DNA from: Gemmata palustris
GTDB taxonomy: Bacteria; Planctomycetota; Planctomycetia; Gemmatales; Gemmataceae
Direction of reading: 5' to 3'
Assembly (NCBI RefSeq): GCF_017939745.1
Contig: NZ_JAGKQQ010000001.1
Span: 5,704,001-5,768,000, forward strand
DNA length: 64,000 nucleotides
Shown: in pieces, positions 1 through 64,000 of the stretch
How the letters are laid out: the number at the start of each line of letters is the position of its first letter
Numbering within the stretch: the first letter of the stretch is position 1
Program-made: the position numbers and the translations under genes
Notes under the pieces: generated by a model
Databases searched by the model: none
What the model was told of the DNA's origin: nothing
The model's input: only the letters and a program-made list of their open reading frames with translations

Positions 1-982
1 GGAACGTTTGGGCTACTCCGCCGACGATGTCTTCGAGTTCGTCTTGCCGCGCGACCGCGCGCATCTGATCGTTGCCGAGAACCGTGTTGTGAACGCCGGC
101 CACCAGGAATCCCGTCGCGCGCACGGCGTCGGGATCGTTGGGCTTGAGCACGTCCCCCGCGAGTTGCAGTTTGGCGAACTCGGTGTAGGGCACATCGGCG
201 TTGATGGCACGAATCACCCAGTCGCGGTAGTACCACGAATTTTCGCGCGGCGTGTTTCGCTCGAAGCCGTCCGTTTCGCCGTAGCGCACCACATCGAGCC
301 AGTGGCGCGCCCACCGTTCGCCGTAGTGCGGTGACGCGAGCAGGCGGTCGACCACTTTCTCGTAAGCGTTTGCGTCCTTGTCTTTTACGAACGCTTCGAC
401 TTCTTCCGGGGTCGGCGGCAGCCCGATGAGGTCGAAGTACACGCGGCGAATGAGCGTCCGCCGGTCCGCCTCCGATGAGGGGGATAGCCCCTTCTCGCTC
501 AGCTTCGCGACCACGAAGCGATCAATGGCGTTTCGCGTCTCGTGCTTCGTGTTCGGGGCTTCGGGGAGCTTCGGGCGCACCACGGGTTGGAGCGCCCACC
601 AGTCGTACCCGGCGCGCGCGTCCGTCGTGAAGCGGAACGGGTCGATCGGGTCCGTGCCCCACTTCGCCCCGCTCTCGATCCACTCCTTGAGCAGCTTCTG
701 TTCGGCTTCCGGGAGCGGCTTTTTGGGCGGCATTTCGCCCGCCGCGACACGCTCCCACAGTGAGCTGCTCGCGGGCTTGCCGGGCACAACGGCTGGCGCG
801 GCCGCGGCAAACACCCCGGCCTTGCGCGAGAGATCGAGTTTACCCTTCGGCTTCGGCCCGCTATGGCAATCGACGCACCGCGCAGCAAGTAGCGGCGCGA
901 TCTGCTTGTCGAAATCGGGCGGCGCGGCCGTGGCGCTGGAAACGAACAGGAAGGAGATGAGAGAAAGGACAGTGCGCGGCAT
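1..982 (-). CDS. PSCyt1/DUF1549 domain protein, N-terminal part (runs off the window)
   Basis: The reading frame opens at an ATG at 982 and stays open to the window edge, giving about 327 residues without a stop. It starts with a signal peptide (MPRTVLSLISFLFVSSATAA), then a c-type haem motif CVDCH (C36, C39, H40) typical of the planctomycete cytochrome C domain, and a MPPKKPLP stretch. After it comes a DUF1549 region with RRVYFDLIGLPPTPEEV, YGERWARHWLDVVRYGETDG and YYRDWVIRAIN. Family members continue into DUF1553, which would lie outside the window. These exported proteins are abundant in planctomycetes; their biochemical role is not established. It resembles the genes at 35918 and 38402. 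Confidence 0.93.
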   Translation of the reverse strand, partial: MPRTVLSLISFLFVSSATAAPPDFDKQIAPLLAARCVDCHSGPKPKGKLDLSRKAGVFAAAAPAVVPGKPASSSLWERVAAGEMPPKKPLPEAEQKLLKEWIESGAKWGTDPIDPFRFTTDARAGYDWWALQPVVRPKLPEAPNTKHETRNAIDRFVVAKLSEKGLSPSSEADRRTLIRRVYFDLIGLPPTPEEVEAFVKDKDANAYEKVVDRLLASPHYGERWARHWLDVVRYGETDGFERNTPRENSWYYRDWVIRAINADVPYTEFAKLQLAGDVLKPNDPDAVRATGFLVAGVHNTVLGNDQMRAVARQDELEDIVGGVAQTF

Positions 983-1034
983 GGTGAACTCGGCGCGACC
1001 ACGAGGCGGGTGAGGTCGCGCCATTGTCACCGAT

Positions 1035-1940
1035 TTATCGCTTCGGTTCAACCGCTGACCCGCACGGCGCGTTCGTCCCGTTCGCCCAACTCGTCCAACG
1101 GGCGGGCGGCTCCCAGGCGGGCGCGAGTTTGAGGTGCTTGTTCAAATACGGGTTGAGCGAGTGATCCATGAACAAGTCGCGCGGGTAGGTCGCCGACGGG
1201 CGCGTGGTGAGCGGGTCCAGGAGCCCCGCGTACACGCACGCCTCGGCGACGAGTTCACTGCAAAAGTAGCTCTCGTGGTTGATGCCGTGCGGCTTACCAA
1301 CGAACGCAGTGCGGATCGGCCCGCGCGTGCGGAAGATCGTGAGCTGCCCGGCCAACCGCCGAATGGCGAACTCCCGCTCGTTGGTCGCCAGTGCGAACTC
1401 GGTGAGCTTGGCGGATTGCTCGGATGTCAGGGGGCACGAGCGTGCCCGCACCCACACGCGGCCCTCCGCTTCGTAACTGAACATGTGCGGCAGCGTATCA
1501 AGTACGCGACACTTCATTGTGTCGTGCGGCCCGCCCTCGAGGATGCCCATTTTCCCGTCGGGCATCGCGAACACGATCATCGAGTGCGTCGGGTGACTCG
1601 TCCCCGCGAAGTTGTGCATCAGCTTCCAGAAAATCGACCCGTCCGCACTCAGTACGATGTCGCCCGGTTGGGGCACATACGGGCGCGCCGGCCCGCGCAA
1701 GAGGTGATCTTCCTTGAAGACCGGCCGCCACAAGTACGAGCCGGGCGGCTCGGGCTTGCCCGAACCCGGGAACGCGAGGTTCGCGACCTTCTCGCGGATG
1801 CGGGCCTCGACGGGCTTCAAGTAGAACGGTACCCGCCGTTCCTTCGCCAGAGGAGGGGTGAGGGGCGGTTGGCTCGGGTAGGGGTACGGCGCGGGATCGC
1901 TACCGATGGCACACAGGGCTACCAGACAGAGCGGCGTCAT
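1035..1940 (-). CDS. YiiX-like permuted NlpC/P60 (papain-like) hydrolase
   Basis: 301 residues with a short hydrophobic N-terminus (MTPLCLVALCAIG) followed by a proline-rich segment, so probably exported or membrane attached. The core shows PQPGDIVLS (about residue 90), SHPTHSMIVF with a candidate catalytic histidine H119, and YFCSELVAEACVYAGLL with the candidate nucleophile C227. The order His then Cys is the circularly permuted arrangement of YiiX/DUF830-type NlpC/P60 relatives, which act as amidases or peptidases on lipid or peptidoglycan-like substrates. Substrate here is unknown. It lies 52 bases upstream of the DUF1549 gene on the same strand and is divergent from the metalloprotease gene at 2175; the 234-base gap between them shows nothing recognisable. 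Confidence 0.85.
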   Translation of the reverse strand: MTPLCLVALCAIGSDPAPYPYPSQPPLTPPLAKERRVPFYLKPVEARIREKVANLAFPGSGKPEPPGSYLWRPVFKEDHLLRGPARPYVPQPGDIVLSADGSIFWKLMHNFAGTSHPTHSMIVFAMPDGKMGILEGGPHDTMKCRVLDTLPHMFSYEAEGRVWVRARSCPLTSEQSAKLTEFALATNEREFAIRRLAGQLTIFRTRGPIRTAFVGKPHGINHESYFCSELVAEACVYAGLLDPLTTRPSATYPRDLFMDHSLNPYLNKHLKLAPAWEPPARWTSWANGTNAPCGSAVEPKR

Positions 1941-2174
1941 GCCGGGAACTCCGTTGCGGGCGCAGAACCACGTTTCTATTTATCGATCGCTGCGCCCCAC
2001 CGCGTTCCTCCTCTCTCTGCAACCGGGGGAGGCACTCGGGGTTCGGAGCCGATGGTACCGATTGTAGCGGCGCGGTGCGGATAACTTTTCAATCGGAACT
2101 GTCACCATTACTTACCCAGACGGTAAGATATTCCCAGTTATCCCAACCTGACTGCCCACCGTCCGAGGCACCTC

Positions 2175-4658
2175 ATGCGCACCCGCCTGCTGCTGCGCGC
2201 CGGCCTGATCGCCGCGCTCGCGATACTCTCCTTACACGCCGCGCCGGTCGGCGCGAAGCAACCACCCCCAAAGACCGTACCGAAGGCCGGTGACCTCAAG
2301 AAGTACGACGACGTTATCACGAAGGACTTCACCACGACGACCGGCGTGTTCGCGGTCCACCGGCACGACGACAAGCTGTACTTCGAGGTGCCCCAGGACA
2401 AGCAGGGGCGCCTGTTCCTGTGGCAGGCCGAGGTCGCGAAGGGACCGGGCGGCGGCATGTTCGGCAGTTGGGGCGGCGCGGCCCTCGGCTCCGCGGTGCT
2501 GAAGTTCGAGCGCCGGGCCAACAAGCTCTACTTGTGGAAAGTCGGGTTCGCGAAGCGGTCCGACGGGAAGGCGGTGCAGGCCTCCATCGACGCGAGCGCG
2601 ACCGACTCCATCATCGGCGTGTTCAGCGTCGAGTGCGAGGGCAAGGACCGGTCCGCGGTCATCAACGTGTCGGACGCATTCATCTTCGGGTTGAACGACC
2701 TGCCCATCACCCGGGCTGCGGGGGCCGCGGGCGCGAGCGTGGACTCGGCGCGGTCGTACCTCTCCGAAGTGAAAGCGTTCCCGGGCAACATCGAAGTGCG
2801 GGCGCTGATTACGTTCCGCGCCAGCGGCGGGCTCGGCGGGCCGGGGGGCTTGGGCGGCGCCAAGAGCGTAACGGCGCTCGTTCACCACAGCCTCGCGATC
2901 CTGCCGGAGACGCCGATGCAGGGTCGGCTCGCCGACCCGCGCGTGGGGTACTTCACCGAAGAATTCGTGGACTACTCGCACTCCAAACAGTGGGCCGTGG
3001 CCCGTGAGTTCATCACCCGGTTCCGGCTCGAAAAGAAGGACCCGGCCGCGGCGGTCAGCGAAGTGGTGAAGCCGATCACGTTCTACCTGTCGAAGGAGAT
3101 CCCCGAGAAGTGGCGCCCGTTCATGAAGCAGGGCGTCGAGGACTGGGCGCCGGCGTTCGAGAAGGCCGGGTTCAAGAACGCGATCATCTGCCGCGACGCG
3201 CCGACGCGCGCCGAAGACCCGAACTGGGACCCGGAAGACGCGCGCCACTCGGTCATCCGCTGGGTGGCCGAGCCGGTGCAGAACGCGATGGGGCCGAACG
3301 TCCACGACCCGCGCTCGGGCGAGGTCATCTCCGCGCACATCATTTTCTGGCACGACATGGTGAAGACCGCGCAGACGTGGTACTTCGTACAGTGCTCGGC
3401 GGTCGATCCGAAGGCCCGCAAGTTCCCGCTCCCGGACGACACCACCGGCGCGATGATCCGGTACGTGTGCGCGCACGAAGTGGGCCACACGCTCGGGCTG
3501 CGCCACAACCACCGCGCGAGCCAGGCGTTCTCGGTGAGCCAGTTGCGCGACCCGAAGTTCTGCGCCGAGTACGGCAGCGTCGCGTCGATCATGTCCTACG
3601 GCCGGTGCAACTACGTCGCGCAGCCCGAAGACAAGGTGGACCCGAAGACCCTGCTGCCGAAGATCGCCCCGTATGACAACTTCGCCATCGAGTGGGGCTA
3701 CAAGCCGGTCGCGAGCGCGAAGACGCCCGACGACGAGCGCAAGACGCTCGACGAGTGGGCCGCGAAGCAACTGGACAACCCGTTCCTGCGGTTCGGCGGC
3801 GAGGACGGCCCGTCGATGGTGGACCCGACCGTGCTCACCGAGAACATCGGGAGCGACCCGATCCAGGTCACCACGTGCGGCCTGAAGAATTTGGACCGCG
3901 TGCTCGAACACATGCTCGCCGCGACGACCGAAAAGGGCGAGGACTACGCGCTGCTCGAAGAGGTGTACGAAGAACTCCTTAACGCGCGCATGGGCTGGTT
4001 CATGGCCGTGGCGAAGCAGGTGGGCGGGGTGGTGGAGAACCGCACGCTCGGCGGGCGCGGGGGCGAAGCGTTCGTCCGCGTGCCGAAGGACAAGCAGAAG
4101 GAAGCCGTGAAGTTCCTGCTGGACAACGCCTTCACCACGCCGACGAAGTTGCTCAACCCGGGCCTCGTGAACCAGTTCAAGTTCTCGGGCACGGGCAGCG
4201 ACATCTCGGGCCAACAGCGGCTCATGCTCCGCAGCCTGCTGAGCGCGGGCCGACTGGCGCGGCTCGCGGACGCGGAACTGCTCGCGCCGGACAAAGCCTA
4301 CACCGCGGTGGAACTGGTGAACGACGTTCAGACCGGGCTGTTCTCGGAACTGAAGACCGACGCGCCGAAGATCGATCCCCTGCGTCGGCAACTCCAGCGC
4401 GGGTACGTCGATTTGCTGAAGGCGGAGTTCCAATCGACCGGGTCCGCAGCGCCGGTCGGCCCGGCGGGGCTCGGGGGCGGGGCCGCCGGTCCGCGCCCGG
4501 CGAGTGAGTTGCGCGCCGTCGGGCGCCAGGCGCTCGGCACGCTGGCCGGTCAACTCGAGGCCGCGAAGAGCAAAGCCAAAGACCCGCTGACGGTCGCGCA
4601 CATCGACGACCTGCACAGTGAGATCACGACCATTCTCGCGGCCGACAAGAAGAAGTAG
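2175..4658 (+). CDS. Secreted zinc metalloprotease, DUF5117/DUF4953 type
   Basis: 827 residues with a clear signal peptide (MRTRLLLRAGLIAALAILSL, cleavage likely near AAPVGAKQ). The extended zinc motif HEVGHTLGLRH has ligands H434, H438 and H444 and catalytic E435, the metzincin pattern; SIMSYGRCNY follows about 45 residues later and looks like the Met-turn. The long N-terminal part with KLYFEVPQDKQGRLFLW matches the DUF5117 region and the part after the active site the DUF4953-type C-terminal region. The likely role is extracytoplasmic protein degradation; the substrate is unknown. The gene is monocistronic and ends before a strong hairpin at 4674-4725. Confidence 0.9.
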   Translation: MRTRLLLRAGLIAALAILSLHAAPVGAKQPPPKTVPKAGDLKKYDDVITKDFTTTTGVFAVHRHDDKLYFEVPQDKQGRLFLWQAEVAKGPGGGMFGSWGGAALGSAVLKFERRANKLYLWKVGFAKRSDGKAVQASIDASATDSIIGVFSVECEGKDRSAVINVSDAFIFGLNDLPITRAAGAAGASVDSARSYLSEVKAFPGNIEVRALITFRASGGLGGPGGLGGAKSVTALVHHSLAILPETPMQGRLADPRVGYFTEEFVDYSHSKQWAVAREFITRFRLEKKDPAAAVSEVVKPITFYLSKEIPEKWRPFMKQGVEDWAPAFEKAGFKNAIICRDAPTRAEDPNWDPEDARHSVIRWVAEPVQNAMGPNVHDPRSGEVISAHIIFWHDMVKTAQTWYFVQCSAVDPKARKFPLPDDTTGAMIRYVCAHEVGHTLGLRHNHRASQAFSVSQLRDPKFCAEYGSVASIMSYGRCNYVAQPEDKVDPKTLLPKIAPYDNFAIEWGYKPVASAKTPDDERKTLDEWAAKQLDNPFLRFGGEDGPSMVDPTVLTENIGSDPIQVTTCGLKNLDRVLEHMLAATTEKGEDYALLEEVYEELLNARMGWFMAVAKQVGGVVENRTLGGRGGEAFVRVPKDKQKEAVKFLLDNAFTTPTKLLNPGLVNQFKFSGTGSDISGQQRLMLRSLLSAGRLARLADAELLAPDKAYTAVELVNDVQTGLFSELKTDAPKIDPLRRQLQRGYVDLLKAEFQSTGSAAPVGPAGLGGGAAGPRPASELRAVGRQALGTLAGQLEAAKSKAKDPLTVAHIDDLHSEITTILAADKKK

Positions 4659-4673
4659 AGGATCGCGTTTCGC

Positions 4674-4725
4674 GCCGAAGGGGTTGCCTCTCGTGGCCAG
4701 AGCCATGAGAGGCAACCCCTTCGGC
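4674..4725. terminator. Bidirectional terminator hairpin between convergent genes
   Basis: Perfect 19-base-pair inverted repeat, arms 4674-4692 and 4707-4725, with a 14-base loop. It sits between the end of the plus-strand protease (4658) and the end of the minus-strand Ig-like gene (4747). There is no long T tract, so intrinsic termination is inferred from the stem and its position. Confidence 0.75.
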
Positions 4726-4746
4726 ATTTACGAACGGTGCGCCGGC

Positions 4747-5916
4747 CTACTTTACCGCGAACGTGCGCTCGGCGATCTTGGTGACCGGGCGCAACGGGAT
4801 CGGCTTCAGCACGTCCAACTCGAACGGTTCGCCGACGCGGTTCCCGCACACGTCTTCCAGGCGCGCGTCCACAACGAGTTTGTACTCCCCGCGCGCCCAC
4901 GGGTTCTTCGGCGCGAACGTGACCACACGCTCTCCTCCACCCACGGTCAGCGTCCCCTCCACGGTCTTGCCGGTCGCGTCCGTCACCCACAGCATCCGCC
5001 CGAGTAACGCGCGGTCGAGCGGCTTGGCCAGTTTGACCACGAGCGGCGCGTCCGAACGCGCACGCGGCGCGACCACCGACCAGTCGTCCGGCCACACCGG
5101 TTGGTCGTCCGGCGCGAGCACGTCAAAGGTTTTCTTGTGCGCGGCCGTGAGCGGGCGCCCGTCGAGATCGTGCCAGTTCGCGTCCACTTCAAAGGTGTAC
5201 CGGTGCCCCTCTTCGAGAATCGGGCCGTCTTCCTCCCGTGGCTTCAGCCCGCGCTTTACGCGCCCCGGGTCGAAGAGCAGCGTGAGCCGCAGCCCGTCGG
5301 CGGACCACAGTTCCTCATCGATCTCCAGGAAGGGAAATTCGACCCGCGTGCCGTCCGCGCGCACGAGTTTGACGTGCTTGTAGACGTCCCCTCGTGCGAC
5401 CGGACCCGAAAACTGCACATAGAAGCGGAGCGTGTTCTCGGGCAGCCGATTTGCCGACGGGAACACCCCGACCACGCTAACGCGCGGGCCGGGGGGCGGC
5501 TTCGGGATGAGCACCGCGAGCGCGAATGGCGCGGACTCGATCTTCGTGCGCGGCGCTGCGGTGAGATCGCAGAACACGCGGTATTTGGTCCCCGGCACGA
5601 GCGGAAACAGGGGATCGAACTTCAATACGTCGGCCGTAACGCTCCACGAACCCGCGACCGGCGGCTTCTTGGCCACCTCGTCCGCCGAACCCTCGTCCAC
5701 GACTAGGCGCGCCACCTGCGGCCACTCGGCTGCAGTTAACTTTGCGTCCGCGAGTGTGGTGAGGTGTGCCTTCTCGACGCCCACGATTTCGACTACGGGG
5801 GGCGCGCCGGGCTTCGCGGAGACGAGTTTCGCTTGGGGTTCAGCGCCAGTCGCGAAAAGTGTTGGTGTGAGTAGCGCGAGTGTGATGGCACACGCGCGCA
5901 GTGCGGTCGCAATCAT
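4747..5916 (-). CDS. Exported protein with bacterial Ig-like (SbsA-type) domains
   Basis: 389 residues from the ATG at 5916, chosen because MIATALRACAITLALLTPTLFATGA forms a signal peptide exactly there; a longer in-frame start at 5976 would add a charged leader without a ribosome site. The mature part is beta-rich with repeats typical of SbsA/Big-type Ig folds, for example PSANRLPENTLRFYVQFSGPV and RGEYKLVVDARLEDVCGNRVG, the latter close to the consensus end of an Ig-like repeat. No catalytic motif was seen. The role is probably adhesion or scaffolding outside the cytoplasm. It is convergent with the metalloprotease gene and shares its terminator. Confidence 0.85.
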   Translation of the reverse strand: MIATALRACAITLALLTPTLFATGAEPQAKLVSAKPGAPPVVEIVGVEKAHLTTLADAKLTAAEWPQVARLVVDEGSADEVAKKPPVAGSWSVTADVLKFDPLFPLVPGTKYRVFCDLTAAPRTKIESAPFALAVLIPKPPPGPRVSVVGVFPSANRLPENTLRFYVQFSGPVARGDVYKHVKLVRADGTRVEFPFLEIDEELWSADGLRLTLLFDPGRVKRGLKPREEDGPILEEGHRYTFEVDANWHDLDGRPLTAAHKKTFDVLAPDDQPVWPDDWSVVAPRARSDAPLVVKLAKPLDRALLGRMLWVTDATGKTVEGTLTVGGGERVVTFAPKNPWARGEYKLVVDARLEDVCGNRVGEPFELDVLKPIPLRPVTKIAERTFAVK

Positions 5917-5994
5917 GAGTGATTCCGTGCGGGTGGGGCTTCGCCGGATTGTACCGGGAACGCGCGCCCCATGCACGGAATCGCGCCGGAACGA

Positions 5995-7134
5995 TTACAA
6001 CCGCGGGATCAGCGACTGGAATGGCTCCACGCAGGCATCGTCCACCTCGCGCGCGGCCATGAACGCCGGGAAGAGCACCCCGATGAGGATCGCATAAATC
6101 CCCATTTTAACGGCGACGATCAGAACGAGCGTGAACAGGTTCACGCCCGCGTTCGTTTCGATGAGTGACGCCACGACCAGGAACATGATGAGCGCGATCA
6201 ACCCCGGTCCGCCGGCCGCGACCCCGGCCGTGCGGGTACACTTGTGGGCCAGTTCCTCGTCCAGGGCCGCGCGCGCCAAGCACGAGAGCATCATCATGAT
6301 GAGGACGGTGCGCACCATTTCCACGACGCCCGTGAACATCGAGACGACGAACTGCCCCTTCGGGGTGAACCCTTGTTCTTGGTAGACCGCCATCGTGAGG
6401 TAGAACATGGTGGCATCGAGCCGAGTCGGGAGCAACTCCCAGCGCGACACGTCCGTCGATTCCGCGGCGAGAAGTCCCACTTCCTTGCCCTGAGAGACGA
6501 GGGTGAGCACCAGAACGAGATGGATCACGGTCGCGACCGCGGCCGCGATGCCGTACTGCCAGTGCCCGGGCGCGCGCGGACCGGAGAGGCACAGCCCGAT
6601 CCCGACCGCCGCGAGAATCCAGTTAATCAGCCCCAGAATGCCCGCGAGCGTGATGTACATCATGCTCGGGGAGATGAACCGGAGCAGCGCGAGCTGGAAG
6701 AAGAAAATGATAATCAGCACCATCGACAGCATGAACAGCACGAACGAGATCCAGATCAGCCGGCACCCCCACGCGGCCCGCTCGAACGCGCGGCGCCGGG
6801 CCGCCTTTTCGTGGGTGGCGAGGGTTTCGTGCGTGCCCGACCTTCGGCGCTTTTTCTTGCGCTCTCGCTCGTCTTCCTCGGTGAGCGGATCGAAATCCCG
6901 GTTCGCGCTCGCTCTTTTGCGCGGCCGGTCGTCATCGTCCCCGTCGTCAACTCGCGCCGATTTGCGGGTCCGTGCCCTCGGCTCTTCGCGGTCCTCGTCT
7001 TCGTCGTCCTCTGGTTCCGGCGCCGGGTCGTCGGCCGGTGCGAACACGGTCTTGCACGCGGGGCACCGCACCAGGGCGGTGGTCCCGTCGGGCACTTCGA
7101 GTCCGCTACCACAGTCGGGACAGGTGAGTAACAC
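5995..7134 (-). CDS. Zinc-ribbon (MJ0042-type) multi-TM protein, paralogue 2
   Basis: 379 residues starting with GTG. The N-terminus is a zinc ribbon, LTCPDCGSGLEVP then VRCPACKTVFAP, with two CxxC knuckles as in the MJ0042 finger family. A very acidic then basic low-complexity linker (about residues 38-105) leads to around six hydrophobic helices, including WISFVLFMLSMVLIIIFFF and IMFLVVASLI. It follows its paralogue (7159-8466) by 24 bases and probably forms an operon with it. The layout suggests a cytoplasmic nucleic-acid- or protein-binding head on a membrane anchor; the function is unknown. Confidence 0.85.
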   Translation of the reverse strand: MLLTCPDCGSGLEVPDGTTALVRCPACKTVFAPADDPAPEPEDDEDEDREEPRARTRKSARVDDGDDDDRPRKRASANRDFDPLTEEDERERKKKRRRSGTHETLATHEKAARRRAFERAAWGCRLIWISFVLFMLSMVLIIIFFFQLALLRFISPSMMYITLAGILGLINWILAAVGIGLCLSGPRAPGHWQYGIAAAVATVIHLVLVLTLVSQGKEVGLLAAESTDVSRWELLPTRLDATMFYLTMAVYQEQGFTPKGQFVVSMFTGVVEMVRTVLIMMMLSCLARAALDEELAHKCTRTAGVAAGGPGLIALIMFLVVASLIETNAGVNLFTLVLIVAVKMGIYAILIGVLFPAFMAAREVDDACVEPFQSLIPRL

Positions 7135-7158
7135 GTGGGCTTCTCGTGCTCGTGTGGG

Positions 7159-8466
7159 TCAGGACCGGCGGGTGCAGGCGTCCCGGGTTCGGAGAGCCGC
7201 CAGCGCGGGCGTGAGCATCATGAACGTGTACGCGGCGAGGGTCGCGACTATCATCAGCATCCCGAGGTGGGCCATTGTCGAGGGTCCGAATTTTGCCTCC
7301 GCGAGCAGAACCGTCATGAACAGGATTCCGAGCACGGTCCCACCGAGGACAAACGCCGAGATCATCACCCCCGTTTGGGCCTTTTCCGCCGCACCATAAT
7401 CGCGCGCCGCTGATGCGAGACCTTTGAGTGTAATCAGCACGAAGATCAGGCGCAACACCTCGCAAATCCCGGCCAACAGCGAAACGATGTATTCCCCGCC
7501 GATCGCTCGCGATTGGTAAAAGAGTACCGGCAAAAAAGCACCCACGGACGGGAGCGCGGACACCATCGACATCCACGCGAACGACCCCACCCCGCCCAAC
7601 CCGCGGGCGAACCCGATCCCGCTGCCCCCGTGCAAGTTGCTGAACGTGACGCCTAACAAGATCAGGTGAACGCTCGACAGGACGGTCGAGGTGATCGCCA
7701 TTCCCCGCGCCTTGGCCGGCCCCGCAATGGCGAACGAGCACCCGACCAGCCCCACGATCCAGGCCCCCAGCCCGATCAGACCGGGGAGGACGACGAGGAT
7801 CTCCAGGGCCGATTCCACCCCGGCCCCGCCGCCGCCACCACTTCCGCCGCTGCTACTTCGCGAGGAAGGACTCGAACTGGTCGCCGCGGCCACCCCGACC
7901 CACGCGATCAGTGCGTACAGAGTGAGTAGCCCGTAAGCCGCGAGGTTCAGCCAAAAAGAAATCGACAGCAGTAGCGCGGCAACTTTGCCCTTCGCGAACG
8001 CCGCGCGCTTGCCGGAGCGCGGTTGCTCGTCCTCTTCGTCTTCGTCGCGGCGCTTCTTTTTCTTCCGGGGCCGATCGTCCTCATCTTCGTCTTCGTCGCG
8101 GCGCCGGCTTTTGCTCCGCGGGCGATCGTCTTCGTCATCTTCGTAAGAGCGCGTTTTTTTCTTCCGGGACCAGTCGTCTTCGTCCCCATCGTCCTTGTAG
8201 TGCCCGAGCCCCTTCCGCGGCTTCTCGTCCACGACCTCAAAGTCCGCGTCGTCTGCGACAACGGGTTTTGTGGGTTTCGGAACTGCGAGCGATCGTGATC
8301 CCGGTGCGGGAGCCTTCGGTGCGGGGGTATCCGCCACCTCGAATGCGTTTGCTTGAGACTCAATTATGGGGAAGATCGTGCCGCATTTGGGGCACTTCGC
8401 GCTGCCCTTCGCCCCGTCGGGGATCTTCAATTGGGTGGGACACTTGGGACAAGTAACAACCGGCAC
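7159..8466 (-). CDS. Zinc-ribbon (MJ0042-type) multi-TM protein, paralogue 1
   Basis: 435 residues from a GTG start preceded by GAGGACG at ribosome-site distance. The N-terminal zinc ribbon reads VTCPKCPTQLKIP and AKCPKCGTIFPI. A long charged linker rich in D, E, K and R (about residues 75-160) contains repeated DEDEDDRPRKKKKRR-like blocks, then come several membrane helices interrupted by a Ser/Gly-rich loop (SSSPSSRSSSGGSGGGG). It has the same architecture as the downstream gene at 5995, so the pair looks like a tandem duplication. No enzymatic motif is visible; function unknown. Confidence 0.85.
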   Translation of the reverse strand: MPVVTCPKCPTQLKIPDGAKGSAKCPKCGTIFPIIESQANAFEVADTPAPKAPAPGSRSLAVPKPTKPVVADDADFEVVDEKPRKGLGHYKDDGDEDDWSRKKKTRSYEDDEDDRPRSKSRRRDEDEDEDDRPRKKKKRRDEDEEDEQPRSGKRAAFAKGKVAALLLSISFWLNLAAYGLLTLYALIAWVGVAAATSSSPSSRSSSGGSGGGGGAGVESALEILVVLPGLIGLGAWIVGLVGCSFAIAGPAKARGMAITSTVLSSVHLILLGVTFSNLHGGSGIGFARGLGGVGSFAWMSMVSALPSVGAFLPVLFYQSRAIGGEYIVSLLAGICEVLRLIFVLITLKGLASAARDYGAAEKAQTGVMISAFVLGGTVLGILFMTVLLAEAKFGPSTMAHLGMLMIVATLAAYTFMMLTPALAALRTRDACTRRS

Positions 8467-8548
8467 CGGGGCGTCCTCGGCGGGGAGCGGTGTGTGAGAA
8501 TTATTGTTTTAACGTGTCCCCCGCCGGGTGAGCAATGCCGGATACCTG

Positions 8549-8642
8549 GAAGCGCGGAGTGCAAAGCGCGGAAGTGAAACGGAAAAACACCCCAAATTCA
8601 ACGACCTAACCATTTTCATTTCGCGCCCCGCACTCCGCACCC
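8549..8642. repeat. Imperfect palindromic repeat, intergenic copy
   Basis: Arms at 8549-8579 and 8613-8642 are inverted copies sharing GCGGAGTGC, GCGCG and a trailing TGAAA block. It ends just beyond the stop of the ACT-domain gene (8647) and may act as its terminator. The arm composition (alternating GCGGAG/GCGCGGAA words) matches the palindrome found inside the coding sequence at 40129-40215, so both appear to belong to one dispersed family. Confidence 0.6.
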
Positions 8643-8646
8643 TCGC

Positions 8647-9078
8647 TCAAGCCGTTCCCAACTCGGCGAGAATGGTCGCGGCCTTGTTCGCGTCCGTGAC
8701 GGTGTCGAAGGTCGCGTAGCCGATGAACTTACCGCCGACAACGGACATCACCAGCCCGTGCAGGTTGATGCCGGCCATTTCCCAGGCCTGGGTCACGCGC
8801 CCGCCCAGACCGGCCTTGTCGTCGCCCTCGACGCGCATGACGATCGGCTCGCCGACCTCGTGCAGCCCCACGGCCCGGGCCGCGGCGATCTCGCCGGTGC
8901 CGTGGATCGGGGCCACGTACAGGTCGCCCATGCCCGGTTTGCTGATCGAGCGCTGGCTGTACACGTACTCCAGGTGCGCGCCGGCTTCGGCCAGTTTCTT
9001 CAACTTCGCCGCCGCTCCGCCCGGCTTGTCCTCCACCTCCGCGTGGAAGAGGTGGACACGCTGCATCTTGAAGCTCAT
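8647..9078 (-). CDS. Small protein with two ACT domains
   Basis: 143 residues made of two ACT-like halves. The first contains FHAEVEDKPGGAAAKLKKLAEAGAHLEYVY, a classic ACT ligand-binding turn, and the second GDDKAGLGGRVTQAWEMAGINLHG. ACT domains bind amino acids or other small ligands and are usually attached to enzymes; here they stand alone, which suggests a regulatory subunit. The start is supported by TAGGAGG seven bases upstream of the ATG at 9078. The gene is divergent from the amidohydrolase at 9217. Not related in an obvious way to the ACT protein at 11898 beyond the fold. Confidence 0.88.
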   Translation of the reverse strand: MSFKMQRVHLFHAEVEDKPGGAAAKLKKLAEAGAHLEYVYSQRSISKPGMGDLYVAPIHGTGEIAAARAVGLHEVGEPIVMRVEGDDKAGLGGRVTQAWEMAGINLHGLVMSVVGGKFIGYATFDTVTDANKAATILAELGTA

Positions 9079-9216
9079 GAGAGTTGCCTCCTAAATAATG
9101 TCGCGGGTGTGACGTGCTGCGCGACAGGTCTTCCATTCGGGATGATAACTCTAGCACGGTGCATTGCAACAGGTTAGCGTTGTTGAATCTCTCGCACACC
9201 GCCCCATGAGGTCCGC

Positions 9217-11844
9217 ATGCGCCGATTCGCTGCACTCGCTCCAATTGTCATTGCCTTGTCACTGCCTTTCGTTCCCCCGTGCGAATTCATGCCGACCGTT
9301 AGCGCGAGCGCGGCCGCCGAAAAGGTGATCGCATTCAAAAATGCGACCGTTCACACCGCGGTCGATGACAAGCCCCTGCAAAACGGCACCCTCGTCATTC
9401 GGGGCGGCAAGATCGTCGATCTCGGGCTCGCGCCCGATGTCAATATTCCCGCGGGCGCGGAGGTGATCGACCTCAAAGGCGCGGTCATCATTCCGGGGTT
9501 AGTGGACACGCACTCGCACGTCGGCGTCGCGAGCCGCCCGGGGGTGTCCGCCAACAACGACCTCAGCGAAATGAGCGGCCCCGTGCAGCCGGGCGTGCGG
9601 GCGATCGACTCGTTCAACCCGGACGATCCCGGCATCCGCATGGCCACCGCCGGCGGCGTCACCACGGCAAACGTGATGCCCGGGTCCGGCAACGTCATCG
9701 GCGGGCAGACCGTGTACGTGAAGTACCGCGGGCGGAGCATCGAAGAGATGCGGGTCACGGGTCGGGCGGGAGAGAAAGAGATTGTCGGTGGCTTGAAGAT
9801 GGCCAACGGCGAGAACCCGAAGGGGTACGGGCGCGGGAAAGGCGTCGCGCCGTTCACGCGCATGAAGGTCGCGGCACTTCAGCGCGAGACGTTCCAGAAA
9901 GCGAAGGAGTACAAGGCCAAAATCGATGCGGGTACCAAGGTCGATCGCGACGTGGCGCTCGAACCGCTCGTAGAGGTGCTCGAGGGCAAACGCACGGTCC
10001 ACTTCCACTGCCACCGCGCCGACGATTTGCTCACCGCGGTCCGCATCAGCGAGGAATTCGGCTTCGAGATCGTGCTCCAACACGCGACCGAGGGGTACCG
10101 CGTGGCGGACGTGCTCGCGAAGAAGAAGGTTCCCGTTTCCCTCACGATCATCGACAGCCCCGGCGGGAAGGCCGAGACGATGGGCCTGCTCGAAGAGAAC
10201 GCGGCCGTTCTGAACAAAGCCGGCGTGACGGTCACGATCAACACCGACGACAGCATCACCGAATCGCGGTTCATGCTCCGCTCGGCCGCGATCGCCCTTC
10301 GCGGTGGGATGAGCGAAGCGGAGGCACTCAAGGCCGTCACGATCAATGCGGCGAAGTTACTGCACCTCGACCACCGGCTCGGTTCGCTGACAAAGGGCAA
10401 GGACGCGGACTTCGCGATCCTCAGCGGCGACCCGTTCAGCGTCCACACGCGCGTGCAGCAAACCTGGATCGACGGTCAGAAGGTGTTCGACGAAACGACC
10501 GCTCGGGCCTACCGCGACGGCGGATTCGCGCTGCCCGCGGGCGAGAAATTGCCCTCCGAGGGGGTGCGTTTCGGGGAGGGGCGCCGGCCCGTTGCGAAAA
10601 CCGAGAACCGCACGTTCGACGGGAACACGGCCGAACTGAAAGGCGCCATCGCAGTCCAAGCGGACCACATCCACACCGCGGGGCCGGTCGGCGCGTTCGC
10701 GGGCACGGTCATCGCGAAAGACGGGAAGGTGCTGCACGTCCTCCGCGGCGAGCACACGTTCAAGAACATGCCGGTGTATAAGGCGAAGCACGTGACGCCG
10801 GGGTTGATCGACCCGTTCTGCTCGGTCGGGTTGAGCGGCGCGTGGAACATCCCGGCGGACCAGGACCAGGACGAATCGAGCGACCCCAACCAGTCCGACC
10901 TCCGGGCGCTGGACGGCTTCAACCCGCGCGAACCGCTGCTCGACTTTCTCCAGGCGAACGGCACCACGGTCGTTCACGCGACCCCGGGCCGGCAGAACCC
11001 GATCGGCGGGCGCGGCGGGGTGTTCCGGGCGGACGGCGCCACGGTCGATAGCGCGGCGATTGTCCCGGTCGGCTCACTGGTTGTGAACCTCGGCGAGTCG
11101 TCGAAGGGCAAGACGCCGACGTCGCGCATGGGCGTGGCGGCGCTCGTGCGGAAGGCGTTCGCGGACGCTCAGAGCTACCAGAAACAAGCGGGAGCGGTGA
11201 AGAACGCGAAGCACGACGCACTGATCCCCGCGCTCGAAGGCAAAGTGCCCGTGTACTTCGCCGCGCACCGCAAGGACGACATCCAGACCGCGCTGCGCCT
11301 CGCGTCCGAGTTCAAGTTGAAACCCGTGATCGCGCTCGGCACCGAGGGCTACCGCATGGTAGAAGAACTCAAGAAGGCCGGCGTGCCGGTCGTGGTTCAC
11401 CCGACGATGCAGCGCGCGGGCGGCAGCATGGAAACGCTCCACTCGTACACCGGGACCGCGCGCGTGCTGGAGGAGGCGGGCGTCCCGGTCACGATCTGCA
11501 CCGGCTTCGAGGGGTACGTGCCCAAAACGCGCGTGCTGCGTCACGAAGCGGCGATGGCCGTCGCCGCCGGGATGCGCGAAGAACGGGCACTGCGTGCGAT
11601 CACCATCAACGCGGCGAAACTGCTCGGGATCGAGAAGGAGTACGGCAGCATCGAGGTGGGGAAGGTCGCGGACCTGGTGCTGTACGACGGCGACCCGTTC
11701 GAGCACGCGACGCACGTCACGCAGACGATCATGCGCGGGAAGGTCGTCTACGATCGCGCCGACTACCTGAAGCTGCCGTTCGAGCGCCGCATTCTGCCGC
11801 TCATCGGGGGCGGGAGCGGCGCGGGGTGCTGCATGGGGTGGTGA
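9217..11844 (+). CDS. Tandem amidohydrolase-family protein with degenerate second half
   Basis: 875 residues with a signal-like N-terminus, then two imidazolonepropionase-like amidohydrolase units of about 420 residues each. The first has the metal motif DTHSHVG (H99, H101), HFHCHRADD (around 262-270), QHATEGY and NTDD, all expected ligands. In the second unit the equivalents are DPFCSVG (F534, S536), YFAAHRKDD, ALGTEGY and CTGFEG, so most metal ligands are gone. The first half may hydrolyse a cyclic amide or peptide-like substrate; the second probably serves structure or dimerisation. Substrate is unknown. It is convergent with the ACT gene at 11898 and is followed by a hairpin. Confidence 0.9.
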   Translation: MRRFAALAPIVIALSLPFVPPCEFMPTVSASAAAEKVIAFKNATVHTAVDDKPLQNGTLVIRGGKIVDLGLAPDVNIPAGAEVIDLKGAVIIPGLVDTHSHVGVASRPGVSANNDLSEMSGPVQPGVRAIDSFNPDDPGIRMATAGGVTTANVMPGSGNVIGGQTVYVKYRGRSIEEMRVTGRAGEKEIVGGLKMANGENPKGYGRGKGVAPFTRMKVAALQRETFQKAKEYKAKIDAGTKVDRDVALEPLVEVLEGKRTVHFHCHRADDLLTAVRISEEFGFEIVLQHATEGYRVADVLAKKKVPVSLTIIDSPGGKAETMGLLEENAAVLNKAGVTVTINTDDSITESRFMLRSAAIALRGGMSEAEALKAVTINAAKLLHLDHRLGSLTKGKDADFAILSGDPFSVHTRVQQTWIDGQKVFDETTARAYRDGGFALPAGEKLPSEGVRFGEGRRPVAKTENRTFDGNTAELKGAIAVQADHIHTAGPVGAFAGTVIAKDGKVLHVLRGEHTFKNMPVYKAKHVTPGLIDPFCSVGLSGAWNIPADQDQDESSDPNQSDLRALDGFNPREPLLDFLQANGTTVVHATPGRQNPIGGRGGVFRADGATVDSAAIVPVGSLVVNLGESSKGKTPTSRMGVAALVRKAFADAQSYQKQAGAVKNAKHDALIPALEGKVPVYFAAHRKDDIQTALRLASEFKLKPVIALGTEGYRMVEELKKAGVPVVVHPTMQRAGGSMETLHSYTGTARVLEEAGVPVTICTGFEGYVPKTRVLRHEAAMAVAAGMREERALRAITINAAKLLGIEKEYGSIEVGKVADLVLYDGDPFEHATHVTQTIMRGKVVYDRADYLKLPFERRILPLIGGGSGAGCCMGW

Positions 11845-11861
11845 CGGACGGCCTTTCCAGG

Positions 11862-11886
11862 GACCGCGGGCGGGACGCCCGCGGTC
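11862..11886. terminator. Terminator hairpin between convergent genes
   Basis: Perfect 11-base-pair GC-rich stem (arms 11862-11872 and 11876-11886) with a three-base loop, placed between the amidohydrolase stop (11844) and the stop of the minus-strand ACT gene (11898). No T tract is present, so the assignment rests on stem strength and position. Confidence 0.65.
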
Positions 11887-11897
11887 TTGGGGGAAGC

Positions 11898-12389
11898 TTA
11901 CTCGCTCAAGTCGTCTTCGGTGAAGAGCGTGAACCCCTGGCCCTCTAGTGCGGGGGCCGCGCTCTCGAAATCGTTCACATACACCGCGATGGCCGTGTTG
12001 CCCAGCGGCCCGACCCCGATGAGCAGCGGGTACATATAGCAGATGTTGATCTCCGCGCTGAGGAGCGCTTTGGTGATCGTCAGCAGCGGGCGGTCGTCGT
12101 CGGGCAGTTTCACCACGAGCAGGTCGCTCTCGGTGAACGCGAACTTCGCGGACGTGAGGATCTCGTACCCGCGCTCGTAGTCACTCGGCACGAGCCGGAT
12201 GATCGCGCAGTCGGCCGTTTCCACCACGGTCAGCGAAACGACGCGCACGTCGGTCTGCTCGAAGCGCCGAACGAGATCGAGCAGCGCGCCCATGCGGTTC
12301 GCGAGGAACACGTTGAACTGGCGCACGCTCGGCCAACTGCGGCCCTTCGCGGTGTCAAATTCTACGTTGGCTTCATCGCCGAAGCTCAT
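11898..12389 (-). CDS. ACT-domain protein
   Basis: 163 residues from the ATG at 12389, which is preceded by CAGGAGCTTCAG, a good ribosome site; the frame is open further upstream but that extension overlaps hpnE and has no coding character. The protein shows two ACT-like halves: RQFNVFLANRMGALLDLVRRFEQTDVRVVSL, and a second around DDRPLLTITKALLSAEINICYMYPLL. Proteins of this type are often linked to amino-acid-responsive regulation; no catalytic domain is attached. It lies 188 bases downstream of hpnE on the same strand, so it may be a separate unit. Confidence 0.85.
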   Translation of the reverse strand: MSFGDEANVEFDTAKGRSWPSVRQFNVFLANRMGALLDLVRRFEQTDVRVVSLTVVETADCAIIRLVPSDYERGYEILTSAKFAFTESDLLVVKLPDDDRPLLTITKALLSAEINICYMYPLLIGVGPLGNTAIAVYVNDFESAAPALEGQGFTLFTEDDLSE

Positions 12390-12577
12390 CTGAAGCTCCT
12401 GACCCGCGACATCGGCGGGGCGTGTGCAAAGGTTTGTACCCAGTGAGTTTAACCGGCGCGAAGGGGGCGGGTCAACGGAACTGCCCGCGCGGACCCGGTG
12501 GGTTCGGCCCCGGAGTTGCGAAACAACCAATCCGAGTGGCGCCTTCGGTTCTCGGTCCCGCCCCGGCGCGCGAGCGG

Positions 12578-13933
12578 TTATGCGCCGAGTTCGGGCTGTA
12601 CCAATTTTGCCGGCCGCCCGGCCCGCGCGAGGATCGCTTCCGCCGCGAGGTACCCGCTGCGCACCGCGCCCTCCATCGTCGCGGGCCACCCGGTCGCGGT
12701 CCAGTCGCCGGCCACCGCGAGGTTCGCCACCGGGGACGCCTGTACCGGCCGCCACTGGTCGATGCCCGGCACCGCACTGAACGTCGCGGTGTGCTCGGTG
12801 ACCACCTTCGCGCGAAGTAACTTCGCCAACCCGACCGGTGGAAACACGCGCGCGAGTTCGTCCACGATCCGCCGTTGAATCTCGTCGCGCCCGAGCCCCT
12901 TCAGGTCGCGCGCGGCGCTCACCACGACTTGCAAGTAGAACTCGCCCGGCGCGACCTCTCCGCGATCGAACACCCACTGCCCCAAGCAGTCGATCAGGAC
13001 CGCGTGCGGCAACTTCATCACGGGCCGGTCGAACCACAGGTGAACGCTGGTAATCGGGGACGCCGTGAGGTTCTTCACGTTGGCGAAATACGGCTCGCGT
13101 GCGACCAGTTCTTCGGGCAGCACATCAATCACGCGATCGAACGGCACCGCCAGAACGTACCAGTCGGCGGAGAGCGTGGAACCGTCGCGCAGTTCGACGC
13201 CCCGAAGCCCCTTTTCCCCCATCGCCAAGCGCTTCACGCCCGCGTTCTCGCGCACTTCAACATTATGCGCTGACAGCCACGCGCGCAGTTCGTCGCCGTA
13301 GAGCCGGCCGAGCGGCACCGTCGGAACGTGGACGGTGAAGCCGTCGCGGTGGCGCACGAACCCGTCGCGGAACACCTTCCGCGCGTACTTCAGGCCCACG
13401 CGGTCCACCGTTTCGTTCAGCGCGCTCGTCAGCACGATCGCCCAGAAGCGCTCGATGGTGCGCGCGTTCTGGCGGTGCGCTTTTAACCACGGCAACAGCG
13501 GCGGGTCCGCGTCCGGGTGCTCCGCGAGCATCCGCACCAGACCGTAGCCCACCCGGAGCTTGTCCAGCGGCGTGAGGTAGTGCGCGCCCATTAGCGCGCG
13601 GCCCAGGTGAAAGGGGGCCGGCCACGGGTCCGCTTTGAACACGCTCGTCCGGCGGTCCGGCGTGACGAAGTAGAGCTTCGGTTGCGGCGCGAGCAGGTGA
13701 TCGACGCCGGCGGTGCGGAGGAAGTGCGCGAGGTTCGTGCAGCACCCCATGCTGACGTGCTGGCACGCATCCACCATCTGCCCGGTCGTCGGATCGGTGA
13801 ACGACCCGGCGCGCCCGCCGAGCCGCCCCCGTGACTCGAGCACCGTGACCCGGACCCCCTGCCCGGCCAGTCCCACGGCCGCGGCCAGACCCGCGAGGCC
13901 GCCGCCCACCACCACCGCGGACGCTGTCGCCAT
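12578..13933 (-). CDS. hpnE: Hydroxysqualene dehydroxylase HpnE
   Basis: 451 residues. The N-terminus ASAVVVGGGLAGLAAAVGLA is a Rossmann FAD-binding motif followed by VLESRGRLGGRAGSF, the amine-oxidase/phytoene-desaturase signature. The HpnE family reduces hydroxysqualene to squalene, the last step of the bacterial HpnCDE route. The start ATG overlaps the stop of the upstream synthase gene (TAATG, sharing one base), so the two are translationally coupled. A longer frame runs upstream to 14425 but lies inside the synthase gene. Another FAD-dependent desaturase (carotenoid type) is possible, but length and linkage to a squalene/phytoene synthase favour HpnE. Confidence 0.85.
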   Translation of the reverse strand: MATASAVVVGGGLAGLAAAVGLAGQGVRVTVLESRGRLGGRAGSFTDPTTGQMVDACQHVSMGCCTNLAHFLRTAGVDHLLAPQPKLYFVTPDRRTSVFKADPWPAPFHLGRALMGAHYLTPLDKLRVGYGLVRMLAEHPDADPPLLPWLKAHRQNARTIERFWAIVLTSALNETVDRVGLKYARKVFRDGFVRHRDGFTVHVPTVPLGRLYGDELRAWLSAHNVEVRENAGVKRLAMGEKGLRGVELRDGSTLSADWYVLAVPFDRVIDVLPEELVAREPYFANVKNLTASPITSVHLWFDRPVMKLPHAVLIDCLGQWVFDRGEVAPGEFYLQVVVSAARDLKGLGRDEIQRRIVDELARVFPPVGLAKLLRAKVVTEHTATFSAVPGIDQWRPVQASPVANLAVAGDWTATGWPATMEGAVRSGYLAAEAILARAGRPAKLVQPELGA

Positions 13934-14904
13934 TACAGCCAGCCCCATTTCACGAAGTACCCGGACCCGCAGACGAGCACCTTGCGCCACTTGGGCACGC
14001 GCACCCGCCGGGTGAACACGTCGTAGTCGTGCCGCTCGATCTCGTCCAGCAGTCCGCGGTACGTGGCGTGCATCACGTGGAAGATCGCGCGCCCCTCCGT
14101 CGAGAGGAGCGGGAGGAGCCCCGCGCCGCGCCGGTAGTAGTCGCGCGCGCGGGCGATTTGGAACCGCATCAGCGCGCGGAAGTTTTCGGCCGCCGTAGGA
14201 TCTCGCCACCGGTCCGGCGGGCACCCGAACCGCGCGAGTTCGTCGGCGGGCAGGTACACGCGGTCGCGGGTGCCGTCTTCGGCGAGGTCGCGCAGAATGT
14301 TCGTGAGCTGGAACGCGATCCCGGCCGCTTCCGCGCTCGGATCGGACGCGACGGGCGCCACGCCGGGGCGGTTCCCCCAAATGCGCACGCACGCCAACCC
14401 GACGGCCGACGCGACGCGGTAACAATACGGGTACAGCTCTGTGAACGTGCGCATCCGCACCGGCTCGGTGTCGGTCTCCATGCCGTCAATGGCGTCGAAC
14501 AAGTATTGGGGCGGGATGTCGAACCGGTCCACGGTCCGCACGAGCGCCGGGTGAATGGGGTGCGTGAAGTGCCCCGCGAGTGCGGCGCGCAGGCTCCCGC
14601 GCCACGCCGCGAGCTTACCTCGCGCTGCAGCGCCGGCCCGCTTACAGCACGCGCCGGTCTTCTGTGCGGTGTCGGCCGGTTCGTCCGCGAGGTCGTCCGT
14701 CACGCGCATGTAGGCGTACAGAGCGTACATCGCGGCGCGCTTGGCCGGAGGGAGTAGCCGAAACGCGAACGGAAAGGAACTGTTCGCCGCGGACGTGATC
14801 GCGCGGCACGCGGCAAAAGACGCTCGCAGGGACGAGGGAGGAAGGGGGCGGGATGAAGCCAGAACGCCCGGCCCGGCTTCAAACGTGTCGGTTTCATCCC
14901 TCAT
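13933..14904 (-). CDS. hpnD: Squalene/phytoene synthase family, probably presqualene diphosphate synthase (HpnD-like)
   Basis: 323 residues. The first aspartate-rich motif is RVTDDLADEP and the second NILRDLAEDGTRDRVYLP, both Mg-diphosphate binding sites of head-to-head prenyl synthases. The helix SSFPFAFRLLPPAKRAAMYALYAYMR is typical of HpnC/HpnD. NILRD favours HpnD, which condenses two farnesyl diphosphates to presqualene diphosphate; HpnC-like or phytoene synthase activity cannot be excluded. The gene is coupled to hpnE by TAATG and begins 36 bases after the membrane-fusion gene, with AAGGG upstream of the start. No hpnC was found in the window. Confidence 0.8.
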   Translation of the reverse strand: MRDETDTFEAGPGVLASSRPLPPSSLRASFAACRAITSAANSSFPFAFRLLPPAKRAAMYALYAYMRVTDDLADEPADTAQKTGACCKRAGAAARGKLAAWRGSLRAALAGHFTHPIHPALVRTVDRFDIPPQYLFDAIDGMETDTEPVRMRTFTELYPYCYRVASAVGLACVRIWGNRPGVAPVASDPSAEAAGIAFQLTNILRDLAEDGTRDRVYLPADELARFGCPPDRWRDPTAAENFRALMRFQIARARDYYRRGAGLLPLLSTEGRAIFHVMHATYRGLLDEIERHDYDVFTRRVRVPKWRKVLVCGSGYFVKWGWL

Positions 14905-14940
14905 CCGTGGCCCTTCGTTCTTCCGGCCGTCCGTGCCGAG

Positions 14941-16062
14941 TTACTGGCCAAAGTTCACCCGGACGCGCTGGCCGATGAGGAGCGGCGGCTTACCGGCCGG
15001 GGCGGGGTCGGTCACATCGATCACGGCCTCGATCACGCGCGTGTCACTACCGAGGAGGTTCTCCGCGGTGGAGCGCTTCGGTAGGAACGTGCTCCCGATG
15101 CCGCGCACGGTCCCGGTGTACGTCAACTTCGAGTCGCTGTGGTCCGAAATGGTGACCTGCTTGCCGATGCGGTCGTTGCCGATGCGGTGGGCGAACTCGG
15201 CCTCCACCTCGGCGCGAACCACACGCGGACCGGCCGGAATGAGCCACAGTGCCGGTGCCCGCGTGCTGATACCGAGCGTGGTCCCTTGACTGATCGACAC
15301 CTGCTCCACGGTCCCGGCCGTCTTCGCCTTCACCACGCACATGTCTACTGCGACCTGAGCTTTGGCCTTCTCCGCCTCGGCCTGCTTCACAGCGGCCTCG
15401 GCCTGATCGATCGGGAGTTGGGCGTTGACCGCTTCGAGCGCGCCGAGTTTCGCTTTTTCCACTTCCAGTTCGTTGTAAGCCCCTCTGTACTTGATCTGGG
15501 CGTCGGCGTAGGTCGGGTCGATGCTCAACTTCACCTCCCACTCTTCGGCCGGGAACCCGTTTCGCTTGTAGGAGTCCTCCAAATTCTTCTTGATGAGGTT
15601 GCGGTACCCCAGCACGTCGCGGGCCCGATCATCGAGCGCCTCGACGCCCTTCTTCATGACCTCAATGCTCTTGGCGTGCCGCTTCTTCCCCTCTTTGGCC
15701 TCGGCGACCTTCGTCTCGGCGAGAGCAACGGCGGCCTTCGCGCTTTCGACGGTCGCTTGCGGAAGCGTCGCGTCGAAAGCGTAGAGTGGCTGATCGGCCT
15801 TCACCTCCTCGCGGTCCTTGACAAAGACCTTGATTACCGTGCCCGACGGGAGCACGGGCGGGAGGCCGTAAGAAACCGGTCCCGGGTCCGTGTCCACCGT
15901 CGCGAGGACGATCGTTCCGCCAGCCGCGCGCGGAGCGTCGCCCTTGGCCGGCGCGTCGGTGCTGGCGCCGTGAGTCAACTCGCGCGCACCGACCAGGCTA
16001 CCGATCACCAGCGCCAGGCCGGTGATGATTAATACCGGCCGTGCCTTGCGAAGCCAATTCAT
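14941..16062 (-). CDS. HlyD/DevB-like membrane-fusion subunit of an ABC exporter
   Basis: 373 residues from the ATG at 16062, preceded by CCGGAGGAACCCC, a strong ribosome site that rules out the longer frame to 16257. The N-terminus WLRKARPVLIITGLALVIG is a membrane anchor. Two lipoyl-like halves (GTVIKVFVKDREEVKADQPL and VVKAKTAGTVEQVSISQG) flank a coiled coil with many Ala, Glu and Lys residues, as in periplasmic adaptor proteins. It is the third gene of a permease-ATPase-adaptor set (18115 to 14941), the components of the DevBCA/MacAB-like TolC-dependent exporters. The cargo is not known; linkage to squalene genes suggests a lipid. Confidence 0.87.
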   Translation of the reverse strand: MNWLRKARPVLIITGLALVIGSLVGARELTHGASTDAPAKGDAPRAAGGTIVLATVDTDPGPVSYGLPPVLPSGTVIKVFVKDREEVKADQPLYAFDATLPQATVESAKAAVALAETKVAEAKEGKKRHAKSIEVMKKGVEALDDRARDVLGYRNLIKKNLEDSYKRNGFPAEEWEVKLSIDPTYADAQIKYRGAYNELEVEKAKLGALEAVNAQLPIDQAEAAVKQAEAEKAKAQVAVDMCVVKAKTAGTVEQVSISQGTTLGISTRAPALWLIPAGPRVVRAEVEAEFAHRIGNDRIGKQVTISDHSDSKLTYTGTVRGIGSTFLPKRSTAENLLGSDTRVIEAVIDVTDPAPAGKPPLLIGQRVRVNFGQ

Positions 16063-16160
16063 GGGGTTCCTCCGGTGTGAGCCGTTGGTCGACAGCCGGG
16101 CGGCACCCGCGTGCCCCTCGGCTGTCGCTCGGCTGATGACCAACGGCCAACAGCGATTCG

Positions 16161-16889
<729 letters not shown>

Positions 16890-16987
16890 CGCGCGTCCTC
16901 GTCGCGGTCACTGGTCACCAACCCCGTCGTCCTTTTTGGGGCGCGTCACGCGCGCCCCCGGCTCGCCCCGCGAACCGGGGCCACGTA

Positions 16988-18115
16988 CTAACGCAGCAAC
17001 GTCATCGGCTCGATCTGCCGCACGCTCCTGAGCGCGAAGACGCCGGAGAGCAGGGCCATGCCGATCGTTACGACCGTGGTCCCCAGGAGCACTTCCCAGC
17101 GCAGGTCCACCTCCGCGCCGACCTGGCGCGCCGCGTAGCGCAACCCCTGACACGTCGGGTACGCCAGCACGATACCGATCAGCCCGACCCAGAACGATTG
17201 GGCCAGCACCATCAGCGAGATCCGCCACCGCGGGATGCCCAGTGCCAACAGGATGGCGAACTCCCGGGCGCTGGCGGTGGTCGCGGAGTAGAGCGTTTGA
17301 GCCGTGATGACGGCCCCCACGAACAGCCCGAGCAGGGCCGCGTAGCCGATGGCGATGCCGGCCTTCGTGCGGATGAGCCAATACTTCCGCGACCGCAGCG
17401 AGAACCCTTCGGAGGTGTACGCGCCCATTTCGGAGCCGTACTGCGCCTGCAGTTCGGCCGCCACTTCCTTCGCGCGCTGCGGGGACTCGCACTTGGCCAA
17501 CAGGTACGTCACGTTGTCCGCGGGGATGAGGAACCCGAGCAGGTGCCGGGCGGTGTGGGTGCTGCACAGCACCCACGGCGCCGCGATGCTCTTCAGCCCG
17601 CGCACGGTGCCGACCAGCTTCACTTCCTTGCCGTTGATCTTCGCTTTGCCCTCGGAATTATCGAGCCCGAGGCGCTCCACGTCGGACTGGTCCACGATGA
17701 TGCTGTCCGGCAGGGTCAGGGCGTCGCGCTGTTCGCGGGTGAGAACGCCGGGCGCCCCGACCGCGCCCTCGTCCAAACTGCTGCCCAGCAGGTAGCACAA
17801 CTCGGTACCACCGACCGGCTTGGTGAAGTTCGCGAAGTGGGCGATGTAGAGTTCGACGTCGGTCACCCCGGGAACCCCCGCGACGCGCGACACGTAAGAG
17901 GCGGGGATCGGTTTCCCCAGGTCCACGCTGGGCACCTCCGTGGACCCGACCCACAGGTCCGCTCTGGTGTTGTCCACCGGCGTCGAGGTGACCTTGAACA
18001 AACCCAGGAGCAGCCCGCACTGGAGCGCGATGAGCACCGCCGAGAACGTCACCGCCAGCACGCCGGATGCGTACCGCGAGCGCTCGTGCCACAGGGTTTG
18101 AAGGGCGTAGGACAT
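16988..18115 (-). CDS. FtsX-like ABC permease, DevC type
   Basis: 375 residues with the layout of DevC: an N-terminal helix (ASGVLAVTFSAVLIALQCGLLL), a large extracytoplasmic domain (about 45-255), then three C-terminal helices including IGYAALLGLFVGAVITAQTLYS and LLGTTVVTIGMALLSGVFAL. DevC-type permeases pair with a DevA ATPase and a DevB adaptor, and all three are present here in the order permease, ATPase, adaptor. In heterocyst-forming cyanobacteria such exporters move glycolipids; here the substrate is unknown. asnB lies directly upstream on the same strand, separated by a repeat-containing 76-base gap. Confidence 0.87.
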   Translation of the reverse strand: MSYALQTLWHERSRYASGVLAVTFSAVLIALQCGLLLGLFKVTSTPVDNTRADLWVGSTEVPSVDLGKPIPASYVSRVAGVPGVTDVELYIAHFANFTKPVGGTELCYLLGSSLDEGAVGAPGVLTREQRDALTLPDSIIVDQSDVERLGLDNSEGKAKINGKEVKLVGTVRGLKSIAAPWVLCSTHTARHLLGFLIPADNVTYLLAKCESPQRAKEVAAELQAQYGSEMGAYTSEGFSLRSRKYWLIRTKAGIAIGYAALLGLFVGAVITAQTLYSATTASAREFAILLALGIPRWRISLMVLAQSFWVGLIGIVLAYPTCQGLRYAARQVGAEVDLRWEVLLGTTVVTIGMALLSGVFALRSVRQIEPMTLLR

Positions 18116-18121
18116 AGTCTG

Positions 18122-18202
18122 TCACAAGTCGTAAGGTCAAAAGTCGTAAGGTCAAAAGCAATCGGGCCGCCGGTCGTCCCGCGAGGGAGCTTTACGACCT
18201 TG
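18122..18202. repeat. Tandem and inverted short repeat at the asnB end
   Basis: Two tandem copies of AGTCGTAAGGTCAAA occur at about 18128-18157, and an inverted related word (TTTACGACCTTGCGATTTT) at about 18190-18208 forms the last codons of asnB. The two sets can fold into an imperfect hairpin between asnB and the permease gene and may attenuate transcription; this looks like a dispersed repeat. Confidence 0.5.
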
Positions 18203-20201
18203 CGATTTTCGACTCCAAAGAGCAGAGATCGCCCGAGAGATAGAGGTGGTGCCACAACTGCGTGGCGAGCACCCCGGTGAGCCCCATCTCGACGCTGGTG
18301 CGGGCGAACCCGCCGCCGGGCTTCGCGAGCTTCTGCCGCGCACTCGCGACGGCGTTCGGGTCGAAGTACCCGGCCTTGCGGACCGATTCCGGCGAGAGCA
18401 CCTGGTCGATCCACGATTCCGAGGGGCGCGCGTTCGGCTGCTGGTTGTTGCCCCCCGGCCCCTTGTCCGCCCAACTGTCCATCGGGGCCCGGAACATCTT
18501 CTTGCGCCGCCACGCGATCTCTTTGGGCAGCCAGCGCTCCGCGACCTTGCGCTCGATGTACTTGTCGTTCATCACGCCGCGGAGCTTCCAGCGCGGGTGG
18601 ATCTTCGCCATGTACGCGATCACGTCTTCATCAAGGAAGGCGTACCGCGTCTCGACGGACGAGTGCATCGCGATGCGGTCGCCCTTGCTCGCGAGCAGGT
18701 GACCGGGCAGCATCACGCGCCCGCCGAAGTACATTTGTCGGTTGAACGGGTGCCACCGGTTCAGGTCCGGGGAAATTCCGAGGTCGTCGAGCGGGGACCG
18801 CGCCAGGATCGCGTCGCGCGCCGCGCCCGTGAAGAACCGCAACTTGTTCGTGCTGACGAGTCCGTACACGTCGAGCCAGCCGTTCGAGCCGCCCATGTGC
18901 CGCATCGTGTTGCGGTACGAGGAGTACGGGAACCGCGGCTGGCCGTTCACCATCTGGAAGAGCTGGCGTACCGCGAACCCGAGCGGCACGCCCGGGATCT
19001 TGTCCATCCAGCCAACGAGTTTGCGGATCTTGAACCACGAGTACCCGGCGAGCCACTCGTCCGCGCCCTCGCCGGTCAGCGCGACCTTGTACCCCTGTTG
19101 GTGGACCGAGCGCGCGAGGTGGAGCAGCCCCACGCACGACGTGTCGATGACCGGGAACTCGGCCGCCGCGATCAGTTCCGGGTAGCCCGTGCGCAACTCG
19201 TCGTGGCCGCAATCCACCACGACCGGCTCGCACCCGAGGTGTTTCGCGACCTGCAGCGCTTCCGATTTCTCGTTGAGCTTCTTGTCGGTCACGGAGATGG
19301 TGAACGTCGGGATGGGGCGCCCCATCACCTTGTTCGCCATCGCGACGACGAGGCTCGAATCGACCCCGCCGCTGAGATACGACACCACGGGCACGTCGGC
19401 CCACACCCGGCGCTGCACGGCCTTAAACAGCACTTCCTCGAACCCGTCCACGAGCTTCTTCTCGTCCGCGCCGTAGTCCTCGTGCCCGCGGTCCGGGTAC
19501 GTGATCTGCCAGTAGGTCTTCTGGGCCGTCGCGTGCTCGACCGTCGTTTGACCGAGCTTGAAGTGCAGGTACCGGCCCGGCACGAGGCACTGGATGCCCT
19601 GAAAGACCGTGGTCGGTCCCGGCATCGCCATGAACGTGAAGACGTGGTTCAGCCCCTGCAAATCCGCCTTGCGCTCGACGAGACCGGAGGCGAACAGCCC
19701 CTTCATCTCGGAGGCGAACAGGAGCCAGTCGGAACCGTCGTGCTTCACCACCGTGTAGAACAGCGGGCAGATTCCGCTGCGATCGCGGGCGAGTAAAACC
19801 TCATTGGTTCGACTGTCCCACACGCAGATCGCGAACTGCCCCTTCAGGTGTTGCAGCAGGTCCGCGCCGTGATCCTCCCAGGTGTGCGGAATCAGTTCCG
19901 TGTCGGTGTGCGTGCGGAAAACGTGGCCCTTCGATTCGAGGGCCGCGCGCTTCTCCTTATAGTCGAAGAACTCGCCGTTGAAAACGGTCCACACGCTCTG
20001 GTCTTCGTTCGCGATGGGCTGGTGCCCGTCCGCGAGCCCCACGATCGACAGCCGGCGGTTCGCGATGTGCAACCCGGGGCGCTCGAGGTATCCGTCTTCG
20101 TCCGGGCCGCGGTGGTAGATGGCCCGCGCCATGGCATGCACAACGCCCGCCGGCGCCGGCCGCTGGCCGCTCAGGTCGAACATCCCCGCGATCCCACACA
20201 T
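18192..20201 (-). CDS. asnB: Asparagine synthase (glutamine-hydrolysing)
   Basis: 669 residues starting MCGIAGMFDLSG, so C2 after Met removal is the glutaminase nucleophile; RRLSIVGLADGHQP and FNGEFFDY complete the class II amidotransferase domain. The synthetase domain has the PP-loop SYLSGGVDSSLVVA, which binds ATP to adenylate aspartate, and LTGEGADEWLAGYSW. The enzyme makes asparagine, or a related amide in specialised pathways, from aspartate, glutamine and ATP. The last residues (SKIARS) are encoded within a short repeat. It is the first gene of a minus-strand run with the exporter; a role in modifying an exported product is possible but not shown. Confidence 0.93.
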   Translation of the reverse strand: MCGIAGMFDLSGQRPAPAGVVHAMARAIYHRGPDEDGYLERPGLHIANRRLSIVGLADGHQPIANEDQSVWTVFNGEFFDYKEKRAALESKGHVFRTHTDTELIPHTWEDHGADLLQHLKGQFAICVWDSRTNEVLLARDRSGICPLFYTVVKHDGSDWLLFASEMKGLFASGLVERKADLQGLNHVFTFMAMPGPTTVFQGIQCLVPGRYLHFKLGQTTVEHATAQKTYWQITYPDRGHEDYGADEKKLVDGFEEVLFKAVQRRVWADVPVVSYLSGGVDSSLVVAMANKVMGRPIPTFTISVTDKKLNEKSEALQVAKHLGCEPVVVDCGHDELRTGYPELIAAAEFPVIDTSCVGLLHLARSVHQQGYKVALTGEGADEWLAGYSWFKIRKLVGWMDKIPGVPLGFAVRQLFQMVNGQPRFPYSSYRNTMRHMGGSNGWLDVYGLVSTNKLRFFTGAARDAILARSPLDDLGISPDLNRWHPFNRQMYFGGRVMLPGHLLASKGDRIAMHSSVETRYAFLDEDVIAYMAKIHPRWKLRGVMNDKYIERKVAERWLPKEIAWRRKKMFRAPMDSWADKGPGGNNQQPNARPSESWIDQVLSPESVRKAGYFDPNAVASARQKLAKPGGGFARTSVEMGLTGVLATQLWHHLYLSGDLCSLESKIARS

Positions 20202-20217
20202 GCAAAACGCCTCGCTG

Positions 20218-20616
20218 TTAGTCCTTCGGCAGTCGGTTCTTGATACGCACCCGGCTGAGTTCTACCCGGAGGAGCGACTGCATACGCCGGGCCGACTCCC
20301 GTTTCATCCACCGAACCCACAAACCCACCTCGCCCGCGGCCCACAGTGTGCTGAGCCCGAGTACGCTCACGGCATAGATCGTTGAGGAGAACGGTACCTC
20401 GCGGCGAACGAAATCGAGTCCGAAGAACAGCGCCAGGAGTACACCGAAACTCCGCCAAAAAATCCGCCGGCCGCGCCGTTTCGACACCCGGCTGAACTCG
20501 GCCATCACCGGATCGGCCAGTAGCCGCCGCACGACGTCCGCCCGCTCGTCATCGGTGAGCGCGAGGAAGGCGGGGTCCGTGAACGTGACGTCAACGATCT
20601 CGAATCCCATTCCCAT
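20218..20616 (-). CDS. Small membrane protein, unknown function
   Basis: 132 residues from the ATG at 20616 (a second ATG follows at 20610; the frame extends upstream only into the SDR gene). The N-terminus MGMGFEIVDVTFTDPAFLALTDDERADVVRRLLADPVMAEF is soluble and acidic, then two hydrophobic helices (FWRSFGVLLALFFGLDF and STIYAVSVLGLSTLWAAGEV) and a basic tail rich in Arg. No family is recognised. It begins four bases after the stop of the upstream SDR gene and is likely co-transcribed with it, ending shortly before asnB begins on the same strand. Confidence 0.75.
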   Translation of the reverse strand: MGMGFEIVDVTFTDPAFLALTDDERADVVRRLLADPVMAEFSRVSKRRGRRIFWRSFGVLLALFFGLDFVRREVPFSSTIYAVSVLGLSTLWAAGEVGLWVRWMKRESARRMQSLLRVELSRVRIKNRLPKD

Positions 20617-20620
20617 CGCA

Positions 20621-21463
20621 CTACACCGTTTTGGCCCGCTCCCGCCTCGCGTATTTCCACACCTTGCGCTGCATGAAGAACCGCACCCCGCGCGGGAACA
20701 TGCGCTTGCCGAACCATACCCACCACGACGCGAACCCGACCGCCGCCTCCACGCGGTTCTTAAGCAGGCTCCGCACCACCGAATCGGCAACTTCGTCGGA
20801 CGGCTGAGCGCCCCCGAAGTTGAGATGGATCTTCCCCTCGTTTCGGAGCAAGTGTTTTTGTAAATCGTCGCTCCGCACCAGTCCGGGCAACACGAGTAGC
20901 ACATCGATCCCGAACCGCTCGAACTCGCCGCGCAGGGATTCCGTCAGCCCGACGAATGCGTGCTTGCTGGCGCAGTGTTCGGACATCGACGGGATGCCCC
21001 ACCGCCCGCAGATGCTCGCGACGTTCACAATGGCCGGGCGCCAGTCACCGCGGGCGGTCTCGAAACTGCGCGTGAGGTGCGGGGCCGCCACCCGGATCAT
21101 CTCGATGGGGGCGAAAAAGTTCACCTCCAGCACCTTCCGCACGATTTCTTCGCTCGACGAACTGAATTCGCCGAAACTGCACACTCCGGCGCAGTTAATC
21201 AGCACGTCCAGTTGGCCGAAACGGTCAACGGTCTCGGCGACGATCCGCTCGCGGTCTTCCGGCTTCGTGATGTCGCCCGCGAACGCTTCGGCCCGCGCCC
21301 CGGTCGCCCGGAGCTCGCCGACGAGCTTGGCCAAATCGTCCGTTGATCGCGCGGTCAGGGCGAGAATTGCGCCGAGTTTTGCGAGCCGTTCCGCGGCGCG
21401 GCGCCCGATGCCCCGCGAAGCCCCGGTGACCAGTACGACCCGCCCGCGCACGTCCCGGCGCAT
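20621..21463 (-). CDS. Short-chain dehydrogenase/reductase with catalytic Tyr replaced by His
   Basis: 280 residues from the ATG at 21463, preceded by GAAAGGTGAAC; a GTG six bases earlier is an alternative start. The Rossmann motif TGASRGIG, NCAG and the catalytic serine (VNVASICGR) are present, but the tyrosine of YxxxK is histidine: SEHCASKHAF, H163 with K167 kept. The codon is CAC at 20975-20977, one transition from TAC. Spacing from the serine is normal (13 residues), so the alignment is secure. The protein may be impaired, use a different mechanism, or act as a cofactor-binding partner. A hydrophobic C-terminal segment (VGFASWWVWFGKRMF) suggests membrane association. Confidence 0.88.
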   Translation of the reverse strand: MRRDVRGRVVLVTGASRGIGRRAAERLAKLGAILALTARSTDDLAKLVGELRATGARAEAFAGDITKPEDRERIVAETVDRFGQLDVLINCAGVCSFGEFSSSSEEIVRKVLEVNFFAPIEMIRVAAPHLTRSFETARGDWRPAIVNVASICGRWGIPSMSEHCASKHAFVGLTESLRGEFERFGIDVLLVLPGLVRSDDLQKHLLRNEGKIHLNFGGAQPSDEVADSVVRSLLKNRVEAAVGFASWWVWFGKRMFPRGVRFFMQRKVWKYARRERAKTV

Positions 21464-21758
21464 GTTCACCTTTCATCGTCTCCGGCACACCCGGCACATC
21501 AAATCCATCCGGGCATTTTAGTGTTATCGGTCCGGTTCGCCAGCGCCGCACGGCCCCTCGTTCCTCCCGACCCGCCTTAATAACCGGTGGCGCCGACGCA
21601 GTTCGCCTAGCTCACCCATCCGTATAACAGCCGCGATTCGCACCATTTGGGGCCGCGAGCGCCTTTTCGCCCTGCGCACTCAAGTGATTGCTCGTTGTAA
21701 TTTTGAAACGAATGCGGGCGGAACACGTCCGCGTTCCGCAGAAGTACGAAGGGGAAAA

Positions 21759-22352
21759 ATGGACATTATTATCGGGTTAGCGATCGGTTTGCCGGTCGGG
21801 TTCCTGGCCGCTCTGGGGCTCGCGATCGCGCGCGCGGGGAGTTTGGGCAAGGCGATCGCGGGCCTCTCACTCGCGGGGCGGGCGAACCAGGACGCGGCGT
21901 TCGCGGCCAAGTTGCAGGCGATTCAGACCGGCGCGGAAATCAAGCCAGCGGAACCGCCCAAGCCGGTGAAACCGAGTGGCGCGCCGCTGCGGTTGCTCGC
22001 GCTGCTGCAGGCGGAGTCGCGGCTGGTGGACTTCCTGCTCGAAGACATCCAGGGCGCGGGCGACGAACAAATCGGTCAGGCGGTCCGGGAAGTTCACAAG
22101 AAAGCACAAGCGGCGCTGAAACAGCACCTGGTTCTCGAACCGGTCCTGCCCGGCAACGAAGACGACCAGGTGACCGTGCCGAAGGGGTTCGATCCGTCGG
22201 CGATCCGCGTGGTTGGGAATGTGACCGGCGAACCGCCGTTTAAGGGCGCGATCCAGCACCCGGGGTGGCGCGTGAAAGAGATGAAACTCGCGGCCCCGGC
22301 CGAGGGCGCGGACGAGTTCGTGCTGCAACCGGCCGAAGTGCAGATCCCGTAG
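21759..22352 (+). CDS. DUF2760-like protein
   Basis: 197 residues from the ATG at 21759, chosen because GAAGGGGAAAA precedes it; the longer frame from 21684 adds a leader with no such site. The N-terminal helix MDIIIGLAIGLPVGFLAALG looks like a membrane anchor. The rest has PLRLLALLQAESRLVDFLLEDIQGAGDEQIG and QHPGWRVKEMKLA, a pattern I associate with the DUF2760 family, whose function is unknown. A 295-base gap to the divergent SDR gene holds no other feature. The downstream gene at 22473 is separated by 120 bases. Confidence 0.85.
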   Translation: MDIIIGLAIGLPVGFLAALGLAIARAGSLGKAIAGLSLAGRANQDAAFAAKLQAIQTGAEIKPAEPPKPVKPSGAPLRLLALLQAESRLVDFLLEDIQGAGDEQIGQAVREVHKKAQAALKQHLVLEPVLPGNEDDQVTVPKGFDPSAIRVVGNVTGEPPFKGAIQHPGWRVKEMKLAAPAEGADEFVLQPAEVQIP

Positions 22353-22472
22353 GCGCGGGCGCTCGGCCCCGGTCCCGGTACGTGAGATGCTGGTTGCAGA
22401 GGTGCCGCACGGCCGAACCGTATTTGACGATGACCGAGATCGAGACCGAATACCCCACTTCGGTGAGCACGG

Positions 22473-22814
22473 GTGAGCGAGAAACTTGAAGTCTGCCCGC
22501 ACTGCGGAGAGAAATTGCCCTGGATCGTTGACGCATATTGTCCCGGTTGTGACAGGCGACTCGACGACCCTCCGCCCCCGCCTATCGGGGCCGGCCGTTC
22601 GATTTCGGAGGGCACTGAAGCCCGATCCGGCTCACCACTCGCGGGGTTGATGTTATTCGGAGGGTTGGGGGCCGCGTTTGTCGCGGTCCTCAGCGCGGCG
22701 CGTGGGAATGTGTGCGAAGCCGCCTACACGGGCGCCGTGGCTGTGGTGGTGCTCCTCGGCGGGGCCATGCGGCTCGGTCGAAAGAACGACCCCGGTGGCG
22801 GCACTTCTTCCTGA
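22473..22814 (+). CDS. Small zinc-ribbon membrane protein
   Basis: 113 residues from a GTG start. The N-terminus has two zinc knuckles, CPHCGEKL and CPGCDRRL, then a proline-rich spacer (DDPPPPPIGAG) and two hydrophobic segments (SPLAGLMLFGGLGAAFVAVLSA and AAYTGAVAVVVLLGGAM). No known family is recognised beyond a zinc-ribbon plus membrane anchor, an architecture also seen in the genes at 5995 and 7159. The ribosome site is weak, and the frame is short, so the call rests on the consistent domain pattern and codon use. The next gene starts 121 bases later. Confidence 0.72.
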   Translation: MSEKLEVCPHCGEKLPWIVDAYCPGCDRRLDDPPPPPIGAGRSISEGTEARSGSPLAGLMLFGGLGAAFVAVLSAARGNVCEAAYTGAVAVVVLLGGAMRLGRKNDPGGGTSS

Positions 22815-22935
22815 CCGTGGCTCGCCCCGAGTTTGGGCACTCATTTCTTCCACGCCCTCGCGCTTGCGTTTCGCCCTGCGTTGCCGCACAATTCAAGCAC
22901 CCGCCGAAATCTCCTTCCGCCAGAGTAGGCCCATC

Positions 22936-24285
22936 ATGCAATCGCGCTGCCCCGGTCCGCGCATCTCCCGCCGCCAGATGATCCAGGCCGGGGCCGCATC
23001 GTACCTCGGGCTCTCGCTCCCCCAGTTACTTCGCGCGAAGGACACGCGGAAGAGCACCTCGGCGACCGCGGATGCGTGCATCGTGATCTTCCTGGACGGC
23101 GGACCGAGCCACCTCGATATGTGGGACCCGAAGCCCGATGCGCCGGCCGAGGTGCGAGGGGAGTTCAAGCCGATCCAGACGAGCGTTCCCGGCGTGATGT
23201 TCGGCGAGCACCTGCCCAAGTTCGCGCGCCAGATGCACCGCTGTTCGCTCATCCGCTCCGCGCACCACAGCGTGAACAACGCACACGCGGCGGCCGTGTA
23301 CTGTGCCCTCACGGGGCACGATCGCGGTGAAATCGGCGGCGGGGCGAGCCCCGACGATTTCCCGTGCATCGGCTCGGTGGTGGGGACGCAGCGCCCGCCC
23401 GCGAACGCGGTCCCGCCCCACGTGCTCATGCCGTACATCACGAAAGAAGGTGCCGGGGGGCCGCCGCAACCCGGTTTCTTCGGCGGCTGGCTGGGCAAGA
23501 CGCGCGACCCGCTCGTCATCCTCCGCGACCCGAACGCGGCCGATTTTGCGCTCCCCGAACTCACGCTGGGGCCGGACATCGATCCGTCGCGGTTCAACGC
23601 ACGCAAGTTGCTCTCGGAGAAGTTGAGCGCCGCGCGCGCCACGAATTCCGACCCCGACCTGGAAGGTATCCGCGCGAAGGCTTACGACTTGCTCACTGCG
23701 CCGGCGATGCGCGAGGCGGTTCGCATCGATCGCGAACCGGCCAAGCTCCGTGACGCTTACGGGCGCAACATTTACGGCCAGAGCGTTCTGCTCTCGCGCC
23801 GGCTGATTGAGGCCGGCACCCGTGTCGCGTGCGTGTCGTGGGCACCGGACGCGAACGCCACCTGGGACACGCACGGCAACAACTTCACGAAGCTCAAGGG
23901 CGAACTGCTCCCGCAACTCGATTCCGCGTTCTCGACCCTGCTCGACGACCTCGACGCACGCGGGATGCTCGAGCGCACGCTCGTCGTGGTCGTGGGGGAC
24001 TTCGGCCGCACGCCGAAGATCAACACCAACGGGGGCGGGCGCGACCACTGGAACTTCTGCTACTCGCTGGTTCTGGCTGGTGGAGGGGTGAAGGGCGGGT
24101 ACGTTCACGGCGCGAGCGACAAGATCGGCGCGAAGCCGAGCCGCAACCCGGTCACCCCCGCGGACGTGATCGCCACGGTGTACGAGTGCCTCGGCGTGCC
24201 GCACGATCTGGAACTGCGCGACCGCCTCGCCCGGCCGTTCGTGCTGTGCCCGTGGGGGAACCCCATCCGCGAGGTGCTCGCGTAA
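22936..24285 (+). CDS. DUF1501 (sulfatase-like fold) protein with Tat signal
   Basis: 449 residues from the ATG at 22936, picked because the twin-arginine leader [19 protein letters not shown] starts there; an upstream in-frame extension to 22678 lacks coding character. The DUF1501 family has an alkaline-phosphatase-like fold and is exported by Tat; here [19 protein letters not shown] and [19 protein letters not shown] are the family hallmarks. Members are usually encoded beside DUF1549/DUF1553 cytochromes in planctomycetes, but this copy stands alone. Enzymatic activity has not been shown for the family. Confidence 0.9.
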
Positions 24286-24466
24286 ACACGGCCGCGGCCG
24301 TTCGGGTGGGGCACGTGTTCCTTGCCCGAATCGGCACCCGTGTCCCGCGTCGGCACCGGCCGAACCCCCGCATTCTTCGGCCTTCATGGTTGCCTTCGCG
24401 CGCTCGGCCGCTACCATCTACGCCGTCGGTCCACGAATTACACTCTCTCACCACCGAGGCATTTCC

Positions 24467-24964
24467 ATGTCCATGTTCATCGGCGAAGGTCTGGTCGGCG
24501 ACGGCAACGAGATCGCGCACATCGACCTGCTGATCGGCGAGAAGACCGGTCCGGTCGGCGTCGCGTTCGCGAACGCGCTGGCGACCCAGAGCCAGGGGCA
24601 CTCCAGCCTGCTGGCGGTCATCGCCCCGAACCTGATCTGCAAGCCGGCCACGGTGATGATCACGAAGGTGACCATCAAGGGCGCGAAGCAGGCCGTTCAG
24701 ATGTTCGGCCCGGCCCAGGCCGCCGTCGCCCGCGCGGTCGCGGACAGCGTCGCGGAAGGGGTCATCCCCGCGAGCAAGGCCGAGGACTACGTGATCGTCT
24801 GCGGCGTGTTCATCCACTGGGACGCGGCCGACGACAACAAGATCTTCCAGTACAACTACGAGGCCACGAAGCTGGCCATCAAGTGCGCGATGACCGGCGA
24901 GCCGAAGGTCGCCGACATCACCGCCAAGAAGGACACCGTCAAGCACCCGTTCAGCCCGAAGTAA
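24467..24964 (+). CDS. fae: Formaldehyde-activating enzyme Fae
   Basis: 165 residues, the usual Fae length, from the ATG at 24467 with CCGAGG upstream; the frame extends to 24386 without coding character. Fae joins formaldehyde to tetrahydromethanopterin (H4MPT) to give methylene-H4MPT. The N-terminus [20 protein letters not shown] carries the conserved histidine (H18), and [16 protein letters not shown] and the C-terminal KHPFSP are typical. It is followed by the methylene-H4MPT dehydrogenase gene after a 119-base gap that holds a large palindrome. Together they handle formaldehyde; other H4MPT genes (mch, fhc) are outside the window. Confidence 0.95.
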
Positions 24965-24974
24965 CCCGACCAAA

Positions 24975-25060
24975 CGAACGGCCGGTGTGAGCCGGCTGGT
25001 GAGAACTCCGCGCCACCTGTGGCACGAACTTCTCACCAGCCGGCTCACACCGGCCGTTCG
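24975..25060. repeat. Large perfect inverted repeat between fae and the methylene-H4MPT dehydrogenase gene
   Basis: Arms 24975-25005 and 25030-25060 are perfect 31-base inverted copies around a 24-base loop; each arm contains the palindrome AGCCGGCT. The core GCCGGTGTGAGCCGGCTGG recurs, slightly altered, at 27698-27787, so it is a dispersed palindromic element. In the transcript it would form a very stable hairpin. Confidence 0.85.
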
Positions 25061-25083
25061 CCGAACCCCAATTCGCACCAGCC

Positions 25084-25959
25084 ATGTCCGAAAAACCCAC
25101 GATCCTCGTTCAACTCGATACCGACCCGCTCCCGAGCGTGTTCGACCGCGTCGTCGCGGTGGACGCGGGGGTTCAGCACATTTTTAGCTACGGCGGGGTG
25201 ACCCCACAGAACGTGATGCCCCTCGTTCACGGCTGCATTTTCACGCGCGGCGGGGCCGATCTCCGGCGGACCGCGATCTTCGTCGGCGGGTCCGACGTGA
25301 CCGCGGGCGAAGCGGTGCTCGCGGAGGTCAAGAAGCACCTCATCCCGCAGTACGGGCTGAGCGTGTCACTGGTGCTCGATTCCAACGGCTCGAACACCAC
25401 CGCCGCGGCCGCCGTGCGCGCGGCCGGTCGGCACCTCGATCTGAGCCGCGCGAGTTCGCTCGTTCTCGGCGGCACGGGACCGGTCGGCCAGCGGGTCGCG
25501 CGCCTTTTGGCGCGGGCGGGCGGGAACGTTCGCCTCGGTTCGCGGCAGAAAGAGCGGGCGGAAGCGGTGTGCGCCGTGATCCGCGCGCACGTCCCCGGGG
25601 CGGACATTCAGGCCGTGAGCGTGGCCTCCAGTTCCGACGCCCCGACCGCGCTCGACGGGCGCAACCTGGTGGTCGCTGCGGGCGCCGCGGGCGCGGTGCT
25701 GCTCCCCAAAAAGCTCCGGCTCGCGTGCAAGTCACTGAAGGTGGCGATCGACCTGAACGGCGTCCCGCCGGCGGGCATTGAGGGCGTCGAACTCCCGGAC
25801 AAGGGCGCGGATCGCGACGGCCACGTTTGCTACGGCGCGCTCGGGGTCGGCGGTACCAAGATGAAGGTCCACCGCGCCGCGATCAACAAGCTCTTCGAGT
25901 CCAACAACGCGGTGCTGGACATTGAAGAGGTGTACAGTCTCGCGCTGCAACTCCCGTAA
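25084..25959 (+). CDS. NAD(P)-dependent methylene-H4MPT dehydrogenase (MtdB/MtdC type)
   Basis: 291 residues. The nucleotide-binding core SSLVLGGTGPVGQRVARLLARAGGNVRLGSR is a Rossmann motif, and the N-terminal VDAGVQHIFSYGGVTPQNVMPLVHG and C-terminal CYGALGVGGTKMKVHRAAI match methylene-H4MPT dehydrogenases. The enzyme oxidises methylene-H4MPT to methenyl-H4MPT. A variant called MtdC was described from a Gemmata strain, so this could be MtdC rather than MtdB; the cofactor preference cannot be read by eye. The gene follows fae, and DUF1464 lies further downstream in the same direction. Confidence 0.9.
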   Translation: MSEKPTILVQLDTDPLPSVFDRVVAVDAGVQHIFSYGGVTPQNVMPLVHGCIFTRGGADLRRTAIFVGGSDVTAGEAVLAEVKKHLIPQYGLSVSLVLDSNGSNTTAAAAVRAAGRHLDLSRASSLVLGGTGPVGQRVARLLARAGGNVRLGSRQKERAEAVCAVIRAHVPGADIQAVSVASSSDAPTALDGRNLVVAAGAAGAVLLPKKLRLACKSLKVAIDLNGVPPAGIEGVELPDKGADRDGHVCYGALGVGGTKMKVHRAAINKLFESNNAVLDIEEVYSLALQLP

Positions 25960-26031
25960 CGTGCGCAATTCGGGTTGACTCGTTCGCGCCGATTATGAAT
26001 CATCTGCCGCCCACCACACCAGGAGCGGCTG

Positions 26032-26670
26032 ATGCGCGTTCGAGGCTTCGCGTTCGTTCTCTTCGGGCTCCTCGGCGCGCCGGCGCTCGGTACGGCCGGT
26101 CCGATCGAGTTCCAACTGGCCCCCACCGGCCTGCAGGTTCAACCGGGAACCCCCGCGATCTCCGCGGCGCTCTACCCGCTCCTGCCGTCCGGGACGTGCC
26201 ACACGTTCGACCCCGCGACCGGTGCCCCGTCGGTCGTACCCCTGGTCGGGTACGATCCCACCCGGCTGGCGCAACCGGCGCCGATCGACGTTCACTCGGA
26301 CGGCACGACCCACTGGAACAACGACGGCTACTTCCGCGTCGATTACAGCCTCACGGACGCGGCCTCCGGCGAGTCCGCGGAGTTCTCGGCGTGGGGGCGC
26401 GCCCACATGTACAACGTGTACGGCAACGGCCAGTGGAGCGGGACGACGTACTTCTGGTTCGGGGGCGTCCAACAGGTGACGCTCGGCGGCAACGACTACA
26501 CCATTTGGGGGCCGGGGAGCCAGGGACTGTACACGACCGAACTGCCGGCGCTCTCGGTTTGGGTCGGGGCGAACCCGCCCGCCACGCTCACCCCGGAACC
26601 CGGCACGTTCGCACTCATGGTTCTGGGCCTGGCGCCGCTCGGTTTGCGCCGATTGCGGCGCACCTGGTAG
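26032..26670 (+). CDS. PEP-CTERM sorting-domain protein
   Basis: 212 residues with a signal peptide (MRVRGFAFVLFGLLGAPALG) and a C-terminal sorting signal TPEPGTFALMVLGLAPLGLR followed by RLRRTW, the PEP motif plus helix plus basic tail recognised by exosortase. The middle part is beta-rich, with DVHSDGTTHWNNDGYFRVDYSL, and has no known domain. It is probably secreted or surface attached in a way linked to exopolysaccharide. The ribosome site CAGGAGCGGCTG precedes the ATG. It is unusual that it sits within the C1 cluster. Confidence 0.9.
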   Translation: MRVRGFAFVLFGLLGAPALGTAGPIEFQLAPTGLQVQPGTPAISAALYPLLPSGTCHTFDPATGAPSVVPLVGYDPTRLAQPAPIDVHSDGTTHWNNDGYFRVDYSLTDAASGESAEFSAWGRAHMYNVYGNGQWSGTTYFWFGGVQQVTLGGNDYTIWGPGSQGLYTTELPALSVWVGANPPATLTPEPGTFALMVLGLAPLGLRRLRRTW

Positions 26671-26680
26671 AACTCTCCTC

Positions 26681-27715
26681 ATGTCACGTGTAGCCGGCTG
26701 CGACCCTGGAACGTCCTCGCTCGACATGATCGCGCTCGAGGGCGGGCGCGTCGTGGCCCAGGTGAGCATCGAACCGGACGAACTGCGTGCCGACCCGACC
26801 GTCCCCGTCCAGTGGCTCCGTGCCGAGGGACCGTTCGATCTCATCGCGGGGCCGTCGGGTTACGGGCTGCCACTCGTGCGCGCTGCGGACTGCACCGACG
26901 CGCAACTCGATTTGATGACGCTGGTGCGGCCCGACGAGCGCGGCGCGAAGGGCGTCGGCGGGTTCTCCGCAATGGTCCGCGCGCTGCGCGATTCCGGGCT
27001 GCCCGTGACGTTCCTGCCCGGCGTGATTCACCTCCCGACCGTGCCCGCTCACCGGAAATTGAACAAGATCGACCTCGGCACCGCGGACAAATTGTGCGTC
27101 GCAGCCCTGGCACTCGCGCAACACAATCGCGACGAGCCGGCCCTCGTCGTGGAGTTCGGGTCCGCGTTCACCGCACTGATGGTGTTAAAGGGCAAGCAGA
27201 TCGTGGACGGGCTGGGCGGAACGTGCGGGCCGCTCGGCGCGCGGAGCGGTGGGGCGTGGGACGGCGAAACCGCGTACCTCCTTGCGCCGCTCCAGAAAGC
27301 GGACCTCTTCCGCGGGGGAGTGGCTGATGTGCCCGACCGCGAAACGGGCCGCGCCGCGTTCCGCGAATCGTTCTGCAAGGCGGTGTACGGCCTACTCAAC
27401 GTCCACGGCTGTCAGGACGTGTACTACAGCGGCAGTCTGCTCCGCAGCGATTCGGACCTCGTGCAGCAGGCCCTCGGCGAATTGCCGCAAAGCTTTTTCA
27501 AATTCCACTACGCGGGCGATCTCCCCGGCGCGTGGGTGAAGCACGCGGCGCAGGGCGCCGCGCTGATCGCCGAGGGGCTGTGCGGCGGCACGTTCGCTCC
27601 GCTCATTGACTCACTCAAACTGCGCGAAGCGAGCGGCACCGTGTTGGATTGGTTCGCGCACCCGCGTGCGGCAGACGTGCGGGGGGCGTTCGGCCTGGGC
27701 GAACGGCCGGCGTGA
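26681..27715 (+). CDS. DUF1464 family protein (ASKHA-like, putative kinase)
   Basis: 344 residues. Conserved blocks include GCDPGTSSLDMIAL (phosphate-binding-like turn), GPSGYGLPL, PGVIHLPTVPAHRKLNKIDLG and ADKLC, VVEFGSAFTALMVLKG and GGAWDGETAYLL, which I recognise as DUF1464, an actin-like ATPase family best known from archaea and methanogens. The substrate is unknown. It lies ten bases after the PEP-CTERM gene and downstream of fae and the H4MPT dehydrogenase gene, which hints at a link to H4MPT metabolism. Its last codons (GERPA and the TGA stop) lie within a palindromic repeat. Confidence 0.85.
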   Translation: MSRVAGCDPGTSSLDMIALEGGRVVAQVSIEPDELRADPTVPVQWLRAEGPFDLIAGPSGYGLPLVRAADCTDAQLDLMTLVRPDERGAKGVGGFSAMVRALRDSGLPVTFLPGVIHLPTVPAHRKLNKIDLGTADKLCVAALALAQHNRDEPALVVEFGSAFTALMVLKGKQIVDGLGGTCGPLGARSGGAWDGETAYLLAPLQKADLFRGGVADVPDRETGRAAFRESFCKAVYGLLNVHGCQDVYYSGSLLRSDSDLVQQALGELPQSFFKFHYAGDLPGAWVKHAAQGAALIAEGLCGGTFAPLIDSLKLREASGTVLDWFAHPRAADVRGAFGLGERPA

Positions 27716-27787
27716 GTCGGCTGGTAATCGCAAACGCGACTCGTCGTTCCCCTCATTCCGCCAGCCGGCTCACGCCGGCCGTCCGCC
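27698..27787. repeat. Palindromic repeat that contains both convergent gene ends
   Basis: Arms 27698-27724 and 27761-27787 (27 bases, two differences) with a 36-base spacer. They share GGCCGGCGTGAG with the palindrome at 24975-25060. The 5' arm holds the end and stop of DUF1464 (27715) and the 3' arm the end and stop of cbiX (27770). Probably a bidirectional terminator. Confidence 0.8.
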
Positions 27788-28150
27788 CAGCGATTCACCC
27801 GCCCGCTGTTCCACCACGTCGACCAGCAGCGGGTGCCGGCCCAGCGGTTCCGCGAGCACGAACCGCACGTCGGGGAAGCGCGCGCTCAACGTGTCGCGTG
27901 CTTCGGTCAGGTCTTCGGCGACGTGGATACCGGGCGAAAGAAAATACGGCAGCAAGATCACGTCTGTTGCGCCGGCTTCCACGCAGTGCGTGCCGCCGGT
28001 TTCGATGTTCGGTTCGGCCAGTTCCAGGTACGACACGCGAACGACGGGGTACCGCCCGCGCTCGCGCAGAGCGGACGCGACGAACTCCAGATCGGCGTTC
28101 GCCTCGGGCCGGCGGCTGCCGTGTGCGATGAGTAAGAGCGCGGTTGGCAC
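27770..28150 (-). CDS. cbiX: Small sirohydrochlorin cobaltochelatase CbiX-like protein
   Basis: 126 residues, the size of the short CbiX type, from a GTG start at 28150 with TTGGAGAGAG upstream. Motifs: LLIAHGSRRPEANADLEF with the metal-binding histidine H10, and PYFLSPGIHVAEDL with the second histidine. The family inserts cobalt (or iron/nickel) into sirohydrochlorin for tetrapyrrole synthesis; the exact metal cannot be judged. It is convergent with DUF1464, and both genes end in the same palindrome, giving the same last residues RPA. The divergent kinase gene begins 96 bases away. Confidence 0.85.
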   Translation of the reverse strand: MPTALLLIAHGSRRPEANADLEFVASALRERGRYPVVRVSYLELAEPNIETGGTHCVEAGATDVILLPYFLSPGIHVAEDLTEARDTLSARFPDVRFVLAEPLGRHPLLVDVVEQRAGESLGGRPA

Positions 28151-28245
28151 GGAACTCTCTCCAAATAAGAGGGCGAAACGGAGCGCCCGGCCCTCGTATT
28201 TTTAGAAGAGGGGTTGGGGCGATAGGTCTCTTCTATACTAGGCCC

Positions 28246-29817
28246 ATGCTCGGAGCGCGCGTCGGCAACTGGTTCGTGGAAGTGGAGATCGGGCGGGGGC
28301 CGCTCGGCGTGGTGTACCGCGCGCGCGGGTTCGACGAGCCCGAGCGCTTCGCCGCGGTCAAGGTGTTTACCGAGGTCCGCGACCCGGCCGCGGTGCAGCG
28401 CATCTCGGCGGAATTGCTGCCGCTCCAGCGCCTGGACCACGCGAACATTGCCAAGGCGCTCGATTGCGGGACGCACGGCGGGTTGGCGTTCGTCGCCACG
28501 GAGTTCATCGACGGCACCGACTGCGCGAAGCGCCTCGAATCCGGGCGCTTGCCGTGGCGCGAGGTGCTCAGTGTCGCGGTGCAAGCGGCCCGTGCCCTCA
28601 AACACGCTCACAACCGCAACGTGTTGCACCGCGACCTCAAGCCCGCGCACCTCGTTCTAACGGACGACGGTACGCTGAAGGTTCTCGCGTTCGGGCTCGC
28701 GAAGGTGTTCCCCCCTCCGCCCGGCCACAGTCCCGCGATCGGGTCGTCGGCTTACCTGCCGCCCGAAGCCGCGAGCGGGAAGCCACTGACCCGGCGCAGC
28801 GATTTGTATTCGCTCGGCGGCGTGCTTTACACTCTCGCCACCGGTCGGCCGCCGTTCTCCGCGGGGTCCGTTGTCGAGCTGATGCACAAGCAGTGTTACA
28901 CGCTCCCCGAGCGCCCGGCGCTGCTCGTGAACGATCTGCCACCGGAAGTAGACGAGTTCATTTGCACGCTGTTGGACAAGAACCCGGCGCGCCGACCCGG
29001 TACCGCGGGGGCACTTCTCGAAGAACTCGAGCGGATTCGCGGGAAATTGGAACGCAAGGGCGAAAAGCTGACGTGGCCCATGAAGCTCACGCCCGATACC
29101 GCGGAAATGGCGGCACTGCCCGCGGCCCTCGGCGGGGTCGGTGAGGGAGCGGAGGCGCAACCGGAAACGCGGCCGCTGTTCAAGCGCCCGGCGATCGTGA
29201 TCCCGTTGTTCTTGCTGGTGGTCGCGGCCCTCGTGCTGCCGTTCGCGTGGCCGTCCCCGTCGGCCGACGAGCTGTTCAGCTCCGCGCGACCGCTAATCGA
29301 ATCGGAGAACCCGGACGACTGGGACGCGGCGGAGAAGTACCTGGAACCGCTTGCGCGGAAGTACCCCGACCGGTATAAGGACGAGGTCGCGGACGCGCGG
29401 CGGAAGGTCAAGGACCGGCGCGAGCTCCGGCGCGCGATCGGCGACGGCGCGAAGGCCGATCCGCGCACGGATGCCGCACGCGGCTACCTGCGCGGGTTGC
29501 GGCTCGCTCAGATCGGCGAGCACGCACAAGCGCGGGCCGCATGGGACGGGGTCGTGACCGCGTTCGGTCCGGTGAAGAGTGAGGCGCGCTGGGTGGAACT
29601 GGCCCGTGCGGGGCTGGCGCTCCTGGCCCAACCGGGCGCCCAAGTGCCGCACCAGCTGCTCGACCGCGAGCCGGTGCGCGCAGCGCTCGAACGCGCGAAG
29701 GAGCTCGACACACAGGGCCGCGGGGCGGAGGCCCGTGCGATCCGGGACGCGCTGCTCGCGCTCGCCGAGGGCGACCCGGTCGTGCGTCAGATGGTCGAAG
29801 ACGCCCGGAAGAAGTGA
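28246..29817 (+). CDS. Ser/Thr kinase-like protein, predicted pseudokinase
   Basis: 523 residues from the ATG at 28246. The kinase-like domain (residues about 8-270) has the glycine loop GRGPLGVVYRAR and the lysine in AVKVF, but the catalytic loop is HRDLKPAHLVL with H135 where asparagine is expected, and DFG is AFG (A148). Both metal-binding residues are thus lost, although HRD is kept. A membrane helix (IVIPLFLLVVAALVLPFAW) follows, then a helical extracytoplasmic C-terminus with KYLEPLARKYPDRYKDEV, TPR-like. A regulatory or scaffolding role is likely. The next gene encodes another kinase with intact residues 95 bases later, a natural partner. Confidence 0.88.
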   Translation: MLGARVGNWFVEVEIGRGPLGVVYRARGFDEPERFAAVKVFTEVRDPAAVQRISAELLPLQRLDHANIAKALDCGTHGGLAFVATEFIDGTDCAKRLESGRLPWREVLSVAVQAARALKHAHNRNVLHRDLKPAHLVLTDDGTLKVLAFGLAKVFPPPPGHSPAIGSSAYLPPEAASGKPLTRRSDLYSLGGVLYTLATGRPPFSAGSVVELMHKQCYTLPERPALLVNDLPPEVDEFICTLLDKNPARRPGTAGALLEELERIRGKLERKGEKLTWPMKLTPDTAEMAALPAALGGVGEGAEAQPETRPLFKRPAIVIPLFLLVVAALVLPFAWPSPSADELFSSARPLIESENPDDWDAAEKYLEPLARKYPDRYKDEVADARRKVKDRRELRRAIGDGAKADPRTDAARGYLRGLRLAQIGEHAQARAAWDGVVTAFGPVKSEARWVELARAGLALLAQPGAQVPHQLLDREPVRAALERAKELDTQGRGAEARAIRDALLALAEGDPVVRQMVEDARKK

Positions 29818-29912
29818 AAATGGGGTAGCGTGAAACCCGGAGGGGCACGATCTCTGCTCCTTTTCGCCCGGTCCTCGATTCCGATTCCCGATCCCTACTC
29901 ACCTCTCTACTC

Positions 29913-31511
29913 ATGGCCACACCCGCCACGACCGCCCGCGAGTACCGCACGCTGCTCGCGAAGAGCAAATTGCTCCCGCCGGAGGAGGTGGAGGCGCAGT
30001 ACCGGCAGTGGCAGCAGGAGCGCCCCGGATCGGACGACCGCGTGGACTCGTTCCGCCGGTTCCTCGTCGCGCGGAAGTGCCTCACGGATTACCAGGCGGC
30101 GCTCCTCCAGCGCGGGCGCTCGGACGGGTTCTTCCTGGGCGGCTACAAGATCCTCGATCGCATCGGCAAGGGGCAGATGGGCGGCGTGTACAAGGCCGTT
30201 CACAACTTCGGGCAACTCGTCGCACTCAAGATCCTGCCCGCGTCGAAGGCGAAGAACCCGCACACGCTGGGGCGGTTCCAGCGCGAGGCCCGGCTGCTCA
30301 CGCAACTCGATCACCCCAACGTGGTCCGCGCCTACCAGGTCGGCGAGAGCTCCGGCGTTCACTACATCGCGATGGAGGTCCTGGAGGGCGAGACGCTCGG
30401 CGAGGCGCTGGAGCGCCGGAAACAGTTGCCGTGGGCCGAGGCCGCGCGGCTGATGCGCCAGGTGCTCGACGGGCTCCAGCACTTGCACGACCGGCGCACG
30501 GTCCACCGCGACCTGAAGCCCACCAACATTATGCTCGTCCCGGAGCCGGTGAAGGGGAAGCCCGACACCACCTGGGACGCGACCGCGAAGATTCTGGACG
30601 TCGGGCTCGGGCGCGAACTGTTCGACGACGAGATACCGGAAGGGCAGATCGATACGCAACTCACACAAGAAGGGTCGGTTCTGGGCACGCCGGACTACCT
30701 CGCGCCGGAGCAGGCGAAGGACGCGCGCTCGGCCGACATCCGGGCGGACATTTACAGCGCCGGGTGCGTGCTGTACCACTGCGTCACCGGGCGGACGCCG
30801 TTCCCCGATGCGAACATCATGGCGCAGATCCTCAAGCACGCGACCGAGAAGCCGGCGCCGCTCGGCTCGATCGTGCCCGATCTGCCCGCCGGGTTCCAGC
30901 AGGTGGTCGACCGGTTCATGGCCAAAGCGCCGAACGAGCGGTTCCAAACTCCGGCGGAAGCGGCCGCGGCATTGAAGCCGTTCGACACCGGCGGCGCCCC
31001 GGCCGCACCGTCGAAGATCGCGCCCGCTTACAAGGACTGGCTGGCGAGCGAATCGCAATTGGAAATGCCGAAAGAGATTCTTCAGGACACGATCGTAAGG
31101 CCCCACGCAGCGGTCCCCGCGAAAGCCGCCGGCCCCGCAATAAGTGCTACCTCAAAGTCGTCCCCCGGTAAAGCCGTACCCGCTCCCAAGAGTGGTACGA
31201 CATCGCTTCCGGCCAAGCCCGCTCCCGCGCGCCCGGCCCCCGTGCCCGTGCCGGCACCACTGCCGCTGCCCGTTCCTATCCCCATCCCGGCGGTTGAAGA
31301 AGTCGATGTCGAACTCGTGACAGAGCCGATGGGGGCGCCCCTCGCGCGGCCCGTGCCGGTCCCTCCCGTGCGCCCGCTCTGGCAACCGGACCGACGCGAC
31401 TGGATCATGCTCGCTGCGGGGGCGACGGGGGTGCTGTCCGCGGTCGGGATCGGCTACGGTCTGGCCCGCGCGCTTCGCCGGAAATCGGAGCCGACGGAAG
31501 AAGAGAAGTGA
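29913..31511 (+). CDS. Ser/Thr protein kinase, membrane anchored
   Basis: 532 residues. An N-terminal helical region of about 70 residues (LPPEEVEAQYRQWQQ) precedes the kinase domain: GKGQMGGVYKAV, K106 in VALKIL, HRDLKPTNIML (D200, N205) and DVG in place of DFG with D229 kept. It is therefore expected to be active. A proline/alanine-rich spacer (about 400-480) and a C-terminal membrane helix (WIMLAAGATGVLSAVGIGYG) follow. It is in tandem with the pseudokinase at 28246. The target is unknown. Confidence 0.9.
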   Translation: MATPATTAREYRTLLAKSKLLPPEEVEAQYRQWQQERPGSDDRVDSFRRFLVARKCLTDYQAALLQRGRSDGFFLGGYKILDRIGKGQMGGVYKAVHNFGQLVALKILPASKAKNPHTLGRFQREARLLTQLDHPNVVRAYQVGESSGVHYIAMEVLEGETLGEALERRKQLPWAEAARLMRQVLDGLQHLHDRRTVHRDLKPTNIMLVPEPVKGKPDTTWDATAKILDVGLGRELFDDEIPEGQIDTQLTQEGSVLGTPDYLAPEQAKDARSADIRADIYSAGCVLYHCVTGRTPFPDANIMAQILKHATEKPAPLGSIVPDLPAGFQQVVDRFMAKAPNERFQTPAEAAAALKPFDTGGAPAAPSKIAPAYKDWLASESQLEMPKEILQDTIVRPHAAVPAKAAGPAISATSKSSPGKAVPAPKSGTTSLPAKPAPARPAPVPVPAPLPLPVPIPIPAVEEVDVELVTEPMGAPLARPVPVPPVRPLWQPDRRDWIMLAAGATGVLSAVGIGYGLARALRRKSEPTEEEK

Positions 31512-31544
31512 GATCGTGCGGGGCGCCGGGAATTTCGCCTTTGC

Positions 31545-32261
31545 CTATTTCCCGAGCCCCGGCAAGGTCAGATCCATTTCGTCCTCGATGCGGAGCCAGA
31601 GATCGTCGGGTGCGAGCCCGGTGACCGCGTCGCCGAGCAGCACGGCCCAACCGGTCTTTTGGTCCGCGGTCAGCGCGTCTTCCATCTGTTTCAACACGTC
31701 CTTGCGGAACGCGATCAGATCGGCCTTCCGCTTCACGTCGTCCTCGTTGCCGGCGTTTTCAAAGTAGCGGTTCAATTCGCCCTTCTGACGCTCCACCAGT
31801 TCCGCCGCTTTCTTCTTTTGCGCGTCGGTGAGTTGGAGCACGCCTTGTACCCGGGGGTCGCCGAACGCGCCGATGCCCTGGACGCGCCGATCGAGTTGGG
31901 CGAGTCGCTTCCTCTGGGCGCTGGTCAAGCTCTTCGCGACCGTGTCCGTGAGCAACCGGTCGATCCCCTTTTTGCGCTCCTTGTCCAGCTTTTCGTATGC
32001 GTCCTCGGCCACGTTCGGCGACCGCGACAGTTGCTCGATTTTCTTTTCGTGTTCTTCTTCGAGGTCGGCCAGGCCGTCAAGGACGACGATGCGCTGTTCG
32101 GCCGTCATCTTCAGCTCCTTCTGCACCTTGCGGTGCTGGAGGAGCTTGACGGCGGACGGTACAACGGGGTCTTCTCCCTTCGTCGGCGGCACCGGCGCAG
32201 CGAACAGTGGAACCGCGAACAGGATCGCGATTGTAGACACTGGAAGCGCGCATCGGGGCAT
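31545..32261 (-). CDS. Exported coiled-coil protein, unknown
   Basis: 238 residues from the ATG at 32261, where a signal peptide (LPVSTIAILFAVPLFAAPVPP) begins. The rest is helical and highly charged, with two repeated units around LQHRKVQKELKMTAEQRIVVLDGLADL and VQGVLQLTDAQKKKAAELVERQKGEL, each followed by TSAQRKRLAQL- or TADQKTGWAVL-type ends. This is the pattern of periplasmic Spy-like helical proteins seen widely in planctomycetes, but homology is not certain. It is convergent with the kinase gene and divergent from nagA. Confidence 0.8.
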   Translation of the reverse strand: MPRCALPVSTIAILFAVPLFAAPVPPTKGEDPVVPSAVKLLQHRKVQKELKMTAEQRIVVLDGLADLEEEHEKKIEQLSRSPNVAEDAYEKLDKERKKGIDRLLTDTVAKSLTSAQRKRLAQLDRRVQGIGAFGDPRVQGVLQLTDAQKKKAAELVERQKGELNRYFENAGNEDDVKRKADLIAFRKDVLKQMEDALTADQKTGWAVLLGDAVTGLAPDDLWLRIEDEMDLTLPGLGK

Positions 32262-32336
32262 GGCGTTCACCCGGGATGTGTGGTGAAGTGTGGAACGATA
32301 AGTTTTTAATCTACCTGCGCCCGTCCGCCCGCACCA

Positions 32337-33458
32337 ATGGCAAAATCGATGATCCTTCACGCCCGCCATTACGCCACGAACGAGCCGGTCGCCGTAACGG
32401 TCGCCCGCGGGTGCATCGCGGGCGTGAGTGCGTCCGACCGGGAGCCGAGTTCGTGGATCGCCCCCGCGCTCTTCGACCCGCAAATCAACGGGTGCCTCGG
32501 CATCAGCTTTAACTCGCCCGCGCTCGCGCCCGAACAGGTGCGCACGGTGGCGACCGTGTGCCGCGAGCACGGCATCGGCGCGTTCGCGCCCACGCTCGTC
32601 ACGAACAGCTTCGAGGCGCTGCACCACGGGTTCGCCACCCTCGCCGGGGCACTCGACACGGACCCCGAACTCGCGCGAATCATGCCGTGTTTCCACCTGG
32701 AAGGGCCGTACCTGTCCGGCGAAGACGGCCCGCGCGGCGCGCACCCCCGGGAGCACACACGCGACCCGGACTGGGACGAGTTCCGCCGCTGGCAGGACGC
32801 GGCCGGCGGGCGGATTCGCATGGTCACGCTCGCGCCCGAGCGCGCGGGGGCACTCGCGCTCATCGAGAAACTCGCCGCGGCGGACGTGGTCGTCGCGATC
32901 GGCCACACGGCCGCGTCCGGCCAGCAAATCCGCGATGCAGTAAACGCGGGTGCGCGCACGAGCACGCACCTCGGCAACGGGTGCCACGCGGTTCTCCCGC
33001 GGCACGATAACTACATCTGGGAACAGCTCGCGTGTGACGACTTGTGGGCGAGCATGATTACGGACGGCCACCACCTGCCCGCGACGCTGGTGAAGTGCTT
33101 CAGCCGCGTAAAGGGCGCGGACCGGTTACTGATTACGTCCGATGTGGGTAGTTTGGCCGGGATGCCCCCCGGGAAGTACCGCGAGTGGGGCACGGACCTG
33201 GAAGTGCTCCCGTCGGGCAAAATCGTGGTCGCCGGGACGCCGTTCCTGGCCGGCAGCGGGCACTTCACCGACGTGTGCGTGTCTAACGTGATTCGTATGA
33301 CCGGCATGAGCCTGAAGGACGCGATCGACCTGGCATCCGCTCAGCCGCGAAAGCTCCTCGGGCTACCGGTAACGAAAATCGAAGCGGGACAGCCCGCGTC
33401 CCTGATGCTCTTCGACTGGGTGTCGGGCGGCGAGGTGACCGTGCGCGAGATGCTTTAA
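32337..33458 (+). CDS. nagA: N-acetylglucosamine-6-phosphate deacetylase-like amidohydrolase
   Basis: 373 residues. Motifs fit NagA: FDPQINGCLGISFN near the start, FHLEGPYLSGEDGPRGAHP with the conserved glutamate, IGHTAASGQQIRDAVNAGA with a metal histidine, THLGNGCHAV, ITDGHHLP and LITSDVGSLAGMPPG with the catalytic aspartate. The enzyme removes the acetyl group of N-acetylglucosamine-6-phosphate in amino-sugar recycling. No clear ribosome site precedes the ATG; a second ATG at 32349 is possible. No other nag genes are nearby. Confidence 0.85.
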   Translation: MAKSMILHARHYATNEPVAVTVARGCIAGVSASDREPSSWIAPALFDPQINGCLGISFNSPALAPEQVRTVATVCREHGIGAFAPTLVTNSFEALHHGFATLAGALDTDPELARIMPCFHLEGPYLSGEDGPRGAHPREHTRDPDWDEFRRWQDAAGGRIRMVTLAPERAGALALIEKLAAADVVVAIGHTAASGQQIRDAVNAGARTSTHLGNGCHAVLPRHDNYIWEQLACDDLWASMITDGHHLPATLVKCFSRVKGADRLLITSDVGSLAGMPPGKYREWGTDLEVLPSGKIVVAGTPFLAGSGHFTDVCVSNVIRMTGMSLKDAIDLASAQPRKLLGLPVTKIEAGQPASLMLFDWVSGGEVTVREML

Positions 33459-33546
33459 CGCCGGCGCCGCCATTCGGCCCGCGCCACGCGCATTTCCGCC
33501 CGAGCGAACCTTTCGCGCGCCTCGCTTGTCTACACCCACAGAGCAT

Positions 33547-33631
33547 GGAAGGGCGAGCCAATTGGCGAAGGCACCCACTTGGAAAGCGGACGAGGCGCGA
33601 GCCCTTGCAGGTTCAAATCCTGTCCCTTCCG
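33547..33631 (+). tRNA. tRNA-Ser (GGA), weak anticodon stem
   Basis: 85 bases with a perfect 7-base-pair acceptor stem (GGAAGGG/CCCTTCC), discriminator G, T loop TTCAAAT on a GCAGG/CCTGT stem and a long variable arm, as in class II tRNAs. The anticodon GGA lies at 33581-33583 in loop TTGGAAA. The anticodon stem CCCAC/GCGGA has only three good pairs, so it may be diverged or a pseudogene. CCA is not encoded. Confidence 0.55.
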
Positions 33632-33637
33632 CTATTT

Positions 33638-33709
33638 GCCCCGTTGGTGAAACGGACATCACATCTCGCTTCTAACGAGACGTTCCGGGTTCAATTCCTG
33701 GCCGGGGTA
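33638..33709 (+). tRNA. tRNA-Arg (TCT)
   Basis: 72 bases. The anticodon arm TCTCG-CTTCTAA-CGAGA has five perfect pairs with anticodon TCT; the T arm is CCGGG-TTCAATT-CCTGG. The acceptor stem GCCCCGT/CCGGGGT has one wobble and one mismatch. The D arm is short, as in some phage tRNAs. CCA is not encoded. It lies six bases after the tRNA-Ser. Confidence 0.75.
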
Positions 33710-33728
33710 CTTGTGCAGAGGGTACTGA

Positions 33729-34031
33729 ATGGGCTGGGTGAACGATGCGCGCGGCGGTCTCGCCGAGGGCCGAACGGTGCAAGTGCGACCCACCGGCGGG
33801 TCGATGCGCGGGCGCATCGAGAGCGGCCAACTCGTCACGATTGCCCCGATCGATCCGCTCGCAGTGAACGTTGACGATGCGGTACTGGTCGCCTGGCGCG
33901 GCGGCTTCCTCTTGCACATCGTGAAAGACGCGAAGGGCGATCAACTGTTGATCGGCAACAACGTCGGCAAGATCAACGGCTGGGTACCGCGCTCCGCCGT
34001 GGTCGGTAAAGTGGTCGCGGTGGAAGACTGA
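33729..34031 (+). CDS. Small S24/S26-like (LexA/signal-peptidase fold) protein
   Basis: 100 residues, 20 bases after the tRNA-Arg, with AGAGGG upstream of the ATG. The sequence VRPTGGSMRGRIESGQLVTI resembles the serine box of S24/S26 peptidases, and DAVLVAWRGGFLLHIVKD the second box, where a histidine stands in the place of the usual lysine, as in Sec11-type signal peptidases. LIGNNVGKINGWV matches the following strand. There is no DNA-binding or membrane domain. It may be a minimal peptidase or a non-catalytic relative. Assignment is by pattern only. Confidence 0.75.
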   Translation: MGWVNDARGGLAEGRTVQVRPTGGSMRGRIESGQLVTIAPIDPLAVNVDDAVLVAWRGGFLLHIVKDAKGDQLLIGNNVGKINGWVPRSAVVGKVVAVED

Positions 34032-34068
34032 CCGTGCAACGCCCGGTCGTTACAAAAACGACCTCTTC

Positions 34069-34716
34069 TCACCACCCCAGGTCGCCGCCCTTCTTCTGGA
34101 AGTCGAGGTACGCGAGGTAGACCAGCCCGCCGAGGATGAGGTAACACGTCGCGGTCGCGGGGATCGACGACGAGCCGAACTTCACGGCACTTCCCGCCGA
34201 GGACTTCAACTTCGGCTTCAGCCCGCGCCAGTCCACCGAATAAATTTCGTCCAGAACCAGGTGCGACAGGAACCCGACCATCACGCCGAGGCCCAGGAGG
34301 ATGCGCACGCCGCGATCCGGGTAGGCGAGGTAGGCGCACAAGCCCGCGATGAGCATCGCCGGGATGCTGTGGTACATCCCGCGGTGAACCGTGAGCTGCT
34401 TGAACAGGTTCGCCACGAAGTAGCGGATGAAGAGGTAGCCGAAGAGGAGCGTCGCGAGGATGCCCTCGCGCGAGACGCCCGCGTGCAGGAGCCGCGGGAC
34501 GAGCATCAGCGGCACGACCGCCGCCATCAGTCCGAACATCTCGCGCACCGGGATCCCCGAATCACTGTCGAGGTCCGGCAGCATCCCGCCGACGGCCGTA
34601 ACACCGGCGGCGAGAATACCGGCCTCGGTCGTGTACCCCACCGGCTGCACGGCGATACCGCCGTAGGCGATGCCCAGTGCGCTCGACACCGTGATGTGTG
34701 TGCGAAATCCGGCCAC
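34069..34716 (-). CDS. YdjM-like (DUF457) membrane-bound metal-dependent hydrolase
   Basis: 215 residues from a GTG at 34716; AAAGGAGG sits at ideal distance before it and thus decides the start over the TTG at 34734. Family motifs are MLPDLDSDSG near residue 45, HRGMYHSIPAML and GFLSHLVLDEIYSVDWRG, with several helices between them (FGLMAAVVPLMLVPRL, ILLGLGVMVGFLSHLVL). The DUF457/YdjM family are inner-membrane proteins proposed to be metal-dependent hydrolases; the substrate is unknown. It is convergent with the S24/S26-like gene, 37 bases apart. Confidence 0.87.
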   Translation of the reverse strand: MAGFRTHITVSSALGIAYGGIAVQPVGYTTEAGILAAGVTAVGGMLPDLDSDSGIPVREMFGLMAAVVPLMLVPRLLHAGVSREGILATLLFGYLFIRYFVANLFKQLTVHRGMYHSIPAMLIAGLCAYLAYPDRGVRILLGLGVMVGFLSHLVLDEIYSVDWRGLKPKLKSSAGSAVKFGSSSIPATATCYLILGGLVYLAYLDFQKKGGDLGW

Positions 34717-34841
34717 GGCTCCTCCTTTGGCCAACTCGGTGCGTCAGTGAAGGAGTGCCCTTTTAACACCTCCCGGGGGCCGCGGTCCAGTCGTGTCGCG
34801 CGTGCCGGTCGCGAATCCGCCACTGACCTTGTGTACGGATG

Positions 34842-34861
34842 TCCCTTGAGGGATATTTATA
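34842..34861 (+). promoter_or_regulatory. Possible promoter/operator: inverted repeat and AT-rich box
   Basis: The inverted repeat TCCCT-TG-AGGGA (34842-34853) is directly followed by TATTTATAA, an AT-rich stretch rare in this genome, then by the ribosome site AGGAGGT of the downstream gene. This could be an operator with a -10 box. Evidence is by eye only. Confidence 0.3.
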
Positions 34862-34878
34862 ACAGGAGGTGTATTGTG

Positions 34879-35142
34879 ATGTTAACCAACCAGGACATTG
34901 CCCAACGACTGCGCGAACACGCCAACGAACTGGCGCGGGCGGGGAACAACCTCTACCGCGTGCGTGCATTCCGCTCGGCAGCGATGGCCGTTCTCGGCCT
35001 ACCCGCGGACGTGACCGAGCTCCTCGCGAGCGGCGGTCCCCGCGAACTCGAGCGCGTGCCGGGGATCGGCAAGAGCCTCGCGACCACCATCGCGGGCTAC
35101 TTGACCGCACCCGCTCCGACCGAGAGCGGCATCGCGGTTTGA
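34879..35142 (+). CDS. Free-standing helix-hairpin-helix protein (PolX N-terminal-like)
   Basis: 87 residues from the ATG at 34879 (GTG at 34876 is an equal option; AGGAGGT lies 6-9 bases upstream of both). LTNQDIAQRLREHANELARAGNNLYRVRAFRSAA matches the 8-kDa-like first domain of family X DNA polymerases, and LERVPGIGKSLATTIAGYL is the helix-hairpin-helix that binds DNA backbones. The polymerase and PHP nuclease domains of PolX are missing and the C-terminus ends after a short tail. It is probably a DNA-binding accessory protein. It lies between a divergent YdjM-like gene and a VapBC-like pair. Confidence 0.8.
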   Translation: MLTNQDIAQRLREHANELARAGNNLYRVRAFRSAAMAVLGLPADVTELLASGGPRELERVPGIGKSLATTIAGYLTAPAPTESGIAV

Positions 35143-35241
35143 AGCGGACACCAATTCGTGTTTCGTTGTGCCGAGCGGGATTTCGGGCCGCGGTCGGGGA
35201 GGCTAGAATCACACGTGCCCACGATTCCTCGGAGCGAACAC

Positions 35242-35505
35242 GTGAACGTGATCCGTCTTTCCGCGACGTCCGGACCCGACGGGGTGCTGCACCTCACGAT
35301 CCCGGTCGGGGCACCGGGCGATTTCGAGGTCGCCGTTGTCGTGTCTCCGAAACCGACCGCGAACGGCACAAAACCAAAAACATCCGAAGAGCTCGGGTGG
35401 CCGCCGAACTACTTCGATGAAGTCGTTGGTTCGATCGAGGACGAGACGTTCGCGGCTCCACCGCGGCAACCGGCCAAGTCGATTTCAGCCCTGGACCAAG
35501 AATGA
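35242..35505 (+). CDS. Putative antitoxin upstream of VapC
   Basis: 87 residues from a GTG at 35242 with TCGGAGC upstream. The N-terminal half is beta-strand rich (VLHLTIPVGAPGDFEVAVVV), similar in feel to the start of AbrB- or DUF104-type antitoxins, and the C-terminal half contains LGWPPNYFDEVVGSIEDETF, likely the toxin-binding part. The stop overlaps the start of the PIN-domain gene in ATGA, the typical coupling of toxin-antitoxin pairs. The family could not be named; the antitoxin role is inferred from position, size and coupling. Confidence 0.72.
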   Translation: MNVIRLSATSGPDGVLHLTIPVGAPGDFEVAVVVSPKPTANGTKPKTSEELGWPPNYFDEVVGSIEDETFAAPPRQPAKSISALDQE

Positions 35506-35909
35506 AGTATCTTCTCGACACGAACGCTTGCGTCCAGTGTCTGCGGGCCAAGGGGAGTCTGCTTGTTAAGCATCGGCTCGGCACTCACCCACCGTCCGAT
35601 GTGGTAGTTTGCTCGATCGTTGTGGGAGAATTGTGTTACGGTGCGGCCAAGAGCCGCAATCCCGCTGCGGAAGTGAGCCGCGTCGATGCGTTCTTGGGGC
35701 CGTACCAGAGCTTGCCCTTCGATGACACCACAGCTCGCCGCTACGCCGAACTCCGTGCGATTCTTGAAGCGCAAGGGCTGCCGATTGCGGACCTCGACCT
35801 GATGATCGCGGCAATCGCCCTCGTCAACGGGTTAACGCTCGTAACCCACAACACGACCGATTTCGCGCGGATACAGGGACTGGCTCTTGAGGACTGGGAA
35901 CTTCCGTAA
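35502..35909 (+). CDS. vapC: PIN-domain toxin, VapC type
   Basis: 135 residues. The PIN-domain acidic residues are visible: LLDTNAC near the start (D6), VGELCYGA (glutamate near residue 43), ADLDLMIAAIAL and THNTTDFARI. VapC toxins are Mg-dependent ribonucleases that often cut tRNA or rRNA and are held inactive by the upstream antitoxin. The gene overlaps the antitoxin gene by four bases. It ends eight bases before the convergent DUF1549 gene. Confidence 0.9.
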   Translation: MKYLLDTNACVQCLRAKGSLLVKHRLGTHPPSDVVVCSIVVGELCYGAAKSRNPAAEVSRVDAFLGPYQSLPFDDTTARRYAELRAILEAQGLPIADLDLMIAAIALVNGLTLVTHNTTDFARIQGLALEDWELP

Positions 35910-35917
35910 CCTCACCA

Positions 35918-38134
35918 TCACCGGTTGAACAAGAACTCTTTGCTGTTGAGCAGCGCCCAGAACACGTCGCGGTAGAGTTCGTCGCGGGAAGTGTCCTTGT
36001 CCTTCAAGAGTTCGGTGACCTTCGCTGTTTCCTCTGCGCTCGCCTTGCGCGCGTAGGCACGCAGAAAGAGTTCGTCGAGCAGCTTCGCGTCATCCTTCTC
36101 ATCCTTCAGACGCTTCGCGAGCCACCCGTTACCGTTGCCCACCTTGTTGGTCACGGTTTCACCGCAAATCAGGTGCAGCACGTTCGGCAGGTTCACGTCA
36201 CCCACGCGCTCGCACGCGCACGCGGTCACGCGCTCACTCCGCCCGAACGCGCGGAGGAAGTATGATGTCGAACCGGGATCGGGCACTTGTGCGGCTCGCA
36301 CGCCGATCGGGTAACCGTCGAAGCGCTCGGGTACGCCGGTCGCGTCGCTGATCGCGTCGAGCAGTACCTCTGCGGGCAACCGGCGGGCGTAGTAGTGGGA
36401 ATAGAACCGCGCATCCGTTTCGTTCCCCGGGCGCGTCGAACTGGAGAGCTGGTAGGTGCGCGACGTGAGGATCACGCGCATCAGCGCACGCAGATCGAAC
36501 TTCTTCCCCACGAACTCCTTGTTGAGCGCCTTCCACAGCGCCGGGTTCGTCGGCGGGTTGGTCGCGCGCAGGTCATCAACCGGCTCCACTAACCCCACGC
36601 CCATGTAGTGCCGCCAGACGCGGTTCACCATTGCGCCGGCGAAATACTCGTTGTTCGGATCGGTGATCCACTTTGCGAGCGCGACGCGCGGGTCGTCACC
36701 GGGTTTCACATCGCCCGCGGTACGGTCCAGCGGTTGCGGGCGCATGAACGCACCCGTCCGCGGCTGACTCACCCCGACCGGGTTCTTGTTTTGGTTCTGG
36801 TCCGGGTGGCTGACGTTCAACCGCGTCGGCCCCATCTTCGCCTCAGTGCGGTCGAGCTTCACGCGACTGAAGTACGCGGCGAAGTGAAAGAAATCGTCCT
36901 GCGTGTACCGTTCGAGCGGGTGGTTGTGGCACTTCGCGCAGCCGATGCGCGTCCCGAGGAACGCTTGGGCGATCGATTCGGGCGCTTCCGAGTTTTCGCC
37001 GTGCCGCTGCTCGCCGACCGTGACGATGAAGTACCCGACCGCGGGGTTGTCGACGTTCGAGCCGGTCGCAGTCAGGATGTCGCGCGCGATATCGTCCCAG
37101 GCCCGGTTCGCCGCGACCTGCTTCCGCAGCCAGTCGTGGAACTGCCGCACGCCCTTCGTTCCGCGCACGTCGTGGTCGCGCTCCTTGCGGTTCTGAAACA
37201 GGTCGCCCAGTTGCAGTGCCCAGTAGTCGTTGAATTCCGAGCGCGCGAGGATCGCGTCCACCAGCTTTTCGCGCTTCTTCGGGTCCGGGTCCGCGCCGAA
37301 CGCGGTCACTTCGGCCGGTGTGGGCAAGGCGCCCAGCGCGTCAAGAAACGCGCGCCGGATGAACTCATCGTCGGTGCAGAGATCGCTCGGTTCGATGCGG
37401 AGTTCCTTGAGTTTGGCCGCGACGTGCGTATCGACGAAGTTGTTGCCCGCGGCGAACCGTTTCTCGTCGATGGGGCGATCGAACGGCATGCTGAACACCG
37501 TGACGGCCACTTCGGTGAGGTACATCGCGCGCACCGCGCTCGCGCCGTTTCGGACCGCCTTCGCTCGCCCCGCCGCCGATACTTCGAGATAAGCCGGATC
37601 GTTGGAATCGAACTTGGTGAGCCAGGTCACGTCGCGGGTGGTGCCATCGGTGAACGTGGCGGTCGCGACGAGTTGTACCGCCTCCCCCGGCTTGAGTACC
37701 TGGGCCGATGGAGTGAGTTCGAGTTTGCTGATTTTCGCTTCGTTCTTGTCCGGACCGGGGTAGCCGGCCCGGAGCCAGTCGAGCAGGAGTTTGTATTCGC
37801 GGCTCGTGGTAGAGAAGAGGCGCCCGCCCTCGTGCGGCGTCTCCGCGGTCGCTTTGCGCAGGAGCAAGCTCTCTTCCGGGTGCGTGCGGTCGAGCCGGCG
37901 GCCGCTGAACTCGCGCGTGATCCACTTGTAGTCCTGGTCCGGCGCGAACCCGCGGAGCGACAGCCGGAACCCGTTCTGGCCGGCCCCTTTTCCGTGGCAC
38001 GCGCCCTGGTTGCACCCGGCCTTCGTCAGCAGAGGCATTACATCTGCGGTAAACGAGGGTACTTCTCCCGCAACCGACGCGGCGGGTGAAACGCCGACGA
38101 GCGCTGCGGTGAGCAGGTACGAGAACCGGGGCAT
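35918..38134 (-). CDS. DUF1549/DUF1553 protein with Ig-like domain and haem-like motif
   Basis: 738 residues with a signal peptide (LLTAALVGVSPAASVAG). The N-terminal part has GCNQGACHGKG (C41, C46, H47), a CxxxxCH variant of a haem site. An Ig-like (BIG2) domain follows (about 150-245; LELTPSAQVLKPGEAVQLVA), then DUF1549 (around LRIEPSDLCTDDEFIRRAFLDALGALP) and DUF1553 (AGAMVNRVWRHYMGVGLVEPVDDLR). This is a common planctomycete exported protein type of unknown role. It is divergent from the related gene at 38402; the 267 bases between them show no recognisable site. Confidence 0.92.
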   Translation of the reverse strand: MPRFSYLLTAALVGVSPAASVAGEVPSFTADVMPLLTKAGCNQGACHGKGAGQNGFRLSLRGFAPDQDYKWITREFSGRRLDRTHPEESLLLRKATAETPHEGGRLFSTTSREYKLLLDWLRAGYPGPDKNEAKISKLELTPSAQVLKPGEAVQLVATATFTDGTTRDVTWLTKFDSNDPAYLEVSAAGRAKAVRNGASAVRAMYLTEVAVTVFSMPFDRPIDEKRFAAGNNFVDTHVAAKLKELRIEPSDLCTDDEFIRRAFLDALGALPTPAEVTAFGADPDPKKREKLVDAILARSEFNDYWALQLGDLFQNRKERDHDVRGTKGVRQFHDWLRKQVAANRAWDDIARDILTATGSNVDNPAVGYFIVTVGEQRHGENSEAPESIAQAFLGTRIGCAKCHNHPLERYTQDDFFHFAAYFSRVKLDRTEAKMGPTRLNVSHPDQNQNKNPVGVSQPRTGAFMRPQPLDRTAGDVKPGDDPRVALAKWITDPNNEYFAGAMVNRVWRHYMGVGLVEPVDDLRATNPPTNPALWKALNKEFVGKKFDLRALMRVILTSRTYQLSSSTRPGNETDARFYSHYYARRLPAEVLLDAISDATGVPERFDGYPIGVRAAQVPDPGSTSYFLRAFGRSERVTACACERVGDVNLPNVLHLICGETVTNKVGNGNGWLAKRLKDEKDDAKLLDELFLRAYARKASAEETAKVTELLKDKDTSRDELYRDVFWALLNSKEFLFNR

Positions 38135-38401
38135 AGGGAACTCACGGATGAGTTGGCGAGCGGGGAACGAACCCCGAGTGAGGCGGGCAGCGAGCGGTAA
38201 TCCACTTGAGTTTAGGTGATGTCATCGGCGCGAGCAAGCGAAAAGGACCGCGCGCCGGTTCGCGGGAGTAATTTCCTGCTAGCTCCATTCGTCCGGCTCT
38301 GGTAATATTATTCACGGCTGAATGGCCTCTCCCCGCCCGCCCCGCGCAGAACCCCGCCAAACGTCACGAACCCGCGTTCGGACTTCGTTCTGAGTTTACC
38401 T

Positions 38402-40744
38402 ATGCTGCGAATCGCACTCGTCGTCACGCTCGTTGCGCCGTCGGTCGCGCTGGCCGCGGACCCCGCACCGCTCGATGCGAAGAAGGTCGAGTTCTTCGAG
38501 ACGAAGATCCGGCCGGTGCTGATCGAGCAGTGCTACAAGTGCCACTCCGAAGAGGCCGCAAAAGACAAGAAACTCAAGGGCGGCTTGAAGCTCGATACGA
38601 AGGCCGGTTTGTTCGCCGGTGGCGAAACCGGCGCCGCACTGGTGCCGGGTAAAGTCGATAAGGGCACGCTGCTCCACTCACTGAAGTACGACGACGAACT
38701 GAAGATGCCGCCGAAGGGCAAATTGCCGGACGCGGTCATCAAGGACTTCGAGCAGTGGATCGCCGACGGCGCCACCGATCCGCGCGGGGGCGATATCGCG
38801 AAGGCCGCCGGCATCGACATCGAGAAGGGGAAGCAGTTCTGGTCGCTCCAGCAACCCAAAGAACCGCCGGTTCCGGGGAACGCGAAGCAGGCGATCGACG
38901 GATTCATTCGGGCGAAGTGGGCCGAGAAGGGGCTGAAGCCCGTTGCCCAAGCCGACAAGCACACGCTGATTCGCCGCGCGTACTACGACCTCACCGGGTT
39001 GCCCCCCGCGCCGGAAGTCGTGGACGCATTCGTTGCGGATACCGCACCGGACGCATTCGAGAAGGTCATTGACGCGCTGCTCGCGTCGCCGCAATACGGC
39101 GAAAAGTGGGCGCGGCACTGGCTCGACGTCGCCCGCTTCGCGGAAGACCAGGCCCACACGTTCGAGGTGAAGCCCAAGGCCCAAGCTTGGCGCTACCGCG
39201 ATTGGGTGGTTGCTGCGTTCAACTCCGACATGCCCTACGACAAGTTCGTGAAGCTCCAGATCGCCGGGGACATGCTGCCGGACGCGCCGAGCGACCCGTT
39301 CACCAAGTTCGCGGGCCTCGGGTTCCTCGGGTTGGGTGCGGAATACTACAAGAACACCGCAGCGGCACAGGCCATCGCGGAAGAACTCGACGACCGCGTC
39401 GATACGCTCACGCGCGGGTTCCTCGGCCTCACCGTTTCGTGCGCCCGGTGCCACGACCACAAGTTCGACCCCATCCCGACGCGCGACTACTACTCCATCG
39501 CCGGCATTTACATGGGCACGGCCATGAGCGACGCCCCGCTCGGTCCGCCCGACGAGGTGAAGGCGTACACCGCGGCGCAAGCCGAACTCAAGAAGGTCAA
39601 CGAGAAGTTCAAGAAGACCCAGACCGAACTCAAAGCGAAGAAAGATCCGTGGGCCACGCAGGTCGCGAAACTAATCGCGCTAAAAGCGACGTCAGAAGAG
39701 CTCGCGAAGATCAAGAAGAACATGCCGCCGGCCCCGCAGGTCGCACACGTCATCAGCGGTAACGGCAGCGGTATGAAAGTGTACATTCGCGGGAACCCCG
39801 CGACCCCCGGCGAAAACGCGCCCAAGGGCTTCTTGCAAGTGCTGCCCTCGCCCACACCCGCGGGGAGCACCTTTACCCGCCTCGATCTCGCGAACGCGAT
39901 CGGCTCGAAGGACAACCCGCTGACCGCGCGCGTGATCGTGAACCGCGTCTGGGCGTGGCACTTCGGCCGCGGGCTGGTGAGCACGCCGTCCAACTTCGGG
40001 AACCTCGGCGACAAGCCCAGTCACCCGGAACTGCTCGACTGGCTCGCGGTGAACTTCGTCAAAAACGGCTGGTCGATGAAGTGGCTCCACAAACAGATCA
40101 TGACCGCGGCTACGTACCAACTCTCGTCGAACGCGGAGCCCGGATCGGGGAGCGCGGAACCGGAGAAATGGTTCTGGTTTTCCGTTCCGCGCTCCGCGTC
40201 CCGCGATCCGCGTTCGGAAGACGCGGCGAACGTGTACCTGTGGCGCGGAACCCGCAAGCGGCTGGAAATCGAGGACTGGCGCGACTCGCTGCTCGCCGTT
40301 AGCGGAACCCTCGACCCGAAGCTCGGCGGCCCGACGTTCGACCTGCGCGACGCGAACGCGAAGCGCCGGACCCTCTACGCGAAGGTGAGCCGCCACGAAC
40401 TCGACGGGCTGCTGCGGCTGTTCGACTTCCCCGACGCGAACGTGACCGCGGACAAGCGCACCGTGACCACCGTCCCGCAGCAACAGTTGTTCGCGCTAAA
40501 CAGCGACTTCATGGTTTCGCAGGCCAAAGCGTTCGCCACGCGCGTCGAGAAGCTCGGCACGACGGACGAGGAGCGCGTGACGGGCGCGTACCGCACCATC
40601 TTCGGCCGCGCCCCGGAGAAAGCCGAACGGGAGCTGGCGCTCCGGTTCCTGAAGCTCCCGCCGAAAGCCGATGACAAGCTCACGCGCTGGCAGCAGTACG
40701 CCCAGGTGCTTCTGGCCAGTAACGAACTGCTGTACGTCGATTAA
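38402..40744 (+). CDS. PSCyt1/DUF1549/DUF1553 protein carrying an inserted palindromic element
   Basis: 780 residues with a signal peptide and CYKCHS haem motif (C44, C47, H48; PSCyt1). DUF1549 spans roughly 150-360 (RRAYYDLTGLPPAPEVV, YGEKWARHWLDVARFAEDQ), a coiled region about 385-440, and DUF1553 from about 495 (NPLTARVIVNRVWAWHFGRG). Within DUF1553, residues 577-604 are encoded by a palindromic repeat (40129-40215) and look like an insertion between YQLSS and NVYLWRGTRKRL. The gene is followed by a hairpin at 40762-40786, and the next genes in the same direction encode a small acidic protein and a DUF1501 protein. Confidence 0.93.
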   Translation: MLRIALVVTLVAPSVALAADPAPLDAKKVEFFETKIRPVLIEQCYKCHSEEAAKDKKLKGGLKLDTKAGLFAGGETGAALVPGKVDKGTLLHSLKYDDELKMPPKGKLPDAVIKDFEQWIADGATDPRGGDIAKAAGIDIEKGKQFWSLQQPKEPPVPGNAKQAIDGFIRAKWAEKGLKPVAQADKHTLIRRAYYDLTGLPPAPEVVDAFVADTAPDAFEKVIDALLASPQYGEKWARHWLDVARFAEDQAHTFEVKPKAQAWRYRDWVVAAFNSDMPYDKFVKLQIAGDMLPDAPSDPFTKFAGLGFLGLGAEYYKNTAAAQAIAEELDDRVDTLTRGFLGLTVSCARCHDHKFDPIPTRDYYSIAGIYMGTAMSDAPLGPPDEVKAYTAAQAELKKVNEKFKKTQTELKAKKDPWATQVAKLIALKATSEELAKIKKNMPPAPQVAHVISGNGSGMKVYIRGNPATPGENAPKGFLQVLPSPTPAGSTFTRLDLANAIGSKDNPLTARVIVNRVWAWHFGRGLVSTPSNFGNLGDKPSHPELLDWLAVNFVKNGWSMKWLHKQIMTAATYQLSSNAEPGSGSAEPEKWFWFSVPRSASRDPRSEDAANVYLWRGTRKRLEIEDWRDSLLAVSGTLDPKLGGPTFDLRDANAKRRTLYAKVSRHELDGLLRLFDFPDANVTADKRTVTTVPQQQLFALNSDFMVSQAKAFATRVEKLGTTDEERVTGAYRTIFGRAPEKAERELALRFLKLPPKADDKLTRWQQYAQVLLASNELLYVD
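40129..40215. repeat. Palindromic element inside a coding sequence
   Basis: 87 bases (29 codons). Arms at 40129-40160 and 40184-40215 are inverted copies with 27 of 32 positions matching and a short T/G-rich middle. It lies in frame in the DUF1553 gene and encodes low-complexity residues (GSGSAEPEKWFWFSVPRSAS). A related palindrome is at 8549-8642. Confidence 0.75.
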
Positions 40745-40761
40745 GGAGCGAAGTGTACCGG

Positions 40762-40786
40762 GCCTGAGTGGGCGCTCCCACTAGGC
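40762..40786 (+). terminator. Hairpin after the DUF1553 gene
   Basis: Stem GCCT(G)AGTGGG / CCCACTAGGC with one bulged base and loop CGCT, 18-42 bases after the stop at 40744. No T tract, so it may only weaken read-through to the downstream genes. Confidence 0.5.
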
Positions 40787-40881
40787 GGGGCGACCGAGCG
40801 GTGCGGACACTCCCGCCGGTGTGCGTAGACTGAGGTGGACCGTCCGTAGGAGGCGGGACCATCTCAACCAGCGGGTGTCGA

Positions 40882-41433
40882 ATGAGCAGTCAACCGGAAG
40901 CCTCTCCCCACCACCGGGCCGACGTGGAAGTTTCGCAAGACGGTGACAAGGTGACACTGAAGGCGCCCGCCGGCGGAGCGACCCTGACCTCCGATCAGGC
41001 GCAGGAGCTCGCGAGCCGCATTTTCGAGGCCGCGGCGCGGGCCGGGGGCGAAGACCCGGTCGAGAACGACTGGGTGCGACTGCCCATGCAGTACCTGCGG
41101 CTCGCGGCCGAGCGCCTCGACTTCGCCCCCGAGGGCGACGAGAACAAGGTGCCGGCCCCGAACAGCGACGAGCCCGACGGGAGCACCGCAGAAGTCCACT
41201 GTTGGATCAAGGACCAGACCCAGGGGAACGCGATGCACATCGCCGCCGGCAACATTGCCGAGCACGGGTGGTACGTCGCGGAAGTGATCGAGCACCGGGC
41301 CGCGACCCGGGCCGAGTTCGCGGGCACCGAGTACCTGCAGTATTTCGAGCAGGCGCTCGTGGACTCCGAAGTGTTTCTGTACGAGATCGAAGAAGACGAC
41401 ACCGAAGGTACCGAGGATTCCGCCGATGCGTGA
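40882..41433 (+). CDS. Acidic protein upstream of DUF1501, unknown
   Basis: 183 residues, strongly acidic, with no signal peptide. It opens with a beta-strand region (ADVEVSQDGDKVTLKAPAGG), then a helix (SDQAQELASRIFEAAARAG), a core with VHCWIKDQTQGNAMHIAAGN and a C-terminal acidic tail (EIEEDDTEGTEDSADA). No family is recognised. Its last eight bases overlap the start of the DUF1501 gene, so the two are translationally coupled and probably act together. The hairpin at 40762 may separate it from the DUF1553 gene. Confidence 0.82.
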   Translation: MSSQPEASPHHRADVEVSQDGDKVTLKAPAGGATLTSDQAQELASRIFEAAARAGGEDPVENDWVRLPMQYLRLAAERLDFAPEGDENKVPAPNSDEPDGSTAEVHCWIKDQTQGNAMHIAAGNIAEHGWYVAEVIEHRAATRAEFAGTEYLQYFEQALVDSEVFLYEIEEDDTEGTEDSADA

Positions 41434-42811
41434 TTTCGGGATTTCGCGCCGCGACATGCTCAAGAGCAGCGGCACCGGGCTCGGGGTACTCGGCCTCGCG
41501 GGGGTTCTCGCGAACGAGGCCCGGTCCGCGCCCGCCGCGAGCGCGAACCCGCTCGCGCCGAAGGTGGCGCACTTCCCGGCGAAGGCCAAGCACGTCATCC
41601 ACCTGTTCATGAACGGCGGCCCGTCGCAGGTGGACACGTTCGACCCCAAGCCCGAACTCACCAAGCAGCACGGCAAGCAGCCCGGTGCGGCCGGCCTGAA
41701 GACCGAGCGCAAGACCGGCCCGCTGTACAAGTCTCCGTTCAGTTTCAAGAAGTACGGCCAGTCCGGGATCGAGGTCAGCGAGATCTTCCCCGAGGTCGGC
41801 TCGTGCATCGATGACATCTGCGTCGTCCGGTCGATGCACACGAACATCCCGAACCACGAGCCGGGCCTCCTGCTCATGACGTGCGGGAACACGCAGCCCA
41901 TCCGCCCGAGTATGGGGAGCTGGCTCACCTACGGCCTCGGCACCGAGAACCAGAACCTGCCCGGGTTCGTGGTCATGTGCCCCGGGAAGCCCGTCGTCGG
42001 CCCCGCGCTGTGGAACAACAGCTTCCTGCCCGGCGTGTTCCAGGGGTGCCACATCCAGAACCTCGACCCCAAAAAGGTCATCGAGCACATCCGCAACACG
42101 AGCGTGTCGGCGGGCACCCAGCGCGAGCAGCTCGACCTCCTCAACCAGCTCAACGGGCTGCACAAGGACAAGCGCGGCAGCGACGACCAGCTCGAAGCGC
42201 GCATCCAGTCGCTCGAGATCGCGTACCGGATGCAGACCGAGGCGCAGGAAGCGTTCGACGTGAACCGCGAGCCGGTGAAAGTCCGCGACGCCTACGGTAA
42301 GGGGTATTTTGCGGACGCCTGCCTCACGGCCCGGCGCCTGGTCGAGCGCGGCGTGCGGATGGTGCAGGTCTTCTACGGCAGCGGGCAACCGTGGGACGAC
42401 CACGGCGAGATCGAGAAGGGGCACCGCGCGAAGGCGAAGGACAGCGACAAGGCCGTGGCCGCACTGCTCCGCGACCTGAAGCAGACCGGGCTACTCGACG
42501 AAACCCTCGTGCTGTGGGGCGGCGAGTTCGGGCGCACCCCGACGAGCGAGGGCGCGAGTGGGCGCGACCACAACAACCACGGGTTCAGTGTGTGGATGGC
42601 CGGCGGTGGGGTGAAGGGCGGGATGACCTACGGCGCGACCGACGAGTTCGGGTTCGCCGCAGTAGACAAGAAGGTCCACATCCACGACCTGCACGCGACC
42701 ATTCTCCATCTGATGGGCATCGACCACGAGAAACTGACGTACCGCTACAGCGGGCGCGACTTCCGCCTCACGGACGTCGCGGGCACCGTGGTCAAGGATA
42801 TTTTGAAGTAA
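41426..42811 (+). CDS. DUF1501 (sulfatase-like fold) protein with Tat signal
   Basis: 461 residues. The N-terminus ISRRDMLKSSGTGLGVLGLAG is a twin-arginine signal. DUF1501 hallmarks are HLFMNGGPSQVDTFDPKPEL, VVRSMHTNIPNHEPG, WGGEFGRTPTSEGASGRDH and HATILHLMGIDHEKLTYRY, the last close to the C-terminus as usual. It follows a DUF1553 gene, the standard planctomycete pairing (the cytochrome protein and the DUF1501 protein); their joint function is unknown. The start overlaps the preceding small gene by eight bases. Confidence 0.93.
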   Translation: MRDFGISRRDMLKSSGTGLGVLGLAGVLANEARSAPAASANPLAPKVAHFPAKAKHVIHLFMNGGPSQVDTFDPKPELTKQHGKQPGAAGLKTERKTGPLYKSPFSFKKYGQSGIEVSEIFPEVGSCIDDICVVRSMHTNIPNHEPGLLLMTCGNTQPIRPSMGSWLTYGLGTENQNLPGFVVMCPGKPVVGPALWNNSFLPGVFQGCHIQNLDPKKVIEHIRNTSVSAGTQREQLDLLNQLNGLHKDKRGSDDQLEARIQSLEIAYRMQTEAQEAFDVNREPVKVRDAYGKGYFADACLTARRLVERGVRMVQVFYGSGQPWDDHGEIEKGHRAKAKDSDKAVAALLRDLKQTGLLDETLVLWGGEFGRTPTSEGASGRDHNNHGFSVWMAGGGVKGGMTYGATDEFGFAAVDKKVHIHDLHATILHLMGIDHEKLTYRYSGRDFRLTDVAGTVVKDILK

Positions 42812-42834
42812 GCGGAGAAGACAGAGAAAAGCCG

Positions 42835-42966
42835 CCGCGGATGAACGCAGATAACACAGATCAAGACAAGATCGAGTGAAGTCAGGAACGCTTACCCTAT
42901 TTCGGGTGCGACCTCCTTCTCTTATCATCTATTGTCTTGATCCGTGTTATCTGCGTTGATCCGCGG
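42835..42966. repeat. Inverted pair of a dispersed CCGCGGATGAACGCAGATAAC-type repeat
   Basis: Arms 42835-42869 and 42932-42966, 35 bases each with 33 matching positions, around a 62-base spacer. The same word family appears again at 55832-56162. The element begins 24 bases after the DUF1501 stop and its second arm reaches to within 23 bases of the next gene start. Confidence 0.8.
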
Positions 42967-42988
42967 CGCTTTGTTCCTCGGTCCACAC

Positions 42989-43357
42989 ATGGCTTGGGGC
43001 GATCCGGTTCGCGTGCGCACCGCCGTTCACGATCGCGGCGCGCACGTGGGTTATCTCACTACCGTCGGCTACCCCGATCGCGACATTACCGCGTTCTCCG
43101 GGGGCACGCCGTATTTTGAGATCGCCGTGTCGGACCTACAGGAGAAGCACGTCGCGCTCTTGCAGCGGTTCCGACAGCACTGGCTCGTTCACTGTGGCAC
43201 GTCCTACGACACCACGGATGTTGCGGGTGAGTTGAAAGCAAGTGACACCATTAAACTCGCAGTGTTCGCACTACGGTACCGCGATCAGGAGGCCCGGGTG
43301 CTGATCGCCGCTCTAAAATCACACATCGAGCGGATATTGCGCGCGGACTTGCGATAG
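42989..43357 (+). CDS. Small hypothetical protein
   Basis: 122 residues from the ATG at 42989; an in-frame ATG at 42944 falls within the inverted repeat and is less likely. The protein has no signal or membrane segment. It contains VRVRTAVHDRGAHVGYLTTVGYPDRDITAFSGG, then a helical half (LQEKHVALLQRFRQHWLVHCG) and a charged C-terminus (RVLIAALKSHIERILRADLR). Codon choice resembles neighbouring genes, which supports expression. No family recognised and no strong ribosome site seen. Confidence 0.6.
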   Translation: MAWGDPVRVRTAVHDRGAHVGYLTTVGYPDRDITAFSGGTPYFEIAVSDLQEKHVALLQRFRQHWLVHCGTSYDTTDVAGELKASDTIKLAVFALRYRDQEARVLIAALKSHIERILRADLR

Positions 43358-43495
43358 CGTACCGGGCGCCGATCATATGGCGCCGTATCGGGATGCGCGC
43401 GACCACTTCAATTCGGGCGAATGGCCGGAGAACGAAACTCCGGGTCTTCACTTCATCTACTCTCGGTCTTCACAATTGTTCGGTAGAACTCTGGC

Positions 43496-44356
43496 ATGAT
43501 GACCGTCGTTGCCGAACGAGGGCCGAGCGTGACTATGACACTTCCCGGTTTGGCCCTCCCGCACGTTACAAACGATTCGGACTTCCCGGCGGCCGACTCC
43601 GTGTCGGAAAAGCTCGCGGTCCGCGGGGTGAACTTCTGGTACGGCGCGAAGCAGGCCCTGTTCGACATCAACCTGAGCGTACCAGAGCGGTCGGTCACGG
43701 CGCTCATCGGGCCGAGCGGGTGCGGTAAGAGCACGCTGCTGCGGCTCGTGAACCGGATGAACGACCTGATCGAGGGAACGCAGCGCACCGGCAATATTCT
43801 GCTCGACGGAGAGGACATTAACGCCTCCGGGCACGACGTGTCAGCACTCCGTCGGCGGGTGGGAATGGTGTTCCAGAAATCGAACCCGTTCCCGAAGTCG
43901 ATCTACGAGAACGTGGCCTACGGCCCGCGCGTGTCCGGGGACCGGAATCGGGCGCGACTGGACGAGATCGTGGCCCGGTGCCTGAAGCGTGCGGCGCTGT
44001 GGAACGAGGTCAAGGACCGGTTGGGGGCCAGCGCCCTCGAACTGTCCGGCGGGCAGCAGCAGCGCCTGTGCATCGCCCGGGCGCTGGCGACCGATCCCGA
44101 AGTGCTGCTCATGGACGAACCGGCCAGCGCACTGGACCCCAAGAGCACTCAGGCCATCGAAGACCTGATCGCCGAGCTGAAGCGCGAGTACACGATCCTC
44201 ATCGTCACCCACAACATGCAGCAGGCGGCCCGCGTTTCGGACCAGACCGCGTTCTTCTTCGAGGGGAAGCTGGTCGAGAGCGGCCCGACGGAGCAGATGT
44301 TCCGCAAGCCGCGCGAGAAGCAGACCGAGGACTACATCACCGGGCGGTTCGGCTGA
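43496..44356 (+). CDS. pstB: Phosphate ABC transporter ATP-binding protein PstB
   Basis: 286 residues with Walker [11 protein letters not shown]-loop [23 protein letters not shown] (the NPFP...IYENV block is distinctive for PstB), signature [15 protein letters not shown], Walker [14 protein letters not shown], and the C-terminal EDYITGRFG. PstB powers high-affinity phosphate import with PstA and PstC. No pstSCA or phoU gene is in the window, so it is an orphan here. The N-terminus is about 35 residues longer than the usual PstB; starts at 43496 or 43499. A terminator follows. Confidence 0.93.
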
Positions 44357-44387
44357 TCGCGCCGGGACCGAGAATCGCGCCCGAACG

Positions 44388-44419
44388 AAGGCCGACCCGA
44401 TTGCGGGCCGGCCTTTTTT
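44388..44419 (+). terminator. Intrinsic terminator after pstB
   Basis: Stem AAGGCCGACCCG / CGGGCCGGCCTT (11 of 12 pairs) with loop ATTG, arms 44388-44399 and 44404-44415, followed by a run of six T. Classic rho-independent form, 31 bases after the pstB stop. Confidence 0.9.
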
Positions 44420-44500
44420 CTTATCATCTCTATGATTCGGACCACTTTGTTCTGCACGCACCGTGCGGCCCATTCACCCCTCCCAGCGACCCCCGCCAAC

Positions 44501-45529
44501 ATGAAAGCCATTCAACTCGAACAGCCCAAAGCCTTCCGCGAAATCGACCTGCCCGAGCCGGCGCACCCCGGACCGGGCGACGCGGTCGTCCGCGTGTTCC
44601 GCGTCGGCGTGTGCGGTACCGATTACAGCGGCTACCTCGGCAAAATGCCGTTCTTCAGCTACCCGCGCATCCCGGGGCACGAACTCGGCGTCGAAGTGGT
44701 CGCGGTGGGCGACGGCGTAACTAACGTGAAACCTGGCGATAAGGCCGCCGTCGAGCCGTACATCAACTGCCAGCGGTGTTATTCGTGCGCGCGCGGCCAC
44801 ACCAACTGCTGCGAGAACCACCTGACGCTCGGCGTCCACGTGGACGGCGGATTGCGCCCGCTGTTCACGGTGCCGGCTCGGAAGCTGCACGTCTCCACGA
44901 AGCTCACGTTCGAGCAGCTCGCACTGGTGGAAACGTTGGGGATCGGGCTGCACGCCATCAACCGCTCGAACCCGCGTGCGGACGAAACCGTGTTCGTGAT
45001 CGGCGCCGGTCCGATCGGCCTCTCCGTGATCGAGTTCGCGAAACTGGCCGGCGCCCGCATTATCGTGATGGATTTGAACGAACAGCGGCTCGCGTTCGTG
45101 CGCGAGAAGATGGGCGTCACCGAAACGATCCTGTCGAAGGGCGTTCTCGAAGACGACGTGAAGACGTTCACCGACCTGACCGATGGGAAGCTCGGCAACG
45201 TGGTGGTGGACGCGACGGGCAGCGCGCGGAGCATGGTGAGCGCGTACAATTTCGTCGGCTTCACCGGTCGGCTGGTGTGGGTCGGCATCACCCAAGACCC
45301 ATTAACGCTCACGCAACCGCTGATGCACCGGCGCGAGATGACGTTCATGGCGAGCCGCAATGCCCTGAGCCACGAGTTCACGCGGATCATTCGCCTCATT
45401 GAGGGCGGGATGCTGGACACGCAGCCGTGGATCACGCACCGCGCCCCGATGAGCGAACTGATCGGCGTCTTCCCGACGTGGTTGAAGCCGGAAACCGGCG
45501 TCGTCAAAGCGATGGTCGAGGTGAACTGA
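44501..45529 (+). CDS. Zinc-dependent medium-chain dehydrogenase
   Basis: 342 residues from the ATG at 44501. Catalytic zinc residues are in CGTDYSGYLG and GHELG; structural zinc cysteines in NCQRCYSCARGHTNC; the nucleotide fold is VIGAGPIGLSVIEFAKLAGA with IVMDL after it. The family oxidises alcohols or polyols with NAD(P); resemblance is to sorbitol/L-threonine/galactitol-phosphate dehydrogenases, but the substrate is not determinable. The gene is single, after the pstB terminator, and the 126 bases downstream show nothing clear. Confidence 0.9.
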   Translation: MKAIQLEQPKAFREIDLPEPAHPGPGDAVVRVFRVGVCGTDYSGYLGKMPFFSYPRIPGHELGVEVVAVGDGVTNVKPGDKAAVEPYINCQRCYSCARGHTNCCENHLTLGVHVDGGLRPLFTVPARKLHVSTKLTFEQLALVETLGIGLHAINRSNPRADETVFVIGAGPIGLSVIEFAKLAGARIIVMDLNEQRLAFVREKMGVTETILSKGVLEDDVKTFTDLTDGKLGNVVVDATGSARSMVSAYNFVGFTGRLVWVGITQDPLTLTQPLMHRREMTFMASRNALSHEFTRIIRLIEGGMLDTQPWITHRAPMSELIGVFPTWLKPETGVVKAMVEVN

Positions 45530-45655
45530 TCTTGGGGTGAGCGAAGCGTGTTCCCGCGGCGCACGGATCGCAGCGGGGTACCGGACGCGGCGCAAGCACG
45601 TGATGCACACCGACATCATGTGCCGCTGGACCGGTGGAGAGTAATCTGCGAAGTA

Positions 45656-46372
45656 TCAACGAGTGAAAATGGGTACGAGAGCGTCCTCGATCTCTCGGAG
45701 GAACTCTCGAAGCCCATTTTCCTCACCGCGTTCGTGGAGTATCGTGAGCACAGTGAGACACTCTGCTTCTCGCACAAAGTCGTCAGCGATTAACACGCGC
45801 AACACCCGCTTCGCGCTGCGCTTGTCATTGTTCTCGTCGTGTTTGGCGGTCAACTCGTGCGAGCGCGCTCTCGGATCGAATCCGAGAAACAGCCTTTCTT
45901 TTTCAAATCGCTCGCGCTCTTCCTCGTCCTTTGGCTCGAAACCCGCAATGTGCCAGCACTCGCGCTTGGTGTGGGCCAACCCGATGACGACGGGAAACGG
46001 CCACGGTTCCGCAGAGCGGGCTTGGTGAAGCCCGTCGCGCCGGTCGAGGTCGTTATCCGAATCGCGAATGAGCAACACCGCATCCGGCTTGGGATCGAGG
46101 CGATTGAAGAGGATGAGCGCCCGCATCGCGTTGTGCGCATCGGGCGACGCCGGAAGGCCGTTGATGAAGCCGACGACGGAGACGTTGTTCGCGACGGCCG
46201 TAGTTTTCACCTCGCGCCAGAGCAGTTGTGGATCATCCGGCTTGTACCCGCGAAACTGAAGGTACTCCGGCTCCATCCAGTCCACCGCGTTGCACGCGAC
46301 GCGGGTCGTGAGCGCGGCGGCCGTTTGGCGATCGGCCGGTGCTTCGCAAACTAGGGCGATGGACCAACTCAT
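45656..46372 (-). CDS. TOPRIM-like partner of an AAA ATPase (candidate defence effector)
   Basis: 238 residues. The N-terminus IALVCEAPADRQTAAALTTRV places E10 where TOPRIM folds carry their glutamate after the first strand, and VLLIRDSDNDLDRRDGL (D104, D106, D108) gives the DxD motif after the next core strand. A later block HTKRECWHIAGFEP resembles the E-x-W segment of DUF4276/OLD-type TOPRIM proteins. These act as nucleases or metal-dependent effectors. The ATG overlaps the stop of the ATPase gene (ATGA). The same pairing of an ABC-like ATPase with a small TOPRIM protein occurs in PARIS; direct homology is unproven. Confidence 0.78.
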   Translation of the reverse strand: MSWSIALVCEAPADRQTAAALTTRVACNAVDWMEPEYLQFRGYKPDDPQLLWREVKTTAVANNVSVVGFINGLPASPDAHNAMRALILFNRLDPKPDAVLLIRDSDNDLDRRDGLHQARSAEPWPFPVVIGLAHTKRECWHIAGFEPKDEEERERFEKERLFLGFDPRARSHELTAKHDENNDKRSAKRVLRVLIADDFVREAECLTVLTILHERGEENGLREFLREIEDALVPIFTR

Positions 46373-47493
46373 AACGCGACCGGCGCGGGTTGTGGCTGTT
46401 CAACTTGAGGCTTGTCGAGTTTCTTCACCCAATCATCGCCAATGTGACTCCAGAACTCGCCGGGCGTCATCGCTTCCCGCCACCGTTCGACTTCGGGGTG
46501 GTCTTCGAGCCGCGCACAAATAGCCGAGCCGTCATCGCGCAGTCCCGTCACCCGCACTTCGTTCCACGCAAGTTGGTTCAAGATGTACGGCGAGTGCGAA
46601 GTCGCGATGATCTGGAGATCAGGGAATCGAGCCAGTAACGCCCGTAAAACCCCGATGAGTTCCATTTGCGCTTTCGGGTGCAAGCCGTGGTCGAGGTCGT
46701 CAAGTAACACGAGGCGCGGGCGATCGGGACCGAGAATGCTAGTCAATAACCCTAAAGCGCAGAGGGTACCGTTACTCGCGTGGGCGGCTCCAATACTCGG
46801 TGCTCCCCGGAAGTCAAAAATGATGCTGTCACCGTAGCTGCCGCCGTAGCTGCCGCCGGTCAATTTCTTGTCAAAGCGAATGCGATCAATTGCGGGGATC
46901 ACGACTCGAAGAGCGTCGGAAATGAGTTTGAAATCATCGGGTTGGTTCAGAGCGGTGTAGGCGAGCGTTGAAGGAAGGCCCGCGCCACTCGGGTGCATGA
47001 GTGGCGGGTTTGAGGTTACGATAGAAGGGGAAGCAAGTAGCGCGGGATCAAGGCGAAGGAGCAGCGCGCGGCTGAACATCTCGCCTTGTTTCGACGGGTT
47101 GACAAATCTCTTTTGCACTTCATCCCGTGACGAGTTCCTTGAACATTCGATTCCCGCTGTTACCTCAGCCCCTCGACCGTCACGCATCCAACACCCCAAC
47201 GTCAAGTTAAACTCACGGAGACTACTGGACCGACAAGCGGCCAGTTCCGTGAGATTTTCGATTCCGACTTGGGGCATTGATGTCGAAGAGCTGAACACTC
47301 CTCCGGGACGTGGCGGGTGTGGAAGTGAGCCGTCACCGCCACCTGAAACAACTCGACAGACAATTTCCAGCCCCTGCAGCACGCTCGTCTTCCCGCTCCC
47401 GTTCGGGCCGACCAGCACCGTGAGCCGCGAGTCGAACGTGACCTCCACGTCGCGCAGCGCCTTGAAGTTCTGGAACTTCGCCCGGTGAATCAT
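46369..47493 (-). CDS. OLD/AAA_21-like ATPase of a two-gene module
   Basis: 374 residues. Walker A GPNGSGKT (29-36) follows [23 protein letters not shown], a typical SMC/RecF/OLD-type start. The signature-like ASNGT (239-243), Walker [17 protein letters not shown] (D265, D266; the usual glutamate is Asp) and the switch ATSHSPYIL (H300) complete an ABC-type ATPase without transporter features. The stop overlaps the start of the TOPRIM-like gene. It is divergent from uvrB, with starts 93 bases apart. The local base composition looks less GC-rich than neighbours, consistent with acquisition. Confidence 0.87.
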
Positions 47494-47586
47494 CGCAAGC
47501 TCCCAAGCCCTACTGACCTTCCGTTCCTCGGTCTGATAGCGTTACGCTACCAGTTCTTTCTCGCGCGATCCACCGGAGACGAGACG

Positions 47587-49671
<2,085 letters not shown>

Positions 49672-49767
49672 GCGTGACAAAAAGCGGAACGATCGGGCCG
49701 ACGAAGAAGATGTAACCGGTCCGGGGGGTAGAGATATGATCTCTCTATCGCTCCCCGGAGATCCGCC

Positions 49768-52710
49768 GTGTCAAACGATCCGGACGTCACGCGCCTGCCC
49801 GCGACCGATCACCTACCCGCCGACGAACCGTCCCCGACCATCGTCCGCCCCGCCGACTTGCCCGCCACCGATGCGCTCCTCGGCAATTCGACACTCCGCT
49901 CGTGGCGTCCAACGGCGCCGGGCTTGCCGACCGTTCCCGGTTACGAGGTGCTGCGGGAGATCGCACGGGGCGGGATGGGCCGGGTGCTCGCCGCACGCGA
50001 CCTCTCGCTCGGCCGCGAGGTCGCCATCAAGGTGCTGCTCCCGGGCACCGCGACACACGACGCCGTACCGCGGTTCGTGACCGAGTCCAAAATCACCGCG
50101 CGGCTCCCGCACCCGAACGTCCCGCCCGTTTACGCCCTCGGAACCCTCGCCGACGGTTCCCCCTTTCTGGCAATGAAACTGGTCGAGGGTTCCACGTTTG
50201 CGGTGGCACTCCGGGACCGAACGTCCCCGGCCGACGAGCTTCCGCGGTTCGTGCGGACGTTCGAGCAGGTGTGCCTGGCCGTCGGCTTCGCGCACTCCCA
50301 GGGCATGATCCACCGCGACCTGAAACCGTCGAACGTCATGGTCGGGGCGTTCGGCGAAGTCCAGGTCATGGATTGGGGACTGGCCAAGTCGGTGGCGGGA
50401 ACCGACGAGCGCGGGCCGGATTCGCCCGGGTACGAAGCCGGCGACGAAACGCTGGCCGGTCAGATCATGGGTACCCCTGCGTATATGCCCCCGGAGCAAG
50501 CGCGGGGCGAACCCGTCGATTGCCGCGCCGACGTGTTCGCCCTCGGTGCGATTTTGTCCGAGATCCTCACCGGCGCGCGCCTGTTTGCGGGGAAAACGTC
50601 GGCCGAGGCGGTTGCGCGCGCGGCGGCCAACGACATCGGGGACGCGCTCGCTCGGTTGACCGCGTGCGGCGCGGACGCCGAACTGGTCGCGCTGGCGAAG
50701 CGCTGTCTGGCGCCGAACGCGGCCGGCCGCCCCGCCGACGGGAAGGTCGTAGCGGACGCGGTCGCAGCGTACCGCGCGGGTGTGGAGGAGCGGTTGCGAA
50801 CGTCCGAGCGCCAGCGCGCCGCGGACGCGGCAAAAGCGATCGAGTTACGCAAACGGCGCCGCGTGCAGGTCGCTCTGGCCGGTGCGGTGACGCTGCTACT
50901 GTTCGGCGCCGCCGGGTTCGCGGTGTGGGAAGAGCAGCAAGCGACCGAGCGCAAACTCGAAGCGAGCCGGCAGGCCGCCGAGCACCGGGCCGACATCGAA
51001 CGGACCGAGCGCGAGAAACGGGAGGCTGCGTTCCGTCAGCAGGTGAAGGACAACGAGGCCGCGGCCGAGAACCGTCAGGCGCTCACCGAACTCGTGAAGC
51101 GGTGCGAGGAGGCGCTGAGCGCGAACGGCGAACTCGCCGCGGGCGCAGCCCTGGTGGAGATCGACCGCCGGGCGAGCGCGCCGGGCGCGGAAGATTTTCG
51201 CGCGCGCATCGAACGCTGCCGTAAGGATCGCGCGATGCTGGTTCGCCTCAATCAGATCGATGACCAGCGCTGGACCCCGACCCGCGGGTCCGTGCCGCCC
51301 CCATCGACCGCGGTCCCGCACTGGGCACGGGCCTTCGCCGATTACGGGATCGTTCCCAAAACCACGGCGCCTGCGGACGTGAGCCGGCTGTTAGAACACT
51401 CCCCGATCCGGGAGCGCGTGCTCGCGGCTCTGGAGTTGTGGCACCTGTTCGGCGCGGTTCCCGGATTGACCGAGATCCTCCACGCGGCCGATGCCGATCC
51501 GGTTCGAGACGCGATTCGAGCGGATGTGCGCCACAAAGCGTGGGACCGGGTGGGGGAGTTGGTCAAAGGCATTGCCGACGGGACCGCGGCGCTCGAGCAA
51601 CCGGCCCGCTTCGTCGCGGCTGTGGGGATCGTCCCCGAAATCTCCCGGGAGCGGCGCCGGGCGCTTCTCGAGCGAGCTGTGGTCCGCACTCCAAACGATT
51701 TCGCGGTCCTCATGGGGCTCGGCGGGGCGCACCCGAATACCGCCCCCGACGTGGCCGGTGAGCGGGTGCGGTGGTACCAGGCGGCGGTTTCGGTTCGCCC
51801 GCAATCGTTCGTTCCGCGGATGAGTTTGGGTATCGCCCTCTGGGATCAGGGGAAACAAAGTGACTCGATCCGGTGCTTCCGGGATGCGGTTCGGCTCGGA
51901 CCCGGGAACGCTTGGTGCCGCTACAACCTGGCGAAGGCACTGAGGGACAGCGGAGATTTGCCCGGCGCACTCGCCGAGCTCCGAGAGGCCGTCCGGCTCG
52001 ATCCTGGTGAAGCACGAATTCGCGATGCCCTGGGGAGCGCGCTCGGCGAGAACCGTGAACTGGCGGGCGCTCTTACGGAACTGCGGGAGGCCGTCCGACT
52101 CGATCCCGAATACGCCGGCGCCCGGTACAACTTGGGAAACGTGTTACGATCGCAGCGGGACTTGAAAGGAGCACTCGCCGAGTACCGTGAAGCCGTCCGT
52201 ATTCAACCGGATATGCCGGACGCGCTCAACGCCCTGGGAAATGCGTTGTGGGATGCGCGCGACCTGACGGGAGCCGAAGAGTGCTTCCGTAAAGCGGTCG
52301 CGAGCGACAAAAATTTCATCAACGCCCGCTACAACCTGGGGCTTCTCCTCAAGCAAAAGGGCGATCTGCCCGGTGCGATCACCGAGTACCGAGAAGTCAT
52401 CCGGCTCGACCCGAAGTACGCACGCGCCTACTACGGTTTGGGAATCGCCCTGCGTGCAAGTGACGACGCGCCCGGCGCGATCGCCGCGTACCGCAAACTC
52501 CTCGACCTCGATCCGAACCATTCCGCCGGGCATAACGGGTTGGGGAACGCGCTGAAGGACACGGGGGATCTGGACGGCGCCATCGCCGCGTTCCGCGAAG
52601 CGCTCCGGCTCAATCCCAACAACAGCGCGGCGAAGGCCAATCTCGCGGAGAGCCTGAAGGAAAAGGCCGAGCGCATTGCCCCACCGCCGCGAGAAGCAAA
52701 AAAGCCGTAA
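49768..52710 (+). CDS. Ser/Thr protein kinase with TM helix and TPR array
   Basis: 980 residues. Kinase domain (about 58-340): glycine loop ARGGMGRVLAAR, K88 in VAIKVL, HRDLKPSNVMV (D184, N189) and DWG in place of DFG with D202 kept, so probably active. A membrane helix (ALAGAVTLLLFGAAGFAVW) is followed by a coiled coil (AAEHRADIERTEREKREAAF) and, from about residue 640, eight or more TPR units such as LAELREAVRLDPGEARIRDALG. TPRs bind proteins. Kinases of this form are very common in Gemmata relatives. It follows uvrB by 96 bases. Confidence 0.92.
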   Translation: MSNDPDVTRLPATDHLPADEPSPTIVRPADLPATDALLGNSTLRSWRPTAPGLPTVPGYEVLREIARGGMGRVLAARDLSLGREVAIKVLLPGTATHDAVPRFVTESKITARLPHPNVPPVYALGTLADGSPFLAMKLVEGSTFAVALRDRTSPADELPRFVRTFEQVCLAVGFAHSQGMIHRDLKPSNVMVGAFGEVQVMDWGLAKSVAGTDERGPDSPGYEAGDETLAGQIMGTPAYMPPEQARGEPVDCRADVFALGAILSEILTGARLFAGKTSAEAVARAAANDIGDALARLTACGADAELVALAKRCLAPNAAGRPADGKVVADAVAAYRAGVEERLRTSERQRAADAAKAIELRKRRRVQVALAGAVTLLLFGAAGFAVWEEQQATERKLEASRQAAEHRADIERTEREKREAAFRQQVKDNEAAAENRQALTELVKRCEEALSANGELAAGAALVEIDRRASAPGAEDFRARIERCRKDRAMLVRLNQIDDQRWTPTRGSVPPPSTAVPHWARAFADYGIVPKTTAPADVSRLLEHSPIRERVLAALELWHLFGAVPGLTEILHAADADPVRDAIRADVRHKAWDRVGELVKGIADGTAALEQPARFVAAVGIVPEISRERRRALLERAVVRTPNDFAVLMGLGGAHPNTAPDVAGERVRWYQAAVSVRPQSFVPRMSLGIALWDQGKQSDSIRCFRDAVRLGPGNAWCRYNLAKALRDSGDLPGALAELREAVRLDPGEARIRDALGSALGENRELAGALTELREAVRLDPEYAGARYNLGNVLRSQRDLKGALAEYREAVRIQPDMPDALNALGNALWDARDLTGAEECFRKAVASDKNFINARYNLGLLLKQKGDLPGAITEYREVIRLDPKYARAYYGLGIALRASDDAPGAIAAYRKLLDLDPNHSAGHNGLGNALKDTGDLDGAIAAFREALRLNPNNSAAKANLAESLKEKAERIAPPPREAKKP

Positions 52711-52738
52711 AAGACACGGTGAGCTTTCCGTGGCTCAC

Positions 52739-52795
52739 AAACGCGAGCGGGGCGGGGTGGGAAGACAAGTTCCCACCCCCGCCCCGCTCGCGTTT
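52739..52795. terminator. Strong bidirectional terminator hairpin
   Basis: Arms about 52739-52763 and 52770-52795 pair over 25 bases with one bulged base, loop GACAAG, and end in TTT. It lies 28 bases after the TPR kinase stop and also just downstream of the minus-strand mini-gene at 52808. Confidence 0.85.
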
Positions 52796-52807
52796 ATCGC
52801 GCGCCTG

Positions 52808-52933
52808 TTACCGGCCACAGCCCGGTGCGAGGAACGCGATGATGACCACCGGTAGTGGCAAGCCGAGAAGCAGTGCGGCTAGGCCCCAGCGAATTTTGCC
52901 CCAGCGAGTAGTGGCTTCGTCTTGCGGCATCAT
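52808..52933 (-). CDS. Single-helix membrane mini-protein
   Basis: 41 residues from tandem ATGs at 52933/52930, with ACGGAGATACC at ribosome-site distance. The protein has a short polar head (MMPQDEATTRWGKIRW), one hydrophobic helix (GLAALLLGLPLPVVIIAFLA) and a tail PGCGR. The terminator at 52739-52795 would also serve it. No homology can be claimed; it is called on ribosome site, helix and terminator. A function tied to the neighbouring kinase or phosphate transporter cannot be shown. Confidence 0.6.
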   Translation of the reverse strand: MMPQDEATTRWGKIRWGLAALLLGLPLPVVIIAFLAPGCGR

Positions 52934-53159
52934 ATCGGTATCTCCGTATCGGAGTGAAGTGGGACGATGATTCCATTGTCGGCCGTCCGTGACTGGCCTG
53001 CAGGAAGTAATGCAAGCCGTGTGCCGAATCGCGCCACCGGTTCCGTAGAAAAAGCGGATCGAAGATTCACGGAGACGAGTCGCGGCCCCGGGGCGCCCGG
53101 AGTTTCGTGACACAGTGCCTTTGCGGATCTTTGGTTCGCTACTCGCTCAAGGACCGCGC

Positions 53160-54599
53160 ATGAATTTCTGGACCGCCGTCGGGGAGCTCGGAGGTTGGCC
53201 GCTCGTATTCCTGATCGTCGCCCTCTTCGTCGCGTTCGCGTTCGAGTTCATTAACGGGTTCCACGACACCGCCAACGCGGTCACCACGGTCATCTACACG
53301 CGCACCCTCCCGGCGACACCGGCCGTCCTGTACTCCGGGCTGATGAACTTCACCGGGGCGCTCGTCACCGTTCTGTTCGGCGGCGCCGCGGTCGCGTTCA
53401 GCATCGTGAACCTGCTCCCGGTCGATTTGCTCATCCGAGCGGACTCGAACGCCGCTCTCGTGATGGTCCTGGCGCTGTTGCTCGCGGGCGTGGTGTGGAA
53501 CCTCGGCACGTGGTACAAGGGCCTCCCGGTGTCGAGTTCGCACACGCTCATCGGCTCGATCCTCGGGGTCGGGGTGGCGAACAGTTTGTGGAACAACGAG
53601 GGGCTGGCGGGGGTGAACTGGGCGAAGGCCGGTGAGGTCGGGCTCGGGTTACTGTTGTCGCCGCTGTGCGGGTTTCTCGCGGCCGGGGCGCTCCTGCTCG
53701 TGATGCGCCGCGTGCTCCGGGAGCCGACGCTGTACGAACCGCCGCGGGACGGGGACCGACCGCCGGCCTGGGTGCGCGTGGTGCTGATCTTCACGTGCGG
53801 CGGGGTGAGCTTCGCGCACGGCTCGAACGACGGGCAAAAGGGGATGGGGCTCTTGCTGCTCGTGCTGATCGGGTTCATGCCGGTTCACTACGCGCTGACG
53901 GTAAATAAGCCGGAAACGGCGTCGAGCGTGTGCGCCGCGATCGGCAACGTGCGCGCGATCTACGCCAAGCACGGAATCTCGTTGCCGGAGCAACTGGACA
54001 AAGACCTGAAGTTCGTCGCGGACCGGCTCGCGGGGCGCGAGAGCCTGACCGAACTGGCCAAGCTGGAAGAACGGGACGAGGCCGGTGCCCTCGTAAACGT
54101 GCGGTGGGAAGTGCGACAGGCGCTCCAGCGCACCAACCGCGAACTCAAGCGCGTCGGGACCGGGCGCACCGGACCGGACGAGTTCCGAAAAGAGGTGGAA
54201 GTGGTCCGAAAAACGGCCATCGCGCCCGTTATCGAGTTCGTGCCGGTCTGGGTGGTGGTGTGTACCGCACTGGCGCTCGGAACCGGGACGTGCATCGGGT
54301 ACAAGCGCATCGTCGTGACGGTCGCGGAGAAAATCGGCAAATCGCACCTGACATACGGTCAGGGGGCCGCCGCCGAGGGCGTCGCCGCGGTCACGATCCT
54401 CGCCGCCGATTTCGTTCACCTGCCGGTCAGCACGACTCAGGTACTTTCGAGCGGCGTGGCCGGCACAATGGCCGCGAACGGGTCCGGCGTCCAGCGCGCG
54501 ACGTGTCAGAAGATCGTGCTCGCGTGGGCGCTCACGTTGCCCGCGTGCATGCTCCTGGCCGGGTTGCTGTTCGTCGCGGGGCGGCTGATCGTGGGATGA
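53160..54599 (+). CDS. pit: PiT-family inorganic phosphate transporter
   Basis: 479 residues from the ATG at 53160, with AAGGACC upstream; the frame is open to 53115. The two PiT signatures are FEFINGFHDTANAVTTVIYT near the N-terminus and SFAHGSNDGQKGMGLLL near residue 225, each in a set of membrane helices, with a cytoplasmic loop of about 110 residues between the halves (LPEQLDKDLKFVADRLAGRE). PiT proteins import phosphate as a metal complex, driven by protons. It is unlinked to the pstB gene at 43496. The convergent gene at 54615 ends 15 bases away. Confidence 0.92.
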   Translation: MNFWTAVGELGGWPLVFLIVALFVAFAFEFINGFHDTANAVTTVIYTRTLPATPAVLYSGLMNFTGALVTVLFGGAAVAFSIVNLLPVDLLIRADSNAALVMVLALLLAGVVWNLGTWYKGLPVSSSHTLIGSILGVGVANSLWNNEGLAGVNWAKAGEVGLGLLLSPLCGFLAAGALLLVMRRVLREPTLYEPPRDGDRPPAWVRVVLIFTCGGVSFAHGSNDGQKGMGLLLLVLIGFMPVHYALTVNKPETASSVCAAIGNVRAIYAKHGISLPEQLDKDLKFVADRLAGRESLTELAKLEERDEAGALVNVRWEVRQALQRTNRELKRVGTGRTGPDEFRKEVEVVRKTAIAPVIEFVPVWVVVCTALALGTGTCIGYKRIVVTVAEKIGKSHLTYGQGAAAEGVAAVTILAADFVHLPVSTTQVLSSGVAGTMAANGSGVQRATCQKIVLAWALTLPACMLLAGLLFVAGRLIVG

Positions 54600-54614
54600 G
54601 TTGTGCCCCACGGG

Positions 54615-55790
54615 TCACTTCTTGTCCGGCTTCGGAACGTCACCTTTGGCCGGTCCCCACTCGGTCGGCTTGTACGCGATCCCCAGGTGCGGCGTCTCGA
54701 TCCGCTTCCCCTTTTCGTGCTTGCTCGTCATCGCCGCGTCGAGGGCGCCTGTCGTGAGCAGCGTGCGCTCCACGGGATAGGGGGCGTGCCCCGTGGTGAT
54801 GAGGGATTCGATCGCCCGCGTGAGTTCCGCGAAGTGCGCGAACGGGTCCGGCTGCTGTAAATAGAACTGGCACACGTCGGGCTTGTCCTGCCCCTTGCGC
54901 TGACCGGCGAAGATGAACGGCGAGCCGTCGTTCTCGTGGACCCAGCCGTTGGGAATCACGACGAACGCCCGGAACCCGTCGCGGTACTCGACCTCGAACG
55001 TGCCCGCGTCATCAGTTTTCGAGGTGAGCGCGCGCACGTCGCCGGCCGCGTGTGCGGTGGCGAGTTTCAGTGCCTCTTCGAGTAACGGCTTGGTCCACTC
55101 GTGTTTGTCGATCGCGTCCCACATCGCCTTCCCGGTGTGGCACGTTACGGCTTTCACACCGGTTTCACCGCCCTTGCGTCGCTCGACCATGCACTGCAAA
55201 CCTTCGAGCGCGTGGAACCCATACGCCTCGAACGGGCCGTACCCGATCTGAACCGCGCCGGTGATCTCACAGCCTTTCGGCAGAACGACGTTCGGCTTTC
55301 GCCACGTCACAGGGATCGACGACCCCGCGAGCAGCGGCACGAACAGCTTCCGCGCGCGGTCGTACATCGCTTTTGCATCGTCCCAGGTCGCCGCGAGGTG
55401 CTTGTCGTTGAACACCGGCACGGACTTCTTCGTCTCTTCAAACACTTTGCAGATTTCGTCGAAGAACCGGCGCCGCGGGTAGAGCAGTTGGCCCTTATCG
55501 TTGGTCGGGTACTGCCCGTGCTCGCCGATGGAGAGCACACCGTCCACCGCGAGTCCTTTCCCACCCAGCGTGAGCGCCTCGGCTACGGTGTCGCAAATCT
55601 TGAAGCCGTGCTTCTTGGCGAGATCGCGGCTCATGTCGTTCTTCGGCACCTGATCGGTGACGAGCGCCACGAGTTCGAGATCGGGCTTGGCGCCGCCAGG
55701 GTACCCGCCGAGAAGGTTCCGCAGGATCACGTCCGCGTGCGACCACTTGCGGTACTCGGTAACAACGGCCGCGATCTTTTTCTTGGGCAT
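54615..55790 (-). CDS. Conserved planctomycete protein, possibly oxidoreductase-like
   Basis: 391 residues without a signal peptide. The N-terminus KKKIAAVVTEYRKWSHADVIL is Rossmann-like, with VALVTDQVPKNDMSRDLAKKHGF and GLAVDGVLSIGEHGQYPTN after it, and the C-terminal half is beta-rich (GTFEVEYRDGFRAFVVIPNG). It resembles planctomycete proteins related to the Gfo/Idh/MocA family, but the usual EKP motif is not seen, so an enzymatic role is uncertain. It is upstream-flanked by a 402-base non-coding region full of repeats and is convergent with the phosphate transporter gene. Confidence 0.85.
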   Translation of the reverse strand: MPKKKIAAVVTEYRKWSHADVILRNLLGGYPGGAKPDLELVALVTDQVPKNDMSRDLAKKHGFKICDTVAEALTLGGKGLAVDGVLSIGEHGQYPTNDKGQLLYPRRRFFDEICKVFEETKKSVPVFNDKHLAATWDDAKAMYDRARKLFVPLLAGSSIPVTWRKPNVVLPKGCEITGAVQIGYGPFEAYGFHALEGLQCMVERRKGGETGVKAVTCHTGKAMWDAIDKHEWTKPLLEEALKLATAHAAGDVRALTSKTDDAGTFEVEYRDGFRAFVVIPNGWVHENDGSPFIFAGQRKGQDKPDVCQFYLQQPDPFAHFAELTRAIESLITTGHAPYPVERTLLTTGALDAAMTSKHEKGKRIETPHLGIAYKPTEWGPAKGDVPKPDKK

Positions 55791-56192
55791 GGGGATGTGC
55801 TCGAAGGCGGGAGGCGGGGAGCGGGGGAATGAACCGCGGATGAACGCAGATAACGCAGATCAAAACTAAATCAGATTGGCCACAAAAAAGCAGAGGGCAG
55901 AACAGAAGGCAGAGATCAGAAAGCAGAAGACAGAGATCAGAAAACAGAAGTAGAACGCGGAAGACAGTAAGGCCGGAGGCGTTGATTGAGCCTCGATCGG
56001 GGCTGGAAATCATTCGTTTGTCTGATCCGCGTAATCTGCGAGATCCGCGGTTCTGCCTTCTGTCCTCTGCCTTCTGAACGCTGTTCTTTTTGTGCCCTTT
56101 GTGCTTTTTTGTGGCCAATCCGTCTTGGTTTGAACCCGCGTTATCGGTGTTATCCGTGGCGGCTTATCTTTGCGGTCTTTTGCGGCAGGTGA
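55791..56192. repeat. Repeat-filled intergenic region
   Basis: 402 bases without a gene. It contains CCGCGGATGAACGCAGATAAC-type words at 55834-55865, inverted at 56022-56052 and again at about 56128-56162, a purine-rich GCAGA/CAGAA run (55890-55952) with its pyrimidine counterpart (56053-56085), and a perfect 18-base inverted pair at 55874-55891 and 56103-56120. The whole region reads as one nested palindrome. Confidence 0.8.
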
Positions 56193-57080
56193 TTACCAGT
56201 TGTCGGCGGCGTAAACGGCTTGTGCGGCGGCTTCTTCCGCGCCCTTCGGTGTGCATTCGAGGCCGACGTACCCGGTGTACTTGAGAGCCTTCAGTTCCTT
56301 CAGCACGCGCGGGTAATGGATCTCGCCCGTACCCGGTTCGTTGCGCCCGGGGTGATCGGCGAGTTGGATGTACGCGACGGCATCCGCCGCGAAGCCTTCG
56401 CGCAGGTGACCGCAGAGGTCGCCCTCGGTGATGTGCATGTGGTATAAGTCCCACAAAATCTTGACGTGCTTCGAGTTGACCGCTTTGACGATCTTTATGG
56501 TCGGCGCGGAGCCGTACAAGCAGTGGCCCTTGTGATCGACGCGGACGTTCATCGGCTCCAGGATGAGCGTAATGCCGTGTTTCTCCGCGATCGGCGCGCC
56601 CTTCTTCAAGCCCTCAATGACGTTCTCGTGCATCTTCTCTTGCGGCACGCCCTTGATGTCGTCCCCGGCCACCACGCACATCATCGAGCACTTCCACTTT
56701 TTCGCGACCTCGCACCCCTTCTCGATCTTCTCCACGAACTGGTTGTGGTTCTTGGGGTCGTTGAGACCGGGTTTGAAGCCCCACGCAGTAAACTGCACGA
56801 TTTTGATCCCGAGCCGCTCGCACGTCTCGGCGACCGCGTTTTGGTCCTTGTTCTCCCACGGCCACAGTTCGACCGCGTTGAAGCCCAGCGCGGCCGCGGC
56901 TTCGAGCCGCTTGAGGTAGTCCCGCTCCTTGCGCCACCACATCTCGATGTTGACGGCGAACTTCGTGTTCTTGGTCTGCCCCGGTTTGGCGACTTTCGGC
57001 TCGGGTTCGGCTCGGCCGGTCGACGGGACCAGCGCGGCCATTGCGCCGGCGGACAGGAACGTGCGGCGATCGGGTGTCAT
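56193..57080 (-). CDS. Tat-exported TIM-barrel protein (hydroxypyruvate isomerase-like)
   Basis: 295 residues. The N-terminus TPDRRTFLSAGAMAALVPS is a twin-arginine signal. The barrel (AP endonuclease 2/sugar isomerase fold) shows AAALGFNAVELWPWEN, LGIKIVQFTAWG, ITLILEPMNVRVDHKGHCL with metal-binding glutamate, ILWDLYHMHITEGDL with aspartate and histidine, and GYVGLECTPKG at the end. This best fits hydroxypyruvate isomerase-like enzymes; the true sugar substrate is unknown. It lies 31 bases after the end of the exported gene at 57112. Confidence 0.88.
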   Translation of the reverse strand: MTPDRRTFLSAGAMAALVPSTGRAEPEPKVAKPGQTKNTKFAVNIEMWWRKERDYLKRLEAAAALGFNAVELWPWENKDQNAVAETCERLGIKIVQFTAWGFKPGLNDPKNHNQFVEKIEKGCEVAKKWKCSMMCVVAGDDIKGVPQEKMHENVIEGLKKGAPIAEKHGITLILEPMNVRVDHKGHCLYGSAPTIKIVKAVNSKHVKILWDLYHMHITEGDLCGHLREGFAADAVAYIQLADHPGRNEPGTGEIHYPRVLKELKALKYTGYVGLECTPKGAEEAAAQAVYAADNW

Positions 57081-57111
57081 TGGGGAGAGGCTCCAATTGG
57101 GGACAGTGAGG

Positions 57112-57708
57112 TTACTTGCCCGGTGTGAATGACGTCAGAACGCGCGAGGCGTTTGCGTCCGCCCATTTGATGCAACCGAGGCCGGGAGCGAACCAGTAGG
57201 ACGTCTTCGCGGACCCATCGGGGCTATCGTTTCGGTCCACGCGAATCGCCTTGAATTTGCCGGCGGGAACTTCGATCTCTTCCCAGTCGACCGTCTTGGT
57301 TTCTTGCCCGCCCAAGTTGTCGGTCCAGGTATTGTTGGCGCCGTGCGGCAGCTTCAACCACCACACCGGCTTATCGATCGCGGTGCCGGCGTACCGCACG
57401 ACTTTCAACCCCGCGGTCGACGCGATCACCGTTTGATCGTGCATCCGCGCGCCCTGTTTGTCCTCAAACTCCTGTGTCACGGCGATCCCGTCGTCCGTTT
57501 TCTCCACCTTTGTGACGACACAGACGATTTCTTGCCCGCGCAACTCGGACACCATGCGGTCACCGACCCGCGTCGGGAAGCACACCGGTTCGTCCTTCGG
57601 CATCAGGTGCTTCGGAACCGGTGCGCTGGGCGCTACGGGAGCCGAGAGCACGAACGTGCTGATGATCGCCGCGAGGAGAGCGGTGCGCGCGAGCCGTGAG
57701 TGGAACAC
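57112..57708 (-). CDS. Exported hypothetical protein
   Basis: 198 residues with a signal peptide (ARTALLAAIISTFVLSAPVA) followed by APVPKHLMPKDEP, a start common among exported proteins of this lineage. The mature part is beta-rich, with EIVCVVTKVEKTDDGIAVTQEFEDKQG and EEIEVPAGKFKAIRVDRND, resembling a DUF3108-like lipocalin/barrel fold that is often a periplasmic binding protein. No residue suggests catalysis. It is upstream of the TIM-barrel gene on the same strand with a 31-base gap, so both may form one operon. Confidence 0.82.
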   Translation of the reverse strand: MFHSRLARTALLAAIISTFVLSAPVAPSAPVPKHLMPKDEPVCFPTRVGDRMVSELRGQEIVCVVTKVEKTDDGIAVTQEFEDKQGARMHDQTVIASTAGLKVVRYAGTAIDKPVWWLKLPHGANNTWTDNLGGQETKTVDWEEIEVPAGKFKAIRVDRNDSPDGSAKTSYWFAPGLGCIKWADANASRVLTSFTPGK

Positions 57709-57742
57709 GAAGCCTCCTTCTGCGTACTTGGGCGCGAACCGG

Positions 57743-58423
57743 TTACGAAACGGTCATCGGTCGGCCGTTGTCCTTGGCGCTCAAATTCAGCAGGAGTGGT
57801 GCAGCGCGCTTCGCCCATGCGTCGGGCTTGGGGTAACTACTCGCGCCGCCCGCGAACGCCTGCCGGAGCATGTCCGTGTCGATGATTCCCGGATTTAGCG
57901 GAACCGCGGCCATGCCGTTCGGGAGTTCCTGAGCGAGCGCGAGCGTTAATCCCTCCACCGCGTACTTCGTGGCGCAGTACGGGGCCACTTCCGGCGCGGT
58001 GCTGCGCCCCCACCCGCTCGAAAGGTTCACGATCACGCCGGCCTTCCGCGCCACCATCGCGGGAGCGAATGCGCGGATCACGTGGAAGATGCCCTTCACG
58101 TTCACATCAATGATCGAATGAAACTCGTCCGCCGGCACCTCCCACAGAGGGGCCGGGGTGTTCATGAGCGCCGCGTTGTTGACGAGCAGGTCCGGCGGGC
58201 CGAATTGAGATAGCACCTCGTGCGCCCACGAACTCACGGCGTTGGCGTCGGTTACGTCCACTTGCTTGAAGGCGTGCGGAGCGGGGAACTCGGTGCGCAG
58301 GGCGCGCACGTGCCCGTCGCTGCGCCCGCACCCGACGACAGTGTGCCCGGCCACCGCGAGCGCCGAAACGAGCGCCCGGCCCAGTCCCCGCGTCGCACCC
58401 GTAATAACGATGATTTTGCTCAA
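57743..58423 (-). CDS. Short-chain dehydrogenase/reductase
   Basis: 226 residues from a TTG at 58423, preceded by GGAGTGTGAA, a good ribosome site; the frame open to 58483 lacks one. The Rossmann motif TGATRGLGRAL, NNAALM, catalytic serine in VNLSSGWG and the active YCATK are all intact, unlike the SDR at 20621. It is a classical SDR oxidoreductase; the substrate is unknown. It ends 34 bases before the exported gene's start and may be co-transcribed with it. Confidence 0.9.
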   Translation of the reverse strand: MSKIIVITGATRGLGRALVSALAVAGHTVVGCGRSDGHVRALRTEFPAPHAFKQVDVTDANAVSSWAHEVLSQFGPPDLLVNNAALMNTPAPLWEVPADEFHSIIDVNVKGIFHVIRAFAPAMVARKAGVIVNLSSGWGRSTAPEVAPYCATKYAVEGLTLALAQELPNGMAAVPLNPGIIDTDMLRQAFAGGASSYPKPDAWAKRAAPLLLNLSAKDNGRPMTVS

Positions 58424-58832
58424 TTCACACTCCCAGAACCGGACCCGCGTCCCGAACATCGGTACCCAGCACGGTTCGCCCATCTCGCTTCGTCGTTGCG
58501 ACGCCGATCTCGGTGTAATCTTTGGCTCCGCGCGGTAGAATCTCGACGCCCATTGTGCCCCGGCACGGGGCGCGACACAATGGGCTGGTTACGCGCTTCG
58601 CCCGGTCGTCACAAATTGTGCGAATTGACACCCGGGCGCGCAATAAGCTATAGTTAAGTCGTTCAATTCGTGATCGCGTCTTTGCGTGCGGGCCGGATGT
58701 CCGCTCTCGTGCGAGCAAGATGCTGGTTTCCCTTCTGTGGGAAGCCGTTCAAATGAGCCGCCAATCCCTTCTTTCGGGGCGGCCGATTGGAACTCTTGCG
58801 GGCCGCGTCCCGCGACCGTGGTACGAAACGAA
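58424..58832. other. Long gap between divergent genes
   Basis: 409 bases between the SDR start and the kinase start. A GTG at 58686 in frame with the kinase could begin a longer protein (49 extra residues). No other recognisable gene, repeat or hairpin was found in it. Confidence 0.5.
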
Positions 58833-61800
58833 ATGGGAACGCCGACCGATCCGACCGGCCGTCCGTCCTCGCAGAGAATTGCTGGGCCGGTACCGTCGTC
58901 GGGTGAGCCGGAGCCGAAACCCATCAAGGACGGGTCCACGGACTCGCACCGACCGAACAATTCGCTCTCCGATCTGATTCAAAGCGGCGGCTCGTCGCGG
59001 ACCCGGTCGAACGAGTCCGATATCGCACAGTTCCTCGCGCACCCGCAGGGCGGTGCCGCGAACTCCGACGACGCACCCACGGTCATCACGCACAACACGA
59101 AGCAGGCCCAACCCGCTCCGCCGGTTCCGCTTACAGTTGCGGGCGAACCGCCCTCGATCGCGGGCCGGCGCCTGGGACACTTTGAGCTCATTGAGGCCAT
59201 CGGGTCCGGCGGCATGGCGGCCGTACTGAAGGCCCGCGACCTCGAACTCGGGCGCATCGTCGCGCTGAAGATCCTGCCGCCCGAAGCCGCACGCGACCCG
59301 GAAAGCGTTACGCGGTTCAAGCAAGAAGCCCGGTCCGCCGCGAAACTCGATCACGAGAACGTCGCCCGGGTGTACTTCTTCGGCGAAGACCAGGGGTTGA
59401 ACTTCATCGCGTTCGAGTTCGTCGAGGGCGACAACCTGCGGGTCATTATCGACCGGCGCGGGCAACTGCCCCCCGGCGAGTGCGTGCGCTACATGATGCA
59501 GGTGGCCGCGGGGCTGAACCACGCGGCCGAGCGCGGCGTCGTTCACCGCGACATCAAGCCGTCGAACATCCTCATCACCCCGGACGGGCGCGCGAAGATC
59601 GTCGACATGGGGCTCGCGCGGTACCTCGGCTCGGAACTGGTGAACGGCACCGTCACGCAGTCCGGGGTGACGCTCGGTACGTTCGACTACATTTCGCCGG
59701 AACAGGCACTCGACCCGCGTCGGGCGGACGTGCGGAGCGACATCTACTCCCTCGGTTGCACCTTCTACCACGCGCTCACCGGGCGGCCCCCCGTTCCCGA
59801 AGGGACCGCGGCCCGGAAGCTCCGCGCGCACCAAGAGGACGATTTCCTCGACCCGCGCGAGCTGAACCCCGCGATCTCCGACGAACTGGCCGCGATCCTC
59901 GCCCGCATGATGATGAAGGACCAGGCCGCCCGTTACCAAACGCCGAACGAGCTGATTTCGCACCTGAAGGGACTCGCGGAACGACTGCACGTCGCCGATC
60001 CCCTCGCACACGACAGCGCGACGAAGGCGGTTCCCGCCGAACTCCGGCTCCTGCCCGAAACCCCTCGGCTCCGCCCGTGGTGGGTGATGGCCGTTGTGGC
60101 CGTGGCCCTGGCGGTGGTCGCGTTCGTGGTGTCTACCGGCAATCCCGGTCCCGCACCCGGCCTGCCCGGGACCGCCGGCACATTTGCTAAGGACAAAGGC
60201 AAAGAGAAGGGTAACGGCCAAGACGCGAATAACGGGGGCGACCCGGCCACGAAGGGACCGACTCTTCCCGCGAACCCGGCCGCCTCCGTTGTGCCAGTAC
60301 GGAAGATCGAAGAATTGGCGATGAAGCTCAAAGACCCGGCAACCACGAAGGTGGTACTTGCGCCGGGAGAGTTCGATTTGCGGCGCTTGCCCCAGGGTAT
60401 TTTGTTCCAGGGAAATGCGCTGGAACTCGTGGGGGCTGGCGCCGGGCTGACGAAGATCATTGTGAACGCGAGTGCGAGTACGAATCGCGACACCTCGGGT
60501 TCACTGACCGTGAGCGCACGCACCGTTGCGATTAGCGGCGTGTGGTTCGAGCTGCGTTCCGATACGGAGAACCTGACTTTTGATACGCCGGTCGGGGTCC
60601 AGATCGAGGACGCGGCCGAGATCAAACTTACCGACTGCGTGTTCATGCCGGAGAGCCCGCAGCCGAATCACGAAGCCCGTGCGGTGGCCGTTACGCGCAC
60701 ACCGGCGGCCGAGGGCACGGCGGCCGTCACCGTAACGCGGTGCCTGTTCGCCCCCGGCGCGGTCGGGCTGGCGCTCCCCGCGGGTTCGACGGCGGACGTA
60801 ACCGACAGCGGGTTCGCCCCGCACGCGACCGCGGCCGTGCAAATCACGGACGCACCGGTGAGCGAATCAGCGGCCCCGGCCGTAGTTACGCTCAAGCGCT
60901 CCTCGTTCATGCTCGACCCCAACGGGGCCGCGGTGGAAGGCGCGCCGGGCCGCCTGTCGGTCGGCGCCTTCGACTGCCTGTTCGCGCTGGTCGGCAACAA
61001 GACGTTTCGCGCCCCGTTCGCCTCGACGGACGCAACGAAATACGGTGCCGGCGTCGTGACGCGCGTGCGCGGTGACAAGTTGAATTTGGAGAAGCTGAAA
61101 GGCATGCAGTTTTCCGTTCCGCCCGGGCGCGCGAACGCCTTCTACCGCGTCCACCCGATCGGAGCACCGAACACTTCGTTCTCGTTCGAGGAATGTAAAG
61201 CCGCATTCGGCTTGCGGACCGACGAGAAGAACCACGTCGGTCTGGACCAGAGTCCCTGGTCGGAGAGCAAGCCGGTCGAGGCGGTGGTCTCGAAAGCGCC
61301 GTGGAAGGCGTTTCGGCTCAAAGTGGACGACGATGTGAAGGACGACCCCCTGTTGTTCATGAAGAACAAGGGCGAGACAACAGAGCCGTTCGGTGTCGTG
61401 TTCGACAAGAAGGACGAAAAACCTTTCGGCCGCCGCTTGGCGTACCCGGACATCAAGTTCTGGCCGCCGAAGCGCCCGGTGTCGGTCGCCGAGAGACCGA
61501 GAAAAGTCTGGTACCCCAAGGCCCCCGCGGGCACGGAACTCGCGCCGGGCGAGTTCACCGAGTTGCGCACTCTTTTGCGCGTGGTGCGCCCGGGCGACAC
61601 GATCCAGATCCGGCACCACGGCGTGCTGCGGGTAGACGGCGAGGAACTGAAGGCCGCGACCAAGCCGAGCGAGGGCGAGTTCCGCGTCACGTTCGAGCCG
61701 TACCCCAACTGCGAGTTCGTTCTGGAGAGCCAGGGCGACGAAGAGATCGATCAGAGCCTGTTCAAACTGAAGTCCGGCGAGGTGACGTTCAACGGGATCC

Positions 61801-62711
61801 ACTTCCTACTCAAGCCGAGCCGCGCGAAGAACGAGGTCACGGCCGCGGTCGCGGTTCTGGGGGGCCGGAGCTGCACGTTCAAGAACTGCACGTTCACCCT
61901 CGCCGAGAAGGACGACGCCCAGGTCGCGGCGGTGTACCTGCCGAACCTCAAGCCGGTAATGGAGATGGACCCGGTCGCGCGATCGGTGCCGAAGGTGGCG
62001 TTCGACCACTGCGTGGTCCGCGGGCGCGGGCGCGGCGTGTGGGTCGAAGTCACCCGCCCGCTGAACCTGGAACTGAGCGACACGCTCACCGCGCTCGACG
62101 GCCCGGTGCTGTTGTCCGAAGCGGGCGGCAAGCCGGTCGCGACGAGTACGAGTACCGCGAAGTTCTTGCGCGTCACGGCACTGGTGGCCGGGCCGATTGT
62201 CGAGATGCGCGGCGGGAAGTCCGCCGACACGATGCGCACCGCGGGGCTCACGAAACTGGACGTGGAAGCGGACGAGTGCCTGTTCGTCGCGGTGCCGCTC
62301 GCCGGGCGCCCGCTCGTGGAACTCGACGGCGTCGAGCCGACCGACTGGAAATCGGTACTGAGTTGGCAGGTGAAGAAAGCCAACCGCTACGCGAACTTCG
62401 ATACCTCGGCCGTGGTCGCGCTGATCCGCCCTCACGGTGAGGGGATCGCAAAGGAATGGGGCTGGGACGACTGGGTCGGCAACGTGGGCGAACCGGCCTC
62501 TGTGACCGGCAAACGCATCGGGAAGGTGACGTTCGCGGCGCTCCCGATCGGGCTGAAAGAACTCGCTACGGTGAAGCCAGCGGACGTGGTGGTGAAGGAC
62601 GCCGACTTCCCCGACCCGCTCGACTCGAAACTGATCGGCTCGAAGCTGGTCGAAGTCGGCGCTGATCCGGAGAAGTTGCCCACTGCGCCCGACGAAATGA
62701 AACCGGAGTGA
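58833..62711 (+). CDS. Ser/Thr protein kinase with TM helix and beta-helix-like C-terminus
   Basis: 1292 residues from the ATG at 58833; GTG at 58686 is an alternative start. After a low-complexity leader, the kinase domain shows GSGGMAAVLKAR, K146 in VALKIL, HRDIKPSNILI (H238, D240, N245) and DMG for DFG with D258 kept, thus probably active. A membrane helix (WWVMAVVAVALAVVAFVVS) leads to about 850 residues with repeated short beta segments such as LELVGAGAGLTKIIVNAS and ISGVWFELRS, the pattern of a right-handed parallel beta-helix, perhaps a sensor for an extracellular polymer. Terminated by the hairpin at 62730-62775. Confidence 0.88.
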   Translation: MGTPTDPTGRPSSQRIAGPVPSSGEPEPKPIKDGSTDSHRPNNSLSDLIQSGGSSRTRSNESDIAQFLAHPQGGAANSDDAPTVITHNTKQAQPAPPVPLTVAGEPPSIAGRRLGHFELIEAIGSGGMAAVLKARDLELGRIVALKILPPEAARDPESVTRFKQEARSAAKLDHENVARVYFFGEDQGLNFIAFEFVEGDNLRVIIDRRGQLPPGECVRYMMQVAAGLNHAAERGVVHRDIKPSNILITPDGRAKIVDMGLARYLGSELVNGTVTQSGVTLGTFDYISPEQALDPRRADVRSDIYSLGCTFYHALTGRPPVPEGTAARKLRAHQEDDFLDPRELNPAISDELAAILARMMMKDQAARYQTPNELISHLKGLAERLHVADPLAHDSATKAVPAELRLLPETPRLRPWWVMAVVAVALAVVAFVVSTGNPGPAPGLPGTAGTFAKDKGKEKGNGQDANNGGDPATKGPTLPANPAASVVPVRKIEELAMKLKDPATTKVVLAPGEFDLRRLPQGILFQGNALELVGAGAGLTKIIVNASASTNRDTSGSLTVSARTVAISGVWFELRSDTENLTFDTPVGVQIEDAAEIKLTDCVFMPESPQPNHEARAVAVTRTPAAEGTAAVTVTRCLFAPGAVGLALPAGSTADVTDSGFAPHATAAVQITDAPVSESAAPAVVTLKRSSFMLDPNGAAVEGAPGRLSVGAFDCLFALVGNKTFRAPFASTDATKYGAGVVTRVRGDKLNLEKLKGMQFSVPPGRANAFYRVHPIGAPNTSFSFEECKAAFGLRTDEKNHVGLDQSPWSESKPVEAVVSKAPWKAFRLKVDDDVKDDPLLFMKNKGETTEPFGVVFDKKDEKPFGRRLAYPDIKFWPPKRPVSVAERPRKVWYPKAPAGTELAPGEFTELRTLLRVVRPGDTIQIRHHGVLRVDGEELKAATKPSEGEFRVTFEPYPNCEFVLESQGDEEIDQSLFKLKSGEVTFNGIHFLLKPSRAKNEVTAAVAVLGGRSCTFKNCTFTLAEKDDAQVAAVYLPNLKPVMEMDPVARSVPKVAFDHCVVRGRGRGVWVEVTRPLNLELSDTLTALDGPVLLSEAGGKPVATSTSTAKFLRVTALVAGPIVEMRGGKSADTMRTAGLTKLDVEADECLFVAVPLAGRPLVELDGVEPTDWKSVLSWQVKKANRYANFDTSAVVALIRPHGEGIAKEWGWDDWVGNVGEPASVTGKRIGKVTFAALPIGLKELATVKPADVVVKDADFPDPLDSKLIGSKLVEVGADPEKLPTAPDEMKPE

Positions 62712-62729
62712 CGGGTGTGATTAAAAGAG

Positions 62730-62775
62730 AAGGACAGGGACGAGTCGGCGGGTCCGACTCTTAATCCCTGTCCTT
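62730..62775. terminator. Hairpin between convergent kinase and mini-gene
   Basis: Outer stem AAGGACAGGGA / TCCCTGTCCTT (62730-62740 and 62765-62775) encloses an inner stem GAGTCGG / CCGACTC. It lies 18 bases after the kinase stop and 19 bases beyond the end of the minus-strand gene at 62795. Confidence 0.8.
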
Positions 62776-62794
62776 AGTCGCTTCGGCGTTCGGG

Positions 62795-62968
62795 TCACTT
62801 CTTCTTGGCGGCCGGCTTCTTGGCGACAGCGGCTTTCGCGGCCGGCTTCTTGGCGACAGCGGCTTTCGCGGCCGGCTTCTTGGCGCCCGGCTTCTTCGTA
62901 CCGAAGATCGCGTCGTACCCTTCGCCGAACTTGTTGTCTTCCGACATCCCCATCCGAACGATGCTCAT
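62795..62968 (-). CDS. Lys/Ala/Pro-repeat mini-protein
   Basis: 57 residues from the ATG at 62968 with CAGGGGCTG upstream. The first 24 residues (SIVRMGMSEDNKFGEGYDAI) are ordinary; the rest is a highly basic histone-H1-like tail with repeated AAVAKKPAAK. This is encoded by an exact 30-base tandem repeat at 62821-62880. Such tails bind nucleic acids. The role is unknown. It is convergent with the large kinase gene. Confidence 0.75.
   Translation of the reverse strand: MSIVRMGMSEDNKFGEGYDAIFGTKKPGAKKPAAKAAVAKKPAAKAAVAKKPAAKKK
62821..62880. repeat. Exact 30-base tandem repeat in a coding sequence
   Basis: Two identical 30-base units that encode AAVAKKPAAK in the mini-protein at 62795-62968; partial units flank them. 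Copy number may vary between strains. Confidence 0.9.
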
Positions 62969-63067
62969 GGCAGCCCCTGGTGCGAGTAATTGTGGTCGTC
63001 GTGAACTAGTGTAAGTCACACTCGGCGCGTTGTCACGGGTGCCCGAGCCTTTGAGTGCGGCCCGCGC

Positions 63068-64000
63068 TCATTTTCCGCACGCAAATCGGAACAGGATCTC
63101 GGCCGCGGGTTCCAACTGCGCGAGATCGATCCACTCGTCCTTGGTGTGCGCCTGCGCGATGTCGCCCGGGCCGAACACCACCACCGGCACGCCCGCGGCC
63201 GCGACCGTCGCGGCGTCCGTACCGAACGGCACCGGGTGAACGATGTGTCCCCCCGTAACGGAATCGATGGCCGCGCCGAACCGCTTCACGAGGTCCACCG
63301 AGAGGGCCGGACTGAGAGGGAGACACCCAGCGGAACTGCGCGCGAGTACAAACGGGAAATCCGCCCCCGGTAGCGCCTTCAAAACAGCTTCGAGTTCAGC
63401 GGTCGCACTCTCGTAGGTCTCACCGGGCAGCAAGCGCCGGTCCACGTCCGCGCGGCAAAAGTCCGGCACGGTGTTCGGCGACACCCCGCCGGTCACGCGG
63501 CCCACGGAGATCGTTCGCGAGCCCAGAACCGGATCGGCGGGCGCGCTTTGTAACTTCTGCGCGTACTCCTCGATCCCGCCCAGGAGCCGGGCCATGCGGT
63601 ACACGGCGTTGACGCCCTGCTCGGGCCGCGACGAGTGGCACGCGCGCCCGGTCGTTTCGAGCGCCCAGCGCGCGACGCCCTTGTGCGCGTTCACGATGTT
63701 CAGCAGCGTCGGCTCGGCGACAATGGCGCAGTCCGCGCGGAACCCGGACGCCATCAGTTCCTGAATCCCGGCGCCCCCGTGCTCCTCGTCCACGGTGAAC
63801 GCGAGCGTCACTTTCGCGGAGCCGGCCGGCTTTTCCCGGATGAGCCGCGCGAACGCGGTGAGCATGACCGCCCCACCGCCCTTCACGTCGCACGAGCCGC
63901 GCCCGTAAAGTTTCCCGCCCTCGATCTTCGCGCCGAACGGCTCGACGATCATGCCGTCAACGGGCACCGTGTCCTGGTGCGCCTCGAACAGCACGTGGAA
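63068..64000 (-). CDS. M20 family peptidase (ArgE/DapE-like), N-terminus outside the window
   Basis: At least 310 residues up to the window edge, where the frame is still open (FHVLFEAHQDT), so the start lies beyond. Motifs: HQDTVPVDG with the first zinc histidine and catalytic aspartate, GRGSCDVKGGGAVML with the bridging aspartate, and VDEEHGGAGI with the catalytic and binding glutamates; the dimerisation lid around AHKGVARWALETTGRACHSSRPEQG; and the last zinc histidine in QAHTKDEW. The family removes acyl or succinyl groups from amino acids; ArgE-like deacetylase is most likely, but the substrate is open. Confidence 0.9.
   Translation of the reverse strand, partial: FHVLFEAHQDTVPVDGMIVEPFGAKIEGGKLYGRGSCDVKGGGAVMLTAFARLIREKPAGSAKVTLAFTVDEEHGGAGIQELMASGFRADCAIVAEPTLLNIVNAHKGVARWALETTGRACHSSRPEQGVNAVYRMARLLGGIEEYAQKLQSAPADPVLGSRTISVGRVTGGVSPNTVPDFCRADVDRRLLPGETYESATAELEAVLKALPGADFPFVLARSSAGCLPLSPALSVDLVKRFGAAIDSVTGGHIVHPVPFGTDAATVAAAGVPVVVFGPGDIAQAHTKDEWIDLAQLEPAAEILFRFACGK

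Follow-up and report, generated by a model that had tools for sequence, protein, structure and literature searches.

A membrane-anchored pseudokinase encoded beside a canonical Ser/Thr kinase in Gemmata palustris, a candidate sensor subunit of a two-part receptor kinase

The locus and its two kinase-fold proteins

The window analysed here is a stretch of 64,000 nucleotides from the 9.2 Mb, three-contig genome of Gemmata palustris. Two genes lie in tandem on its forward strand, to which all coordinates refer unless otherwise stated: P1 (28246..29817), whose reading frame, Pfam match, motifs and orthologues point to a membrane-anchored sensor pseudokinase of 523 aa, and P2 (29913..31511), by reading frame, Pfam match and motifs a Ser/Thr kinase of 532 aa with canonical catalytic residues. 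The coordinates, the start codon and the gap of 95 bases between the two genes were re-read from the sequence and agreed with the initial annotation. A cbiX-type chelatase gene (27770..28150, reverse strand; PF01903, 105.1 bits) is divergent from P1. A promoter scan found no sigma-70-like promoter, and a terminator scan gave two terminator-like sites, one of them between P1 and P2, that did not stand above shuffled sequences.

The kinase-fold domain of P1 occupies residues 1-272 (28246..29061), with a match to Pfam PF00069 over residues 12-256 that reaches 136.1 bits (cut-off 31.7) and identifies a Hanks-type fold. The AlphaFold2 model (mean pLDDT 81.9) was bilobal and had its best PDB match in PknB of M. 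tuberculosis (6i2p, TM-score by target 0.81), and the best 50 matches in a viral fold library were mostly annotated kinases, with some lacking a name. The head has a Gly loop (GRGPLG, residues 16-21), the VAIK-type Lys39 (28360..28362), Glu56 and the HRD motif at residues 128-130 (28627..28635). Both metal ligands are missing: His135 (28648..28650) replaces the metal-binding Asn of the catalytic loop and Ala148 (28687..28689) replaces the DFG Asp, giving AFG. The initial annotation had read the two replacements, the Lys and the HRD correctly. The activation segment (residues 148-175, 28687..28770) is also altered, being Pro-rich and without its Thr pair. P1 is a pseudokinase by the motif definition (loss of the VAIK Lys, the HRD Asp or the DFG Asp, any one being enough) and is probably without kinase activity, but since Lys39, Glu56 and the HRD Asp are kept it may still be able to bind nucleotide.

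Beyond the head there is a single transmembrane helix at residues 315-334 (29188..29247; hydropathy peak of 2.86 at 316-334, model helix 315-334), followed by an all-helical ectodomain (29248..29814) with helices across 340-522 in the model. Modelled alone, the ectodomain gave a pLDDT of 81.8 and a pTM of 0.37. The Pfam TPR_14 match fell below its cut-off, the best Foldseek E was 0.068 and the VIA Z of about 9, mainly to short TPR or 14-3-3 pieces, is within the range common for helical repeats, so that the ectodomain is called TPR-like at best. The heads of P1 and P2 are placed in the cytoplasm, a predicted topology that follows from their need for ATP and agrees with the part of PMC11032199 available.

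The kinase domain of P2 (residues 78-345, 30144..30947) matches PF00069 at 163.9 bits (cut-off 31.7) and contains Lys106, HRD at 198-200, Asn205 and Asp229. The claim of a downstream neighbour with all kinase residues was therefore correct, though the motif in the DFG position is DVG. Close to its C-terminus, after a DRRD motif, P2 has a conserved hydrophobic segment (31401..31469) and then a short tail; for the tandem rows with a called segment, this tail measures 13-22 aa. The segment passed the hydropathy threshold in 46 of 56 P2 rows (26 tandem copies and 30 best matches out of 30 chosen genomes) and is weak in the window copy, which falls below it. A recent tandem duplication as the origin of P1 and P2 was not supported; the two have 33% identity (91 bits), and P2 ranks far down among the 106 own-genome matches of P1 listed, which came from scoring 150 of 171 first-look candidates.

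Loss of catalytic residues within the P1 family

Of the 95 family genomes searched with P1 at a cut-off of E 1e-60, 56 gave a match, at one place per genome. One match, L057 in G035, runs into a contig end, has no motif region and stands outside the motif, tree and tandem counts. The remaining 55 rows varied widely in motif state: 25 had Ala, Gly or Ser in place of the DFG Asp, nine kept it and had lost the HRD Asp (Glu in 3, Asn in 3, Gly in 2 and Ser in 1), one had Asn to His as its sole change and 20 were fully canonical. All 25 DFG-less rows fell into one clade (support 100/99) in a careful tree built with the motif columns removed, and 24 of them have His135, with Asn in G011; His is also present in this column in G006 and G043. 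The conservation of A148 and H135 that the initial annotation proposed to check in orthologues thus holds clade-wide as loss of the DFG Asp and, with one exception, as His. Orthologues with restored DFG and Asn had been named there as a finding that would refute its proposal. Taken literally such orthologues exist, as the 20 canonical rows, but all lie outside the clade and are regarded as ancestral rather than restored because of the rooting on relatives from the same order: four outgroup genomes from another family were all canonical and the root fell on a canonical kinase, in a quick tree that leaves out the partial rows L043 and L279.

The rooted phylogeny shows a canonical ancestor, after which catalytic residues (HRD Asp, Asn or DFG Asp) disappeared repeatedly and through differing substitutions. 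A fewest-changes count that allowed regain required four changes of the canonical state over the 55 rows. If regain is excluded, eight losses can be read by eye off the rooted tree, namely the 25-row clade, Glu in G051-G053, Gly in G045/G046, Asn in G007/G008, Asn in G034, Ser in G043, His only in G006, and G068-G070, with the caveat that the placement of the long branches G034, G043 and G074 is uncertain, as is that of G068-G070 (branch 4.2). G044, which is canonical, is placed inside a mixed group. The three loci from G068-G070 (L272-L274), which belong to one genus, keep the P1 ectodomain behind a head that has ceased to score as a P1-type kinase, a fully lost version.

Residues 271-523 of P1 matched a frame in 54 of the 55 fetched loci, the lone miss being the contig-end cut L043. 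A C-terminal P1 query found matches in 64 of the order's 102 genomes, and the ectodomain is about 130-200 aa long in uncut rows. The membrane anchor and helical ectodomain were retained while the catalytic residues went.

Most canonical relatives have an activation loop of the form LTxTGG..GTAE[YF]LSPEQ, with GT before SPEQ. In the DFG-less clade the loop is often Pro-rich, and that Thr pair and the Thr of the P+1 region are lost; the missing Thr pair likewise suggests that P1 abandoned phosphorylation-dependent activation. Other residues persist. In the 24 clade rows that can be counted when the partial L043 is omitted, Lys39 is kept in all, Glu56 in 23 and the HRD Asp in 22, with Glu in the other two. 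This retention, combined with the loss of both metal ligands, would fit a kinase of the CASK kind, transferring phosphate without Mg. CASK has itself lost the catalytic-loop Asn. It also lacks the DFG Asp, keeps its Gly loop and Lys, and is cation-independent and indeed cation-inhibited, according to the available part of PMC4718504. The likeness is one of working and no homology is claimed. Unlike CASK, P1 lacks MAGUK domains and has a membrane helix. An active CASK-like P1 is nevertheless improbable, given that the Thr pair and P+1 Thr are gone in the clade, that two of its rows have HRE and that sister lineages have lost the HRD Asp outright.

His135, found in 23 of the 24 rows and in the same column of G006 and G043, could alternatively be a new active-site residue serving a different ATP chemistry. 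Such changes are known from other pseudokinases, with AMPylation by SelO and glutamylation by SidJ as examples in the part of PMC12599244 available. However, nothing positive points to this for P1, and replacing Asn by His takes a single base change that may recur through ease of mutation, so that a change of chemistry is very improbable.

Studies of selection gave no indication of relaxed constraint. Kinase-domain dN/dS for six pairs with the window copy was 0.085-0.140 for P1 and 0.095-0.316 for P2, and for all pairs with dS under 1.2 the medians were 0.197 (124 pairs from 23 DFG-less clade rows) and 0.241 (53 pairs from 17 canonical rows). The pseudokinase domain is constrained as much as its canonical relatives. 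The loss of the first Gly of the Gly loop in six of the 24 clade rows might suggest a decaying gene, but with low kinase-domain dN/dS, an intact frame and clade-specific residues that have become fixed this has next to no probability; decay or sequencing error is ruled out as a source of substitutions that are clade-wide. The description of P1 as a pseudokinase is backed by the clade-wide loss of both metal ligands, the loss of the activation-loop Thr pair and normal purifying selection.

Pairing with P2 and a candidate division of labour

Attempts to establish whether P1 and P2 belong together were based on 46 judgeable rows, nine contig-end rows being left out. P2 lies directly downstream of P1 on the same strand, at 29-413 bases, in 25 rows including the window, and at about 4.7 kb in the close relative G009 (L065 7450-12104). 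With the latter included the tandem occurs in 26 of the 46 rows, all inside one 36-row clade. Tandem rows are non-canonical in P1 in 25 cases and canonical in one (G074), while the non-tandem rows comprise six that are non-canonical, with P2 absent from the downstream stretch read, and 14 that are canonical. No association between tandem order and catalytic loss was found in an independent-pair test, for which there were four pairs only. G074, a single row of uncertain placement, would fit pairing before loss. In 32 of the 55 loci P1 has the divergent cbiX-type gene as a neighbour, and P1 is canonical in 10 of these; the common neighbour marks these canonical and non-canonical versions as positional orthologues. 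Eight of the 55 loci, each with a tandem P2, contain a nagA-type gene.

P2 is canonical in all 26 tandem copies, and Glu occupies the DFG column in two of the 30 non-tandem copies; L298 (G034) and L307 (G050) are P2 orthologues with Glu aligned to the DFG Asp by automatic alignment. A co-evolving interface was considered and rejected. Clade-specific sites do occur in P1 (e.g. 58, 61, 116, 217, 220, 221) but were discounted, since the groups compared differ in depth and P2 has no matching sites; among the 56 P2 rows, the thresholds used gave no site that sets tandem copies apart from the others. The anatomy of the two proteins appears complementary, P1 having an ectodomain without catalytic residues and P2 having catalytic residues with a short tail only.

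The initial annotation proposed that P1 binds and regulates its neighbour. The conserved gene pair and complementary anatomy speak for this, whereas the lack of tandem-specific P2 sites, the lack of a branch association and the six unpaired rows speak against it, leaving the proposal plausible. We suggest that P1 is a signal-input, non-catalytic sensor subunit acting through an active kinase, most likely P2, which we give about an even chance of being right. The canonical P1 of the tandem row G074, the weak hydrophobic segment of the window P2 and the terminator-like site between the genes also count against this reading. The ancestor would have been a receptor-type Ser/Thr kinase with canonical residues, its head inside, one membrane helix and a helical ectodomain outside, from which P1 would descend in place. 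The head would then have lost both Mg ligands and the activation-loop Thr sites under persisting selection, the ectodomain would sense an envelope signal, and the pseudokinase head would dock on an active kinase, in the main the adjacent P2, and switch it on, off or into place. The descent, residue loss, selection, complementary anatomy and conserved pairing are observations; the docking of P1 and the direction of regulation are suggested by them.

A rather unlikely but serious alternative is that P1 is a genuine sensor pseudokinase with some other partner, for instance as a phosphorylated scaffold recruiting an FHA-type protein, and that P2 is a mere neighbour. Non-canonical P1 proteins without an adjoining P2 are consistent with this, as are P2-like matches at E 1e-60 in 94 of the 95 family genomes whether or not P1 was found. 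There is also the precedent of MviN, which is reported to act as such a scaffold (PMC12599244, part available). What argues for P2 as the partner is that the pair is kept in 25 tight rows and one spaced row across several genera, and that the anatomies are complementary.

A sensor without catalysis adjoining catalysis without a sensor leads to the reading of P1 and P2 as a two-part receptor. More tentatively, and with somewhat less than an even chance, the Gemmataceae may possess a receptor kinase composed of a sensor pseudokinase and a tail-anchored catalytic kinase encoded by a gene of its own, in which the sensor dropped catalysis repeatedly through different residue changes. This would be an independently evolved bacterial counterpart of HER3/HER2, with canonical, half-lost and fully lost versions of one gene still in the same position in present-day genomes.

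Comparison with known kinases and pseudokinases

P1 resembles receptors of the PknB / StkP type in its kinase fold, for which they are the best sequence and fold matches, its one membrane helix and its extracytoplasmic part, but lacks their Asn, DFG Asp and Thr pair. Its ectodomain is also helical and not PASTA; P1 scored 188.7 bits against NCBIfam PknB_PASTA (cut-off 450). The predicted layout of ectodomain, one membrane helix and pseudokinase head is that of HER3. To our knowledge HER2 has no known ligand. The part of the literature available describes HER2-HER3 as a pseudokinase with a catalytic partner, a division of labour between sensor and catalyst for which P1 and P2 are a candidate pair. 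As receptors HER3 and P1 are not homologous, and HER3 retains the metal ligands Asn and Asp (PMC4718504, part available).

The bacterial pseudokinase families described in the available part of PMC12599244 are ActPs1-3, GLW, CP1, DYD and DLHK, and the function of most bacterial pseudokinases is given there as unknown. DLHK has lost the beta-3 Lys, keeps the catalytic-loop Asn and has no membrane helix; ActPs3 / MviN has all three catalytic motifs degraded; and in DYD the beta-3 Lys is replaced by Arg and the alpha-C Glu is absent (PMC12599244, part available). P1 shares the bacterial Hanks fold with these but has the Lys, HRD and a membrane helix. The features tested fail in each case, as P1 keeps Lys39, has His135 instead of Asn and has a membrane helix (against DLHK), keeps Lys39 and HRD (against ActPs3 / MviN) and keeps Lys39 and Glu56 (against DYD), and it is therefore not filed under these three families; ActPs1, ActPs2, GLW and CP1 were not compared feature by feature.

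The words 'planctomyc' and 'Gemmata' are absent from the main text of PMC12599244. Searches of titles and abstract openings found no planctomycete pseudokinase, in a coverage outside which most subscription papers fall. In a 2024 study of planctomycete kinases, a domain had to carry the K-D-D residues to be counted as functional (PMC11032199, part available). The orthologues of P1, many of which are positional, form a graded series that runs from canonical through HRE/HRG/HRN and AFG/GFG/SCG to one genus with an unrecognisable head, and the candidate partner P2 adjoins P1 in many genomes. With such a series and an adjacent candidate partner, the question of why a receptor kinase gives up catalysis is directly testable by orthologue swaps. 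A membrane sensor with a conserved head that lacks metal ligands, beside an apparently able kinase, looks like a bacterial split of sensing and catalysis.

Within its own genome P1 was compared by reading 101 kinase domains, from 98 further places fetched together with P1 and P2. In five of these, one or more of the four residues Lys, HRD Asp, Asn and DFG Asp is missing, and P1 alone has lost just the metal ligands with HRD kept. Since this pattern is unique among the 101 and both substitutions recur in orthologues, it is not attributed to chance. Three more kinase-like domains without catalytic residues were found in the genome (L233, L243, L267). At a further locus (L257, contig 2, 201804-204907) one open frame encodes an intact kinase domain with a second, degenerate one (HGN, DFQ) behind it, a kinase and a pseudokinase in a single chain.
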